64,000 nucleotides of DNA, taken from the NCBI GenBank assembly GCA_026989355.1, contig JALSJM010000002.1:372001-436000 (forward strand), read 5' to 3'. The translations under genes were made by a program, and so were the position numbers. The DNA comes from Paracoccaceae bacterium. Lineage in GTDB: Bacteria > Pseudomonadota > Alphaproteobacteria > Rhodobacterales > Rhodobacteraceae. Under the pieces are notes generated by a model. That model did no database searches. It had not been told where the DNA came from and worked only from the letters and a program-made list of their open reading frames with translations. Position 1 is the stretch's first letter, and every line of letters begins with the position of its first letter. This document shows, piece after piece, positions 1 to 64,000 of the stretch.

Positions 1-300
1 GGTGGCAACGGAAATCCGCAGCAAACCCGAGGGGGCCGATTGCATGGACGTGACAAGAGCATCGGCTTCGCCGGCATCGTTCAGCACCCGGCGCGCACGG
101 TCATAATAGGCAAGCCCGATTTCGGTGGGACTGACCCGGCGCGTGGTGCGGTTCAGAAGGCGTGCGCCAAGACGGGCCTCAAGCGAGGAAACATGCTTGG
201 AGACGGCGGATTTAGAGATTCCCATTTTCTTGGCGGCATCTGTAAAGCCACCTTGGTCCACCACGGTGGCAAAGGCTTCCATTTCGGCCAGTCGATCCAT
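1..300 (-). CDS. LysR-family transcriptional regulator, N-terminal part (cut by window start)
   Basis: Reading the minus strand from the ATG at 300, the first 100 residues begin MDRLAEMEAFATVVDQGGFT and form a standard LysR winged helix-turn-helix, with the recognition-helix segment KKMGISKSAVSKHVSSLEA followed by RLLNRTTRRVSPTEIG. The effector-binding domain begins near residue 90 and runs off the window. It is a DNA-binding regulator acting in the cytoplasm; its effector cannot be told from this fragment. It lies 188 bp downstream of fadH on the same strand, far enough to have its own promoter, so regulation of fadH is possible but not shown. Confidence 0.9.
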   Translation of the reverse strand, partial: MDRLAEMEAFATVVDQGGFTDAAKKMGISKSAVSKHVSSLEARLGARLLNRTTRRVSPTEIGLAYYDRARRVLNDAGEADALVTSMQSAPSGLLRISVAT

Positions 301-488
301 GTTTGTACCCGTTACCTTGTTCTGGTTGTTTGCTTTGGCACAGGTTATGATGGGGAAATCGGGCAGGAATGGGGATCAGGATCGACAATACTTGGGTTTT
401 CCCGTGATCGTTGCACCCTTGGCGACGGGGCTGACGGCAGGGCTGAACAGCCGCAAAAAGCGCGCGATAGCGCAGCATCCTGCGTTTT

Positions 489-2525
<2,037 letters not shown>

Positions 2526-2638
2526 TCAGCGCGATGTTCGTGTGATGCTCCGGGCGATAATGCGCCGGTGCCGCGGAACTGTCACTCCCGGACGCGGCGT
2601 CAGTGCATGTCTTGCCGGATGCGGCGCGATATCCGGTT

Positions 2639-4168
2639 TCAAAGCAGCAGGAACAGGCCGTATCCGCCAGCGGCAACGAGCGCCCCGAGCCCCATCAGCC
2701 CCAATGCCATGCGCCGTGAAGGGCCGGCGGACTGCGCTGGTGGTTCGGACTGGCGTTTCAGGCTGGCTTCGGCGATTTCGGGCAGGCGTGGGCCGAAACG
2801 CGAAAGCACCCGCAGCGTGCGCAGCAGATCGTGCGCCATTGCGCGTGGACCGATACTCTGCCTGATGTAATCTTCGACCACCGGGCGAGCCACATGCCAG
2901 ATGTTGATATGCGGATTGAGCGAGCGCGCCACGCCCTCGACAACAACCATTGTGCGCTGCAACAGGATCAGCTCGGTTCGGGTTTCCATTCCGAAGCGCT
3001 CGGTCACCTCGAACAGGTGGTGCAGCAGCCGGCCCATCGATATGGCGGTTGCGTCCGCACCGAAAATCGGTTCGCCTACCGAACGCAGGGCTTGGGCAAA
3101 GGCATGCACATCCTGATCCGCGGGCACGTAGCCGGCCTCGAAATGCACTTCGGCAACGCGTTGATAATCGCGGCGGATGAAGCCATAAAGGATCTCGGCA
3201 TAGACCCGGCGGGTATATTCGTCGATCCGACCCATGATACCGAAATCATAGGCGATGATGTCGCCGTTCTCGGCCACCTTCATGTTGCCCTGGTGCATGT
3301 CGGCATGGAAATAGCCGTCGCGCAGGGCATGGTTCAGGAACAGCTGCATCACCCTTTCGCCAAGCGCATCCAGATCATGCCCGGCAGCGCGAAGTGCTTC
3401 GGTATCGCCCAGTGGGATGCCTTCGGCCCAGTCCAGCGTCAGCACCCGGCGGGCCGAAAGATCCCATTTCGCTTTCGGCACCTGAAAGCCTGTGTCGTTC
3501 TTCGTGTTGGCAGCAAATTCCGAGGCGGCCGAGGCTTCGATCCGCAGGTCAAGTTCGCCTGCAACCACGCCATCGAAATGCGCCACCACGTCGGAAGGGC
3601 GCAGGCGGCGTGAGGCGGGCGAGAGGAGTTCGATCATGGAAGCCACGAAATAGAAGGCATCGATATCCTTGCGGAAGGCACGCTCTATTCCCGGGCGCAG
3701 CACCTTCACGGCCACATCTTCGCCGGTATCGGCCAGACGGGCCTTGTGTACCTGGGCGATCGAAGCTGCGGCAACGGCATCGCCGAATTCCGAAAACAGT
3801 TCTTCCAGCGGGCGTTCAAGTTCGGCTTCCACAGTGGCCCGGGCTTCGCCGGTGGAAAATGGCGGCAGACGATCCTGCAGCACCCGCAGCTGGCATGCCA
3901 GATCTTCGCCAACAACGTCGGGGCGCGTGGAAAGGAGCTGGCCGAACTTGACATAGGCCGGGCCAAGGGCAGTGAGAGCCCGCGTCACCGGCGGCATCGA
4001 GGGATCCCCTTTCAGCCCCAGCCATTTCATCGGCCAGCCTGCCACATGTGCGGCAATACGGATCGATCGGGGCGCATCCATTTCGCGCAGCACCACGCCC
4101 AGGGCGCCGGTGCGCTCGAAGGTGGCGGCCGTGCGAATCAGCCGCAGGATGTTGTGGGGGCCCCGCAT
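2639..4168 (-). CDS. ubiB: UbiB/AarF-type atypical kinase for ubiquinone biosynthesis
   Basis: The 509-residue protein carries the UbiB signature KFGQLLSTRPD near residue 75, an Ala-rich nucleotide-binding loop (AAASIAQVHKA) near 125, the invariant Lys in VAVKVLRPG, and the catalytic HADMHQGN and DFG (YDFGIMG) motifs. A C-terminal hydrophobic stretch (MALGLMGLGALVAAGGYGLFLLL) would anchor it in the inner membrane. UbiB proteins are atypical kinases/ATPases needed for coenzyme Q assembly or trafficking. The gene starts four bases after the ubiE stop on the same strand, so the two are almost certainly cotranscribed. Confidence 0.95.
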   Translation of the reverse strand: MRGPHNILRLIRTAATFERTGALGVVLREMDAPRSIRIAAHVAGWPMKWLGLKGDPSMPPVTRALTALGPAYVKFGQLLSTRPDVVGEDLACQLRVLQDRLPPFSTGEARATVEAELERPLEELFSEFGDAVAAASIAQVHKARLADTGEDVAVKVLRPGIERAFRKDIDAFYFVASMIELLSPASRRLRPSDVVAHFDGVVAGELDLRIEASAASEFAANTKNDTGFQVPKAKWDLSARRVLTLDWAEGIPLGDTEALRAAGHDLDALGERVMQLFLNHALRDGYFHADMHQGNMKVAENGDIIAYDFGIMGRIDEYTRRVYAEILYGFIRRDYQRVAEVHFEAGYVPADQDVHAFAQALRSVGEPIFGADATAISMGRLLHHLFEVTERFGMETRTELILLQRTMVVVEGVARSLNPHINIWHVARPVVEDYIRQSIGPRAMAHDLLRTLRVLSRFGPRLPEIAEASLKRQSEPPAQSAGPSRRMALGLMGLGALVAAGGYGLFLLL

Positions 4169-4171
4169 TGC

Positions 4172-4924
4172 TCAGATTTTCCATCCCGAATGCAGCGCCG
4201 CAATGCCCATGGTAAGGCTTCGGTATTTCACGTTTTCGAACCCGGCACCGCGGATCATCCCGGCAAAGGTTTCCTGATCGGGAAAGCGGCGAATCGATTC
4301 CACCAGATACTGATAGCTGTCACGATCGCGGGCAATCAGCTGACCAAGCCGCGGGATCATGTTGAAGGAATAGAGATCATAGATCTTCCGCATCAGTTCG
4401 TTCGGAACATGGCTGAATTCGAGCACCATCAGCCGCCCGCCAGGGCGCAGCACCCGGAAGGCTTCGGTCAGGGCGCCATGGATGCGCGTTACATTCCGGA
4501 TTCCGAACGAGATCGTATAGGCGTCGAAGCTGTTGTCGGCCAACGGCAGGGCCATGGCATCGCCCACTATCCAATCAAGGCTGTCGGCCATCTGTGCCGC
4601 TTCGGCGCGCTGCTCGCCGGCGCGCAGCATCGATTCGGTCAGATCAAGCACTGTGGCATGAGCCTGTCGGGCGCGTTTCAGGAAACGAAAGGCGATATCA
4701 CCCGTACCCCCGGCCACATCAAGCAGCTTCTGGCCCGGCCGTGGGGCCAGCCAGTCCATCATTGCGTCTTTCCACAGGCGGTGGATGCCAAGCGACATGG
4801 CATCATTCATGATATCATATCTTGATGCCACACTGGTGAAGACACCGTGAACGAGACCGGCCTTTTCCCGTTCGGCCACTGCCCTGAAGCCGAAATGGGT
4901 AGTTTTCTGATCTTGCCCGTTCAT
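4172..4924 (-). CDS. ubiE: Ubiquinone/menaquinone C-methyltransferase
   Basis: The product is 250 residues, close to the E. coli enzyme. It begins [20 protein letters not shown] and contains the UbiE signature [20 protein letters not shown], the SAM-binding [13 protein letters not shown] near residue 65 and the second signature FGIRNVTR near 155. It methylates C2 of the benzoquinone ring in coenzyme Q synthesis. The frame stays open far upstream, but the homologous N-terminus places the start at 4924. It is the first gene of a ubiE-ubiB operon and is divergent from mutM. Confidence 0.95.
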
Positions 4925-4954
4925 ATGTGCTTGCCGTCGGTTGTTGCAACCTCT

Positions 4955-4982
4955 CTTATAAGGGGCCAGCCGGCTGATACAA
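4955..4982 (-). promoter_or_regulatory. Candidate sigma70-type promoter of ubiE-ubiB
   Basis: On the minus strand TTGTAT (4982-4977) and TATAAG (4960-4955) are separated by 16 bases, 31 bases before the ubiE ATG. The -10 box lies within the palindrome CTTATAAG, so it could also serve the divergent mutM gene. This is inferred from sequence only. Confidence 0.4.
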
Positions 4983-5007
4983 TGGCCCCGCAGGAGAATA
5001 GCGCGCC

Positions 5008-5847
5008 ATGCCCGAACTGCCCGAAGTGGAAACCATACGCCGCGGCCTGCTGCCGGTGATGGAAGGCGCTCTGATCCGCCGGGCGGATGTGCGCCGTTCC
5101 GATCTGCGCTGGCCTTTCCCGCCGCGCATGGAGGCACGGCTTGCGGGCGCGCGGGTGCTGCGGCTTGGGCGGCGTTCGAAATATATCCTGGCCGATCTCG
5201 ACAGCGGAGAAACGCTGCTGATGCACATGGGCATGTCGGGGCGGATGCTGATTTCGGGGACAGGCGGAACGCCGCCCTGCCGGCCCGGCCGCCATGATCA
5301 TGTGGTGCTTGACATGGAAGGCGGCGCACGTGTCATCTTCAACGATCCCCGCCGGTTCGGCATGATGGACCTTTGCAGCACGCATGATCTGGAAAACCAT
5401 CGCCTGCTCGCGGGCCTTGGCCCCGAACCTCTGGGTAACGATTTTCACGAAGATTACCTGACCACGCGCCTGAAGGAGCGGAAGGGGCCGATCAAGAGTA
5501 TCCTTCTCGATCAGCGCGTGGTGGCAGGGCTTGGCAACATATATGCATGCGAGGTCCTGCACCGGGCCGGCATTTCGCCCCGCCGCAAGGCCGGACAGGT
5601 GGCTCCGGTTCGGTTGCGGCGGCTGGTGCCGGCGATCCGCACGGTGCTGAGCGAGGCGATCGAATCGGGCGGTTCCAGCCTGCGCGATTACCGGCAGACC
5701 GACGGAGAGCTTGGCTATTTCCAGCATGCCTTCCGTGTATACGGGCGCGAGGGCCAGCCCTGCCTGGCCCCCGGCTGCAAAGGGAAAATCAACCGAATCA
5801 CGCAGGCCGGCCGATCAACCTTTCACTGTCCGCAATGCCAAAGATAG
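5008..5847 (+). CDS. mutM: Formamidopyrimidine-DNA glycosylase (Fpg/MutM)
   Basis: The 279-residue enzyme starts [14 protein letters not shown]. Mature Pro1 is the Schiff-base nucleophile and Glu2 is also catalytic. The H2TH segment ([21 protein letters not shown]) lies near residue 170. The C-terminus carries a zinc finger with CLAPGCKG and CPQC cysteine pairs. It excises 8-oxoguanine and formamidopyrimidines and nicks the abasic site. The gene is divergent from ubiE and followed 64 bp later by an enoyl-CoA hydratase gene, the usual order in Rhodobacterales. Confidence 0.96.
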
Positions 5848-5911
5848 CTTGATCCGCGTGACGGGACTGATAATCACTTTCTCCTGAACCGCAACAACAC
5901 GGGGCCGACTC

Positions 5912-6688
5912 ATGGCTTACGAAACCCTCATCGTCGAAACCGAAGATCATGTTACTCTCATCCGCCTGAACCGCCCCGAGGCACTGAATGCACTGAATGC
6001 GCAGCTTCTGCACGAGCTGACCGATGCCCTGAAGAGTGCCGACGCCAATGAAAAGGTGCGCTGCATCGTGATTACCGGTTCGGAAAAGGCCTTTGCCGCT
6101 GGCGCCGATATAAGGGAAATGGCAGCGAAAGGTTTCACGGAAGTATTCTCGGCCGATCTGTTCGGCCCCGAGGCCGAGACGATCCGGAACATTCGCAAGC
6201 CGATCATTGCTGCCGTTGCGGGCTATGCCCTGGGCGGAGGATGTGAACTTGCCATGATGTGCGATTTCATCATAGCCGCCGACAATGCGAAATTCGGCCA
6301 GCCGGAAATCAACCTGGGCGTGATCGCCGGCATTGGTGGTACCCAGCGGCTGACCCGTTTCGTGGGCAAGTCGAAATCGATGGAAATGCATCTGACAGGG
6401 CGTTTCATGGATGCCGAGGAGGCCGAGCGTGCGGGGCTCGTCAGCCGTGTGGTGCCCGCCAAGAAGTTGATCGAGGATGCGCTGGCCACTGCCCACAAGA
6501 TTACCGAAAAGTCCCTGATCGCCAGCATGGCGGCAAAAGAGGCGGTCAATCGTGCCTATGAAACCACCCTTGCCGAGGGCCTTCTGTTCGAGCGCCGCCT
6601 GTTCCAATCGATGTTTGCCACCGATGATCAGACCGAAGGCATGGAGGCCTTCCTTGAGAAGCGTGAACCCCAGTTCCGGGACAGGTAA
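5912..6688 (+). CDS. Enoyl-CoA hydratase (crotonase family)
   Basis: The 258-residue protein has the crotonase fold. [13 protein letters not shown] lies near residue 20 and the oxyanion loop [12 protein letters not shown] near 62. [19 protein letters not shown] near 105 and the catalytic-Glu region [20 protein letters not shown] near 128 follow. Both active-site glutamates of true hydratases appear present (one in GGGCELA, one in GQPEI). It would hydrate short-chain trans-2-enoyl-CoA in beta-oxidation or amino-acid catabolism. It sits between mutM and rpsT, a position conserved in related genomes, so the neighbourhood says little about its substrate. FadB1/PaaF-type naming would be guesswork. 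Confidence 0.9.
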
Positions 6689-6734
6689 CCGGAATCGCCG
6701 GATGGCACCGCGGCAATAAAATCATCGCCCCCCG

Positions 6735-6763
6735 TTGACTTGACCGTGAGTCGGGCCTAGAAG
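6735..6763 (+). promoter_or_regulatory. Candidate promoter of rpsT
   Basis: TTGACT (6735-6740) and TAGAAG (6758-6763) are separated by an ideal 17-base spacer and lie 43 bases before the rpsT start. The strong -35 fits a highly expressed ribosomal-protein gene, and an rpsT terminator follows downstream, making a one-gene unit. Confidence 0.55.
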
Positions 6764-6806
6764 CCCGAATTCAGATTCATGCAGCCCAAAATCCGGGAAC
6801 AGAAAC

Positions 6807-7070
6807 ATGGCCAATACGCCTCAATCGAAAAAGCGCGCCCGTCAGAACCTGCGCCGCTACCAGATCAACAAGGCACGCCGTTCGCGCATCCGGACGTTCC
6901 TGCGCAAGGTCGAGGAAGCGATTGCGTCAGGTGACAAGGAAGCAGCGAATGCCGCTTTGCGCGCCGCCCAGCCCGAGCTGATGCGCGGCGTGACGAAAGG
7001 CGTTGTCAAGAAGAACGCGGCAGCGCGCAAGATGTCGCGTCTTTCGGCCCGGGTGAAAGCTATCGGCTGA
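6807..7070 (+). CDS. rpsT: Small ribosomal subunit protein bS20
   Basis: The 87-residue, very basic protein begins [23 protein letters not shown], typical of S20, and is helical and Lys/Arg-rich throughout. It binds 16S rRNA early in 30S assembly. Length and N-terminus match alphaproteobacterial S20. It is flanked by a candidate promoter (6735-6763) and a strong intrinsic terminator (7099-7130), so it appears monocistronic. dnaA follows after a long untranslated stretch. Confidence 0.97.
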
Positions 7071-7098
7071 AGCCTGGCCGGACCTTCGATTTCGCAAG

Positions 7099-7130
7099 GG
7101 AGCACCGTTTCCGGCGGTGCTCCTTTTCTT
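7099..7130 (+). terminator. Rho-independent terminator after rpsT
   Basis: A perfect 9-bp GC-rich stem GGAGCACCG / CGGTGCTCC encloses a 7-base loop and is followed by TTTTCTTT. It begins 28 bases after the rpsT stop. Confidence 0.88.
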
Positions 7131-7564
7131 TCGCATGCGCAGCATTTGAAACCGGTTCGTCTGGCAATTTTTCAACACGAAAAGATTCGTTTCTACAAAG
7201 CGCGAGTCAAGATCGAAGTTCTGTTGCGCGGTCCGCAGGGGGCTTGCTAGCTTGCCTTGGTGATTCACATCGTCCTTGGGGGGACAATCGGTATCTGGCC
7301 CTGATTCGACAGGGCGCTTCGGGCATTGGCGGGTCATGTCGCCGGCTGTCTGAGGGCCGGGTTTGTCCATCTACCCGCGCTGGTCCGGCGCTTGTCACGA
7401 CGCGTTTCCTTCTGGCGAAGGCGGCTTCTGTCGTTTTGTGCAGGGTATGGCGATGTGGAGAACGCGAAAGAGGGAAGTCGGTGCCGGTATCGAGCCGGAA
7501 ATCAAGCCGGCGGGCCTGCCGGTGAGCGGGGGCCATGGCAGTGAAAACTTGGATGGGTTACCGG
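7131..7564 (+). other. 434-bp non-coding stretch upstream of dnaA
   Basis: No convincing gene lies here; the open frames in it have no recognisable product. It must hold the dnaA promoter and a probably long 5' leader. One weak candidate is TTGCGC near 7224 with TAGCTT about 18 bases later. Only one DnaA-box-like 9-mer is visible (TGATTCACA at 7261-7269, one mismatch to TTATNCACA). There is no cluster of boxes and no AT-rich unwinding segment, so it does not look like a replication origin. The alternative upstream dnaA start at 7535 falls within the end of this interval. Confidence 0.5.
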
Positions 7565-8962
7565 ATGACGGATTCGACATGGGGCAAGGTCAAGGAAGAA
7601 CTCAGGAAATCGGTTGGGAAGAACAGCTTTGTCACCTGGATTGAACCTCTCGAGTTCACCGGCCTGAAAGACGGGGTTGCCAGCTTTTCGGTGCCGACGC
7701 AGTTTGTAGGGGATTGGGTATCCCGCAATTTTGCAGATCAGATCAAGCATCTGATGAGCCGGGGCGGCAAGCCTGTGAGCCGTATCCGATTCACGGTTTG
7801 CAGGCAGGGTCGGGCGAAGAATGACACGAAGGGATCGGGTATCGGAACGGCGGCAGGAAGCAAGCCGGTGCCCGCAACTCCGGCTCGGGTGCGGAGCGGC
7901 AATGGAGATGGTGATTTCGGCCTGCCGCAGGCACCGCTGGACCCGCGCTTCACGTTTGACAGTTTTGTTGTCGGCAAGCCGAACGAACTTGCCTATACCG
8001 CCGCCCGCCGCGTGGCCGAGGGTGGCCCGGTAGCCTACAACCCGCTGTTCCTTTATGGGGGGGTCGGGCTGGGCAAGACGCATCTGATGCTGGCCATTGC
8101 CCATGCCCTTCAAATTCGCAAACCCGAGCTGAGGATCGTCTATATCTCGGCCGAGCAGTTCATGTATCGTTTCATACGAGCACTGCGCGACAGCAAGGCA
8201 TTGAAATTCAAGCAGCAGTTTCGCAGTATTGATGTGCTGCTGATCGATGACGTGCAGTTCATTGCGGGCAAGAATTCGACCCAGGACGAATTCTTTCACA
8301 CATTCAATGCTCTGGTTCAGGAAAACAAGCAGCTGGTCATTTCGGGCGATCGTGCCCCGGGCGAGATCAAGGATATGGAAGAGCGGATAAAGTCGCGTCT
8401 TCAATGTGGCCTGGTGATTGATCTGCATCCCACCGACTATGAACTGCGTCTGGGCATCCTGCAGCACAAGGTGGAGCAGCAGCGCCAGCAATATGGCGAC
8501 CTTCGCATTGCCGATGGTGTTCTGGAATTTCTGGCACAACGCATCTCGGGCAATGTGCGCACTCTTGAGGGTGCATTGATCCGGCTGTTTGCGTTTGCAT
8601 CGCTCGTCGGGCGCGAAATCACCCTGGAGCTGGCTCAGGATTGCCTTGCCGATATCCTGCGTGCTTCGGATCGCAAGATCAGCATCGAGGAAATCCAGCG
8701 GAAGGTGGCGGAACACTACAATATCCGCCTGTCCGACATGATCGGGCCGCGCCGGGTGCGCACCATTGCGCGCCCTCGTCAGATGGCGATGTATCTGGCC
8801 AAGCAGTTGACTTCGCGCAGCCTGCCCGAGATCGGGCGCCGTTTCGGCGGGCGCGATCATACCACGGTCATGCATGGGGTCAGGCGGATCGAAGAGCTGA
8901 TGGCTTCGGACAGCCAGATTGCCGATGATGTCGAGATCCTGCGCCGCAGTCTGGAAGATTGA
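7565..8962 (+). CDS. dnaA: Chromosomal replication initiator protein DnaA
   Basis: The 465-residue AAA+ initiator has domain I (MTDSTWGKVKEELRKSVG, with FVTWIEPLEF). A variable linker follows, then the Walker A motif GGVGLGKTHL, Walker B VLLIDDVQFI, and sensor and arginine-finger regions. The C-terminal domain IV carries the DnaA signature RFGGRDHTTVMHGVRRIEEL. It binds DnaA boxes and melts oriC. I chose the ATG at 7565 because homologues begin at this point. An in-frame ATG at 7535 would add ten residues (MAVKTWMGYR). Neither start has a strong ribosome-binding site, which is odd for dnaA and may mean tight translational control. Confidence 0.97.
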   Translation: MTDSTWGKVKEELRKSVGKNSFVTWIEPLEFTGLKDGVASFSVPTQFVGDWVSRNFADQIKHLMSRGGKPVSRIRFTVCRQGRAKNDTKGSGIGTAAGSKPVPATPARVRSGNGDGDFGLPQAPLDPRFTFDSFVVGKPNELAYTAARRVAEGGPVAYNPLFLYGGVGLGKTHLMLAIAHALQIRKPELRIVYISAEQFMYRFIRALRDSKALKFKQQFRSIDVLLIDDVQFIAGKNSTQDEFFHTFNALVQENKQLVISGDRAPGEIKDMEERIKSRLQCGLVIDLHPTDYELRLGILQHKVEQQRQQYGDLRIADGVLEFLAQRISGNVRTLEGALIRLFAFASLVGREITLELAQDCLADILRASDRKISIEEIQRKVAEHYNIRLSDMIGPRRVRTIARPRQMAMYLAKQLTSRSLPEIGRRFGGRDHTTVMHGVRRIEELMASDSQIADDVEILRRSLED

Positions 8963-9018
8963 GCCGCGCCAAACGGCCTTGACGATCTTCGGAAAGCATT
9001 GAACAGTCCAGAAAACAC

Positions 9019-9046
9019 TTGAGACGGGCGCAGAAAGAGTTAATTT
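9019..9046 (+). promoter_or_regulatory. Candidate promoter of dnaN
   Basis: TTGAGA (9019-9024) and TAATTT (9041-9046) are separated by 16 bases in the 113-bp dnaA-dnaN gap, 29 bases before the dnaN ATG. A good ribosome-binding site (AGGAG) follows near 9064. The site may supplement readthrough from dnaA. Confidence 0.35.
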
Positions 9047-9075
9047 CTGTGCCCCCGGCCTAGCAGGAGTGGACC

Positions 9076-10194
9076 ATGAAAATCAGTATCGAGCGTGCGG
9101 CACTTCTGAAGGCGGTGTCGCAGGCGCAATCGGTTGTTGAACGACGTAACACGATCCCGATCCTGGCCAATGTTCTGATCGAGGCCGAGAGCGAAGCCAT
9201 TTCTCTCAGGGCAACGGATCTTGATATCGAAGTGGTGGACAAGGCGTCCGCGCAGGTGGTGCGCGCGGGAGCAACCACGGTGAATGCGGTGCTGCTGCAC
9301 GAAATCGTGCGCAAACTTCCGGACGGGGCGCTGGTTATGCTTTCGGACGATCCGGCATCGGGGCGCCTTTCCGTTGAAGCAGGGCGTTCGCGTTTTTCGC
9401 TTGCCACACTGCCCAGAGAAGATTTTCCGGTGATGGCCAGTTCGGAGTATGAATCCAATTTCTCGGTTGCAGCACCGGTGCTGCGGCGCCTGTTTGACAA
9501 GTCGAAATTTGCGATCTCGCACGAGGAAACGCGGTATTATCTGAACGGGGTCTATCTGCACGTGGCGGAAGGCGAAGGTGGCAAGGTGCTGCGTGCCGTG
9601 GCCACCGATGGCCACCGCCTGGCGCGGATAGATGCTCCGTTGCCGGAAGGCGCCGAAAACATGCCGGGCGTGATCGTGCCCAGAAAAACCGTGGCCGAAC
9701 TGGGCAAGCTCCTGGCCGATGACGACACCGAAATCGCGGTTTCGGTTTCCGAAACCAAGGTGCGCTTTGCCACACCCGACATCACCCTTACCTCGAAGGT
9801 GATCGATGGAACTTTCCCCGATTATACCCGGGTCATTCCCACCGGCAACACCCGCAAGCTAGAAGTTGATGCCTCGGATTTCGCAAAGGCTGTCGATCGC
9901 GTTGCCACGGTTTCCTCCGAACGCTCGCGTGCGGTCAAGATGGCGCTCGACGAAGACCGTCTGGTGCTTTCTGTCAATGCCCCCGACAGCGGTGCGGCCG
10001 AGGAGGAGCTTGCCGTGGCTTATGGCGATGAGCCGCTGGAAATCGGGTTCAATGCCAAGTATCTTCTGGAAATCGCCAGCCAGGTGGATCGCGAGAATGC
10101 GGTGTTCATGTTCAATTCTGCAGGCGATCCGACACTGATGCGCGAAGGGAACGATACCAGCGCGGTTTATGTTGTCATGCCAATGCGCGTGTGA
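9076..10194 (+). CDS. dnaN: DNA polymerase III beta subunit (sliding clamp)
   Basis: The 372-residue protein begins MKISIERAALLKAVSQAQSV and shows the three repeated clamp domains. Conserved segments include RRNTIPILANVLIEA, LPREDFPVM in domain 1, RYYLNGVYLH with VATDGHRLAR in domain 2, and the C-terminal YVVMPMRV that closes the fold. The dimeric ring tethers polymerases, ligase, MutS and Hda to DNA. Length is normal. It lies in the conserved dnaA-dnaN-recF-gyrB order, and its end is 10 bp before the chosen recF start. Confidence 0.97.
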   Translation: MKISIERAALLKAVSQAQSVVERRNTIPILANVLIEAESEAISLRATDLDIEVVDKASAQVVRAGATTVNAVLLHEIVRKLPDGALVMLSDDPASGRLSVEAGRSRFSLATLPREDFPVMASSEYESNFSVAAPVLRRLFDKSKFAISHEETRYYLNGVYLHVAEGEGGKVLRAVATDGHRLARIDAPLPEGAENMPGVIVPRKTVAELGKLLADDDTEIAVSVSETKVRFATPDITLTSKVIDGTFPDYTRVIPTGNTRKLEVDASDFAKAVDRVATVSSERSRAVKMALDEDRLVLSVNAPDSGAAEEELAVAYGDEPLEIGFNAKYLLEIASQVDRENAVFMFNSAGDPTLMREGNDTSAVYVVMPMRV

Positions 10195-10204
10195 CGGGGC
10201 GGTC

Positions 10205-11314
10205 GTGACGGAACTTGCCGTCACCAGGCTTGCGCTGTCGCATTTTCGTTCGCACAAGGCCCTGCGGCTTGATCTGGATGTCCGCCCGGTTGTCTTGTCG
10301 GGGCCCAATGGTGCCGGCAAGACAAACATACTCGAGGCCCTGTCGCTGCTGTCGCCGGGCCGTGGGTTGCGCCGGGCTTCGCCCGCTGTTCTGGCGCGTC
10401 GCCCCGAAGCGGTGGGCTGGAAGATCTCGGCCCAGCTGAAAAGCCCTGATCATGTTCACGAGATCGAGATCCGCGCCGAACCCGACCAGCCCCGCACACA
10501 ACGGATCGATGGCAAGGTAGCCCCGCAGACGGCATTGGGGCGGATTGCGCGCATTTTGTGGTTGGTGCCGGCGATGGACAGGCTGTGGACGGAGGGTGCC
10601 GAGGCCCGCCGCCGTTTTCTTGATCGCATGACCCTCAGTTTCGAACCAACCCATGGCGAAACCGTGCTCGCCTATGAAAAGGCAATGCGCGAGCGCAACC
10701 GCCTGATGAAAGAGGGTGTGCGCGATTCGGCATGGTATCAGGTGCTTGAACGCCAGATGGCCAAACATGGTGCGCGCATCCATCGCAATCGTCTTGTGGC
10801 GCTTGATCTGCTGGCCCGGCACCAGGCTCGGGCGGGCAGCGCCTTTCCGACGGCCGATCTGGCCCTAACCGGCCCTGACAGCAGCCCCGACCAGCCGATA
10901 GATGCCGAGGCCCTTGCCGCCACCCTGGCCGAAGGTCGCATACGTGATATGGCTGCGGGCCGCACCCTTTCAGGCCCTCATCGCGCCGATCTTCAGGCGC
11001 TCTATGTTGCCAAGGGCATTCCCGCGCGGGAATGCTCTACGGGCGAGCAGAAGGCACTTCTGATCTCGTTGGTGCTGGCCAATGCCCGGGCTCTGGCGGA
11101 AAGCTTCGGGGCGCCGCCGATTCTGCTGCTTGATGAGGTGGCGGCGCATCTGGACACGGATCGCCGGGCAGCGCTTTACGATGAAATATGTGCGCTTGGC
11201 GCTCAGGCCTGGATGACGGGCGCCGAAGCCGAACTGTTTGCAGCGCTGGGTGATCGCGCACAGCACATGGTGGTGCGGGACGATGCTGGAAAGTCGTGCA
11301 TTCTGCCGCTCTGA
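10205..11314 (+). CDS. recF: DNA replication and repair protein RecF
   Basis: The 369-residue SMC-like ATPase starts at a GTG codon (VTELAVTRLALSHFRSHKAL). It carries the Walker A GPNGAGKTNILEALSLLSPG near residue 35, the ABC-type signature region STGEQKALLISLVLANARAL near 285 and Walker B PPILLLDEVAAHLD near 310. RecF with RecO and RecR loads RecA at gapped DNA. An upstream ATG at 10169 would overlap dnaN by 26 bases and add residues without family resemblance, so the GTG is preferred. Confidence 0.93.
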   Translation: MTELAVTRLALSHFRSHKALRLDLDVRPVVLSGPNGAGKTNILEALSLLSPGRGLRRASPAVLARRPEAVGWKISAQLKSPDHVHEIEIRAEPDQPRTQRIDGKVAPQTALGRIARILWLVPAMDRLWTEGAEARRRFLDRMTLSFEPTHGETVLAYEKAMRERNRLMKEGVRDSAWYQVLERQMAKHGARIHRNRLVALDLLARHQARAGSAFPTADLALTGPDSSPDQPIDAEALAATLAEGRIRDMAAGRTLSGPHRADLQALYVAKGIPARECSTGEQKALLISLVLANARALAESFGAPPILLLDEVAAHLDTDRRAALYDEICALGAQAWMTGAEAELFAALGDRAQHMVVRDDAGKSCILPL

Positions 11315-11362
11315 GCGTTTGCCTTGTCATGCATGCCATACCCCAAATCTTGTGTATATCGC

Positions 11363-11391
11363 GTGACATCCCGCCTTGGATCACCTATATG
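11363..11391 (+). promoter_or_regulatory. Candidate promoter of gyrB
   Basis: GTGACA (11363-11368) and TATATG (11386-11391) are separated by 17 bases, 27 bases before the gyrB ATG. A DnaA-box-like 9-mer on the minus strand (ATATACACA, 11359-11351, one mismatch) lies just upstream. Its relevance is unknown. Confidence 0.4.
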
Positions 11392-11397
11392 ATGTAA

Positions 11398-13836
<2,439 letters not shown>

Positions 13837-13854
13837 AGCCGGCGTCCCGGGGTT

Positions 13855-14766
13855 TCAGCCCTGTGGCGGGCCAAGGTGTTGCATGCCCCGTGCCCGGGCC
13901 AGCCTGATCTGTTTCTGGCGTTCGCGAAAGCGCGCCTTGCGAGATTCGTCATGGCTGTCGTGGCACAGGTGGCAGCTCACGCCTTCTTCGTATTCCGGGC
14001 GTTTCCTGTCTTCAGGCAGGATCGGACGGCGACAGGCGTGGCACAGGACATGAGGGCCTTCGCGCAGCCCGTGTTCGATGCTGACGCGCCCGTCGAACAC
14101 GAAACATGCCCCGCTCCACAGGCTTTCTTCCTCGGGCACGTCTTCAAGATATTTCAGGATGCCGCCTTTCAGGTGATAGACGTCCTTGAAGCCCTGCCCC
14201 AGCAGGAAGCTGGTGGATTTTTCGCAGCGAATGCCGCCGGTGCAGAACATGGCGATGCGCTTGTTGTGAAAGCGGTGGCGGTTTGCTTCCCACCATTGCG
14301 GAAATTCTCGAAAACTGGATGTCCGGGGGTTCACCGCCCCTTCGAATGTGCCTATCGATACCTCGTAATCGTTACGGGTGTCGATCACGATCACGTCTTC
14401 GGCGCGGATCAGTTCGTTCCATTCGGCGGGATCAACATAATGGCCGGTGCCTGCGCTCGGATCGACATCGGGCTGCCCCATTGTCACGATTTCACGTTTA
14501 AGGCGCACCTTGATCCGGCCAAAGGGCATTTCGCGGGCCCGGCTTTCCTTGTGTTCCAGATTCCGGCATCCCGGCAGGGTGCGGATATGAGCCAGAAGCA
14601 CCCTGATTCCGTCTTGCGGGCCGGCTACCGTGCCGTTGATTCCCTCACGTGCCAGCAGCAAGGATCCCATGATGCCTTCGCGGCGGCACAGTTCCAGCAA
14701 GGGCCCGCGCAGGGCGGCGGGCTTCTGGAAATGGGTAAAATGATAGAGTGCAGCCACGGTGAACAT
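13855..14766 (-). CDS. trhO: tRNA uridine(34) hydroxylase TrhO (rhodanese-fold)
   Basis: The 303-residue protein matches the TrhO/YceA family. The N-terminal acylphosphatase-like part contains [13 protein letters not shown] rhodanese domain begins near residue 125 ([17 protein letters not shown]) and has the active-site Cys in [13 protein letters not shown] cysteine-rich tail follows with CHACRRP and CHLCHD, probably a metal site. TrhO makes 5-hydroxyuridine at tRNA wobble position 34 with oxygen. It converges on gyrB with only 18 bp between stops and is divergent from pncA. Confidence 0.92.
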
Positions 14767-14864
14767 GGGGCTGATTTATGCCGCTTGTCGCCACACCGCA
14801 AGGCCCGGGCGTTGACGCGGCCCGCCCACCTGCTTACCCATGAGCCATTGCAGAGAGGAACGCC

Positions 14865-15485
14865 ATGCGAAATGCGGATGAAGCCCTGATCGTGATCGAT
14901 GTGCAAAACGACTTCTGCCCCGGCGGCGCGCTTGCCGTGCCGCAGGGCGATGAGATCGTGCCCGGGATCAATGCGCTGATGAGCACCTTTCCTGCTGTTG
15001 TCCTGACACAAGACTGGCACCCGGCCGATCATTCCTCTTTTGCCTCGAACCATCCGGACAGGCATCCTTTTGAAACGATCCGGATGCCCTACGGGCCTCA
15101 GGTGCTGTGGCCCGATCATTGTGTTCAGGGCAGTGCGGGTGCCGATTTTCACCCCGGCCTTGAGACTGCCCGGGCCGATCTTGTGATCCGCAAGGGTTTT
15201 CGCCCGGCGATCGACAGCTATTCCGCATTCTTCGAGAATGACCACGCAACTCCCACCGGCCTGCATGGATATCTTCAGGATCGCGGTCTGAAACGGCTTG
15301 TGTTCGTCGGTCTGGCCACCGATTTCTGTGTCAGCTATTCGGCGATTGATGCGGCAAGGCTTGGCCATGACGTAACCGTGCGCCTTGATCTTGCGCGCGC
15401 CATCGATCTTGAAGGATCGCTGGCCGCGGCCATCGCGGCCATGAAGGCAGCCGGAGTATGCCTTGAGGGGCTGGATGATGGTTGA
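14865..15485 (+). CDS. pncA: Nicotinamidase (bifunctional nicotinamidase/pyrazinamidase)
   Basis: The 206-residue isochorismatase-fold enzyme has the catalytic triad in sight. Asp is in [14 protein letters not shown] near residue 10, the metal-binding [14 protein letters not shown] lies near 50, Lys is in VIRKGF near 107 and the nucleophilic Cys in [15 protein letters not shown] near 150. It deamidates nicotinamide to nicotinate, which the next gene product uses. The ribosome-binding site AGAGAGGA stands about seven bases before the ATG. It overlaps pncB by eight bases, so the two are translationally coupled in an NAD salvage operon. Confidence 0.94.
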
Positions 15486-16776
15486 TATCGCCACCCGTGT
15501 CTGGAATCACAAGTGGAAGATTGATCCGATCGTTCGGTCTCTGATCGATACCGATTTCTATAAGCTCCTGATGTGTCAGTCGGTCTTTCGCAACAAACCC
15601 GGTACCGAAGTGACCTTCAAGGTGATCAACCGCAGCAGGCATATTCGCCTGGCAGAACTGATCGATAAGTCCGAACTGTGCGAACAGCTTGATTACGCTC
15701 GCACCATCCGTTTGGCTCGCGGCGAAAGCACCTGGCTCAGGGGCAACATGTTTTATGGAAAGCGGCAGATGTTTCGCCCCGATTTCATGGAATGGCTGGA
15801 AGGTTACCGCTTGCCGCCATACGAGCTGAACCAGTGCGACGGCCAGTATGAACTGACCTTCACCGGAAAGTGGCACGAAGTGATGCTGTGGGAAGTTCCC
15901 GCACTTGCGATTCTTACCGAACTTCGCTCGCGCGTGGTGCTGCATGAAATGGGGCGTTTCGAACTCCAGGTGCTCTATGCGCGGGCCATGTCGAAACTGT
16001 GGGAAAAGATCGAGCAATTGCGTTCGCTTGAAGGCTTGCGCATTGCCGATTTCGGCACCCGTCGTCGCCACAGCTTCCTGTGGCAGGACTGGTGCGTGCA
16101 GGCGATGCAGGAGGGTCTTGGCGAAAAGAAATTTGTTGGCACTTCGAATTGCCTGATCGCCATGCGCCGCGATATCGAGGCAATCGGCACCAACGCCCAT
16201 GAACTGCCCATGGTCTATGCCGCGCTGGCCGCGGATGATGACGAAGAGCTTGCTCGCGCGCCCTACAAGGTACTGGAAGACTGGCAGGAAGAACATGAGG
16301 GCAACCTGCGCATCATCCTGCCTGATACCTTCGGAACGAAGCCGTTTCTGAAAAACGCACCCGACTGGCTTGCCAGCTGGACGGGTATCCGCATCGACAG
16401 CGGCGATCCGGCAGAAGGTGCCGAAACCGCGATTGCCTGGTGGAAGGCACAGGGGGAAGATCCCAGACAGAAGCTGGTAATCTTTTCCGACGGTCTGGAT
16501 GCCGACAGGATCATCGCACTTCACAAGCGCTTTCGCGATCGAGTAAAGGTTTCCTTCGGTTGGGGCACATTGCTGACCAACGATTTTCGCGGGCTGGTGC
16601 CGGGTGATCGGCTGGCGCCGTTTTCACTGGTGTGCAAGGCGGTTTCAGCCGATGGGCGGCCAACGGTAAAAATTTCCGACAACCCCAACAAGGCCATGGG
16701 GCCACCGGAAGAGATCGAACGCTACAAGCGTGTGTTCGGTGTGGGCGAGCAGATAGCGCAGGAAGTTCTGGTATAG
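15478..16776 (+). CDS. pncB: Nicotinate phosphoribosyltransferase
   Basis: The 432-residue protein begins [20 protein letters not shown] and contains [17 protein letters not shown] near residue 22 and the motif [17 protein letters not shown] near 190. The phosphate-binding segments [21 protein letters not shown] and [11 protein letters not shown] follow. It converts nicotinate and PRPP to nicotinate mononucleotide. Two adjacent ATGs (15475 and 15478) are possible. The second has the better spacing to GAGGGG. The start lies inside pncA, and the stop meets the oppositely oriented kinase gene three bases away. Confidence 0.94.
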
Positions 16777-16779
16777 GCT

Positions 16780-17751
16780 CTAATAAAGCCTTTCCCGTTC
16801 CAGATAACGTTGTGCCGCTTCCGTTGCTCTGGCCGCGTAAAGCCGCATCCGATCACTTTCGGGTGGGTAACGGCTGATTGCCCAGCCGCAGGAGGCCAGC
16901 ACACGCAGGGTGGTGAAGGCGTGAAGCAGCGCTTCGTTGTTGCGCGGAAGGGAATGTGCGCCGGCATAGCCATCAAGCAGGGCATCCGACAGGCGTGCGG
17001 CATTTTCCTCTTGCCAGTTCTGCGACATGGCCACGCCCAGTTCATACATTCGCCAGCCGAAAGCACCGTCATCGAAATCGATAAGCACGGTCTGCGTCTT
17101 CGTCACAAGAACATTCTCGCGCAGGGCATCGGCATGAATCAGGCCGAAATCGAGATGGTTTGAAGCAGTCTCTAATATTGCCCGAAGTTGTTTTCGTGCT
17201 GATCCCAGAAGATGGCGTTCTTCAGGCGAAAGCGCCGGGTTTTCCCAAAATCTTCCCCAGAGCGGGGCCTCTCCCAGAAGGCCTTGTGTATCAAGGCGGG
17301 GGCGCTCGAACCATTCCGGCAGGGTCAGCGTATCGCTGAGCAGATGGAGGCGTGCCAAGGCCTTGCCCAAGGCCCGATACAGCCGGAGTTGTTGTGCGGG
17401 AGGCCAGGCAAGGGGCCTGTCACCCGCGCCGAGAGGCACGCCGTCGATCCAGGTTACCAGCGAAGCAATGCGGGGGGCTGGTGCGATCAGATCGCCATGT
17501 CGGGTGGGGATCGGGCGGGGAACGCCGAGCCCTGCTTTGGCCAATCCTTCGGCCCATGTCAGTTCCGAACGGATCGCCTTATTGCTCTGATAGCCGGGAC
17601 GATGCAGGCGCAGGGCTGCGGGCTTGCCGCGGCGGTCGATTACCCGAAACACTGCGTTTTCGCGATGGCTGACAAGATGGGGCTCTTGTTCGGGCAGATC
17701 CCAGAAGGAAAGCGCCGCGTGGGCCAGGGGGATGACCTCGGCCGTTTTCAT
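16780..17751 (-). CDS. APH/choline-kinase-fold phosphotransferase, probable amino-alcohol or hydroxy-amino-acid kinase
   Basis: The 323-residue protein has the aminoglycoside-phosphotransferase fold. An N-lobe has AALRLHRPGYQ. The hinge region is IASLVTWIDGVPL. The catalytic loop HADALRENVLV matches HxDxxxxN, and LIDFDDGAFGW supplies the magnesium-binding Asp. The start overlaps the end of the upstream class III PLP enzyme by 4 bp (ATGA), so the two are translationally coupled. That pairing mirrors hydroxylysine kinase with phosphohydroxylysine phospho-lyase in vertebrates and fused kinase/phospho-lyase proteins in bacteria. The inferred job is to phosphorylate an amino alcohol or hydroxylated amino acid for beta-elimination. 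The substrate is unknown; homoserine-kinase-like or SrkA-like annotation is possible but fits the context less well. Confidence 0.8.
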   Translation of the reverse strand: MKTAEVIPLAHAALSFWDLPEQEPHLVSHRENAVFRVIDRRGKPAALRLHRPGYQSNKAIRSELTWAEGLAKAGLGVPRPIPTRHGDLIAPAPRIASLVTWIDGVPLGAGDRPLAWPPAQQLRLYRALGKALARLHLLSDTLTLPEWFERPRLDTQGLLGEAPLWGRFWENPALSPEERHLLGSARKQLRAILETASNHLDFGLIHADALRENVLVTKTQTVLIDFDDGAFGWRMYELGVAMSQNWQEENAARLSDALLDGYAGAHSLPRNNEALLHAFTTLRVLASCGWAISRYPPESDRMRLYAARATEAAQRYLERERLY

Positions 17752-19028
17752 TGGCGTGACATGACGGTATCAAAGGCAGAGGCCAGTGTCTCGGCCAGAA
17801 GGTCGGCGTTTTCATGCGAAAATACCAGCGGAGGGCGGATTTTCAGAATGTGCGCGTATCGTCCTGTGCTGTGCAAAAGCACACCGCGCCGACGCATTTC
17901 ATTCACTAACATTGCGGAAAGATCCGTTGCCGGGGTATCTTCCCGGATCAGTTCAAGCCCCAGAAACAGCCCGGCGCCGCGCAGATCGGCTATCGCTTCC
18001 TGCCTGTCGGCAATCTCACGCAGCCGCTCCAGCGCATAGGCTCCGACCATGCGAGCGTTTTCCTGCAGGCCCTCGTCTTCGATCACTTTGAACGTGGCCA
18101 TCGCAGCGGCGGCTGCCACCGGATTGCCGCCGAAAGTGTTGAAATAGCGGAATTGCTTCTGAAAGGTTTCAAGGATTTCCGGAGATGTCACCACCCCGGC
18201 TACCGGATAGCCATTTCCCATCGGCTTTCCCAGGGTCACGATGTCGGGAGAGAACCCCAGCCGTTCGTGTCCCCAGAAATGGCTGCCGAGGCGGCCGAAA
18301 CCCGGCTGGACTTCATCGGCAATCACCAGTCCGCCGGCGCGGTGTACTGCCTTTACGGTGCGGTCAAGAAAGCCCCGGGGCAGGGAGGGGAAGCCCTCAT
18401 TTGCGAAATAGGGGCAGAGAATGAGCGCGGCAAAGCCATGGGGCGTATCCTGCAGCTCGGAGATTTTCTTCTCTACCTCTGCGCAAAATGCCTTGGCCTG
18501 ACCGTCAGGGCTGCCGCCCAGGGGAAAGATATTGTCGGGGGCCGGCACCTTGCGCACATGATCGGCGAATCCTCCTATTGGTGTCTTGTGCGCATTCAGT
18601 TGGCTGACTGCAGAGGTGTTGCCGTGATAGGTGTTATCGGTGCCGATCAGGCCGCGCCTTCCGGTAACAGCCTCTGCCATGCGGATTGCCACGTCATTTG
18701 CTTCGGAACCGGTGCAGACCATGATCATGCTGTCAAGCCCTGGTCCGAGGTGTTCAGTCAGGCGTTCGCCGTAGTCGAGGATCAGATCATGTACATAACG
18801 GGTGTGGGTATTGAGCGTTGCTGTCTGCTTCGCGATGGCTTCAGCGACCCGTGGATGACAATGCCCCACATGCGGAACGTTATTGTAGCAATCGAGATAC
18901 GGCCTTCCGGTGCGGTCATAAAGCCATACACCTTCGCCGCGGACCGGTGCGAAGGGTTCATCATAGAAGGTGGTAACATGGCGCCCCAGAAGTCTGCGCC
19001 GGCGCAGGATCAGTTCGGTTTCGCTCAT
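17748..19028 (-). CDS. Class III PLP enzyme, probable phospho-lyase (ETNPPL/PHYKPL-like)
   Basis: The 426-residue protein is a fold-type I, class III aminotransferase relative. PLP phosphate binding is in CTGSEANDVAIRM near residue 110, the cofactor Asp in VIADEVQPGFGRLG near 235 and the Schiff-base Lys in TLGKPMGNGYPVAG near 270. The segment YLDCYNNVPHVGHCHP near 45 closely resembles ethanolamine-phosphate and phosphohydroxylysine phospho-lyases rather than ornithine or GABA transaminases. Those enzymes release phosphate and ammonia to give an aldehyde. Coupling to the kinase gene at 16780-17751 supports this role. A plain transaminase cannot be excluded from sequence alone. It follows arfB with a one-base overlap. 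Confidence 0.82.
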   Translation of the reverse strand: MSETELILRRRRLLGRHVTTFYDEPFAPVRGEGVWLYDRTGRPYLDCYNNVPHVGHCHPRVAEAIAKQTATLNTHTRYVHDLILDYGERLTEHLGPGLDSMIMVCTGSEANDVAIRMAEAVTGRRGLIGTDNTYHGNTSAVSQLNAHKTPIGGFADHVRKVPAPDNIFPLGGSPDGQAKAFCAEVEKKISELQDTPHGFAALILCPYFANEGFPSLPRGFLDRTVKAVHRAGGLVIADEVQPGFGRLGSHFWGHERLGFSPDIVTLGKPMGNGYPVAGVVTSPEILETFQKQFRYFNTFGGNPVAAAAAMATFKVIEDEGLQENARMVGAYALERLREIADRQEAIADLRGAGLFLGLELIREDTPATDLSAMLVNEMRRRGVLLHSTGRYAHILKIRPPLVFSHENADLLAETLASAFDTVMSRQ

Positions 19029-19447
19029 TATTCGCCCCTTATCCGGCCTCGCAGGGCCTTGATCTGCCCGCGCCGCACCTTGCTTTCGATACGCCGGCGT
19101 TTCGAGGCCAGCGTTGGCTGTGTTCTGATCCGCTTTTTGGGTGTGATCAATGCCTTCTCGATCATTTTCCGCAGGCGTTTGCGGGCGATTTCACGATTGC
19201 GCACCTGGCTGCGGGTTTCCTCGGCCCGGATCACGATGGCGCCGTCGGCTGTCCAGCGCCGCCCGGCAATCCGGCGCAGACGGGCCTTGACGACCGGGGG
19301 CAGGTTGGGGCTGCGCGCTGCCTCGAAGCGCAGTTCCACGGCCGATGATACCTTGTTCACGTTCTGTCCGCCCGGCCCCGAGGTGCGGATGAAGCTTTCG
19401 CTCAATTCCTGATCGGCAAGAGTGATATCGTCATTGATCCGCAGCAT
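19028..19447 (-). CDS. arfB: Alternative ribosome-rescue factor / peptidyl-tRNA hydrolase ArfB
   Basis: The 139-residue protein has the release-factor GGQ motif in RTSGPGGQNVNKVSSAVEL near residue 25. It ends in a long basic tail (KKRIRTQPTLASKRRRIESK) of the kind that enters the empty mRNA channel. ArfB hydrolyses peptidyl-tRNA on ribosomes stalled at the 3' end of a message. Length matches YaeJ/ArfB, and it lacks codon-recognition domains, so it is not a true release factor. It heads a three-gene run with the PLP enzyme and kinase (1-bp and 4-bp overlaps), an arrangement without obvious functional logic. Confidence 0.92.
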   Translation of the reverse strand: MLRINDDITLADQELSESFIRTSGPGGQNVNKVSSAVELRFEAARSPNLPPVVKARLRRIAGRRWTADGAIVIRAEETRSQVRNREIARKRLRKMIEKALITPKKRIRTQPTLASKRRRIESKVRRGQIKALRGRIRGE

Positions 19448-19481
19448 GATGCAAGATTAGAGCCTGTGTGCACAAACGGAA

Positions 19482-19510
19482 AGAGCCCCCGCATATGCGG
19501 CGGGGGCTCT
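19482..19510 (-). terminator. Strong hairpin, probable terminator of a short minus-strand transcript
   Basis: A perfect 11-bp stem AGAGCCCCCGC / GCGGGGGCTCT surrounds a 7-base loop. On the minus strand it is followed by a loose T-rich stretch (TTCCGTTT). It lies between arfB and the 18-codon frame at 19586-19642, so it most likely ends that transcript or the queuosine-transporter transcript. Confidence 0.6.
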
Positions 19511-19585
19511 CCTCGAGAATTCGGAGGTGGCAAGCGGGCAAAACAGGATGCCCGGAGCCGGGAGAATGTATAGAGGGGCTGCCCC

Positions 19586-19642
19586 CTAGACACCTGCCCC
19601 GCTCGTGACCTTTACCAACTGCTCCTGTTTCCCAATGACCAT
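19586..19642 (-). CDS. Candidate 18-residue peptide with a very strong ribosome-binding site (possible leader or dual-function RNA)
   Basis: On the minus strand an ATG at 19642 is preceded by AAAGGAGGTGCCA, the strongest Shine-Dalgarno I see in the window. It opens an 18-codon frame, MVIGKQEQLVKVTSGAGV, ending at a TAG. Upstream there is a TTGACA (19704-19699) but no good -10. Downstream are small hairpins (AGGGG-GCAG-CCCCT; CCCG-GCTC-CGGG), a CACCTCC that could pair with the GGAGGTG of its own ribosome-binding site, and the terminator-like hairpin at 19510-19482. The whole unit would be about 190 nt. I recognise no homologue. It could be a translated small protein, a self-regulated leader or a small RNA. 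Confidence 0.45.
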   Translation of the reverse strand: MVIGKQEQLVKVTSGAGV

Positions 19643-19709
19643 TGGCACCTCCTTTCTGATTGTTCCAGACAAGGGCAGCTTGCCACAGATCGGGTTGATG
19701 TCAAAACGT

Positions 19710-20330
19710 TCACGTAACATCCGGTGAAAGCCGTGTAACGATCATGCGAAATGGCACCAGAGCCACAAGTGCCAGGGAAAGCTTCACCAGCCAGTCGGCG
19801 ATGGCGAGCGATACCCACAGCGGCACTTCCGGCCCCATGCCCAGAAGCGGCAAGACCTCGTTGGCCCAGGAAATGTCGTTACCCGGCTCGATGAATGCCA
19901 GCGTTGCGGAAAAGGCGATGGTGAAGAAAATTGCGGTATCGACCGAAGAGCCCACCAGGGTTGAGGCGAAAGGGGCTTTCCACCATGTGCCCTTGCGCAG
20001 GCGATCAAACACCGCAACGTCAAGCAGCTGTGCTGTCAGGAAGGCAAGACCCGAGCCAAGCGCGATCCGCATCGTGACCAGCGGCCCGAATTCGCCCATG
20101 ATCCGGGTGCCGACAAACGAGCATATGATGCCCACGACAAAACCCGAAAATACCACCTTGCGGGCGGCGGCGGAGCCATAGACACGGTTCATCACGTCGG
20201 TTACGAGAAAGGCAAGCGGATAGGTGAAGGCGCCCCAGGTAAGCCATTGGCCGAACAGGAATTGTACAAGGATGTTGCTGGCCACCACGATTGCGGCCAT
20301 GGCAAGAACGCCGGGAAGAATCTTCTGCAT
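19710..20330 (-). CDS. yhhQ: Queuosine precursor transporter (YhhQ/VUT family)
   Basis: The 206-residue membrane protein starts MQKILPGVLAMAAIVVASN and has about six hydrophobic segments. Family motifs include GAFTYPLAFLVTDVMNRVYG near residue 35 and the conserved SSVDTAIFFTIAF near 130. YhhQ-type proteins import queuosine precursors (preQ0/preQ1) for tRNA modification. The frame is open 30 codons further upstream, but the family N-terminus points to the ATG at 20330. No preQ1-I-type aptamer is visible in the 5' region. Confidence 0.88.
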   Translation of the reverse strand: MQKILPGVLAMAAIVVASNILVQFLFGQWLTWGAFTYPLAFLVTDVMNRVYGSAAARKVVFSGFVVGIICSFVGTRIMGEFGPLVTMRIALGSGLAFLTAQLLDVAVFDRLRKGTWWKAPFASTLVGSSVDTAIFFTIAFSATLAFIEPGNDISWANEVLPLLGMGPEVPLWVSLAIADWLVKLSLALVALVPFRMIVTRLSPDVT

Positions 20331-20544
20331 GTGCTTGATCCGTTTTGACAAGGTTGCGGAGACTTGGCCCCGCACGTTGGCGGGGCACGCCCTGTTAGCC
20401 GGCTGGCAGACGCATGGCAAGAGATATTCAACCCAACGGTTTCAGCGGGTGTCATCAGCCCCGACTGTCCGGCTGGCCATGCAAAGGTAGCCGGAGATGG
20501 CAGAATTGCCGAGAACAGTTATCGAAGCGCATGCGCCAGGCACG

Positions 20545-21405
20545 TCAGCGGGCTTTCAGCACTTGGCGGCACTGACGGGGAAGATCATCAAGCGTCAGCT
20601 GCCGGCGTTTTCGTGGCGGTGGCGCATCGGGATCGGGCGGTGGCGGATTCAGGATATCGTTCACCCATTTTTGTGCAGCATCACAGCCATCGCCCGGAGG
20701 GGGTGGTGGTTGATCAAGGCAGTTACGCGCCCCTTTCGGACATCTGAGGCGCACATGGAAATGATAATGATGCCCCCACCAGGGACGGATCTTCCTGAGC
20801 CAGCTGCGGTCCCCTTTCTCGTCCTTGCACATTTGCACCTTGGCGCCCGGGAAGATGAATATTCGTGCAACCCGGGGATCTTGCGCCGCGGTTTTCAGGA
20901 TCTCGTGCTGAAAGCGGCTCCAGCGTTCATTGACAAAGGCTCCCCTGGCGCGCCGCATGGATATGGCTGAAAGATTCTCGCGTTCGGTGCGCGTCAGGTC
21001 AAGGCGCATTGCCGGCATCAGCCATATATCGGCATCAAGCCCGATCTGGTGCGAGCGGTGGCCGCTTTTCATCGGCCCTCCGCGGGGTTGTGACATGTCG
21101 CCGACATATAGTCCCGCAGCTCCCAGAGCGCGGGCCTTGCGGCTCAGATCCTGCACGAAATCCACCATTTCGGGATGTGCCCAGTTGCGGTTGCGCGAAA
21201 GGCGCATGGCCTGCCATGTGGGGCCGCTTTCGGGCAGTTGCACCGCTCCGGCCAGACAGCCTTTTGCATAGGCCCCGACCGGGGCTGGGGGCAGGGGAGC
21301 CGGAGCATCCTTGCTGCCGAACAGTTTGCGCGCTTCGGGTGCGCCGGCGCTTGCTGTCAACGGCAGAATGCACAGTAGCACAGCATGCAGAAAACCACGT
21401 ATCAT
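20545..21405 (-). CDS. mepA: Penicillin-insensitive murein endopeptidase
   Basis: The 286-residue protein starts MIRGFLHAVLLCILPLTASAG, a clear Sec signal peptide cleaved near residue 20. It shows the MepA (LAS, M74) zinc-site motifs: MKSGHRSHQIGLDADIW near residue 115 and WWGHHYHFHVRL near 210. It cleaves D-alanyl-meso-DAP crosslinks in periplasmic peptidoglycan. GGAGAAAG lies just before the ATG at 21405, which decides against an ATG ten codons upstream. The start overlaps the upstream transporter by 4 bp. The C-terminal tail is proline-rich (PPPPPGDG, PPPPDPDAPPP). Confidence 0.92.
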   Translation of the reverse strand: MIRGFLHAVLLCILPLTASAGAPEARKLFGSKDAPAPLPPAPVGAYAKGCLAGAVQLPESGPTWQAMRLSRNRNWAHPEMVDFVQDLSRKARALGAAGLYVGDMSQPRGGPMKSGHRSHQIGLDADIWLMPAMRLDLTRTERENLSAISMRRARGAFVNERWSRFQHEILKTAAQDPRVARIFIFPGAKVQMCKDEKGDRSWLRKIRPWWGHHYHFHVRLRCPKGARNCLDQPPPPPGDGCDAAQKWVNDILNPPPPDPDAPPPRKRRQLTLDDLPRQCRQVLKAR

Positions 21406-22799
21406 GTGGTTCTTTCTCCTTTCGGGTTTACCCATTTGAGCAGGATCAGAGCCAGAACGAACAGCCCGATCACGGGCGAAACGCCAAGACGCGGGCTGTC
21501 AGTAAGCCAGGTGACCAACCCGATCAGCCCGGGCGCAAGAAAGGCCGTGGCCTTGCCCGAAAGCGCATAAAGGCCGAAGGCTTCGGTGGGGCGATCAGGA
21601 TCGGTATGGCGGACCATCATTGAGCGCGAGGCGGATTGCAATGCGCCCCCCGCCGCGCCGATCGTGGCGCCGAGAATGTAGAACACGATATCGGGCAGGG
21701 CCGAGCCTTCGGACAGGGGGATTCCAAAGAAGCTGTCGCGCGACATGCCGACGATCACGGCGGTAACCGCGATCAGCACCAGCACGTTGAAACGGATCAC
21801 GGGCTTGGGGCCGAAGCGCCTGTCGGCAAAGCCGCCGATCCAGGTGAAGAAGGCCGCGCTGATCGCGCCGATGATGCCGAACACGCCGATATTGGTGATC
21901 GACCAGTTCAGCACCAGTGTCGCATAGACGCCGCCGAAGGCGTAAAGCGCATTGAGCGCATCGCGGTAGAACATCGATGACGCAAGATAGGCGGCCAGGC
22001 TGGTGCGTCTGGCGATTGAAAGAATCGAGCGCCCCAGTTCGCGCAACGCTCCTCTTGCATTGCCCGGTTTCGGTTTTTGCGTATCCTTCACCCGGCGGAA
22101 GAAGGGGATCATGAACAGCAGATACCAAAGTGCTGCAAAGGGCCCGACAAAGCGTGTTCCCTCCTTCATCTCGGGGTTCAGCCCGAAGGCCGGATCAAGG
22201 TCGATCAGTGTCTTGCCGCTGTCCTGTTCCACGAACAGCAGCAACATGATGAACAGTGAAAGAACGCCGCCCGCGTAGCCCAGTGCCATGCCGCTGCCTG
22301 AAATACGCCCCACCTCGTGATCATCGCCAAGATCGGGCAGCATGGCGCTGACAAATATCAGGGAATATTCCGCACCTATCATGGCAATGCCGAAAGCCAG
22401 AAGCGACATCCAGAGAGTGGAACCGTCGGGTATTGTCCACCATAGTGCCCAGGTTCCGCCGACGTAGAGTATGGAAAAGGCAATGATCCAGGGAATTCGC
22501 CGGCCGGTATTATCGGCAAAGGCCCCAAGGATCGGAGCTGTGAAGGCAATGAACAGGCCTGCCATCGTCTGACCTACGGACCAGAGGCTTTGTGCCCGGG
22601 CGTCAGCCACATTTTCGGCAAGCCCCGTGCTCATGAAATAACTGGTGGCCACGGTGGCGAAATAGGGGCCGAACACGAATGTGAGGATCAGCGTGTAAAA
22701 GGGCTGATTGGCCCAGTCGAACATCATCCATCCCCGGATACGGCGGCGCATGGACGTGCTGCCAAGGGTGGTGAGGTGGTCTGCTGCTGCCTGTGTCAT
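21402..22799 (-). CDS. MFS transporter of the UMF1 (Atg22-like) family
   Basis: The 465-residue protein begins with the family hallmark RRIRGWMMFDWANQPFYTLI near residue 20 and has about 12 predicted membrane spans. MFS loop motifs are GAFADNTGRRIPWI after the second span and GGFADRRFGPKPVI in the second half. UMF1 proteins are thought to export amino acids or small metabolites; the substrate is not known. It lies between a thioesterase gene and mepA on the same strand and overlaps mepA by 4 bp, so a three-gene operon is likely. Confidence 0.88.
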   Translation of the reverse strand: MTQAAADHLTTLGSTSMRRRIRGWMMFDWANQPFYTLILTFVFGPYFATVATSYFMSTGLAENVADARAQSLWSVGQTMAGLFIAFTAPILGAFADNTGRRIPWIIAFSILYVGGTWALWWTIPDGSTLWMSLLAFGIAMIGAEYSLIFVSAMLPDLGDDHEVGRISGSGMALGYAGGVLSLFIMLLLFVEQDSGKTLIDLDPAFGLNPEMKEGTRFVGPFAALWYLLFMIPFFRRVKDTQKPKPGNARGALRELGRSILSIARRTSLAAYLASSMFYRDALNALYAFGGVYATLVLNWSITNIGVFGIIGAISAAFFTWIGGFADRRFGPKPVIRFNVLVLIAVTAVIVGMSRDSFFGIPLSEGSALPDIVFYILGATIGAAGGALQSASRSMMVRHTDPDRPTEAFGLYALSGKATAFLAPGLIGLVTWLTDSPRLGVSPVIGLFVLALILLKWVNPKGERTT

Positions 22800-22874
22800 G
22801 CGGTGCTCCGTCCCTGTTCAGGCCTGTTATGGCAGGCAGGACAAGGCTCTTGCAAGAAAAGCGTGCACATTCGC

Positions 22875-23405
22875 CTAGGCCGCCGGAGGCCAGGGGCGGC
22901 TGGCTTCGGCTGTGATCCAGTTCTGCACCCATTCGGGAAGGGGCGGACCATTTTCCGGAATATTCATCGCCGCAGCCACCTTTGCGGGGGGCACGATGCC
23001 CTCGGGGCCGGTTGCGGCCACACGGTAGAGTGCCTGATTTGCGCAGCGTTCGCCCAGCCAGATCGACTGATCCAGATAGAAGAAACGATCGTCCCAGCCA
23101 AGCGCACGGCTTTTCATCGTGAAACCCTGCATCAGGCGCACCCGTGCCCGATAGCGCACCGATACCCCGGCCACCGTCAGCCCCCAGCCGTTTTTACGCA
23201 GAGCCCGGATCAGCCCCAGCCGCCGCGCCATGGGGATGCGGCCGAGATCGTAAAGGGTGAGGGTGCGACCGTTGTTCAGTTCGAACCAGAAGTCAAGATC
23301 CCAGGGCCAGCAGACATGATGCGAAACATGCGGTTCGCCAATCCCGAGCGGGGGATCATTGCGGTGCACCCACAGCTCTTTCATCATCCGGAAAAACGGA
23401 TACAT
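22875..23405 (-). CDS. Thioesterase-family protein (hot-dog fold, THEM6/FadM-like)
   Basis: The 176-residue protein has the hot-dog thioesterase pattern. SHHVCWPWDLDFWFELNNGR near residue 28 holds the position of the catalytic acid and the start of the central helix, and strands RYRARVRLMQGFTMKSRALG follow. It probably hydrolyses an acyl-CoA; the natural substrate is unknown. The start at 23405 has GGGAGG nearby. It is the first gene of a likely operon with the UMF1 transporter (75-bp gap) and mepA, and it is divergent from yggT. Confidence 0.78.
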   Translation of the reverse strand: MYPFFRMMKELWVHRNDPPLGIGEPHVSHHVCWPWDLDFWFELNNGRTLTLYDLGRIPMARRLGLIRALRKNGWGLTVAGVSVRYRARVRLMQGFTMKSRALGWDDRFFYLDQSIWLGERCANQALYRVAATGPEGIVPPAKVAAAMNIPENGPPLPEWVQNWITAEASRPWPPAA

Positions 23406-23557
23406 TGCCGGCCTCCCTGCTGTGAGGGAAGGATCGTTGGGTGCCTTGATCCCGTCAACCCCGACGTTACGGAAGCCGCAGAGTGAAATGCTTGCACAAT
23501 GATGCTGCCGCCATTACCTCTGGGCAGCAATCGGAACACCAGCCGGAGAATGCCGAC

Positions 23558-23851
23558 ATGCAATCGCTTTATCAGATCATCATGATGCTGCTCAATCTGT
23601 TGTGGTTCATCATGGTGGTGCATATCGTGATGAGCTGGCTGATCAGTTTTCAGGTGCTGAATCTGCACCAGCCGCTGGTGGCCCAGATCTGGCATGCGCT
23701 GAACCGGCTGCTTGAGCCGATCTATCGTCCGATCCGGCGTATCCTGCCTCCTGCCGGGGGTATCGATTTCGCACCGCTGGTGGCTTTCATCATCCTGATC
23801 ATCGTCCAGACGATCCTGATCAATAACGCCGGTTTCTTCTATCGCTACTAG
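23558..23851 (+). CDS. YggT-family integral membrane protein
   Basis: The 97-residue protein starts MQSLYQIIMMLLNLLWFIMV and has two membrane segments (residues about 5-30 and 70-92). Between them lies the family-specific motif NRLLEPIYRPIRRILPPAGG. YggT proteins are linked to osmotic tolerance and, in some bacteria, to cell division or envelope organisation. The exact role is not settled. The ATG is chosen because GGAGAA lies upstream and the extra upstream residues do not look like family sequence. recQ begins 28 bp downstream on the same strand. Confidence 0.88.
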   Translation: MQSLYQIIMMLLNLLWFIMVVHIVMSWLISFQVLNLHQPLVAQIWHALNRLLEPIYRPIRRILPPAGGIDFAPLVAFIILIIVQTILINNAGFFYRY

Positions 23852-23879
23852 CCCTTTCCGTGAGCAGGCCCTTTCCATC

Positions 23880-25925
23880 GTGAAAGACGCAGAACAGCAA
23901 CTGGCCGAGGTTTTCGGCTTCAGCGATTTCCGGCCCGGTCAGCGTGAAATCATCGAAGCTGTGATCGCGGGACAGGATGTGCTGGCAATCATGCCTACGG
24001 GTGGCGGCAAATCGCTTTGTTATCAGTTGCCGGCATTATGTCGTTCCGGTGTCACGCTGGTGCTTTCGCCGTTGATTGCCCTGATGCGCGATCAGGTTCG
24101 GGCCCTGCAGGAGGCAGGTGTTGCCGCCGGCGCGCTTACCTCGCACAACAGTGAAGAGGAAAGTGCAGCCGTGTTCGAGGCGCTCCATGTCGGCCGGCTG
24201 AAGCTTCTTTACATGGCGCCCGAGCGTCTGGCCTCGATAACGACGCAAGACATGCTGCGCCGGGCCAATATTTCGCTTCTGGCGGTGGACGAGGCGCACT
24301 GCGTTTCGCAATGGGGGCATGATTTCCGTCCCGACTACCTGCGCATCGGTGCTTTGCGTGCGGCGCTTGATGTGCCGCTGGCCGCCTTTACCGCCACCGC
24401 TGATCGCGAAACCCGCGAAGAGATCATTGCCCGCCTGTTTGGCGGGCGGTCTGCGCGTATCTTCCTGCAGGGGTTCGATCGCCCCAACATACGCCTTGCC
24501 TTCGAGGCCAAGAAGAAGCCGCGCCACCAGATACTGTCTTTCGCCGATGCTCTTCGGGGGCAGGCCGGAATCATCTATTGCGCAACTCGCTCCAAGACCG
24601 AGACCCTGGCACGCGCCCTCGTGGATGAGGGCCATGTGGCCTGTGCCTATCACGGTGGCATGGAGGCAGCAGACCGCCGGGCTGTCGAAGCCCGTTTCCA
24701 GCACGAGGATGGGCTGATCGTGGTGGCCACTGTGGCTTTCGGCATGGGGGTGGACAAGCCCGACATCCGGTGGGTGGCGCATGCTGATCTGCCGAAATCC
24801 ATCGAATCCTATTACCAGGAGATCGGCCGCGCCGGGCGCGATGGCGCACCGGCCGAAACCCTTACCCTTTACGGCGCCGACGATATCCGCCTGCGCCGTG
24901 CCCAGATCGACGAAAGCCTAGCACCGTCCGAGCGGCGGGCTGCCGATCATGCCCGGCTCAACATGTTGCTGGGGCTGGCCGAGGCCCAGGTCTGCCGTCG
25001 TCAGGTTCTCTTGCGCCATTTCGGAGAGAAAAGCGCGCCCTGCGGCAATTGCGACAACTGTGAACGCCCTCCCAGGGTATTTGACGGTACGACATCCGTT
25101 CGCAAGGCGCTTTCCGCGATCCTGCGTACGGATCAGTATTTCGGCACAGGGCATCTGATCGATATCCTCACTGGGAACGAAACCGAAAAGGTGCGTGCTT
25201 GCGGTCATGACCGCCTGCCCACCTTCGGTGTCGGGCGCGAGCACAGCCGGGCCGAATGGCAGGCCATCTTTCGTCAGATGATGGGGCAGGATCTGATCCG
25301 CCCCGATCCTGCACGCCACGGCGCACTGCGCATGACTGAAGCCGCCCGCCCGATCCTGCGCGGTGAGGTCGGGGTTACCCTGCGCAGGGACACGCTGAAA
25401 CGGGACACGGCGCGCCGTTCGTCGGCCAGGGCGCTGGTCAGCGAAGAAGATGCGCCGCTGCTGAGTGCGCTGAAAGCCAGGCGCCGCGCTCTGGCCGAGG
25501 CGGCAGGTCTGCCGGCCTACATGATCTTCAATGATCGCACCCTGATCGAGATGGCAGAACAGCGCCCTGCCACCTCTGACGAGATGATGCGCATCACCGG
25601 TGTGGGTGCGAAAAAGCTGGAAAGCTATGGGGCGCAGTTTCTGGAGGTGATCACGGGTGAGGTTTTGCCTCCGGAACATCCGGCCCGGCGCAAGCTGGCA
25701 GGGCGTGAGGCCGGGCCACTTTATGATCGTCTTGCGGAAGCCCAGCTGGCCCTGATGCGCGGGGCCGACGGCCATCAGAAACCGATGCGTTGCTCTGCCG
25801 CGCAACTGGCCCGGGTCGCCGCCGAAAAACCCGTGGATGTGGCAGCACTGACGCGTATTCTTGGTGAGCGCCGCGCCGAACGTTTCGGCCGGGCCTTTCT
25901 GGAAATCCTGAACAGGGACGATTAG
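23880..25925 (+). CDS. recQ: ATP-dependent DNA helicase RecQ
   Basis: The 681-residue superfamily 2 helicase starts at a GTG. It shows FGFSDFRPGQREII (motif 0), Walker A MPTGGGKSLCYQLPAL, the DEAH box AVDEAHCVSQWGHDFRPDY, ATADRETREEI, and motif VI YYQEIGRAGRDG. The RQC zinc site follows (CGNCDNC, with an upstream Cys). An HRDC domain is visible near residues 520-600 (YMIFNDRTLIEMA). It unwinds recombination and replication intermediates. It carries about 80 residues after the HRDC, ending in a basic helical region, somewhat longer than the E. coli enzyme. Confidence 0.95.
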   Translation: MKDAEQQLAEVFGFSDFRPGQREIIEAVIAGQDVLAIMPTGGGKSLCYQLPALCRSGVTLVLSPLIALMRDQVRALQEAGVAAGALTSHNSEEESAAVFEALHVGRLKLLYMAPERLASITTQDMLRRANISLLAVDEAHCVSQWGHDFRPDYLRIGALRAALDVPLAAFTATADRETREEIIARLFGGRSARIFLQGFDRPNIRLAFEAKKKPRHQILSFADALRGQAGIIYCATRSKTETLARALVDEGHVACAYHGGMEAADRRAVEARFQHEDGLIVVATVAFGMGVDKPDIRWVAHADLPKSIESYYQEIGRAGRDGAPAETLTLYGADDIRLRRAQIDESLAPSERRAADHARLNMLLGLAEAQVCRRQVLLRHFGEKSAPCGNCDNCERPPRVFDGTTSVRKALSAILRTDQYFGTGHLIDILTGNETEKVRACGHDRLPTFGVGREHSRAEWQAIFRQMMGQDLIRPDPARHGALRMTEAARPILRGEVGVTLRRDTLKRDTARRSSARALVSEEDAPLLSALKARRRALAEAAGLPAYMIFNDRTLIEMAEQRPATSDEMMRITGVGAKKLESYGAQFLEVITGEVLPPEHPARRKLAGREAGPLYDRLAEAQLALMRGADGHQKPMRCSAAQLARVAAEKPVDVAALTRILGERRAERFGRAFLEILNRDD

Positions 25926-25966
25926 GGTCTGTTCCCGATGGAATCGCGCAAACGAGGAGCGCTGTC

Positions 25967-26743
25967 ATGCTTGTTGTCCTGTCTCCTGCAAAGCGGCTCG
26001 AAATGGCCCCGGTTTCCCATTCCGGTGCAACCGTGCCCCGTTTCGCCAAAGAGGCGGTAGAGCTGGTCAGGGTGGCGCGCGAATTTTCCCCGCCCGATCT
26101 GCAGAAACTGATGGGGATCAGTGAAAAACTTGCCTGCCTGAATGCGGACCGCTTTCGTGCATTCAGCGCCGATCCCGCACCGGAAACCGCCAGGCCAGCC
26201 ATTCATGCCTTTGCCGGCGATACCTACACCGGCCTTGATGCCGCCACGCTTGACGCGCATGCGCTGGATTGGGCCCGGGGGCATCTGCGTATCCTGTCGG
26301 GGCTTTACGGGCTGTTGCGCCCCGATGATCTGATCCAGGCGCACCGGCTGGAAATGGGCAGCCGGATGGCCAATCCGCGTGGCCGGAATCTGTATGATTT
26401 CTGGGGAGAAAAGATCGCCAGGACACTCGAAGAAGATGCCGCCGAGGCCGGAACCGATATTCTGGTGAATTGTGCATCGGTTGAATATTTCAGATCTGTC
26501 GATCTCAAGATCCTGCGGCTGCGGGTCATCACGCCGGTATTCATGGAAGAGCGCGGCGGGCAGGCGAAGATCGTAAGTTTTCTTGCCAAGAAGGCGCGCG
26601 GTGCCATGGCGCGTTTCATGATGGAAAATCACCTGACCGATCCGGAAAGCCTGAAGGACTTCGACAGCGGGGGCTATCGCTATCGTTCCGGGATGAGCAA
26701 GGGAAACCGCTGGGTTTTTCTGCGGGATGAGAGCGCAAGCTGA
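25967..26743 (+). CDS. yaaA: Peroxide stress protein YaaA
   Basis: The 258-residue protein matches the YaaA/DUF328 family. It begins MLVVLSPAKRLEM and contains FAGDTYTGLDAATL near residue 83, LRILSGLYGLLRPDDLIQAHRLEMG near 115 and NCASVEYFRSV near 165. It ends with DSGGYRYRSGMSKGNRWVFLR. In E. coli YaaA limits free intracellular iron during peroxide stress and has a DNA-binding fold. It follows recQ by 41 bp in the same orientation, so the two may be cotranscribed in a DNA-damage or oxidative-stress context. It converges on the histidine-kinase gene. Confidence 0.92.
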   Translation: MLVVLSPAKRLEMAPVSHSGATVPRFAKEAVELVRVAREFSPPDLQKLMGISEKLACLNADRFRAFSADPAPETARPAIHAFAGDTYTGLDAATLDAHALDWARGHLRILSGLYGLLRPDDLIQAHRLEMGSRMANPRGRNLYDFWGEKIARTLEEDAAEAGTDILVNCASVEYFRSVDLKILRLRVITPVFMEERGGQAKIVSFLAKKARGAMARFMMENHLTDPESLKDFDSGGYRYRSGMSKGNRWVFLRDESAS

Positions 26744-26822
26744 ACGGCATGGGGCACCGCCCGGTTTCAGCGCCTGCTGAACAAAAGGATTGGGCCGATG
26801 CCCGCAGCCCCGGGTGCGGGGT

Positions 26823-29096
26823 CTATTCCGCAGCTGTCGTTTCGTGATTTCCGGATATTGTTGCGGCCGTGTGTTCCGGGATTACAGATCGAACATCGTC
26901 GGGCTGGAGTTCCCTGATCGTGTCGATGATTGCCGCCTTGCGCAGGGGTTTGGTGAGATACTGATCGAGACCGGCCGCCATGATGTTTTCGCCATCTCCA
27001 CTCATCGCATGGGCAGTCAGTGCCACGATCGGCACATGGCGCCCGTTTTCCCGCTCGATTTCGCGAATGCTGCGCGTGGCTTCCTTGCCGTCCATTTCGG
27101 GCATGGAAATGTCCATGAAGATCATGTCAGGCTCGAAGTTTCGATATTCTGCGACGGCCTCGCGCCCGTTCTCGGCGAACCTGAGTTCGATTTCGAGATC
27201 CTTTACCATTTTCGAGAAGACCAGCCGGTTGGTGCGATTGTCTTCGGCGGCAAGCACCCGCATCCTGCGTTTTTCCGGCGTCGTGCCATCCGGCCCGCTG
27301 TCGGTGAAACGGAACTCATCTGCGTCACGCATGGACATGTCTGGAGAAAGCCCGAAAACCGGAGCGCGTCGTTCTTCCAGTTCCTGCAGGTTTCTGTAGA
27401 GTTCCCGAGGCAGAGTGGGCTTCTTCATGACGATGTCGGCTCCGCTGGCATCGGCATTCTGGTCCGAGGCCAGCAGGACAACCGGAGTTTCCCCGGCCTG
27501 TTTCAGCGCATGGATCAGTTCCGAAACATCCATGTCAGGTGGACTCTGGTCGGCAAAGATCACATCGTATTGTCCAAGGTCGGTTGCCAGCGCCGTTTCA
27601 CCGGACGAGAGGCAGTTTACCTCAAGGCCGAATACGGCGAGTTGCCCTGAAATCACGCTCTGACCCGCCTTTTCCGGATCTATGATCAGAGCGCGCCGAA
27701 TTCGTTCAAGCGGTTTCGTGGGGATGTTGTTTTCATCGGTCACGACCGGCAGGGTGATGTGAAATCCGAAACAGGAACCTTCGCCCAGAATGGATTCCAC
27801 CCAGATTTCCCCGCCCATGAGCTGCACCAGCTGTTTGGTGATGGCCAGGCCCAGGCCAGTTCCGTCAAAGCGGCGGTTGCGATCGTCTTCAACCTGATTG
27901 AATTCGCCGAAGATGTGTTCGACCTTGTCTTCGGGGATCCCGATACCGGTGTCTTCAACGGTAATGTGAATGCGACGTTCGCGGCTCTCACCCACCTCGA
28001 GGCCGCAGACCCGGATCAGCACATGCCCCTCGTTCGTGAATTTTACCGCGTTTCCGATGAGATTCGTCATGATCTGGCGGACGCGGCCCGGATCTCCAAG
28101 ATAGCGGGTAGGCATGAACATGTCGAAATCGATCAGGATATCGACGGGCTTGTTCTGGGTGCTGGGCCTGAGCAGGGTGGTGATATCGTGGATGCAGCGT
28201 TCAAGATCAAAGGGCTCGGGGCGCAGCACCAGCTTGTCGGCCTCGATCTTGGAATAGTCGAGAACATCGTTGATGATGACGAGAAGCGCCTCTCCCGAAT
28301 TTCTGATCGTATCCACGTAAAGGCGCTGATCGTCGTCAAGTTCTGTTTCTTTCAGGATCTCGGCCATGCCTACGATGCCGTTCATGGGGGTGCGGATTTC
28401 GTGGCTCATATTGGCCAGAAAGGCAGATTTTGCCCGATTGCCGGCCTCGGCCTTTTCGCGGGCTTCCTTCAGCCTGGCTTCATAGCGGATCGTATCTGTT
28501 ATGTTGAGTGCAAGCGAGACCACATCGCCTTCTTTCGAGCGGCGGTCGATCAGTTTGATGTAGGCCCCGTTCCAGAGCTTGATCACCTTGGGATCGATCG
28601 GATCGGAATACCAGCGCTCAATCATTTCTTCGCGCCAGTTTTCCGGGGGCAGTTCTCCTGTATCGACGATTCCCTCCTCGATCATCAGCTGGGTGATGCG
28701 CGCATAGGTTACACCGGGCCTGACCTCTTCAAGCCCGTCGAAGGCAGAAAGATAGGCGGAGTTGGCCGCAATCAGGCGATCATCGGCATCAAAAACGGCA
28801 AAACCGTCCTGGATGGTCTCGATCGAATCCCACAGGCGGCGCTCGGCGATCTCCACCTTGAATTCGGCTTCCTTCAGCTGGTTCAGTGCCTGTTTTTTCT
28901 CGCCCTTCAACAATTCGGCGACCGAGCGCACCTCCTGCACTTCGTGGCGCTTTTCAACGATTTCCTCGGACAGGGCCAGTGCATGTTTGCCCAGTTTCCT
29001 GTTGGCGGCGAGCAATTCCTCCTGCTTCTGTTTCAACAATCTTTCGGCAGCCAGGCGCGCGCGCCTTTCTTCCGCCAGCTTGTCGATAATGCTCAT
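26823..29096 (-). CDS. Soluble hybrid sensor histidine kinase with PAS and two receiver domains
   Basis: The 757-residue protein has no membrane span. It begins with a charged coiled coil (residues about 1-90), then a PAS domain ([20 protein letters not shown]), a HisKA domain with the phosphorylated His in [20 protein letters not shown], and an HATPase ([29 protein letters not shown]). Two receiver domains follow. The second is intact ([27 protein letters not shown]). The first keeps Asp in FADQSPPD and Lys in MKKP but has a reduced acidic pocket (IIDPEK), so it may be regulatory only. The start follows GGAGGAAGGGCA. The signal and partner are unknown; a separate histidine phosphotransferase would be expected. 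Confidence 0.9.
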
Positions 29097-29115
29097 TGCC
29101 CTTCCTCCGGCGGCG

Positions 29116-29135
29116 GATTGTTGCCAGGAACAATC
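29116..29135. repeat. Perfect inverted repeat just upstream of the hybrid kinase gene
   Basis: GATTGTT-GCCAGG-AACAATC is a perfect 7-bp inverted repeat with a 6-base spacer. It ends 20 bases before the kinase start codon, in the divergent intergenic region shared with the alpha-2-macroglobulin gene. It could be an operator or an mRNA hairpin near the ribosome-binding site. No T-run follows, so a terminator is unlikely. Confidence 0.4.
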
Positions 29136-29237
29136 GCAAAACAAGGTGAACAGCTTCTTAACTGCCCCAAAAGGAATTGATGTTGACCGTGGCCTGCTAT
29201 CGGGGCAGTGATTCAAGGTGTTCATTTGGAGGTCGAA

Positions 29238-32200
29238 ATGTTCAGGATTGTTTGCTTGCCTAGGATTGTTTGCTTGCTTATCGTGCTGGCCGTGTTTCCG
29301 GGAACGCTTCTGGCCAGGGATCTGATTCCGGATCGCCGTGCGATTCTTTCGCAAGGCATCGACTTCTATGGCTCGGATTTGGCCACGCTTCGCGACACCG
29401 ACTTCAGAACCTGCCAGAAGGCCTGTCTGTATGACAGGCGTTGCAAGGCGTTCACCTATAATGCGCGGTCGAAGGCCTGTTTTCCGAAAAGTGCCGTGAA
29501 CGAACAAAGGCCCTATACCGGTGCGATTTCCGGCCGGGTGGTAGATACCCCACCTGCCGTGAAGGCCCGTGCCGAAATGCGGGCCGAGCAGGCCGATTTC
29601 CTGCGCGAATCCGATCTTGCAGCGGCCCGTGAGCTGGCAGACACGATTTCGATGCAGTTTTTCCCCGAGGGCAGATCCGCTCTGCAGCTTGCTGCCGAAG
29701 CCAGGACGCTTGCCAGCGGCGGCCGCACCCTTGCGGCGCTGCGTCTGATCGGCAAGGGGATCGTGCTGACGGATGAGGCCGCCTTCTGGGCGGATTTCTC
29801 GGATCTTGCCCGGCAATTGAAGCCAGATGATATGAAAGCGCTGCAAAAGCTGCGTATTGGTGTGCTGCCGGTTGCGGTGAATGCCTGGCTGCGCAGCGAT
29901 ACGCCCGAACAGCAGGCCAGAGCCTTGCGGACGATGGCACTGGCATTCGAGGCCGCCGAACGTGGGCGCGACATGATCCCCGCGCTGGTGCTGGCACAAA
30001 AGATCATGCCCGACGAAGCAACGGCCAGACTGCTTGAGCATGCCCGTGCAAGATACGGGTTTCGCGTGGTTGAAGATACCGTGAACAGCGATGCTGTCGT
30101 GCCACGGATATGCGCGGTTTTTTCGGAAAAGCTGGTGCAGGGCGGATTTGACTATGTCCCCTATCTGAAGCTGCCGGATACCGACATGCCACTGGAGGTT
30201 TCCGGCCGTCAGCTTTGTGTGGGGGGGCTTGATCATGGACAACGCTATGAAATTACCTTTCGTGAGGGTCTGCCCGCAGCTAGCGGCGAAACCCTGAACA
30301 GATCGGTGACCATTCGCCATTATGTGCGTGACCGCAGCCCGCTGGTTCGCTTCCCCGGGCGTGGTTATGTTCTGCCGCGGGCGGCAGATGCGGCACTGCC
30401 CGTTGAAACGGTGAACCTCCGTCAGGTCGAACTGGTGCTGCACAGGATCAGCGACAGGAACCTGCAGCGCACCTTCCAGAACGGGTATTTCGGCCGCCCC
30501 CTGGGCTTCTGGCAGCAGGAACAGTTCGCATCGGACATTGCCGAAGAGGTCTGGCGCGGCACGGGCGAGGTGAAGATGGAACTGAACAGGGAGGTTACCA
30601 CCCGCCTGCCCATGGGCGGGATCATCGCCGACCTGCCGCCCGGGATCTATGCGCTTGAGGCCAGGGTGCCTGGGGCCGATCCTTACGAAAATCCCGCCAG
30701 CATGCAGTGGTTCGTGCTTTCCGATCTGGGGCTGGCCTCGATGAAAGGCGCCGATGGCGTGCATGTGTTCGTGCGCGGCCTTGCCAACGCCCTGCCTGTC
30801 GAGGGTGCCGAGATCACGCTTGTGTCGCGCGCAAATGCGATATTGGCCGAAGCCAGAACCGATGCAGGCGGTTATGTGCATTTCCCTGCGGCCATCACGC
30901 AAGGAACGGGCAGCAAGGCTCCGGCGCTGATCATCGCTCGGGAGGCTGATCGGGATATTGCTTTTCTGTCGCTCACTGATCCGGCCTTCGATCTTTCCGA
31001 TCGCGGGGTCGAGGGGCGCCCGCCGGCCGGGGCGATCGATGCCTTCCTCACGACCGAACGAGGCGTTTATCGTGCCGGTGATACGGTGCATGTAACGGCG
31101 CTGTTGCGCGACGGGCACGCCGAGGCGATCGAGGGTCTGCCGGTTACGGCCATCCTGCGCCGTCCGGATGGAATTGAATACAGCCGCAGGGTTTCTCATG
31201 ATGACAGGGCGGGCGGGTATGTCTTCACCTTTCCGATTGGCGAAACCGCGCAGCGTGGCTCCTGGCGTCTGGCCCTTCATGCCGATCCGGATGCGCCGCC
31301 GATTGCCACAACGAAATTTCTGGTCGAGGATTTCATTCCCGAACGGATCGATTTCGAACTGAAACTGCCCGAAGGCCCACTGCGGTTTTCCGACAGTTCG
31401 TCGCTGATGCTTGAAGCGCGTTATCTGTTCGGTGCCCCGGCCGCTGATCTCACGGTTGAGGGAGAGGTGCGGATCGTTCCGCGCAAGGCACTGGAAACTC
31501 TTCCCGGTTATCGCTTCGGTCGCCATGACATTCCCTTTTCGCCGGTGAGCGAAAGCCTTCCGGCAGAATTCAGGACCGACCGAAAGGGAAAGGTGGAAAT
31601 TCCCGTTGTCTTCCCCGAGGCCGACGCGGCCTCGCGTCTCCTTGAAGCACGTTTTACCGTACGGGTTTCCGAAGGTTCGGGCCGGCCTGTCGAACGTCAG
31701 ATCGTGCATCCGCTGGCGCCTGTCGGGCCACTGATCGGGATCAGGCCGCTATTTGATGATGTGGTGCCCGAAGGCGGCGAAGCCCGCTTCGAAATCCTGT
31801 CCATCGGCCCCGATGAAAAGCCCATCCCGATGAAGCTGCGCTGGACGGTGAACCGGGTGCACACGCGTTATCAGTGGTATCAATACGGGGGGCAGTGGCA
31901 GTGGGAGCCGGTTACCACCCGTGAACTGGTGAAAAGTGCCGAGGTTGAATTTGAAGGTGATGCCCCCCTTGAGATTGGCGTTCCGGTTGAATGGGGCGGA
32001 TATGAGATCAGGGTCGAACAACTGGGCGGAGACCACGTGTCTTCCTCGCTCGGGTTTTCTGCAGGTTGGTATGCGGCGGCCGATGTATCGGCAACGCCCG
32101 ATGTGCTTGAGCTTTCGCTCGACAAGCCTGCCTATCGGCCCGGCGAAACCGCAACCCTGAGGCTGGTACCCCGCCATGCCGGGAGGGCCCTGATCACGGT

Positions 32201-34724
32201 CATGTCGAATCGTCTGATCGACATGAAGACAATAGAGGTTTCCAAGGGCGAAAACCTGGTCGAACTGCCGGTTACCGATGAATGGGGCGCCGGGGCCTAT
32301 GTCATGGCAACGGTGATCCGCCCGATGGATGTTTCTGCCGGGCGCAACCCGGCGCGCGCGCTCGGGCTTTCCTATGCGCAGGTTGATCCCGGCGACCACC
32401 GGCTTGCGGTGCGTTTCGAGGTTCCGCCGGAAGCGCAGCCGCGTCAACCGCTTGAGGTTGCCCTGAGGGTAAACGGCCTGCGTTCGGAAGAGGAAGGCCA
32501 TGCCGTGATCGCGGCGGTGGATCTGGGTATTCTCAACCTCACCGATTTCGGAAGCCCCGATCCGGCAGGCCATTATTTCGGTCAGCGCCGCCTGGGGATG
32601 GAGCTGCGCGATCTTTACGGACGCCTGATCGACGGCATGAACGGCAGTATGGGCCGGGTTCGTTCGGGGGGGGATGCCGGCAGCGATGCACGGCTGAAAT
32701 CGCCGCCGCCGATGAAGAAACTGGTCACCTTCTTCAGTGGTCCGGTGCGGGTTGACAAGAATGGAATGGCCCGGGTCCGTTTCGACTTGCCGGCCTTCAA
32801 CGGAACGCTGCGGCTGATGGCGGTGGCATGGTCGAAAACCGGCGTCGGAAATGCCAGCACCGATGTTCTGGTTCGTGATCCGGTCGTGCTGTCAGCAAGC
32901 CTGCCGCAGTTCCTGGCACCAGGGGATCAGAGCCGCCTTCTGCTTGAGATCACCCACGCCGATGGCCCTGCGGGCGAAGTGGAACTCAAGGTTTCAAGTG
33001 ATGGTATCGCGCTGGATCAGAGCCGGATTCCGGCGAAGATCACATTGAGAGAGAAGGAAACCGCACGGATCCCGGTGCCGATTGTGGCCCGGCGTCCGGG
33101 AGAGCACGAGATTGCCGTTCATCTTGTTACGCCGGATGGCACAGACCTTGAGGAAAGGCTTGCAATCTCTGTGATCGACAACGATCCGGTAATTGCCCGC
33201 ACCAGCCGTTTCGAACTGGCCGCTGGCGACACCTTTACCTTTTCGCGTGATGTGTTTGCCGGTCTGCGTCCCGGCACGGGGCATGTCATATTGGCTTTCG
33301 GACCGCTTGCCCGGCTTGATGTACCAGGGCTCTTGAACGCGCTCGACAACTATCCTTATGGCTGCAGCGAACAGATCACCTCGAAGGCGCTGCCGCTTCT
33401 CTATCTGTCGGATGTGGCCGGGGCAATGGGGCTGGGCGCACGCGGGGATATGGATGCGCGTATTGATCAGGCGATCGAGAAGGTTCTGAACAACCAGTCG
33501 CCAAACGGTGCCTTTGGTTTGTGGCGCCCGGATCAGGGCGATATGTGGCTTGATGCCTATGTCAGTGATTTCCTCAGCCGCGCACGGGCCGGGGGGCACC
33601 ACGTGCCGCAGGTTGCCTTTCGCAATGCAATGGACAATCTGCGCAATCAGGTGAACTATTACGGCGATTTCGACGAGGGCGGGGAAGATCTGGCCTATGC
33701 GCTGATGGTGCTGGCGCGCGAAGGCGCTGCGGCCATTGGCGATCTGCGTTACTATGCCGATGTCAAAGCCAAGGCCTTTTCCACGCCGCTTGCCGCCGCG
33801 CAGCTTGGCGCGGCGCTTTCACATTACGGGGATCAGGCCCGTGCCGACCGGATGTTTGCGCGCGCGGCAGAAATGATTTCGATGTCTGTTGCAGAGCGGG
33901 AATCACACATCTGGCGTGCCGATTACGGCACCGTATTGCGCGATGCTGCCGGTGCACTGGCACTTGCAACCGAAGCGCGCAGTACAGTGATTGATCGCGA
34001 CATGCTGATCGATCGCCTGAATGCCGGCACAGGCCAGCCGCGCTCAACGCAGGAAGCGGCCTGGGCGCTTCTGGCGGCCGGGGCGCTCGTGGCCGATCCC
34101 ATGCTTGCGGGAATCTCCATCGACGGTGTACCGGTCGAAATCCCCCTGGTGCGGGTGCTTGAGGAACAGACCGAAGATGCGCCGCTGGTTGTCCGCAATG
34201 ATGGTGGGCGCAGTCAGATACTTACCCTGACGGCATTCGGGGTGCCCGAAAGCCCTGAGCCGGCACGCGGCTACGGATATACGATAGAGCGTCACTATTA
34301 CACCATGAATGGCACGGAAGTGGATATAACCGCCCCCGAGGGTATTCCTGCCGGCACGCGGCTCGTGGCGGTTGTGACAGTGCGCCCCCACGGCAAGAGG
34401 GAAGCCCGCCTGATCATCAGTGATCCCCTGCCTGCCGGTTTCGAGATAGACAATCCGAATCTTCTGGCCGGCGGTGATGTCCGGGCGCTTGATTGGCTGG
34501 AACCGGCTGTGGATGAGGTGCGTCACAGCGAGGCCCGGTCCGACCGTTTTGTGGCAGCGGTTGACTGGCTGTCCGACAAGCCGCTCCAGCTTGCCTATAT
34601 CGTGCGCGCGGTGTCACCCGGTGTTTATCACCAGCCTGCAGCCAGTGTGGAAGACATGTATCGTCCGGTCTTTCGTGCCCATGATGATGCGGCCCGGGTG
34701 CGTGTAACGGAACGGAATCCGTGA
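29238..34724 (+). CDS. Bacterial alpha-2-macroglobulin with N-terminal PAN/Apple-like domain
   Basis: The 1828-residue protein starts MFRIVCLPRIVCLLIVLAVF, a secretion signal. A small cysteine-rich PAN/Apple-like module follows (TCQKACLYDRRCKAFTYN, residues about 50-90). Many macroglobulin beta-domains follow, then the thioester segment YPYGCSEQITS near residue 1380 with the Cys and Gln of the CxEQ bond retained, and the helical TED domain. Such proteins trap attacking proteases in the periplasm. The signal lacks an obvious lipobox, unlike E. coli YfhM. GGAGG five bases upstream fixes the start. The end overlaps pbpC by 4 bp, the well-known A2M-PbpC pair, which links protease defence to cell-wall repair. 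Confidence 0.93.
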   Translation: MFRIVCLPRIVCLLIVLAVFPGTLLARDLIPDRRAILSQGIDFYGSDLATLRDTDFRTCQKACLYDRRCKAFTYNARSKACFPKSAVNEQRPYTGAISGRVVDTPPAVKARAEMRAEQADFLRESDLAAARELADTISMQFFPEGRSALQLAAEARTLASGGRTLAALRLIGKGIVLTDEAAFWADFSDLARQLKPDDMKALQKLRIGVLPVAVNAWLRSDTPEQQARALRTMALAFEAAERGRDMIPALVLAQKIMPDEATARLLEHARARYGFRVVEDTVNSDAVVPRICAVFSEKLVQGGFDYVPYLKLPDTDMPLEVSGRQLCVGGLDHGQRYEITFREGLPAASGETLNRSVTIRHYVRDRSPLVRFPGRGYVLPRAADAALPVETVNLRQVELVLHRISDRNLQRTFQNGYFGRPLGFWQQEQFASDIAEEVWRGTGEVKMELNREVTTRLPMGGIIADLPPGIYALEARVPGADPYENPASMQWFVLSDLGLASMKGADGVHVFVRGLANALPVEGAEITLVSRANAILAEARTDAGGYVHFPAAITQGTGSKAPALIIAREADRDIAFLSLTDPAFDLSDRGVEGRPPAGAIDAFLTTERGVYRAGDTVHVTALLRDGHAEAIEGLPVTAILRRPDGIEYSRRVSHDDRAGGYVFTFPIGETAQRGSWRLALHADPDAPPIATTKFLVEDFIPERIDFELKLPEGPLRFSDSSSLMLEARYLFGAPAADLTVEGEVRIVPRKALETLPGYRFGRHDIPFSPVSESLPAEFRTDRKGKVEIPVVFPEADAASRLLEARFTVRVSEGSGRPVERQIVHPLAPVGPLIGIRPLFDDVVPEGGEARFEILSIGPDEKPIPMKLRWTVNRVHTRYQWYQYGGQWQWEPVTTRELVKSAEVEFEGDAPLEIGVPVEWGGYEIRVEQLGGDHVSSSLGFSAGWYAAADVSATPDVLELSLDKPAYRPGETATLRLVPRHAGRALITVMSNRLIDMKTIEVSKGENLVELPVTDEWGAGAYVMATVIRPMDVSAGRNPARALGLSYAQVDPGDHRLAVRFEVPPEAQPRQPLEVALRVNGLRSEEEGHAVIAAVDLGILNLTDFGSPDPAGHYFGQRRLGMELRDLYGRLIDGMNGSMGRVRSGGDAGSDARLKSPPPMKKLVTFFSGPVRVDKNGMARVRFDLPAFNGTLRLMAVAWSKTGVGNASTDVLVRDPVVLSASLPQFLAPGDQSRLLLEITHADGPAGEVELKVSSDGIALDQSRIPAKITLREKETARIPVPIVARRPGEHEIAVHLVTPDGTDLEERLAISVIDNDPVIARTSRFELAAGDTFTFSRDVFAGLRPGTGHVILAFGPLARLDVPGLLNALDNYPYGCSEQITSKALPLLYLSDVAGAMGLGARGDMDARIDQAIEKVLNNQSPNGAFGLWRPDQGDMWLDAYVSDFLSRARAGGHHVPQVAFRNAMDNLRNQVNYYGDFDEGGEDLAYALMVLAREGAAAIGDLRYYADVKAKAFSTPLAAAQLGAALSHYGDQARADRMFARAAEMISMSVAERESHIWRADYGTVLRDAAGALALATEARSTVIDRDMLIDRLNAGTGQPRSTQEAAWALLAAGALVADPMLAGISIDGVPVEIPLVRVLEEQTEDAPLVVRNDGGRSQILTLTAFGVPESPEPARGYGYTIERHYYTMNGTEVDITAPEGIPAGTRLVAVVTVRPHGKREARLIISDPLPAGFEIDNPNLLAGGDVRALDWLEPAVDEVRHSEARSDRFVAAVDWLSDKPLQLAYIVRAVSPGVYHQPAASVEDMYRPVFRAHDDAARVRVTERNP

Positions 34725-36766
34725 AGCGCCAGGTCTTCATCTGGCTGGCCTTGGGATTGTTCCTGGCGGCTGCATTGCGCGACAGGTTCGATGCCTGGAT
34801 TGATGCCACCGAACTGCCGCCTCTGATCTCGGTAACCTCGCCGGAACTGCGCGATCGTCATGGTCGCCTTCTCAGGGCCTATACCGTTGACGACGGGCGC
34901 TGGCGCCTGGCTGTGGCGCTGGCAGATGCCGATCCGGCATTCCTGAAGATGCTCATAGCCTATGAGGACAAACGTTTCTGGCGTCATCGCGGTGTTGACT
35001 GGCTGGCCATGATGCGGGCGTTTGGGCAGGCTGTCTGGCACGGGCGGATCGTTTCGGGCGGCTCTACCCTGACCATGCAGACCGCGCGGTTGATCGAGCG
35101 GGGCAGCACCGGGAAACTTTCGGGAAAGCTGCGGCAGATTCGCGTGGCACTGGCCCTTGAACGGCAGTTGAGCAAACCGGAAATCCTGACACTCTACCTC
35201 AATCGTGCGCCCTATGGCGGCAATCTCGAAGGGTTGCGCGCGGCCAGCTTCGCCTGGTTCGGCAAGGAGCCGCGGCGCCTGACACCTGCCGAATCGGCGT
35301 TGCTGATCGCGTTGCCTCAGGCGCCCGAATATCGCCGGCCAGATCTGCACCATGCCACTGCGGTTCGGGCGCGCAACAGGGTGCTTGATCGGCTGGTTGT
35401 TGCGGGCACGCTTCCCCCGGAAGATGCGAACAGTGCAAAAACAGAGCCTGTTCCGGCAAGGCGCAGACCGTTTCCTGCACTGGCGCCGCATCTTTCTGAT
35501 CGCCTTGTTGCGGAAAACCCTGCGGAGGGCCGTTTGCACCTGACCATTGATGGCGGGTTGCAGCGCCAGTTGGAAGAGCTGGCGCGTCTCGCCATCCGCG
35601 GACAGGATATGCACCTTTCGGTTGCCATTCTGGTTGCGGATCATCGCAACGGAGAGATTCTTGCCTCGGTGGGTTCGGCCGGCTATCGCGCAGATGGTCG
35701 TCAGGGTTTTGTTGACATGACGCGTGCCTTGCGTTCGCCAGGTTCCACCCTGAAGCCGCTGATCTACGCCATGGCGTTTGACGAAGGGCTCGTGCATCCC
35801 GAAAGCCTGATCGATGACAGCCCCACGGCTTTTGGCCGTTACGTGCCACAAAATTTCGATGGCCAGTTCCGTGGCACGATCAGGGTGCGCCGGGCGCTAC
35901 AGCTTTCGCTCAATGTGCCGGTGGTGAAACTGGCCGATGCGTTGGGGCCCGCTCGGATCGTGGCACGGCTGCGTCGGGCGGATGTGCAGCCGGTTGTTCC
36001 CGGTGGCAAGCCCGGGCTTGCAGTGGTGTTGGGCGGGCTTGGAATTTCGCTGCACGACCTCGTGCAGCTTTATGCCTCGCTTGCCTCTGGTGGCAGGCTG
36101 CAACGATTGCATGTCGTGGCACGGACAGATACTGAACATGCAGAAAACGTAGGTGCCCTGATTTCCCGGGAGGCCGCCTGGCATGTGGGGAATATCCTTT
36201 CCGGCCTGGCTCCGCCCCCCGGAGCGCCCCATAACAGCCTGGTCTACAAGACGGGCACTTCGTATGGTCACCGTGATGCCTGGGCAATCGGCTATGACGG
36301 TCAGCATGTGATCGGGGTGTGGATGGGGCGGCCGGATGGTACGCCGGTGCCAGGTGTCTTTGGCGCGGACCTGGCGGCCCCGGTGCTGTTCGAGGCCTTT
36401 CAACGCCTCAAGCCTGCGCTTTCGCCGCTTGCTCCGCCCCCGCCCACGGCCTTGATTGCCGGCAATGCGGAACTTCCCCCGCCGCTACGCCATTTCCGCC
36501 CCAGAAACACCCTTTTCACACATGCACCCGGTGCCCCCGAGATCAGCTTTCCGCCCGATGGGGCAGTGGTCGTGGCCGAGGGGCCGGTGGTTGTCAAGGT
36601 CCGCGATGGCAAGGCGCCCTTCACGTGGCTTGTAAATGGTGAGCCGCGGGTGATTGCCGGCCACGAGCGTCAGGAACAGCTTGATCTGGAGGTTCCCGGC
36701 TTTGCGGTATTGTCGGTTATTGATGCGGAGGGGCGCGCAGCTCGCAGCAGCATTTCGCTGCGTTAG
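34721..36766 (+). CDS. pbpC: Penicillin-binding protein 1C
   Basis: The 681-residue protein starts at a GTG overlapping the macroglobulin stop. After a membrane anchor (VFIWLALGLFLAAAL) comes a GT51 transglycosylase domain with AYEDKRFWRHRGVDW and the GGSTLTMQTARL segment. The transpeptidase domain has SPGSTLKPLIY (SxxK), SLN in LQLSLNVPVVK, and YKTGTSYGHRDAWAIGY (KTG). The C-terminal domain near 595-681 matches the PBP1C extension (PEISFPPDGAVVV). It polymerises and may crosslink peptidoglycan. Length is shorter than E. coli PbpC (about 770), but all catalytic motifs are present. It stops four bases before the convergent thiolase stop. Confidence 0.94.
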   Translation: MKRQVFIWLALGLFLAAALRDRFDAWIDATELPPLISVTSPELRDRHGRLLRAYTVDDGRWRLAVALADADPAFLKMLIAYEDKRFWRHRGVDWLAMMRAFGQAVWHGRIVSGGSTLTMQTARLIERGSTGKLSGKLRQIRVALALERQLSKPEILTLYLNRAPYGGNLEGLRAASFAWFGKEPRRLTPAESALLIALPQAPEYRRPDLHHATAVRARNRVLDRLVVAGTLPPEDANSAKTEPVPARRRPFPALAPHLSDRLVAENPAEGRLHLTIDGGLQRQLEELARLAIRGQDMHLSVAILVADHRNGEILASVGSAGYRADGRQGFVDMTRALRSPGSTLKPLIYAMAFDEGLVHPESLIDDSPTAFGRYVPQNFDGQFRGTIRVRRALQLSLNVPVVKLADALGPARIVARLRRADVQPVVPGGKPGLAVVLGGLGISLHDLVQLYASLASGGRLQRLHVVARTDTEHAENVGALISREAAWHVGNILSGLAPPPGAPHNSLVYKTGTSYGHRDAWAIGYDGQHVIGVWMGRPDGTPVPGVFGADLAAPVLFEAFQRLKPALSPLAPPPPTALIAGNAELPPPLRHFRPRNTLFTHAPGAPEISFPPDGAVVVAEGPVVVKVRDGKAPFTWLVNGEPRVIAGHERQEQLDLEVPGFAVLSVIDAEGRAARSSISLR

Positions 36767-36770
36767 GCAG

Positions 36771-37946
36771 TCACGGACGTTCGACCGCCAGCGCAATGCC
36801 CTGTCCTCCGCCAATGCACATGGTGATGAGGCCGCGCTTCCCGCCGGTGCGTTTCAGATAGTGAAGGGCCTTCACAACCAAAATCGCGCCGGTTGCGCCC
36901 ACCGGATGGCCAAGTGCGATGGCTCCTCCGAGGGGGTTCACGCGCGCGGGATCTAAGCCAAGGGCCCTGGAAACGGCCAGTGCCTGGGCGGCAAAAGCCT
37001 CGTTCGATTCGATCACATCGAAATCATCCGCATCCAGGCCCGTTTTCCGGAACAGGAGTTCAACCGCCGGCACAGGTCCGATGCCCATCACTTCGGGCCG
37101 CACGCCTGCATGGGCATAGCCCAGGATACGGGCCTCGACGGCAAGCCCTTCCGCCCTCGCCACATTGGCCCGAGCCAGCACCAATGCTGCAGCACCATCG
37201 TTTATACCGGAGGAGTTCCCTGCCGTAACAGAGCCGTTCTCCTTGAAAGCCGGCTGCAGCTTCGCCAGTGCCTCCAGTGTGGTTGCGCGGGGGTGCTCAT
37301 CGGTATCGAACGTGAACGTTTCACGCCGTGTCTTTACTTCGACAGGCACGATTTCTTCCGCAAACCAGCCTTCTGCGATCGCACGTGCGGCGCGGTTCTG
37401 GCTTTCAAGGGCGAAGGTATCCTGTTCTTCGCGGGTAATGCCATGTGCGGCTGCCACGTTTTCGGCGGTTATCCCCATGTGGCCGCTGCCAAAAGGACAA
37501 TTGAGCGTTCCGAGCATCATGTCGAGCGCACCGGCATCGCCCATCTTCTGCCCCCAGCGGGCCTGGGGCAGAATATAGGGCGCGCGGCTCATGCATTCGG
37601 CTCCGCCGGCCAGGGCAAGATCGGCATCGCCCAGCAAAAGGCTCTGAGCAGCCGAGACAATGGCCTGAACCCCCGAACCGCAAAGCCGGTTGACATTCAT
37701 TGCCGGCACCGTTTCCGGCACTCCGGCCTTCATTGCGGCAACCCGGCCGAGATACATGTCGGCAGGTTCCGTATTGATCACGTTGCCGAACACCACATGG
37801 CTGATCCGGGCGCCATCAAGCCCTGCGCGCTTGATGGCGGCTCTGCTGACCACCGCGCCAAGGTCAGCCGGAGGCATATCGGCGAGCGTGCCTCCGAAGG
37901 TGCCGATTGCGGTGCGCACGGCGCTCAGAATGACGATTTCGTTCAT
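36771..37946 (-). CDS. Acetyl-CoA C-acetyltransferase (thiolase)
   Basis: The 391-residue enzyme starts MNEIVILSAVRTAIGTFGG and has the nucleophilic Cys in NRLCGSGVQAIVSAAQ near residue 88. NEAFAAQALAV lies near 315, GGAIALGHPVGATGA near 345 supplies the catalytic His, and the C-terminal Cys is in CIGGGQG. It condenses or cleaves acetoacetyl-CoA. AAGGAGAG precedes the ATG. It lies 65 bp downstream of the MarR gene on the same strand, opposite hmgA, so it may be co-regulated to process acetoacetate from homogentisate breakdown once that is activated to the CoA ester. A general PHB/ketolysis role is equally possible. Confidence 0.93.
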   Translation of the reverse strand: MNEIVILSAVRTAIGTFGGTLADMPPADLGAVVSRAAIKRAGLDGARISHVVFGNVINTEPADMYLGRVAAMKAGVPETVPAMNVNRLCGSGVQAIVSAAQSLLLGDADLALAGGAECMSRAPYILPQARWGQKMGDAGALDMMLGTLNCPFGSGHMGITAENVAAAHGITREEQDTFALESQNRAARAIAEGWFAEEIVPVEVKTRRETFTFDTDEHPRATTLEALAKLQPAFKENGSVTAGNSSGINDGAAALVLARANVARAEGLAVEARILGYAHAGVRPEVMGIGPVPAVELLFRKTGLDADDFDVIESNEAFAAQALAVSRALGLDPARVNPLGGAIALGHPVGATGAILVVKALHYLKRTGGKRGLITMCIGGGQGIALAVERP

Positions 37947-38011
37947 GTTCCGCTCTCCTTGCATGCGAGCTGTTCTTGCACCGGCAGCCGGGATTCTACT
38001 GAAACCTTGCG

Positions 38012-38437
38012 TTACTCCTGGCGCAGAAGGTGTTCCAGGGCATCGCGAAAACATGTGGCATGCGGGCCGAGGATCCGCAGCACTTCCTGTTCGTAGGCCC
38101 GGGCCATCGGTGTGATTTTCGCCATCATGGCCTGGCCCTTTTCGGTCAGTGAAAGCTCTACAAGGCGTTTGTCCCCGGGGTTGGTTTTCTTGGTGATGTA
38201 TCCGGCCCGTTCAAGCCGGGCGGCGGCTCGGCTTACCTTTGATTTGTCCATGTCCACTTTTCTGTGGATTTCTCGCACGCTTACGGCCTCTTCCTGTGAA
38301 AGGTGGGCCACTACCCGCCATTCGGATACCGAGATTCCGAATTTCTGGTTATAAAGAGCCGAAAACTGACGACTCATCCGGTCTGCCAGAATGGCAAGCT
38401 GATAGGGCAGGAAGGTATCCAGTTCGAATTCAGGCAT
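38012..38437 (-). CDS. MarR-family regulator, probable repressor of the homogentisate genes
   Basis: The 141-residue protein starts MPEFELDTFLPYQLAILADR and has a MarR winged helix. The recognition region is SVREIHRKVDMDKSKVSRAA near residue 60 and the wing KKTNPGDKRLVELSLTEKG near 90. It is divergent from hmgA, whose promoter contains an ideal MarR-type dyad (38520-38533). An alternative ATG at 38518 would add 27 residues and start inside that operator; the family length favours 38437. GGAAGG ten bases upstream supports the choice modestly. The likely ligand is a pathway intermediate such as homogentisate; this is inference. Confidence 0.88.
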   Translation of the reverse strand: MPEFELDTFLPYQLAILADRMSRQFSALYNQKFGISVSEWRVVAHLSQEEAVSVREIHRKVDMDKSKVSRAAARLERAGYITKKTNPGDKRLVELSLTEKGQAMMAKITPMARAYEQEVLRILGPHATCFRDALEHLLRQE

Positions 38438-38493
38438 GACGACAAGACCTTCCGGGTTGGTGTTCTGCACAAAAGGCCACGGATTGGCAGATG

Positions 38494-38541
38494 TTGCAAG
38501 GGTGGTGCGGATTGACATCGTTGCAGTTGCAACGATATCGT
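38494..38541 (+). promoter_or_regulatory. hmgA promoter with MarR-type operator in the -35/-10 spacer
   Basis: TTGACA (38512-38517) and TATCGT (38536-38541) are 18 bases apart. The spacer holds almost all of the perfect dyad GTTGCA-GT-TGCAAC (38520-38533). A second TTGCAA half-palindrome lies at 38494-38499, and a further palindrome, ACGATATCGT, overlaps the -10 (38532-38541). A repressor bound here would block RNA polymerase directly. The same dyad is upstream of the divergent MarR gene, so autoregulation is likely. Confidence 0.65.
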
Positions 38542-38574
38542 GATCCCGCCGAGGGAGGATTCGGAGGAAATGCG

Positions 38575-39936
38575 ATGAACATCCAGGAATTACCGGAAAG
38601 AATGACCAAGGCACCAGGATATTGCGGCACGCATGAAGGATATATGCCTGGTTTCGGCAATGATTTCGAAACCGAAGCCCTGCCCGGCGCTCTGCCACAA
38701 GGACAGAACAGCCCGCAGCGGTGCAACTACGGTCTTTATGCCGAACAGCTTTCCGGCACAGCCTTTACCGCACCGCGTGGCCAGAACGAACGCACATGGT
38801 GCTATCGTATCCGGCCTTCGGTCAAGCACACGGGCCGGTTCAGGAAGATCGATCTTCCATACTGGAAATCGGCGCCGAATGTGCTGCCGGACGTGATCTC
38901 GCTCGGACAATACCGATGGGATCCGGTGCCCTACTCTGACGAACCGTTTACCTTTCTTACCGGCATGCGCACCATGACGACAGCAGGTGATGTGCATACG
39001 CAGGCGGGGATGGCCAGCCATATCTATCTGATCAATCAGAGCATGGAGGACGAGTATTTCTATTCGGCCGACAGCGAGCTTCTGATCGTGCCGCAGGAAG
39101 GGCGCCTGCGCTTTTATACCGAACTTGGCATCATCGATCTGGAGCCCAAGGAGATAGCGATCATCCCCCGTGGGCTTGTGTTCAGGGTTGCGCTTCTGGA
39201 AGGGCCTGCGCGCGGCTTCGTATGCGAAAACTACGGGCAGAAGTTTGATCTTCCCTCGCGCGGGCCGATCGGGGCCAACTGTCTGGCCAACCCGCGCGAT
39301 TTCAAATGCCCCGTGGCGGCTTTCGAGGATCGCGAGATGCCAAGCCGCGTGGTGGTGAAATGGGGTGGGCAGTTTCATGCCACCGAGATCGATCACAGCC
39401 CGCTTGATGTGGTGGCCTGGCATGGCAACTATGCCACCTACAAATACGATCTGCGCACCTATTCGCCGGTGGGTGCGATCCTGTTCGATCACCCCGATCC
39501 CTCGATCTTCACGGTTCTGACGGCCCCTTCAGGGGTGCCCGGCACGGCAAATATCGATTTCGTACTGTTTCGCGAGCGCTGGATGGTGGCCGAACACAGC
39601 TTTCGCCCGCCCTGGTATCACAAGAACATCATGTCGGAGCTGATGGGTAATATCTATGGGATCTACGATGCCAAGCCCAAGGGCTTTGTGCCCGGTGGGC
39701 TCAGCCTGCACAACATGATGATCCCGCATGGCCCCGACAAGAACGCCTTCGAGGCCGCAACCACTCAGGAACTGGTTCCCGAGAAGCTGGACAACACGAT
39801 GAGTTTCATGTTCGAAACCCGCTTTCCCCAGTACCTGACCGAATTCGCTGCAAGGGAGGCGCCACTCCAGGACGATTACATCGACTGCTGGAAGGATATC
39901 GAAAGGAAATTTGATGGCACGCCGGGAGAAAAATGA
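38575..39936 (+). CDS. hmgA: Homogentisate 1,2-dioxygenase
   Basis: The 453-residue protein begins [20 protein letters not shown] and contains the family blocks [19 protein letters not shown] near residue 23, [20 protein letters not shown] near 45 and PFGVF-equivalent cupin strands. The iron-site segment [20 protein letters not shown] is near 345 (His and Glu ligands), with [17 protein letters not shown] near 380. It opens the homogentisate ring to maleylacetoacetate. The start is fixed by GGAGGAAATGCG before the ATG; upstream in-frame codons would run into the promoter. It leads a plus-strand cluster that continues with fahA. Confidence 0.96.
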
Positions 39937-39943
39937 AACCTTG

Positions 39944-40020
39944 CACCACTAACGGGTGACTGTCCTCCGTGGTGAAGTAGTGGGCTTGCCGATATCCGAC
40001 TTGTGGCACAGTATTGCAAT
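39944..40020 (+). promoter_or_regulatory. Intercistronic region between hmgA and fahA with dyads and a TTGCAA palindrome
   Basis: The 218-bp gap contains two overlapping inverted repeats: CACCAC (39944-39949) with GTGGTG (39969-39974), and CCACTA (39946-39951) with TAGTGG (39978-39983). These could fold into a 5'-UTR hairpin. Further on is ATTGCAAT (40013-40020), which contains the same TTGCAA core found twice at the hmgA promoter. It may be a secondary operator for the same MarR protein. No strong -35/-10 pair was found here. Confidence 0.35.
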
Positions 40021-40154
40021 GCGCGGCGTTTCGGCTTGATCCCGCACTCTTCCGCCGCTCCATCGGAACCCTGCAATGTTGCCGCGTGTTCGGGCTCTGG
40101 TGCGCGACAGTTTCTGAAAACCGGCCCGTTGTGGCCTCAGTTCGAACGAATGCC

Positions 40155-41414
40155 ATGCCATTGATGAAGTCCTGGATCGAAAGTGCCAATCGCGAAGAGA
40201 CGGATTTTCCGCTCAACAATCTGCCCTATGGCGTTTTTTCGGCAAGGGGTGGGGCTGCGCATTGCGGAGTGGCTATCGGAGATTGCATCCTTGATCTGAC
40301 AGCGCTGGAGGCCGACAACAACCTTGGTCTGTTCGACAGGCGTGTTTTTGGTGCCCCGGCCTGGAATGATTTCATGGCGCTCGGGCCCGAGGCCTGGAAG
40401 CGTCTGCGCATCTGGTTGATTGGCGCACTTGGGGAAGACTCGCCCGTTCAGGCGATGGCGGAAACCTATCTGGTTGATCGTCTTTCGGCCACCATGCATC
40501 TGCCTTTCCGGGTGGCGGAGTTTACCGACTTCTATGCCGGCAAGCATCATGCCACCAATGTGGGCACCATGTTTCGCGGGCCCGGGAATGCCCTGCCGCC
40601 CAACTGGCTTCACATCCCGATCGGCTATAACGGGCGCGCCTCCTCGGTGGTGGTTTCGGATACGGATTTTCACCGTCCCTGGGGGCAGATCAAGAAACCG
40701 GATGCACCGATGCCGGAGTTTGCGCCAACCCGACGCTTCGATTTCGAACTTGAGATCGGAGTGATCGTGGGGCAGCCGTCCGAAGGGCCGGTGAGTGTGG
40801 TGCGGGCCGATGAGATGATTTTTGGCTACGTGTTGCTCAATGACTGGTCGGCCCGTGACATTCAGGTCTGGGAATATCAGCCTCTGGGCCCTTTTCAGGC
40901 CAAGGCCTCGGCAACAACGATCAGCCCATGGATCGTGACCAGGGCAGCGTTAGAGCCTTTTCGCGTTCCGACACCTGCGCGCGAAGTGCCGTTGCTGCCC
41001 TATCTCGAAGAGCCGGGTCCGATGCTTCATGATATTGACCTGGAAGTTGCGTTTGCCACCGCCAGTCGGGCAGAAACCATCATCGCGCGCACCAACATGC
41101 GCGAACTCTATTACTCTCCCGCTCAGCTGCTTGCCCATCACACCACCTCGGGCTGCCCGATGCGGGTGGGGGATCTGCTGGGCACCGGAACGATCTCGGG
41201 CGCCGGAAAGGAAAATCGCGGATCGCTGCTCGAACTGTCCTGGGGCGGCAGGGAACCGCTTGAGCTTGAAGGGGGCATACAGCGCAGTTTCATCGAGGAT
41301 GGCGATACCATTACCTTGCGTGGGATGGCCTGTGGCGCGGGCTACAGGATCGGTTTCGGCGAATGCCGCGGAACGGTTTTGCCGGCGCTCGAATATCCTG
41401 ACGCCGGCGGCTGA
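40155..41414 (+). CDS. fahA: Fumarylacetoacetase
   Basis: The 419-residue protein contains the FAH N-terminal domain (FPLNNLPYGVFSARGG near residue 17). The catalytic FAH fold follows with FTDFYAGKHHATNVGTMFRG near 118, FDFELEIGVIVGQPSEG near 195, LLNDWSARDIQVWEYQPLGPF near 230 and SCPMRVGDLLGTGTISG-like TSGCPMRVGDLLGTGTISG near 335. It hydrolyses fumarylacetoacetate to fumarate and acetoacetate. The start is uncertain: ATGs at 40155 and 40164 are both plausible and neither has a clear Shine-Dalgarno. The enzyme directly upstream of it in the pathway, maleylacetoacetate isomerase, is not encoded in this window. Confidence 0.94.
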   Translation: MPLMKSWIESANREETDFPLNNLPYGVFSARGGAAHCGVAIGDCILDLTALEADNNLGLFDRRVFGAPAWNDFMALGPEAWKRLRIWLIGALGEDSPVQAMAETYLVDRLSATMHLPFRVAEFTDFYAGKHHATNVGTMFRGPGNALPPNWLHIPIGYNGRASSVVVSDTDFHRPWGQIKKPDAPMPEFAPTRRFDFELEIGVIVGQPSEGPVSVVRADEMIFGYVLLNDWSARDIQVWEYQPLGPFQAKASATTISPWIVTRAALEPFRVPTPAREVPLLPYLEEPGPMLHDIDLEVAFATASRAETIIARTNMRELYYSPAQLLAHHTTSGCPMRVGDLLGTGTISGAGKENRGSLLELSWGGREPLELEGGIQRSFIEDGDTITLRGMACGAGYRIGFGECRGTVLPALEYPDAGG

Positions 41415-41475
41415 CCCGCGATGATACGGGGTATCCCCGGATGCCTTTCAAGGCAGGAACAGAGAAGGAAATGAC

Positions 41476-42426
41476 ATGAGCAAGGCTTTCGCGTCACAAG
41501 GTGACCTGGAAGAAAAGAAAACGAGCTTCACAGAGATCGGTTCCGGTCTCTGGGCCTTTACCGCCGAAGGTGATCCGAATTCGGGCGTCATCATCGGGGA
41601 TGACAGTGTCATGGTGATCGAGGCCCAGGCCACGCCGCGTCTGGCGCAGAAAGTGATCGCTGAGATCCGCAAGGTGACAGACAAGCCGATCACCCACCTT
41701 GTGCTGACCCATTACCATGCCGTGCGGGTGCTGGGGGCTTCGGCCTATGGCGTGGATCAGATCATAATGGGCGAGAAGGCACGCGCCATGGTGGCCGAGC
41801 GCGGCAAGGAAGACTGGGAAAGCGAATTTCAGAGGTTCCCCCGCCTCTTCCAGGGTCATGAAAGTATTCCCGGCCTTACATGGCCTACCGTTACCTTCAA
41901 TGACAGGATGAGTGTCTATCTTGGCGAAAGGCGCATCGATCTGATGCACCTTGGCCGTGCGCATACGGCAGGTGATATCGTGATCCATGTGCCCGATGCC
42001 AATGTGATGTTTACCGGTGACATCGTTGAATATCATTCGGCCTGTTATTGTGGCGATGGCCATTTCAACGACTGGCCCGCCACGCTTGACGCCATCCGCG
42101 ATTTTGATCTTGATGCCATCGCCCCGGGGCGTGGTGATGCTCTGATCGGGCGCGAGATGGTGAACAAGGCCCTGGACTGCACCGAAGATTTCATCCGCTC
42201 CACCTATCGCCCTGCTGCCCGCGTGGCCCAGCGGGGCGGCAGCCTGAAAGAGGCCTGGGATGCGGTCCGTGCCGAATGTGATCCGAAATTCAGCGATTAC
42301 GCGATCTACGAACATTGCCTGCCCTTCAACGTGGCGCGCGCCCATGACGAAGCCCGGGGCATCGATACCCCCCGTATCTGGACTGCCGAGCGTGATATAG
42401 AAATGTGGGAGGCCCTGCAGGGCTGA
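41476..42426 (+). CDS. Metallo-beta-lactamase-fold protein with a rewritten metal site
   Basis: The 316-residue protein has the MBL fold. An N-terminal strand pair carries NSGVIIGDDSVMVIEAQATP. The metal motif reads THYHAVRVLG where canonical enzymes have THxHxDHxGG, so the usual Asp and His are Val and Arg. The third ligand region is kept (LGRAHTAGD), as is FTGDIVEY, but the last His is Arg (APGRGD). It may bind a single metal or none, or use a different chemistry. About 60 bp separates it from fahA and 23 bp from the flavin monooxygenase, so it belongs to the aromatic cluster. Hydrolase, isomerase and binding roles remain open. Confidence 0.8.
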   Translation: MSKAFASQGDLEEKKTSFTEIGSGLWAFTAEGDPNSGVIIGDDSVMVIEAQATPRLAQKVIAEIRKVTDKPITHLVLTHYHAVRVLGASAYGVDQIIMGEKARAMVAERGKEDWESEFQRFPRLFQGHESIPGLTWPTVTFNDRMSVYLGERRIDLMHLGRAHTAGDIVIHVPDANVMFTGDIVEYHSACYCGDGHFNDWPATLDAIRDFDLDAIAPGRGDALIGREMVNKALDCTEDFIRSTYRPAARVAQRGGSLKEAWDAVRAECDPKFSDYAIYEHCLPFNVARAHDEARGIDTPRIWTAERDIEMWEALQG

Positions 42427-42449
42427 ATCCTGAACACGGAAAACGCACC

Positions 42450-44063
42450 ATGGCACGGAAGATATTCGAAATTCCGCTATATCCTTACAGGCGTCATCCG
42501 GATCAGGATGAATCCACTCCGGTGCGTCATCCGGTAATCGTGATCGGTGCCGGACCGGTGGGGCTGGCGGCGGCGATCGACCTTGGCCAGCAGGGTGTGC
42601 CGGTTGTCGTACTGGACGACAATGACAAGGTTTCCTTCGGGTCGCGTGCGATCTGCTTTTCCAAGCGCACGCTCGAGATTTTCAACCGGCTCGGGTGTGC
42701 CTCAGAAATGGCTCGCAAAGGTGTTCAATGGGATACCGGCAGGGTGTTCTTCCGCGATCGCGAAATATATGCCTTCAGGCTGCTCGAAGAAACCGGGCAC
42801 AAGTTTCCCGCTTTCATCAACCTGCAACAGTATTACCTTGAGGAATATCTGGTAAAGCGCCTGCGGGCGCTGCAGGAAGAAGGCAGGCCCATCGATCTGC
42901 GCGGACGGAACAAGGTTGAGGCCATAGGCCAGCATGATGATCATGTGACCCTTGAAATCGCCACTCCCGACGGCCCCTACAATCTTGAGGCCGAGTGGAT
43001 CATCGCCTGTGATGGCGCCGCTTCGCCAACCCGCCGGATGCTCGGCATGGATTTCGTCGGGCAGGTATTTGCGGACAATTTCCTGATTGCCGATGTGGTG
43101 ATGCAGGCCGGATTTCCTTCCGAGCGCTGGTTCTGGTTCGATCCGCCTTTCAACAGAGGCCAGTCGGCATTGTTGCACAAGCAGCCCGACAATCTGTGGC
43201 GTATCGATTTCCAGCTAGGCTGGGATATCGACAGGGAAGAGGAGCAGAAGCCCGAAAAGGTGATCCGTCGTCTGCGTGCCATGCTGGGGGAGCATACAAA
43301 ATTCGAGCTGGAATGGGTGTCGATCTACACTTTCCAGTGCCGGCGGATGGAGCATTTCCGCCATGGTCGTGTGCTGTTTGCAGGGGATGCGGCGCATCAG
43401 GTTTCTCCTTTCGGCGCGCGCGGGGCGAATTCCGGTTTTCAGGATATCGATAATCTCGTGTGGAAGCTGAAGCTGGTGCTCGGGGGCAAGGCACCCGAAA
43501 CGCTGCTTGACAGCTATGACCACGAACGTGTGATGGCGGCCGATGAAAACATTCTGAATTCGACCCGCTCGACCGAATTCATTACCCCGAAAACCGAGAC
43601 CAGCCGCATCTTCCGCGATGCGGTTCTGGATCTGGCCGAAAGGCATGTCCCGGTCCGTCCGATGATCAATACCGGCCGGCTGTCGGTGCCGGCAATCTAT
43701 GATGGCTCGCCCCTGAACGGCCCCGACTCGAACGTATTGCCCGAAAGTCTGCGCCCTGGCGCCCCGGCAGTGGATGCACCACTTTCCGAAGGCTGGTTGC
43801 TTGATCGTCTCGGCAATGGCTTTCAGCTGCTGCTGATAGATACAGAGGCTGTTCCGGAAAAGGATCTTTCGGGGCTGGGAATCGAACCTGTCGCGCTTTC
43901 AGCCGACGAGAGCCCGGAATTTGCGGAACGCTACCTTGGCGAGGCCGGGCAAGCCGTTTACCTGCTTCGCCCCGATCAGCATGTGGCTGCTCGCTGGACC
44001 GTCTATGAGCCGGAAGCCGTTATCGCGGCATTCCGGCGTGCAACCGCACGAGAGGAGGCATGA
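42450..44063 (+). CDS. FAD-dependent aromatic monooxygenase, MhpA/MhaA-like
   Basis: The 537-residue protein starts MARKIFEIPLYPYRR and shows a group A flavin hydroxylase layout. FAD-binding VIVIGAGPVGLAAAIDLG lies near residue 30, the DG motif ACDGAASPTRRMLGMDF near 185, and the GD motif VLFAGDAAHQVSPFGARGAN near 305. A C-terminal thioredoxin-like domain is probable (about 420-537). It would hydroxylate a phenolic ring with NAD(P)H and oxygen. In this homogentisate cluster, and directly followed by a 64-residue DUF2783 protein, it resembles the large component of 3-hydroxyphenylacetate 6-hydroxylase, which makes homogentisate. That substrate is inferred, not shown. Confidence 0.82.
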   Translation: MARKIFEIPLYPYRRHPDQDESTPVRHPVIVIGAGPVGLAAAIDLGQQGVPVVVLDDNDKVSFGSRAICFSKRTLEIFNRLGCASEMARKGVQWDTGRVFFRDREIYAFRLLEETGHKFPAFINLQQYYLEEYLVKRLRALQEEGRPIDLRGRNKVEAIGQHDDHVTLEIATPDGPYNLEAEWIIACDGAASPTRRMLGMDFVGQVFADNFLIADVVMQAGFPSERWFWFDPPFNRGQSALLHKQPDNLWRIDFQLGWDIDREEEQKPEKVIRRLRAMLGEHTKFELEWVSIYTFQCRRMEHFRHGRVLFAGDAAHQVSPFGARGANSGFQDIDNLVWKLKLVLGGKAPETLLDSYDHERVMAADENILNSTRSTEFITPKTETSRIFRDAVLDLAERHVPVRPMINTGRLSVPAIYDGSPLNGPDSNVLPESLRPGAPAVDAPLSEGWLLDRLGNGFQLLLIDTEAVPEKDLSGLGIEPVALSADESPEFAERYLGEAGQAVYLLRPDQHVAARWTVYEPEAVIAAFRRATAREEA

Positions 44064-44064
44064 C

Positions 44065-44259
44065 ATGGCGAAACTGATCACCACCCCGAATATCGCTGAT
44101 GCCGATGCCTTCTATGCAGCGCTCATGGCCGCACATGAAGGGTGCAGCAAGGAGGAATCCGATGCGCTCAATGCCCGCCTCGTGCTGATCCTTGCCAATC
44201 ATGTCGGCGACATGAACATTCTGTTGCAGGCTCTGGAACTGGCCCGGCAGAAGGCGTGA
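44065..44259 (+). CDS. DUF2783 small protein, possible coupling subunit of the monooxygenase
   Basis: The 64-residue helical protein starts MAKLITTPNIADADAFYAAL and contains HEGCSKEESDALNARLVLIL and NHVGDMNILLQALELA. AGAGGAGG stands six bases before the ATG, and only one base separates it from the monooxygenase stop, so the two are translated together. DUF2783 proteins recur beside such flavoproteins. The known two-component 3-hydroxyphenylacetate hydroxylase also has a very small coupling protein (MhaB). Equating the two is my inference. A strong terminator follows. Confidence 0.85.
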   Translation: MAKLITTPNIADADAFYAALMAAHEGCSKEESDALNARLVLILANHVGDMNILLQALELARQKA

Positions 44260-44274
44260 GCCAGCCGGCAAGGT

Positions 44275-44303
44275 AACCCCGCCCTCTTTTCCGAGGCGGG
44301 GTT
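44275..44303. terminator. Bidirectional terminator between the aromatic cluster and serA
   Basis: A perfect 9-bp stem AACCCCGCC / GGCGGGGTT with an 11-base loop is followed by TT on the plus strand and preceded by a matching AA on the other. It sits between the convergent stops at 44259 and 44320 and probably serves both operons. Confidence 0.75.
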
Positions 44304-44319
44304 TTCGGAGAATCCCGGC

Positions 44320-45918
44320 TTATTCGGCCACTGCGAATTCAAGCGGCTTCACCGATTGGAACATCCCGGTTTTCGACAGGGACCGGAGCACTGGCTCGGG
44401 CACCGGCGCGTCAACATAAAGAAGTGCGATTGCATCGCCGCCCACTTCCTTGCGCCCCAGGGTGAAATTCGCGATATTGACACCGCCAGCTCCGAGAGTG
44501 GCCCCGAGGGTGCCGATAATGCCCGGCACGTCCTTGTTGGTGGTATAAAGCATGTGCTGTCCGATCTCGGCATCAATATTGATGCCCTTGATCTGGATGA
44601 AGCGCGGCTTGCCGTCGCTGAACACGGTTCCGGCAATGGTGCGCTCGCGGCTGTCGGTTACCACGGTAAGCTTGATATAGGCATCGAACACGCCGGATTT
44701 TTCCTGCGTGGTCTGAGAAACATGTATACCGCGCTCGCGCGCGATCACCGGGGCCGAGACCATGTTCACATCCGGGTTGGTGGCTTTCATGATGCCGGCG
44801 ATGGTGGCGCATTCCAGCGCCGGCAGGTTCATTTCGGCGACTGCGCCATCGTAAAGGATGTTGATTGCCTTGATCGGCTCTTCCGTCATTTGCCCGACAA
44901 AGGCTCCCAGATGTTCGGCCAGCTTCACCCACGGCCCCATCACGGTGGCCTCTTCGGCGGTTACCGCAGGCATGTTGAGCGAATTGCTGACCGCCCCCGT
45001 CAGCAGGTAATCCGACATCTGTTCGGCCACCTGAATGGCCACGTTTTCCTGTGCTTCGCGGGTAGAGGCACCCAGGTGCGGCGTGACGACCACGTTTTCA
45101 AGCCCGAACAGGGGGCTGTCGGTGGCGGGCTCATGTTCGAACACGTCGAATCCGGCGCCAGCAACATGACCGGCCTTTAAGGCCCTGGCCAGCGCTTCTT
45201 CATCCACCAGGCCGCCGCGCGCGCAGTTGATGATGCGCACGCCTTTCTTTGTCTTGGCTATATTTTTGGCGGAAAGGATGCCGCGCGTCTTGTCGGTCAG
45301 CGGCACATGCAGGGTGATGAAATCGGCCCGTGCCAGAAGATCGTCAAGCTCTACCTTGGTCACGCCCAGCCTTGCTGCGCGCTCTTCGCTCAGGAAGGGA
45401 TCGTATGCAACCACTTTCATCTTCAACCCCAGGGCACGATCGGCAACGATAGAGCCGATATTGCCACAACCGATCAGCCCCAGGGTCTTGGCCGTGACTT
45501 CGACTCCCATGAAGCGGGATTTTTCCCATTTTCCGGCGTGGGTCGAGGTGTTTGCCTCGGGAATTTGGCGGGCAACGGCCATCATCAGGGCGATGGCATG
45601 TTCAGCAGTGGTGATGGAATTGCCAAAGGGGGTATTCATTACCACCACCCCCTTTTTCGAGGCGGCGGAGATATCGATATTGTCAACTCCGATGCCGGCC
45701 CGCCCGATTACCTTGAGGCGACCGGCGGCTTCAAGGACCTTCGGCGTTACCTTGGTGGCCGAGCGGATGGCAAGGCCGTCATACTGGCCGATTGCCTCGC
45801 GCAGGCGAACCTTGTTCTTGCCAAGATCGGGTTCGAAATCCACATCGATGCCGCGATCTCGGAAGATCTGCACGGCGGTTTCGGAAAGCTTGTCGGAAAC
45901 AAGAACCTTGGGTGCCAT
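44320..45918 (-). CDS. serA: D-3-phosphoglycerate dehydrogenase
   Basis: The 532-residue enzyme starts MAPKVLVSDKLSETAVQIFR. It has the D-2-hydroxyacid dehydrogenase core with LGLIGCGNIGSIVADRALGL near residue 145, the catalytic Arg in NCARGGLVDEEAL near 235 and the His in VVTPHLGASTREAQENVA near 280. The long C-terminal part (about 315-532) holds the intervening and ACT domains of the long-type SerA, where serine feedback usually acts. It starts serine biosynthesis. AAGGAG lies upstream of the ATG. It is 50 bp downstream of serC on the same strand, so serC-serA is an operon. Confidence 0.96.
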   Translation of the reverse strand: MAPKVLVSDKLSETAVQIFRDRGIDVDFEPDLGKNKVRLREAIGQYDGLAIRSATKVTPKVLEAAGRLKVIGRAGIGVDNIDISAASKKGVVVMNTPFGNSITTAEHAIALMMAVARQIPEANTSTHAGKWEKSRFMGVEVTAKTLGLIGCGNIGSIVADRALGLKMKVVAYDPFLSEERAARLGVTKVELDDLLARADFITLHVPLTDKTRGILSAKNIAKTKKGVRIINCARGGLVDEEALARALKAGHVAGAGFDVFEHEPATDSPLFGLENVVVTPHLGASTREAQENVAIQVAEQMSDYLLTGAVSNSLNMPAVTAEEATVMGPWVKLAEHLGAFVGQMTEEPIKAINILYDGAVAEMNLPALECATIAGIMKATNPDVNMVSAPVIARERGIHVSQTTQEKSGVFDAYIKLTVVTDSRERTIAGTVFSDGKPRFIQIKGINIDAEIGQHMLYTTNKDVPGIIGTLGATLGAGGVNIANFTLGRKEVGGDAIALLYVDAPVPEPVLRSLSKTGMFQSVKPLEFAVAE

Positions 45919-45968
45919 GATGCTGGCTCCTTTTTTCGAGTGGGAGGCCGCTGTGCGGCCGGCTGGAA

Positions 45969-47111
45969 TCAGTTGCCGATTTCGGTGTTGAAGGCCCAGT
46001 CGAGCCAGGGCATCAGCGCTTCCAGATCGCTTTTTTCGATCGTGGCACCGCACCAGATCCGCAGGCCCGGCGGTGCATCGCGATAAGCGCCGATATCGTG
46101 GGCTACGCCTTCCGCATCCAGCCGCTTTGCAACTGCCCTGGCGAATGCCGCGCCATCACCGATGCGCGGATCGGTGAACTTCAGGCAAACCGAGGTGTTC
46201 GATCGCGTCTCGGGCGCCTTTGCCAGATTTTCGATCCAGTCGCGCTCGTTTACAAATGTCTCTAACACGGCTGCATTCGCATTGGTGCGGGCGATCATAC
46301 CCTTCAGACCGCCTACTGATTTCACCCAGTCGAGCGCCACAAGGTAATCTTCGACGCAGAGCATCGAGGGGGTGTTGATCGTGGCGCCTTCGAAGATGCC
46401 TTCGATCAGCTTGCCGCCTTTTGTGAGGCGGAATATCTTGGGAAGCGGCCACGGCGGCGTGTGGCTTTCAAGGCGTTCGACCGCTCGGGGGCTCAGGATC
46501 AGCATTCCGTGCGCAGCCTCGCCGCCCAGAACCTTTTGCCAGCTGTAGGTCGTGACATCCAGCCTGTTCCACGGCAGATCCTGAGCGAATACCGCCGAAG
46601 TGGCGTCGCAGATGGTCAATCCCTCGCGATCGTCCGGGATCCAGTCCCCGTCCGGCACGCGCACGCCCGACGTGGTGCCGTTCCAGGTGAAAACCACATC
46701 GTTCGTGAAATCGACGCCCCCCAGATCGGGAAGTTCGCCATAATCGGCTTCCAGCACAGTGGCTTCGAGGCGTAGCTGTTTTACCACATCGGTTACCCAG
46801 CCCTTGCCGAAACCTTCCCAGGCCAGAAGCGTCACCGGTCGTGTGCCAAGCAATGACCACAACGCCATCTCTACCGCGCCGGTATCCGAGGCAGGCACGA
46901 TACCGATACGGTAATCTTCGGGTATATCCAGAATTTCGCGGGTTGTTTCGATGGCCTGCTTCAGTCTTGCCTTGCCGATCGGAGCACGATGAGAGCGCCC
47001 GAGCGCGGCGTTTGCAAGCTGTTGCAGTGTCCAGGTAGGGTTTTTGGCGCAAGGGCCAGACGAAAAACGCGGATTGGCCGGCCGCGCAGCCGGTTTCACT
47101 GGTTCAGTCAT
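45969..47111 (-). CDS. serC: Phosphoserine aminotransferase
   Basis: The 380-residue enzyme starts [20 protein letters not shown] and contains [20 protein letters not shown] near residue 75, the PLP Asp in [15 protein letters not shown] near 170 and the Schiff-base Lys in [17 protein letters not shown] near 190. This is the longer alphaproteobacterial type (TIGR01365-like), different from the ~360-residue E. coli form. It converts phosphohydroxypyruvate to phosphoserine. A structured leader (47112-47175) precedes it. It is the first gene of serC-serA and is divergent from serB. Confidence 0.95.
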
Positions 47112-47175
47112 GGTATCCTTCCAGATATGCGCCCCTCGTTGGGGAGGGGTGTCCCATCTGTGGCGATAATCACTT
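47112..47175 (-). ncRNA. serC-type RNA leader (cis-regulatory motif) upstream of serC-serA
   Basis: The 64 bases before the serC ATG fold into nested helices on the minus strand: an outer CAGAT / ATCTG pair (47160-47156 with 47126-47122) enclosing a GC-rich hairpin built from CCCCT and AGGGG (47149-47145 with 47136-47132). The sequence GGAAGGATACC then leads to the start codon. A two-hairpin serC motif is known immediately upstream of serC in alphaproteobacteria, and the position and layout match what I recall. I could not align it to the Rfam model. Confidence 0.55.
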
Positions 47176-47260
47176 GGCGGGGCTGGTGCAAGCGGAAAAA
47201 CTGCGCTAATGCGCCACATCATTCGTGAAATGCGACATTTTTCATGAGCAAGGTAAGCCA

Positions 47261-48154
47261 ATGCATGTAACAACCCTGCTGACCAACCCCGCAGCTCCTG
47301 GGCTTGATCCGGCATTGGTCGATTCCCTGCGTAATGCCTGGGGGGGGGGCGCGGTGTCGTGGCTGGCGCCAGACGAGGCGGCCGAATTTTCCATACCTGA
47401 CCTGCCGGAGAACCGTTGGCAGGTATGGGAAGAACTCCAGCAGGCAGGGGTGGACATGGTGATCCAGCCAGCTGTCGGGCGACAGAAAAAGCTGCTGCTG
47501 GCTGATATGGACAGCACGATGATCGGCCAGGAATGTATCGACGAACTGGCGGCCGAGGCCGGAGTGAGAGACCGCGTGGCCGAGATCACGGCTCGCGCCA
47601 TGAATGGCGAACTGGACTTCGAAGCAGCATTGCAGGCCCGTGTCAGCCTGCTTCAAGGCTTGAATTACGCAGTGATAGAGAAGGTTTTGAACGAAAGGAT
47701 CACCCTGACACCGGGAGGGCGAACACTGGTTGCCACCATGAAGGCGCATGGTGCCCGTTGTGTGCTGGTTTCCGGGGGGTTCGTTGATTTTACCAGAAGG
47801 GTGGCGGCTGATCTGGGATTTGACGAGCACCGCGCCAATGCGCTTTGCGTCGAAAACGGAAAACTGACGGGCGAAGTGCAAAAACCCATCCTGGGCCGTG
47901 AAGCCAAGGTCAGGGCTCTGCATGAATTGGTGGATCGTCTTGATATCGTGCCCGCGCAGGTAATCGCAGTGGGTGATGGTGCAAATGATCTGGGGATGCT
48001 GTCGGTTGCAGGCACAGGGGTGGCCTTGCACGCCAAGCCGAGCGTGGCTGAAAAATGCGACATTCGCATCAATCATGGAGATCTTACGGCGCTTCTCTAT
48101 CTTCAGGGGTATGATCGCGATGCGTTTGTATGCGCTGGACAGGCCCTAACATAG
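47261..48154 (+). CDS. serB: Phosphoserine phosphatase
   Basis: The 297-residue protein has an N-terminal ACT-like region ([19 protein letters not shown]). The HAD phosphatase core follows with the nucleophile in [19 protein letters not shown] near residue 83, [19 protein letters not shown] near 170 and [20 protein letters not shown] near 245. It completes serine synthesis by dephosphorylating phosphoserine. The ATG at 47261 is preceded by AAGGTAAG; an earlier in-frame ATG at 47225 is less likely. It is divergent from serC, 149 bp away. Its stop overlaps the asparaginase stop by nine bases. Confidence 0.95.
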
Positions 48155-49147
48155 TGCAGAAGCAGGCTGGATCCGGGCAGCCTTGAGGCCATTCCAGTTA
48201 TACAGGGGGGCATTCATGCGCCGGCGCGCGGCCGGATGCTCGGGGTCAAGCGCGCCGAGATTTGCCAGAATGGCGGCAATGGCGCATTCTGCGGCCCGGG
48301 TTGCCCCATCGGCAATTTTCAGTGCCACTCCAAGCCGTTGCTCGGGAAGGATGGCCACGAACACCCCTTCGGCCCCGGTCTTGATCGCCACGCGCCCCTT
48401 CATGGCTTGCATCAGTTCGGTGCAGGCCCGCCCCTTGCCGGCCACAAGATCAGGGTAGCGCCGCATGGCCCGCACCAGCCGTGCGGCCGCCCGTTCACGA
48501 GCATCCCCGAAATCGGCTCGCGCAGCGGCAAAGCGGGCCATGGCCCGGGCAAGGCCCTGCAGGGATGTGGCAAAATTTGGGGCCGAGCAGCCGTCGATCG
48601 CGTGGCCCGGAGAGGATTCTCCGGTCATTTCTTCAAAAGCCTCGCGCACAGTATGCTGCACCGGATGATCGGGGGCAATATAATCTCTGTTTCCGCCCAG
48701 ATGCTGGTTCAGGGTCAGAAATCCGGCGTGTTTTCCCGAGCAATTGTTATGTATCTGCCGTGGTGCGCTTTCGGCGCAGAGCAGGGCGCGAAAGGCCTGT
48801 TTGTCGCGTGGCATATGCGCACCGCAGCGCAGATCATCATCTGTCAGCCCCAGATCGGTCAGCCAGCGCGCTATACGATCGGTGTGCATGACACCGCCCT
48901 GATGCGAGGCGCAGGCAAGCGCCAGGTGTTCTTCGGACAGGCCCGCAGCATCGGCCGCGCCGCTTTCAAGCAGGGGCAGCGCCTGCACCATCTTGCATGA
49001 CGAACGTGGCAGGATCACCTGCCCGGGGTCCCCCCAGACCCTTGTGATCTGCCCGGTCTCATCACAAACCACGGCTTGTCCGTAGTGGATGGATTCAAGG
49101 AAATTTCCCCGCCAGATCTCGGCCATTGGAATTGCTGTGCCTGTCAT
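48146..49147 (-). CDS. L-asparaginase, R. etli type (class 3)
   Basis: The 333-residue protein begins MTGTAIPMAEIWRGNFLES. It has the residues known for the Rhizobium etli enzymes: the SxxK motif in PRSSCKMVQALP near residue 50, the second Ser in CASHQGG near 80, Cys and Lys in NNCSGKHAGFL near 138, Cys in DGCSAPN and Lys in IKTGAEGVF near 265. These form the zinc site and paired Ser-Lys catalytic centre. The fold is beta-lactamase/glutaminase-like, unrelated to the E. coli asparaginases. It hydrolyses asparagine to aspartate and ammonia. The extended upstream frame is antisense to the divergent gene and was not used. Confidence 0.88.
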   Translation of the reverse strand: MTGTAIPMAEIWRGNFLESIHYGQAVVCDETGQITRVWGDPGQVILPRSSCKMVQALPLLESGAADAAGLSEEHLALACASHQGGVMHTDRIARWLTDLGLTDDDLRCGAHMPRDKQAFRALLCAESAPRQIHNNCSGKHAGFLTLNQHLGGNRDYIAPDHPVQHTVREAFEEMTGESSPGHAIDGCSAPNFATSLQGLARAMARFAAARADFGDARERAAARLVRAMRRYPDLVAGKGRACTELMQAMKGRVAIKTGAEGVFVAILPEQRLGVALKIADGATRAAECAIAAILANLGALDPEHPAARRRMNAPLYNWNGLKAARIQPASALC

Positions 49148-49305
49148 GTGTCTGTCTGCTCCGCGATTTTCTGCCACAGGGGCTTTTACCTGGTTGCGCG
49201 ATTGGGCTAATATGCTTCTATCGGGACAGATACCATGCGCCTGAAGAAAACAAGAAGGAAGGCGCACGCGAGATTGAGGCTGAAACAGCTTGGAGGCTGT
49301 AAACG

Positions 49306-49836
49306 ATGAAATCACTTCAGGCCATGGCCATTGGCGGCATGTTGGCATTGGTGTCCGCAAGTGGCGTTCTGGCGCAGGAATCCACCAATCGTGTGGCGGC
49401 CAAAACCGATTGGAGCGTTTTCGTGGAAAGCAACCCCACGGAATGCTGGGCGGTGTCCGCCCCGAAAAAGACAGTGAACACGAAGGACGGGCGCCCGGTT
49501 GCGGTGCGCCGCGGCGATATCCTGTTGTTTGTTTCTTTCAAGCCGTCGGCGAATGTGAAAGGGGAAGTTTCTTTCACGGGCGGATACGGTTTCAGGGCGG
49601 GTTCGACCGTGAGCATGGATATCGATGGCAAGAAATACGAACTGTTTACCGATGGCGAATGGGCCTGGCCGGCAAGCAAAGACGATGACAGCAGGATCAT
49701 CACGGCGATGAAGCGGGGCTCGCAAGCCATTCTGACCGGCATATCGGGCCGTTCGGGCACCGTGACGAAAGATACGTTCTCGCTCCTCGGGTTCACGGCG
49801 GCCGTTGAGGAAGCTGCCAAGCGTTGTGGGGGCTGA
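49306..49836 (+). CDS. Invasion-associated locus B (IalB) family periplasmic protein
   Basis: The 176-residue protein has a signal peptide (MKSLQAMAIGGMLALVSASGVLAQ, cleaved near residue 24). The mature part resembles the IalB family of Rhodobacteraceae: TDWSVFVESNPTECWAV, FVSFKPSANVKGEVSF, FTDGEWAWPASKDDD and a final Cys in AAKRCGG that may pair with the Cys near residue 47. IalB was named from Bartonella invasion, but in free-living relatives its role is unknown. TTGGAGG stands about ten bases upstream. The gene is 110 bp before rlmN on the same strand. Confidence 0.82.
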   Translation: MKSLQAMAIGGMLALVSASGVLAQESTNRVAAKTDWSVFVESNPTECWAVSAPKKTVNTKDGRPVAVRRGDILLFVSFKPSANVKGEVSFTGGYGFRAGSTVSMDIDGKKYELFTDGEWAWPASKDDDSRIITAMKRGSQAILTGISGRSGTVTKDTFSLLGFTAAVEEAAKRCGG

Positions 49837-49946
49837 AGTTCGGCCGGGAAGCACCTGTGCCGGGCCGCACGCTCGGCATTTCCTTTGGATTTGGCTGCTG
49901 AATTCCTGTATGTGATGCTGTCCGGTCATTCAGGGAAGGCTTGAAC

Positions 49947-51155
49947 ATGCAGGCAAATGCGCCGATCACTCGGGATGTCGTAACCATACCGCGCAAGATC
50001 GAAGAAGGCGTGCGGCGTAATGTTGTCGGCCTTTCCCGCGATGCGCTGCGCGAAGCCCTGATCGAGGCCGGCGTATCCGAGCGTCAGGCCGGGATGCGCA
50101 CTGCTCAGGTCTGGCAGTGGATCTATCAGAAGGGTTTGCGCGATTTCGCCGGGATGACGAACCTTGGCAAGGAACTGCGCGTCCGCCTTGCCGAACATCT
50201 TGATATCCGCGTGCCTGAAGTGGTGACGAAACGGGTTTCGCAGGATGGTACCCGAAAATATCTGCTGCGGGTTGGTGGCGGGTCCGAGGTGGAGGCGGTT
50301 TATATTCCGGAGGAAGGCCGCGGAACGCTCTGCATTTCCAGCCAGATAGGGTGCACACTCACCTGCAGCTTCTGCCACACCGGCACCCAGAAACTGGTGC
50401 GCAACCTGACGGCGGGCGAAATCGTGGGCCAGATCATGGTGGTGCGCGATGATCTTGATGAATGGCCCGGAGTCGGCGAGCCTTTTCCACCCGAGGGGAG
50501 GTTGCTGTCGAACATCGTGCTGATGGGTATGGGTGAACCGCTCTACAATTTTGAAAACGTGCGTGATGCAATGAAGATCGCGATGGATGGCGAAGGAATT
50601 TCGATTTCGCGCAGACGTATCACGCTTTCAACTTCGGGAGTGGTGCCGCTGATTGCCCGCACGGCCAAGGAAATCGGCTGCATGCTGGCCGTCAGCTTTC
50701 ATGCCACCACCGATGAGGTGCGTGATCGTCTGGTGCCGATCAACAGGAAATGGAATATCGCAACCCTGCTGAAGGCCTTGCGCGAATATCCCAAGGCCAG
50801 CAATTCCGAACGCATCACCTTTGAATACGTGATGCTGAAGGGCGTGAACGACAGCGATGAAGATGCTCGCCGGCTGGTGGATCTGATTCGAGGCATTCCG
50901 GCCAAGATCAATCTGATACCCTTCAATGAATGGCCCGGCGCGCCTTATGAACGTTCGTCGAACAATCGTATCCGGGCCTTTGCCGAGATCGTGAATGCGG
51001 CGGGTTATTCCAGCCCGGTGCGCCGGCCGAGGGGCGAAGACATAATGGCTGCCTGCGGTCAGCTGAAATCGGCCACCGAGCGCACCCGCAGAAGCCGCCG
51101 CAAGGGCAGGGCCGATGCGCTGCCCCCTGATACAGGCCCTGTTGCACGGGAATAG
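49947..51155 (+). CDS. rlmN: 23S rRNA (adenine(2503)-C2) / tRNA(A37) methyltransferase RlmN
   Basis: The 402-residue radical-SAM enzyme has an N-terminal domain ([20 protein letters not shown]). The cluster motif is [11 protein letters not shown] (CxxxCxxC) near residue 138. [15 protein letters not shown] lies near 190, STSGVVPLI near 230, and the C-terminal [17 protein letters not shown] near 355 carries the methylated Cys. It methylates C2 of A2503 in 23S rRNA and A37 in some tRNAs. The ATG at 49947 is preferred over an in-frame TTG at 49941. It converges with the LOG-family gene, three bases between stops. Confidence 0.96.
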
Positions 51156-51158
51156 AGC

Positions 51159-51974
51159 CTATTTTCCCCAGGTTTCGATGATTTTGACAGCCTCTTCTGC
51201 GGTTTCCACAAAGTGGAACAGCTCCAGATCCTCGGCCGAGATGGTGCCGGCTTCGGCCAGTGCTTCCCAGTTGATGATCCGACGCCAGAACTGCTCGCCG
51301 AACAGCAGGAATGGTACCGGTTCCATACGCTGCGTCTGAATCAGTGTAAGAGATTCGAACAGTTCGTCCATCGTGCCGAACCCGCCCGGGAATACCACGA
51401 TTGCCTTGGCCCGCATCAGGAAATGCATCTTGCGGATGGCGAAATAGTGAAAGTTGAAGCAAAGCTCGGGCGTTACGTATTCGTTAGGCGCCTGTTCGTG
51501 AGGCAATACGATGTTCAGTCCGATCGAGCGTCCGCCCGCATCGGCCGCTCCGCGGTTTGCGGCCTCCATGACGCCTGGCCCTCCACCCGACATGATCACA
51601 TTTTCCCGCCCGCCGCTTTCCAGGCTCTTGAGGGTGATGAGACGTGAAAACGCACGCGCCTCGTCGTAGTATTTCGAAAGCCCGGCCAGGGTTTCGGTGC
51701 GTGCTTCGTGTTTCTTTGCAGGTTCGGGAATACGCGCGCCGCCAAACAGCACCACGGTTGAGACAATCCCTTCTTCCGTCATCAGCATGTCGGGCTTCAG
51801 AAGTTCAAGTTGCAGGCGCACCGGGCGCAGTTCTTCGCGGCACAGGAAATCGGTATCGGTAAAGGCCAGCCTGTAGGCTGGCGAACGCGTCTGTGGCGTG
51901 TCCGGGATTTCCTTCATCACCTTCGCGTCGTCGCGCGCATGGCGGAAGGGATGGCGGCGGTGATTCTTGTTCAT
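51159..51974 (-). CDS. LOG-family (TIGR00730-like) nucleotide-binding protein
   Basis: The 271-residue protein has a Rossmann-like fold with VVLFGGARIP near residue 75, VIMSGGGPGVMEAANRGA near 130 and the family signature FPGGFGTMDELFESLTLIQ near 195. Relatives are AMP/5'-phosphoribohydrolases that release cytokinin-like bases; others are wrongly called lysine decarboxylases. The protein is of the long subgroup with an 80-residue N-terminal extension. GAGAGA precedes the ATG at 51974; a longer start at 51998 is possible. It is divergent from dapD. Confidence 0.85.
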   Translation of the reverse strand: MNKNHRRHPFRHARDDAKVMKEIPDTPQTRSPAYRLAFTDTDFLCREELRPVRLQLELLKPDMLMTEEGIVSTVVLFGGARIPEPAKKHEARTETLAGLSKYYDEARAFSRLITLKSLESGGRENVIMSGGGPGVMEAANRGAADAGGRSIGLNIVLPHEQAPNEYVTPELCFNFHYFAIRKMHFLMRAKAIVVFPGGFGTMDELFESLTLIQTQRMEPVPFLLFGEQFWRRIINWEALAEAGTISAEDLELFHFVETAEEAVKIIETWGK

Positions 51975-52077
51975 CTTGTCTCTCTCGTTTGGTCGCATTG
52001 CGCCTTGAAGCCTCAGCGTCTATAGGCTTTCGCAGATCAAGACCAGATATCAAACCGCAACAGGAGCCGCCAGACCG

Positions 52078-52897
<820 letters not shown>

Positions 52898-52905
<8 letters not shown>

Positions 52906-53287
52906 AGGCGGAAAAAAGCGTTCGCAGCAGGTTTATACCCTGCTGGTGCAGGTTGGCCGCAAGGAAGGCGATGGCCTGCCCGAAGGCGCCAGCGGGGCGG
53001 CGCTGATGGTTTACGCCTCGGGCGTCGACGAAGCGGAAGCGGTGCGTGAAACGGTGGCGATCCTGAAACAGGCGGGGTTGGCGCCGCTTGATGTTACCGG
53101 ATACGGCACGCGCGAGGAACGCGAGGCCGACGGGCATGACATTTCCAGTGAAGAGCAGAACCTGATGCAGCGCGCAATTGATGAAAATGCCGTGATCATT
53201 GCCCGGGTGACGCCATTCTTCGGCGATGATGACGATGAGGCAAGCGGGTGTGAACCTCCGGCAGCAGATGAAAACCGTATTCCTTGA
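52898..53287 (+). CDS. Unknown small acidic protein between dapD and the HAD phosphatase
   Basis: The 129-residue frame begins at a GTG ([20 protein letters not shown]) overlapping dapD by eight bases. Its end overlaps the HAD gene by 20 bases, so it is translated within this operon. An ATG at 52886 is an alternative start. The pattern of strands and helices ([55 protein letters not shown]) suggests a small alpha/beta, possibly ferredoxin-like, fold. It closes with an acidic run (FGDDDDEA). No cysteine cluster, signal peptide or membrane span is visible. I do not recognise the family. Confidence 0.65.
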
Positions 53288-53906
53288 TCTCGATGGCACG
53301 CTCACCGATCCGAAGCCGGGGATACTCCGGTCGCTTTGTCATGCGCTTGATGTGCTTGGTCATCCCATGCCCGAGGGTGATCTTGACTGGGTGATCGGTC
53401 CGCCGCTGAACGAAACGTTTCTCCGTCTCGGGGTTGGTGATGTGGAGCGGGCGATCTTCCTTTACCGAGAGCGTTATCAGGCAATCGGCCTGTTCGAAAA
53501 CCGGGTTTATGATGGCATCACCGAAGCGCTGGCGCAACTTTCCGGTGCAGGTTACCGGTTATGCATCGCCACGGCCAAACCTCATGCATACGCCCGCCGC
53601 ATCACGGCGCATTTCGGTCTTGCGCCTTTCATGGAGGCCGAGTTCGGCCCCGAACTTGATGGCAGACGCAATGACAAGGGTGATCTTCTGGCCCATGCGC
53701 TTGCAGTACTTGGCCTTGAGGCACAAGACTGTCTGATGATCGGAGACAGGATTCACGACATGGAAGCCGCCCGCCGCGTGGGCATGCAGGCAATCGGCGT
53801 TGAATGGGGATATGGCACGGCGGCTGAACTGGAATACGCCAGCAGGCGATGCCGGCTTCCGGAAGAGCTGCCCGGTGTGGTAGAGGCGCTAGCCGCCCCC
53901 GCCTGA
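53268..53906 (+). CDS. HAD-superfamily hydrolase (Gph/PpaX-like)
   Basis: The 212-residue protein starts [20 protein letters not shown], with the nucleophile and acid Asp of motif I. It has a helical cap, motif II LCIATAKPHAYARRI near residue 100, and motif III/IV CLMIGDRIHDMEAARRVGM near 158. The family includes phosphoglycolate phosphatase and pyrophosphatases; the substrate cannot be read from sequence. It overlaps the unknown gene before it and converges on the channel gene with an 18-base stop overlap. Confidence 0.87.
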   Translation: MKTVFLDLDGTLTDPKPGILRSLCHALDVLGHPMPEGDLDWVIGPPLNETFLRLGVGDVERAIFLYRERYQAIGLFENRVYDGITEALAQLSGAGYRLCIATAKPHAYARRITAHFGLAPFMEAEFGPELDGRRNDKGDLLAHALAVLGLEAQDCLMIGDRIHDMEAARRVGMQAIGVEWGYGTAAELEYASRRCRLPEELPGVVEALAAPA

Positions 53907-54944
53907 GCCGAACCATTTGCGATGGATGTCATCGTAGGTTCCGTTTTCACGCAGGTTCAGCAGGCTCTGGTTGATCGCTTCGGCAAGCGGGCTGCCTGTC
54001 GGCAGGGCGATCCCGTATTGCTCGCGCCGGAATACCGGCCCGGCCAGCATTGCCGTTTCGCGTCCGCGGGTATTCACGTAATAGGCAAGCACCGGTGCAT
54101 CGAACACCACAGCATCAAGCTTGCCGGCCTCGAAAGCCGTGATCATCTGGTCCAGGGTCTCATAGCCTGCATGACGCAGATTACGCGCCTCTAGATACCG
54201 GGCGGCGGTTGATCCTGTTGTCGTTCCCACCCGTTTTCCATGCAGATCATTGAGCGAGTTGACCGCGCTCTGGATGGCATCCACAGTCATTGTAGCTGTG
54301 ATCCGGGCAACGAAGACAGACACCAGAAACAGGGATGAAATAACCAGGAAAACCGCTAATACCCGGCCAAAGCGCGATTGGGGAACGCGCTCTTCGAAGC
54401 CACCGTTCACAACCAGGTTGAGCGCCCACCAGAAGGCCGGAAACATGGCCCTGCGCGGCGATTTTGCGAAATATTCCTGCTTGTTGCGCTCGAAATACCA
54501 CATCAGCATTCCGCCAAGCCAGAGTGCGGCGAAGGCAAGGGCGATGGCGATCAGCAGATTCCCGGAAAACAGCGCCCGCAACAGCGATGGGCCCGCACCC
54601 CCATCGGCCGGAATCATGATCTGAAGCCCGGAATCGAAGATCGGTTGCGAAAAATCGAGTATCTTTTCGCGATCAAGCGTGATGGTGATATTGGCGACCG
54701 CCGCATCGGCCTCACCACTGGCGACCATGGCGAGCATGCCGGGAAAGCTGTCAACAACCCGGAAGGCCGAGGTTTTTCCCATGTCGGCGGCCAAGGCATG
54801 CCACAGATCGATGCTGAAGCCGGTCAACTTTCCGTTTTCGAGCATGACAAACGGCGGACGTTCGATGGTGACAACGCCCAGTTCCTGTGTTTGTGCAGGG
54901 AGGGCAAGCATGAACAATATGACACCAGATACCAAAAGACGCAT
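53889..54944 (-). CDS. Prokaryotic ionotropic-glutamate-receptor-like channel (GluR0-type topology)
   Basis: The 351-residue protein has a signal peptide ([20 protein letters not shown]) and a type-3 solute-binding lobe ([39 protein letters not shown]). A membrane segment near 130-155 follows, then a pore-loop region near 180-195 and a second span ([19 protein letters not shown]). The rest of the binding lobe ([16 protein letters not shown] to KWFGSGGGG) follows. This split of a binding domain by TM-P-TM is the GluR0 layout. The filter reads [12 protein letters not shown] where K+-selective relatives have TVGYG. Ligand and ion are unknown. It is alone on the minus strand, divergent from dapE, so it is not part of an ABC transporter. 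Confidence 0.85.
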
Positions 54945-55189
54945 CAGCCTTTCCCTTTTCGAACACGGGGCGGGAGTCCGAAGTTTCCACTCTAGCGTCG
55001 GGTTCAGCAGGCTGCAACGGCACATATCGCAAACAAGACGTATCGCATGGTTGCAGAATGCGGCCGGTGGCTGCGTGGCTCCGTCCGGCTTTCGGGTGTC
55101 CTGCCCGCGCTTTCGTCGTTTGGATGCACGGGATTGCGATCGCGGGCGCTTGGCGCTATCGCAGGACACATACAAGGAGACAAGCCGTG

Positions 55190-56335
55190 ATGACCCCGAC
55201 AGACCCGGTTCAACTTGCCTCGGAACTGATCCGCTGCCCTTCGGTGACGCCCGAAGAGGGCGGGGCCTTGCAGCTGCTTGAACGGCTGCTTTCGCAAGCG
55301 GGCTTCGAATGCCATCGGGTGGATCGGGGCGGAATTGCCAATCTTTTTGCACGTTGGGGCAACAAGGGGGCCCGGCGCAGCTTCGGTTTCAACGGGCATA
55401 CGGATGTCGTGCCTGTCGGTGACGCGGCAGCCTGGACGCATCCGCCGTTCAGCGGTCGGATCACGGATGGCTGGCTATGGGGGCGGGGCGCGACCGACAT
55501 GAAATCCGGCGTTGCCGCCTTTGCTGCCGCAGCGGTTGACTTCGTCAGAAAGGCTCCGGCTGACGGTGCTGTCATCCTGGCGATTACCGGAGATGAGGAA
55601 GGCACCGCCACCGACGGCACCGTTGCGTTGCTCGACTGGATGGCAGAACAGGGCGAGGCGATGGATGTCTGCATTGTCGGCGAGCCGACCAGCCGCGAAC
55701 AACTGGGCGACATGATGAAGATCGGCCGGCGTGGATCAATGACGGCGCATTTCACGGCGCAGGGGATTCAGGGGCATTCGGCCTACCCCCATCGGGCGCG
55801 CAATCCGGTTACGGCCACCGCGCGGTTGATCGTGCGGTTGTCGCAACACGTGCTTGACGAGGGCACCAGGCATTTCGATGCTTCCACATTGGCACCTACC
55901 ACGATTGATACGGGCAATCCCGCCTCAAACGTGATTCCGGCCAGTTGCCGGGCCTCGGTGAATATCCGTTTCAATGATGCGCATGATTCGGCAGACCTGA
56001 CCGAATGGCTACGGCACGAGGCCGACAGCGTGGCCGCCGAAACCGGTGTCGATTTCGGCATGGCCGTTCAGGTTTCAGGCGAGAGTTTCCTGACACCGCC
56101 GGGGCCGCTTTCGGAGCTGGTTGCACGTGCCGTCAAGGCGGAAACCGGCCTTGATCCCGAACCGTCCACTTCGGGGGGAACATCGGATGCGCGTTTTGTC
56201 AAGGATCACTGCCCGGTTGTCGAATTCGGCCTTGTGGGCAAGACAATGCACCAGGTAGACGAACGTGTGGAGATCGTTCAGATTGAGCGCCTGAAAGCCA
56301 TATATCTGCGTATGTTGCGTGACTATTTCGCCTGA
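55190..56335 (+). CDS. dapE: Succinyl-diaminopimelate desuccinylase
   Basis: The 381-residue M20 peptidase-family enzyme starts [20 protein letters not shown]. Its metal ligands are visible: His in [13 protein letters not shown] near residue 68, Asp in [14 protein letters not shown] near 100, and the Glu pair in [11 protein letters not shown] near 135. [11 protein letters not shown] lies in the dimerisation domain and a final His in GKTMHQVDE. It removes succinate to give LL-diaminopimelate. AAGGAG stands ten bases before the ATG. The end overlaps the next gene by 17 bases. Confidence 0.96.
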
Positions 56336-56927
56336 ATACCGATATTTTCCTCGCCTTGTCGTGATGCTGAAAGAGCCTCGGCCGGGGCGGGTGAAAACCC
56401 GGTTGGGCCAGGAAATCGGCATGATTCCCGCTGTCTGGTGGGCCCGGCATCAGGCGTTCCGGCTCTTGCAGGAGGTACGGGATCCTCGCTGGCAGACCCT
56501 GCTTTCGGTTGCACCCGACCGGGCCGGGATGCTCAGCCGTTTCTGGCCCCCTGATCTGGGCCGGATGCCTCAGGGGAAGGGCGATATCGGCATGCGGATG
56601 GCGCGTGTATTCAGGCAGGCGCCGCCTGGCCCCGTGGTGATCGTGGGCAGTGACATACCCGGTATCCGCCGGGCCCATATCGCCTGCGCCTTTGCCGAAC
56701 TAGGCCGGAACAGAGCCGTTTTCGGCCCGGCTGAAGACGGGGGATTCTGGCTTGCCGGGCTGAAGCGTCCACCGGCTCCGCCTGCGGGCTTGTTCCTGGG
56801 GGTGCGCTGGTCAACTCCGTTTGCACTTGCCGACAGCCTGCCAACCGTGCACAGTGACCGTATTGCCTTTGTCAGCATGTTGTGCGATGTCGATACATCT
56901 GCCGATCTTGCCCAGATTGACCGATGA
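56319..56927 (+). CDS. DUF2064 / TIGR04282-family glycosyltransferase-like protein
   Basis: The 202-residue protein probably starts at a GTG inside the dapE end ([20 protein letters not shown]). It shows the family pattern [17 protein letters not shown] near residue 18, [16 protein letters not shown] near 105 and [16 protein letters not shown] near 138, which resembles the nucleotide-sugar or CofC-like nucleotidyltransferase fold. A later ATG at 56364 would lose family sequence. The biochemical role is not known; it may act on a nucleotide-linked substrate. It is coupled to dapE by overlap and lies 30 bp before rnr. Confidence 0.82.
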
Positions 56928-56957
56928 CGCGGTGCCGGCTGCGTGTTAGGTGGCCGC

Positions 56958-59228
56958 ATGAGAAAATTTCCGACCAAGAAGGAAATCCTGCAATGGATTT
57001 CCGAAAACCCCACCCGAACCGGCAAGCGTGATATCGCGCGCGCCTTCGGTATCAAGGGGGCCGCCAGGATCGATCTCAAGCGGCTGCTGAAGGAACTTGA
57101 GGACGAAGGACATCTGCAAAAACGCAGGAAGACTTATCGTGATCCCGAAATGTTGCCCCCGGTGAGCGTGCTGATCGTCAACGCGCCGACCCCCGATGGC
57201 GACCTGACAGCGCAGCCCATCGACTGGCAGGGCAAGGGCGATCCGCCAGCTATCGTTCTGGCCGAACGCCCCGGGCAGCCCGCACTGGGTGAAGGCGACC
57301 GCATTCTTGCCCGGCTGAGCGAAGTGAAGGATGATGATGCATTCCGCTATCGGGCCCGGCTGATCCGCCGCATCGACCGCACCCGCCGCAAGGTGCTCGG
57401 CATATTTCGGAAAAGTGCCGAGGGCGGGCGCATACTGCCGATCGAAAAGGGCAGCGATCGTGAATGGAAGGTGCCGGCTGCGGAAACCGCAGATGCGCGC
57501 GACGGCGAGCTTGTCGAGGCCGAACAGATCGGTCCGCGTTCGCGTCTGGGGATTCCTGTTGCACGGATCGTCGAGCGGCTGGGCGATCCGACTGCGCCAA
57601 AGGCGATTTCGCTGATCGCCATTCACGAACACGGCATTCCGGATGAGTTTCCCGCCGAGGTTCTGGAAGAGGCCAAGCGGGCCGACCCCGCCCCTCTGGA
57701 CGGGCGCGAGGATCTGCGCACCCTGCCCCTGATAACCATTGATCCCTCGGATGCCCGCGATCATGACGATGCCTGCCACGCCGAACCCGACACCGCCCCC
57801 GATAACAAGGGCGGGCATGTTGTCTGGGTGGCAATTGCCGATGTGGCCTGGTATGTGCGCCCAGGCTCGGCGCTTGACCGCGAAGCCTATCGCCGTGGGA
57901 ACTCGACCTATTTTCCCGATCGTGTGGTGCCGATGCTGCCCGAGCGTCTGTCGGCTGATCTGTGCAGCCTGATCGAAGGCGAGGATCGCCCCTGTATCGC
58001 GGTGCGCATGGTTCTGAACGCGGATGGCGAGATGATTGATTTCCGTTTCATGCGGGCGATGATGCGCTCGCACGCCTCGCTGCATTACCAGGAAGTGCAG
58101 GATGCGATCGACGGGCGGCCGAATGACAGGACAGAGGCCCTGCTCGAACCGGTGCTGAAACCGCTTTATGCGGCTTGGCGCACTGCGCTGAAGGCGCGTG
58201 AACGGCGTCAGCCGCTGGAACTGGACCTGCCCGAGCGCCGGATCATCCTTGATGACAGCGGCAGGGTGGTTTCCGTCGATTTCCGCGAAAGGCTTGATGC
58301 CCACCGTCTAATCGAGGAGTTCATGATCATGGCCAATGTGGCGGCGGCAGAAGATCTGAAAAGGTACGACAGCCCGCTTCTGTTCCGGGTGCATGAAGAG
58401 CCTTCGCCCGAAAAGCTTGATGCCTTGCGCGAAGTTGCGCGGGAATCGGGCCTGGTTCTGGCCAAGGGGCAGGTTCTTCAGACCCGTCACCTTAACCGTC
58501 TGCTTGCCCAGGCCGAAGGCACCGAGCATGACGAACTGATCAATCTCGCAACCCTGCGTTCGATGACGCAGGCCTATTACCATCCCGAAAACTTCGGCCA
58601 TTTCGGACTGGCGCTGCGTTCCTATGTGCATTTCACCTCACCCATCCGGCGGTATGCCGATCTGATCGTGCACCGGGCACTGATTTCGGCGCATCACTGG
58701 GGCAAGGGCAGCCTTGCCCCTGAAACCATCGAGCGGCTCCCCGAGATCGCGAAACACATTTCGGATACCGAGCGCCGCTCGATGGCGGCCGAGCGTGATA
58801 CGACGGATCGCTATCTTGCCGCCTATCTGGCCGAACGGGTGGGTAACGAATTCGAGGGCAGGATAAGCGGGGTGGCGCCCTTCGGCGTATTCGTGAAACT
58901 CGAAGGAACAGGTGCCGATGGTTTGGTTCCGGTGCGTTCTCTGGGGCAGGAATATTTCCACCATGATCCTGATGAGCAAAGCCTGGTGGGCACGCGAAGC
59001 GGGCTGAAACTGACGCTTGGCATGCGTGCGACCGTCCGTCTGAGCGAAGCCGTGCCGCTAACCGGAGGGCTGCTCTTGGAAATGCTCGAAGTGGAAGGGC
59101 ATCCCTTGCCCAGGGGCCGCCGGGCTACGCGAGGAAAGGGCAAGCCCCACGGCCGTCAGCCGGGGCGGAAACAGACCGGTCGGAAAAAGGCCGGAAAGAA
59201 GGCGGTACGCCGTCACAGACAGAAGTGA
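56958..59228 (+). CDS. rnr: Ribonuclease R
   Basis: The 756-residue exoribonuclease has an N-terminal winged helix (MRKFPTKKEILQWISENPTR). Cold-shock domains follow. The RNB catalytic core carries the metal-binding acids in TIDPSDARDHDDACHAEPD near residue 270 and SPIRRYADLIVHRALI near 560. An S1 domain (EGRISGVAPFGVFVKLEGT) is near 635, followed by a very basic tail (KPHGRQPGRKQTGRKKAGKK). It degrades structured RNA 3'-to-5' and, with tmRNA systems, non-stop messages. The ATG at 56958 is preferred over one five codons upstream because MRKFPTKKE fits the family start and AGGTGG precedes it. Confidence 0.95.
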   Translation: MRKFPTKKEILQWISENPTRTGKRDIARAFGIKGAARIDLKRLLKELEDEGHLQKRRKTYRDPEMLPPVSVLIVNAPTPDGDLTAQPIDWQGKGDPPAIVLAERPGQPALGEGDRILARLSEVKDDDAFRYRARLIRRIDRTRRKVLGIFRKSAEGGRILPIEKGSDREWKVPAAETADARDGELVEAEQIGPRSRLGIPVARIVERLGDPTAPKAISLIAIHEHGIPDEFPAEVLEEAKRADPAPLDGREDLRTLPLITIDPSDARDHDDACHAEPDTAPDNKGGHVVWVAIADVAWYVRPGSALDREAYRRGNSTYFPDRVVPMLPERLSADLCSLIEGEDRPCIAVRMVLNADGEMIDFRFMRAMMRSHASLHYQEVQDAIDGRPNDRTEALLEPVLKPLYAAWRTALKARERRQPLELDLPERRIILDDSGRVVSVDFRERLDAHRLIEEFMIMANVAAAEDLKRYDSPLLFRVHEEPSPEKLDALREVARESGLVLAKGQVLQTRHLNRLLAQAEGTEHDELINLATLRSMTQAYYHPENFGHFGLALRSYVHFTSPIRRYADLIVHRALISAHHWGKGSLAPETIERLPEIAKHISDTERRSMAAERDTTDRYLAAYLAERVGNEFEGRISGVAPFGVFVKLEGTGADGLVPVRSLGQEYFHHDPDEQSLVGTRSGLKLTLGMRATVRLSEAVPLTGGLLLEMLEVEGHPLPRGRRATRGKGKPHGRQPGRKQTGRKKAGKKAVRRHRQK

Positions 59229-59267
59229 TGGCAGCCTTTTGGAGGCGGTGCCCGTGCGTTGGTCCGG

Positions 59268-59651
59268 TTATCTGACGCTTTCCCGGCAGTGCCGGCGAAA
59301 AGCGCTTTTCAGCAGGTCGAGTTCGGCGCGCAGCAGAGCCATTTCCGCGCGAATGTCTTCGTCAAGCGCGTCACCGCACAGAATGGTGAAACTGCCCAGC
59401 GTCGCGCCGTTCGACGGGTCGGTGAACAGAAGGGTCTGCACCCCGTCCGAAAGCAGTTCGGGGGGGATGGGCAGATGCAGGTTCCATTCGCCCTTCTTGT
59501 CCCGGGTCGCTTCTATGGTCAGGCCCGACAGGGGTTTGCCATGATGGGTTATCTCGATGGCCGGGGGGGAGATATCGCTGGGCGCCCCGACAAGAACGGC
59601 CTTCAGGGTTCCTTGCGAAAGATGCGTTGCGATCAGTGTGAGGTTGTTCAT
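59268..59651 (-). CDS. Uncharacterised small protein (127 aa)
   Basis: The protein begins MNNLTLIATHLSQGTLKAVL, has a beta-rich middle (ITHHGKPLSGLTIEATRDKK, WNLHLPIPPELLSDG), and a C-terminal amphipathic helix (EDIRAEMALLRAELDLLKSA) that could form a coiled coil. No signal peptide, membrane span or catalytic motif is seen. It lies 20 bp downstream of the DUF6478-like gene on the same strand and converges with rnr. The coupling suggests the two proteins work together, but I do not recognise a function. Confidence 0.75.
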   Translation of the reverse strand: MNNLTLIATHLSQGTLKAVLVGAPSDISPPAIEITHHGKPLSGLTIEATRDKKGEWNLHLPIPPELLSDGVQTLLFTDPSNGATLGSFTILCGDALDEDIRAEMALLRAELDLLKSAFRRHCRESVR

Positions 59652-59671
59652 CCCCCGTGTCCTTCCGATAT

Positions 59672-60433
59672 TCAGATTTCTGCCCGCGGGCGACGTATGA
59701 ATGTTACATCGCGCAGCAGAATCTGGTTCATTTCAGGCTCTTCGAAGATCAGATCTACCCACATGCGCTCGATCCGTTTCTCGTTCAGCCTGGAATAGGC
59801 CAGGTCGAACTCTACCAGGACTTCACCCTCGCGCCGGGGAAGTTCGCGCACCAGTTGTTCGGTGTTGGGGCCGTGCCTGATATTGAGGCGGGCAAAGATT
59901 TCAAGGGGTTTTTCAAATTCGACATGCATATCCATGCGAAGCAGATGTGTCTTGCGCAACCCGGCCACGCTGTCCGGTGGCAGTTCAAGGGCCAGGGAAA
60001 GGAAACTGCCATCGAAGCGGAACACATCCATGCGCAGGGCGAAAGGAGCAAGAACGTCTTCATGCCGGTTCCGGACCTGTCGCAGGCAAAGTTCGGATAC
60101 CGGGCAATCGTGAAAGATGCGCGCCTCGGAACCAAAGCGCGTGCCGTTTGCCGCCGCAACCGTGCCTGACGGGAAAATGCGACCATGCCAGATTTCGGGG
60201 CGCCAGGCCCAGTCGGTTCCGATTGGTCGCTCAATCGCATTGGTGCCCGCCAGGGGAAGTGACAGCCGGCTGTCGGCAATATGCAGAATACGGCGCAGCT
60301 GATGTTCAAGGGCCTGTGCCCGCGCGCGATGGATGCGCAGGGTGGCAAGATCGGTTGTTGGTGCTTCGGTCGCAATCCTGCGCCAACGTCGCAGTGCCTT
60401 TTCGTGCAACAGTTGCTCTATTATCTTTGCCAT
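59672..60433 (-). CDS. Uncharacterised protein, probably DUF6478 family (Rhodobacteraceae)
   Basis: The 253-residue protein starts MAKIIEQLLHEKALRRWRRI. A basic helical N-terminus is followed by a beta-rich body: WRPEIWHGRIFPSGTVAAAN, GSEARIFHDCPVSELCLRQV, FRFDGSFLSLALELP and the repeated RMDMHVEFEKP / LVEFDLAYSRLNEKRIERMW. Two cysteines are close together (DCPVSELC). I recall a Rhodobacteraceae-restricted DUF6478 with this pattern but could not check it. It has no signal peptide. It lies upstream of the 127-residue gene and downstream of the lipoprotein gene, same strand. Confidence 0.72.
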   Translation of the reverse strand: MAKIIEQLLHEKALRRWRRIATEAPTTDLATLRIHRARAQALEHQLRRILHIADSRLSLPLAGTNAIERPIGTDWAWRPEIWHGRIFPSGTVAAANGTRFGSEARIFHDCPVSELCLRQVRNRHEDVLAPFALRMDVFRFDGSFLSLALELPPDSVAGLRKTHLLRMDMHVEFEKPLEIFARLNIRHGPNTEQLVRELPRREGEVLVEFDLAYSRLNEKRIERMWVDLIFEEPEMNQILLRDVTFIRRPRAEI

Positions 60434-60482
60434 CTGTTTCGGGCCTGCACAGTTGCATTTTCTGGCCGGGGGTGCTGGTTCC

Positions 60483-61307
60483 TTAACAGAAACGGATTAT
60501 CGGCGGAAATGATTTCCGATGCATTTCGGCAAGCATCACCTGCGGACCGGAGGTGTTGATGCGTGTATCCAGATCCGGTTGTGTGGCTCTTTCGGGTTTT
60601 CGCTGCATGTTTTCCTTCTGCAGCCGGGTCACGAAGTCGCTCAGCATGGCATGGGCGGTTTCCGACGCAAGCGGGATTTCTGCTGAGGCGATGACCGAGA
60701 TGGTCACGATCCGCCCCTGAAGATCGAAAAGCGCGCGCCAGTATTCGTTGCCGGCGCCTGGCAGGCGGGCATTGCCCCTGTCGCGCGCATGAATGTAGAA
60801 AACGCCCCCTGACACACGGGTTTCCAGAATGCGAACATCCGCGGGGTTGCCTTCCCGGCTCAGCGCAGCGCGGCCCGAGGGGGTGGTGAAGAACACTTCA
60901 AGGCGATCGAGTGACCGCGCGATCGAATCCGGCATGCCGCTGCCCGACACGGTGAGGGTCAGCAGAACGGGAACCGCCGGAGCGGATCTGTGTGCCGTGG
61001 CGCGCAGGGACATGCAGCTGGCAAGAAGCACGAATGCGCCCTGGGCATTGTCACGAGAGGCCATCCGGTCAATGCAGAAACCCTTGGGGCCGGTGATCCT
61101 GATCCGTCCGTCCGCGACCAGCATGCTTTTTGTATTCGATGGTGCAAAAAGGCGGATGCTGCCAGGGCCGGCCTGATCATCGGAACACCCGGAGAGGGCG
61201 ATCAGCATGCCACCGACCGCCCCCACAAGGCGGAAGCGCAAAGTTGGTATGGCGTTCCGGATGCCCGGCACGGCAGCCCGTGTGCGGTCAGAGATCCATA
61301 TAGACAT
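60483..61307 (-). CDS. Putative lipoprotein of unknown function
   Basis: The 274-residue protein starts at an ATG ([20 protein letters not shown]) preceded by AAGAAGGA, inside the last 20 bases of ilvD. A hydrophobic segment ends in a good lipobox ([11 protein letters not shown], Cys near residue 41), so it is probably a periplasmic lipoprotein with a long n-region. The mature part contains [12 protein letters not shown] with a cysteine, [10 protein letters not shown], and a C-terminal domain ([42 protein letters not shown]). No known domain is recognised. Overlap with ilvD implies cotranscription; functional linkage is unclear. Confidence 0.72.
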
Positions 61308-63024
61308 GGCGTTCCTTCTTCGCACCCGGGTGGGTGACTGCGCCGTATCTGGTCGGGCCGACCGTCTGCGCATATTTCCAGATCGCACCAGAGGCATAGC
61401 CGGTTTTGCGGGGGCCCTTCCATTCGGCGCGGCGCCTTTCCAGTTCTTCGTCGGAAAGGTTTACCGAGATCACGCCCCTGATTGCATCAAGGGTGATCAT
61501 GTCGCCATCGCGGATCAGCGCGATCGGTCCGCCATGCGCCGCCTCGGGGCCGACGTGGCCCACGCAGAAGCCGCGGGTGGCACCCGAGAAACGGCCATCG
61601 GTAATAAGCGCCACCTTCTTGCCCATGCCCTGGCCCGAAAGGGCCGCAGTGGTGGCCAGCATTTCACGCATGCCGGGCCCGCCAGCCGGGCCTTCATTGC
61701 GGATCACGATCACTTCGCCTTCATTGTACTTCCGCTCCTGCACGGCTTCGAAGGCGTCTTCCTCGCATTCGAACACCCGTGCGGGCCCGGTGAATACCAG
61801 CTGGTCGTCGCTCATGCCGGCGATCTTCACAATGGCCCCGTCGGGGGCAAGGTTGCCTTTCAGGCCGACAACGCCACCGGTCTTGCTGATCGGGTTGGAA
61901 ACCGGGTGGATCACCCGGCCGTCGGCTTCGCGGGTCACGATATCGATTTCCTCGCCGATCGTGCGGCCGGTGACGGTCAGGCAATCGCGGTGGACAAGGC
62001 CGGCCCTGTCAAGCTCTTTCAGCACCACGGGCACGCCGCCTGCCTCGTAAAGATCCTTTGCCACATAGGCGCCTCCGGGCTTGAGATCGACGAAATAGGG
62101 CGTATCGCGGAAGATGTCGCAGACATCATCGAGATCGAAGTCAATCCCCGCCTCATGGGCGATTGCGGGCAGATGCAGCCCCGCGTTGGTAGATCCCCCG
62201 GTGCAGGCCACCACGCGGGCGGCGTTGATCAGGGCTTCGCGGGTCACGATATCGCGGGCGCGGATGTTCTTCTCGATCAGGCGCATCACCGCTTCTCCGG
62301 AAGCTTCGCAATACTGATCGCGGCTTTCGTAAGGGGCCGGTGCGCCTGAACTGTTGGGCAGGGCAAGGCCGATCGCCTCGCTCACGCAAGCCATGGTATT
62401 GGCAGTGAACTGGCCGCCGCAGGCTCCGGCCGAGGGGCAGGCCACGGCCTCCAGCTTCTCGAGTTCGCAGGTGGATATCTCGCCTGCCTGATGTCGGCCC
62501 ACGGCCTCGAACACGTCCTGCACCGTCACATCCTTGCCATCAAGGCGCCCCGGCAGGATCGATCCGCCATAGATGAACACGCTGGGTACGTTCAGCCGCA
62601 CCATCGCCATCATCATGCCGGGAAGCGACTTGTCACATCCTGCAAGGCCCACCAGCGCATCATAGCAATGACCACGCATGGTCAGTTCCACACTGTCGGC
62701 GATCACTTCGCGGCTGACGAGCGATGAGCGCATCCCCTCATGCCCCATGGCGATACCGTCGGTAACGGTGATGGTGGTGAATTCCCGCGGCGTTCCCCTG
62801 GCTGCCGTTACCCCCATCTTCACGGCCTGGGCCTGGCGGTTGAGTGCAATGTTGCAGGGCGCGGCTTCGTTCCAGCATGTGGCCACGCCGACAAACGGCT
62901 GATGGATCTCGTCTTCACTGATCCCCATGGCATAAAGATAGGAGCGGTGCGGGGCACGCTCGGGGCCTTCTGTCACATGGCGGCTCGGCAAACGGGACTT
63001 GTCGTAGCGGGTGTTCTTCTTCAT
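61288..63024 (-). CDS. ilvD: Dihydroxy-acid dehydratase
   Basis: The 578-residue enzyme starts [20 protein letters not shown] and contains the iron-sulfur ligands in [11 protein letters not shown] near residue 50, [16 protein letters not shown] near 124 and [17 protein letters not shown] near 195. It also has the carbamylated-Lys/Mg region [13 protein letters not shown] and the C-terminal signature [22 protein letters not shown] near 480. It makes 2-keto acids for branched-chain amino acids and pantothenate. The three cysteines (CNxxPC-like, GCDK, ACGG) fit the 2Fe-2S or 4Fe-4S family. It is divergent from the CPBP gene. Confidence 0.96.
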
Positions 63025-63157
63025 CGTGGCCTCTCATTTCCAGCGGTCGGTTTTTGAATAGGCGAGGCCCGCGCGATCCACAAGCGCGATTGCGCAGGCA
63101 GGCCATCGCGTATAGGGTGCCGCGAGCGCAGGCCGGCAGTCAGGCAGACAGACAAGG

Positions 63158-64000
63158 ATGACAACGCCCGAGTTCAGAGTCTATATCGCACCTGCCCGGC
63201 TTTATCCCGAAATCTGGCGGTTGCTGCTGGGGCTGTTGCTGATTCTGTTCACCTATCTTGGCCTTTCGGCACTGATGCTTGCCGGGATGTTCCTGGCAAC
63301 AGAGCCGACCGGGGTGCAGCCGCTTCTGGGCATGGTTTCGGGGGCGTCCCGTCCGATGCCCACACTTGTGCTGCTCCTGAGCTTCGCGGGGCTTGGTCTT
63401 GGTGCCGTCGTGGCAGCGGCAGCCTGCCATTTCCGAGGCCCGGGCACGCTTTTCGGACCATTTGACGAGATGCTGCGCGCATTCGTGATCGCGGCCGTGA
63501 TTTCGGTGCTTTTCCTCGGGGTTTTCACGGCCCTTGCCTTTGCCCTTGATCCGCCGCACGATAATCTGCCGCTTGATGTCTGGCTGCGTTATCTGCCGTT
63601 TGCGGTGTCAGCAGTATTGCTGCAAACCGCATCCGAGGAACTGGTTTTCCGGGCCTACCTGCCACAGCAACTGGCAGCGCGGTTTTCGGCGCGCGCGGTC
63701 TGGATGGGCCTGCCGGCGATGGTGTTTGCGGTCCTGCACTACGATCCCGAGTTCGGCGCGGTATCGTGGCTGATCGTGGCCACCGTGTTCGTTTTTGCGC
63801 TGATTGCCAGTGATCTTGTGGTACAGACCGGCAATCTCGGGGCTGCCATGGGTCTGCATTTCGCCAACAACCTGTTCGCCCTGCTGATCGTCTCAATGGA
63901 CGGAACGATTACCAGCCTTTCACTGTTTGTCATTCCGACGCCGGCGAATGCTGCCGAATGGGCTGTGGCACTGGGGATCAACACGCTTCTGCTGCTGTTC
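63158..64000 (+). CDS. CPBP-family intramembrane metalloprotease (C-terminus beyond window)
   Basis: The frame opens at the ATG at 63158 and runs off the window after 281 codons. It begins MTTPEFRVYIAPARLYPEIW and has several membrane spans. The CPBP (Abi) motifs are present: EELVFR in TASEELVFRAYLPQQL near residue 160, a His in VFAVLHYDPEFGAV near 190, and GLHFANNLFALLIV near 233. The EE and the two His form the metal site of Rce1-like proteases. Substrates in bacteria are mostly unknown. The ribosome-binding site is weak (ACAAGG immediately before the ATG). Confidence 0.9.
   Translation, partial: MTTPEFRVYIAPARLYPEIWRLLLGLLLILFTYLGLSALMLAGMFLATEPTGVQPLLGMVSGASRPMPTLVLLLSFAGLGLGAVVAAAACHFRGPGTLFGPFDEMLRAFVIAAVISVLFLGVFTALAFALDPPHDNLPLDVWLRYLPFAVSAVLLQTASEELVFRAYLPQQLAARFSARAVWMGLPAMVFAVLHYDPEFGAVSWLIVATVFVFALIASDLVVQTGNLGAAMGLHFANNLFALLIVSMDGTITSLSLFVIPTPANAAEWAVALGINTLLLLF

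Follow-up and report, generated by a model that had tools for sequence, protein, structure and literature searches.

In Pseudomonas putida U, the 3-hydroxyphenylacetate 6-hydroxylase has been described as a two-component enzyme, MhaAB, and in the published layout the large hydroxylase and its small protein adjoin hmgA (PMC3053370). The association of MhaAB with hmgABC is also known from P. xenovorans LB400, again with an MhaA-like flavoprotein and a protein of 60-65 amino acids beside hmgA (PMC3053370). No mention of a metallo-beta-lactamase-fold (MBL) protein was found in the LB400 literature searched, nor did the literature searched yield a functional study of the Burkholderia cenocepacia structure PDB 8D2Z, of DUF2783, or of an MBL protein beside homogentisate or mha genes. 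A described enzyme of the MBL fold with an aromatic-ring substrate is the chlorothalonil dehalogenase, which uses a mononuclear zinc site. Its catalytic zinc ligands are Asp116, His117, Asn216 and His257 (PMC12784990).

In a Paracoccaceae bacterium (assembly GCA_026989355.1), a single-copy MBL gene lies within an MhaAB-like gene set. The source genome is 2.59 Mb in size and 99.67% complete, and the window analysed here is a stretch of 64,000 nucleotides. The features concerned are as follows.

38012-38437 (likely start 38437), reverse strand: divergent MarR-family regulator, BilQ/HpaR-like, scoring below both cut-offs
38575-39936 (likely start; the ORF opens at 38491), forward strand: homogentisate 1,2-dioxygenase, hmgA (TIGR01015, 652 bits, over the cut-off)
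40155-41414 (likely start; the ORF opens at 40014), forward strand: fumarylacetoacetase, fahA (TIGR01266, 483.6 bits, over the cut-off)
41476-42426, forward strand: MBL-fold protein with rewritten Zn2 ligands (H79, H81, H163 and D182 kept; V83, R84 and R219 fixed)
41710-41727, forward strand: HYHAVR motif (residues 79-84) replacing HxHxDH
42130-42132, forward strand: codon of R219, replacing the last metal His (H263)
42450-44063, forward strand: FAD aromatic hydroxylase of the NF006002/PRK08132 family, MhaA-like (796.6 bits, cut-off 416)
44065-44259, forward strand: DUF2783 small protein of 65 amino acids, MhaB-like coupling component (PF10932, 95.3 bits)

The five genes hmgA, fahA, MBL, FAD hydroxylase and DUF2783 follow one another in this order on the same strand, with the MarR regulator divergent. 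The MBL ORF is intact and encodes 316 amino acids; the hydroxylase ATG lies 23 nt downstream of its stop, and the DUF2783 gene starts one base past the hydroxylase stop. The NF006002 score above the cut-off and the adjoining DUF2783 protein place the hydroxylase with MhaA, and the locus as a whole resembles the published MhaAB layout in having a large hydroxylase and a small protein beside hmgA (PMC3053370). By analogy, the hydroxylase would be the large component of a 3-hydroxyphenylacetate 6-hydroxylase, its substrate being assigned from this likeness. A sequence-only reading of this DNA had taken all the surrounding genes to be aromatic-catabolic. This holds for positions 38012-44259 (MarR, hmgA, fahA, MBL, hydroxylase and DUF2783) and for a thiolase gene, but not farther out, where a penicillin-binding-protein-like gene and apparent serine-biosynthesis genes were read from the ORFs.

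The assignment of the 41476-42426 product to the MBL fold is supported by a Pfam Lactamase_B match (PF00753, 49.1 bits, cut-off 22.7) and by an AlphaFold2 model with the alpha-beta-beta-alpha fold (pLDDT 87). The best Foldseek match was PDB 8D2Z from B. cenocepacia (TM 0.90, 52% identity), followed by many other MBLs. By sequence, 8D2Z aligned over residues 1-315 with an E-value of 2e-115, placing both proteins in one subfamily, and the HYHAVR, GHTxGD, SGD and PGRG motifs are common to the two. The genomic context of this structural deposit differs, however, as the closest locus in the annotated collection, from Burkholderia multivorans, is not beside a hydroxylase gene. Membership in named MBL families was not found: the subclass B1 profile NF033088 gave 60.1 bits against a cut-off of 200, and the top NCBIfam profile by score, TIGR04559 (quinoprotein relay system zinc metallohydrolase 2), gave 108.2 bits against a cut-off of 280. 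Unlike the protein studied here, TIGR04559 proteins contain HxHxDH and PGHG.

The active-site motifs are 78-THYHAVRVLG-87, 160-GRAHTAGD-167, 179-FTGD-182 and 216-APGRGD-221. All of them had been pointed out beforehand, with THYHAVRVLG standing in place of THxHxDHxGG, the last metal His changed to Arg, and GRAHTAGD and FTGD retained, and this description was confirmed. Alignment to solved MBLs gave the equivalents in BBL numbering. Here H79, H81 and H163 correspond to H116, H118 and H196, leaving the three-His Zn1 site intact, while V83 corresponds to D120, D182 to position 221 and R219 to H263. Only the Asp (D182) thus remains of the Zn2 site, and the true losses are D120V and H263R. The earlier count of rewritten ligands stands for V83 and R219, but not for R84, which aligns to position 121, where B1 lactamases such as BcII have Arg as well. 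The likeness to these lactamases extends to the core fold and the three-His Zn1 site; the differences are the replacement of Asp120 by Val and of His263 by Arg, an Asp at position 221, additional helices at the C-terminus and location in a catabolic operon. With HYHAVR and PGRG, the two-metal ligand set of HxHxDH plus a distal His is absent and its three-His half is kept, so that the normal two-metal site can be ruled out, as had been proposed. Most likely, judging from the aligned residues, the protein binds a single metal ion at H79, H81 and H163. A one-metal enzyme had been offered alongside other chemistry on a pathway intermediate and a sensor, and is the best reading of these options, since the family as a whole conserves D182 and the three histidines of the Zn1 site.

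The rewritten site is not peculiar to this genome. H79, H81, V83, R84, H163, D182 and R219 show no variation across 81 loci, and the same residues are kept in homologues of 41-61% identity from Bosea, Roseomonas, Sphingobium, Paracoccus, Burkholderia, Variovorax and Rhodococcus, as well as in those from Nonomuraea and Halomonas. The pattern therefore spans alpha-, beta- and gammaproteobacteria and actinobacteria, down to approximately 41% identity, and the proposed check on conservation of the Val and the two Arg residues had a positive outcome. Canonical ligands were sought in close homologues and were not found there. A sequencing error or a single-genome substitution is ruled out by the 81 invariant loci, the homologues at approximately 41% identity and PDB 8D2Z. 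In the same alignment, remoter MBLs are canonical, with HxHxDH and PGHG. As the residues are fixed across the subfamily while more distant MBLs are canonical, the rewriting of the ligands is old and under selection within its own subfamily.

After 8D2Z, the next structural match was the chlorothalonil dehalogenase 6UXU (TM 0.71/0.74, 22% identity), with an alignment spanning essentially the full length, including the C-terminal helical part. This likeness raises the reading that the MBL protein would, in the manner of the dehalogenase, hydrolytically remove a ring substituent, here from phenylacetates, and so yield the phenol for the hydroxylase. The identity is only 22%, however, and the dehalogenase uses Zn2-type residues: its Asp-His pair and distal His correspond to V83-R84 and R219 in the MBL family, where these ligands are thus largely Val or Arg. 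Its zinc-ligand set was not found in our protein by motif comparison. We regard this reading as very improbable.

The kept residues also bear on a second kind of one-metal chemistry, in which the protein would be a mononuclear Fe(II) enzyme acting on an intermediate of the pathway, either as an oxygenase or in quinone handling. The equivalents of H116, H196 and D221 include positions that we take to be the facial triad holding the iron of the MBL-fold persulfide dioxygenase ETHE1, and the gene is almost always tied to an O2-using hydroxylase. ETHE1 itself, however, retains the HxHxDH motif that this family has lost. Nothing indicated directly that iron or oxygen is used, and the profile and PDB searches point instead to B1/B2 lactamases and the zinc-dependent chlorothalonil dehalogenase. 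An iron enzyme is therefore decidedly doubtful.

Co-occurrence was determined in an order sample of 197 Rhodobacterales genomes and a phylum sample of 180 proteobacterial genomes. In the order sample, the MBL gene was present in 127 genomes and the hydroxylase in 129; both were found in 127, the MBL alone in none and the hydroxylase alone in two (phi 0.98). In one of the latter (G363), the hydroxylase lies at the contig start and the MBL gene may be off the contig. The corresponding phi values were 0.73 for hmgA, 0.62 for paaA and 0.54 for maiA. In the phylum sample, the MBL was found in 19 genomes and the hydroxylase in 18, all 18 of which contain the MBL, whereas the MBL is present in only 15 of the 36 genomes with hmgA. 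Co-occurrence with hmgA and fahA had been the expectation, but it is the hydroxylase that proved to be the tight partner. Of 80 related loci, 79 have the hydroxylase gene no more than 1.3 kb from the MBL gene and in the same orientation, the median gap being 80 nt; in these 80 loci, a DUF2783 gene is present in 75, HmgA in 54 and FahA in 48. Seven genomes of the order sample (G195, G198, G211, G282, G308, G327 and G362) keep both genes although these lie on separate contigs or, where they share a contig, more than 0.6 Mb from each other, and linkage alone is thus insufficient to explain the co-occurrence. The MBL protein is a near-obligate companion of an MhaA/MhaB-like flavin hydroxylase. A sensor role, which had also been suggested, is disfavoured by the position of the gene within the catabolic operon and by the separate MarR- or IclR-type regulator nearby, here and in many clusters.

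Such a tie is close to what would be expected of a subunit. The MBL protein might be a non-catalytic accessory, acting as a chaperone, a scaffold or a third MhaA/MhaB subunit, with the His and Asp residues holding a structural metal. The 23-nt gap in the window fits this reading, and a hydroxylase of this type already needs a small coupling protein (PMC3053370). It also fits that G139, the sole MBL genome in the phylum sample without the hydroxylase (E<=1e-100), encodes an MBL in which HYHAVR has become NYHALR and GDxV has become GALV. Such decay of the site would be expected after loss of the partner, although this is a single case. On the other hand, a scaffold would not need three His and one Asp placed as in a catalytic site, yet all four are kept to 41% identity, and standalone copies in Burkholderia and elsewhere retain the full motif. 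The hydroxylases also vary in sequence (47-78% identity to that of the window) next to conserved MBLs (76-94%), the MBL range being biased by selection of loci on MBL identity. An accessory role is thus unlikely. Distance matrices of the MBL correlated at 0.78-0.82 with those of HmgA/FahA and at 0.57 with that of MhaA, and do not favour one-to-one co-evolution of MBL and hydroxylase; little weight is given to them, the loci having been chosen by MBL identity.

Several links to neighbouring pathways were considered and either rejected or weakened. The source genome contains hmgA and fahA and no maleylacetoacetate isomerase gene over the cut-off (TIGR01262 best at 56.6 bits, cut-off 171), a gap shared by 38 of the 150 hmgA genomes of the order sample. 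With fahA adjoining the MBL gene, the MBL might be a non-orthologous replacement of maiA. Co-occurrence contradicts this: rather than being mutually exclusive with the MBL, maiA is present in 99 of 126 hmgA genomes with the MBL and in 13 of the 24 that lack the MBL, contrary to what replacement would give, and it occurs in 17 of the 19 MBL genomes of the phylum sample, often beside the MBL cluster. Replacement is extremely improbable. A strict role in homogentisate cleavage is unlikely because hmgA often occurs without the MBL (24 of 150 hmgA genomes), and no HmgA homologue is nearby in 25 of 80 loci, some of which are on short contigs. A role in salvaging 2-hydroxyphenylacetyl-CoA, or the lactone of this compound, from the phenylacetate pathway is weakened by the moderate phi with paaA noted above and by the lack of paaA in 26 of 127 MBL genomes; it is retained as a sub-option. 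The hydroxylation of 2-hydroxyphenylacetate by the P450 OhpA in Cupriavidus also counts against it (PMC8449657).

Other features were noted at the related loci. One genome, which has no canonical hmgA, encodes a divergent HmgA homologue (L116:13923-15074, reverse strand) of approximately 25% identity, scoring 85 bits with TIGR01015, in the company of the MBL, the hydroxylase and a maiA-like gene; a 'cupin' protein in a Rhodococcus plasmid cluster (L110) is similar to it. This type of homologue is possibly a different ring-cleaving dioxygenase. A VOC-family protein of about 180 amino acids is found beside the MBL and hydroxylase at L031:13779-14324 (forward strand), other Ruegeria loci, L107, L106 and L111. 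It is present in several loci without HmgA nearby and may be an alternative ring-cleavage enzyme. In L106 (Acidovorax sp. T1, IncP plasmid), a TAG interrupts the hydroxylase frame (record 62254-63036), whereas the adjoining genes for the MBL and the VOC protein have remained intact. In 10 loci, including L023:5793-6695 (forward strand), hmgA has beside it a gene for another MBL-fold protein, distinct from the first (Lactamase_B_2). The Variovorax record L113 contains two MBLs of the family within 9 kb (L113:8866-9951 and L113:16976-17935), one paired with the hydroxylase and the other beside ABC-transporter genes.

Other genomic contexts also bear on the role of the MBL protein. In Dinoroseobacter shibae, the MBL-hydroxylase-DUF2783 set runs directly into the phenylacetate paa genes, and in B. 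multivorans a lone MBL gene is flanked by those of an IclR regulator and an HpaX-like transporter/permease; both contexts are consistent with a peripheral aromatic-acid step. We propose, with moderate confidence, that the protein represents a distinct, uncharacterised MBL subfamily of one-metal enzymes with Arg in place of the second metal, probably acting as a hydrolase near the conversion of 3-hydroxyphenylacetate to homogentisate. One metal would be bound in the three-His Zn1 site with D182 near it, and would activate water so that the metal-bound hydroxide attacks the substrate. R219 would replace the second metal and, together with R84, hold a carboxylate, which fits aryl-acetate substrates. 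The reaction, chosen by analogy with the superfamily, would most likely be the opening of a hydroxyphenylacetate ester, lactone or thioester in the step that immediately precedes or follows the hydroxylase, which would itself convert 3-hydroxyphenylacetate or a close relative to homogentisate as a peripheral step. The MBL would thereby supply the hydroxylase or clear a by-product. Since the P. putida U enzyme is described as two-component MhaAB, the MBL may be dispensable for hydroxylation itself. Against this proposal, some MBLs stand alone, as in B. multivorans and in Actibacterium (L051), where the hydroxylase is elsewhere in the genome. In a more far-reaching reading, an arginine has permanently replaced the second metal of a widespread MBL-fold enzyme whose reaction is without precedent in the fold, perhaps requiring Fe(II) or acting on a hydroquinone or quinone intermediate, and the protein would be an overlooked third component of bacterial 3-hydroxyphenylacetate hydroxylation; this is quite unlikely.

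Of the Rhodobacterales genomes sampled, about two thirds (127 of 197) contain the MBL gene, as do members of other proteobacterial and actinobacterial groups, mostly in aromatic-catabolic operons. It is annotated merely as 'MBL fold metallo-hydrolase' and was not mentioned in the pathway literature searched. Its products form a sizeable, conserved family of known fold and solved structure. The near-absolute tie to the hydroxylase means that, in these bacteria, the textbook two-protein MhaAB step may lack a component or an intermediate. In addition, the fixed Val, Arg and Arg residues are a natural experiment on how an MBL site can be run with an arginine and a single metal, which bears on the use of the second zinc by metallo-beta-lactamases, and the crystal structure 8D2Z is an existing starting point.
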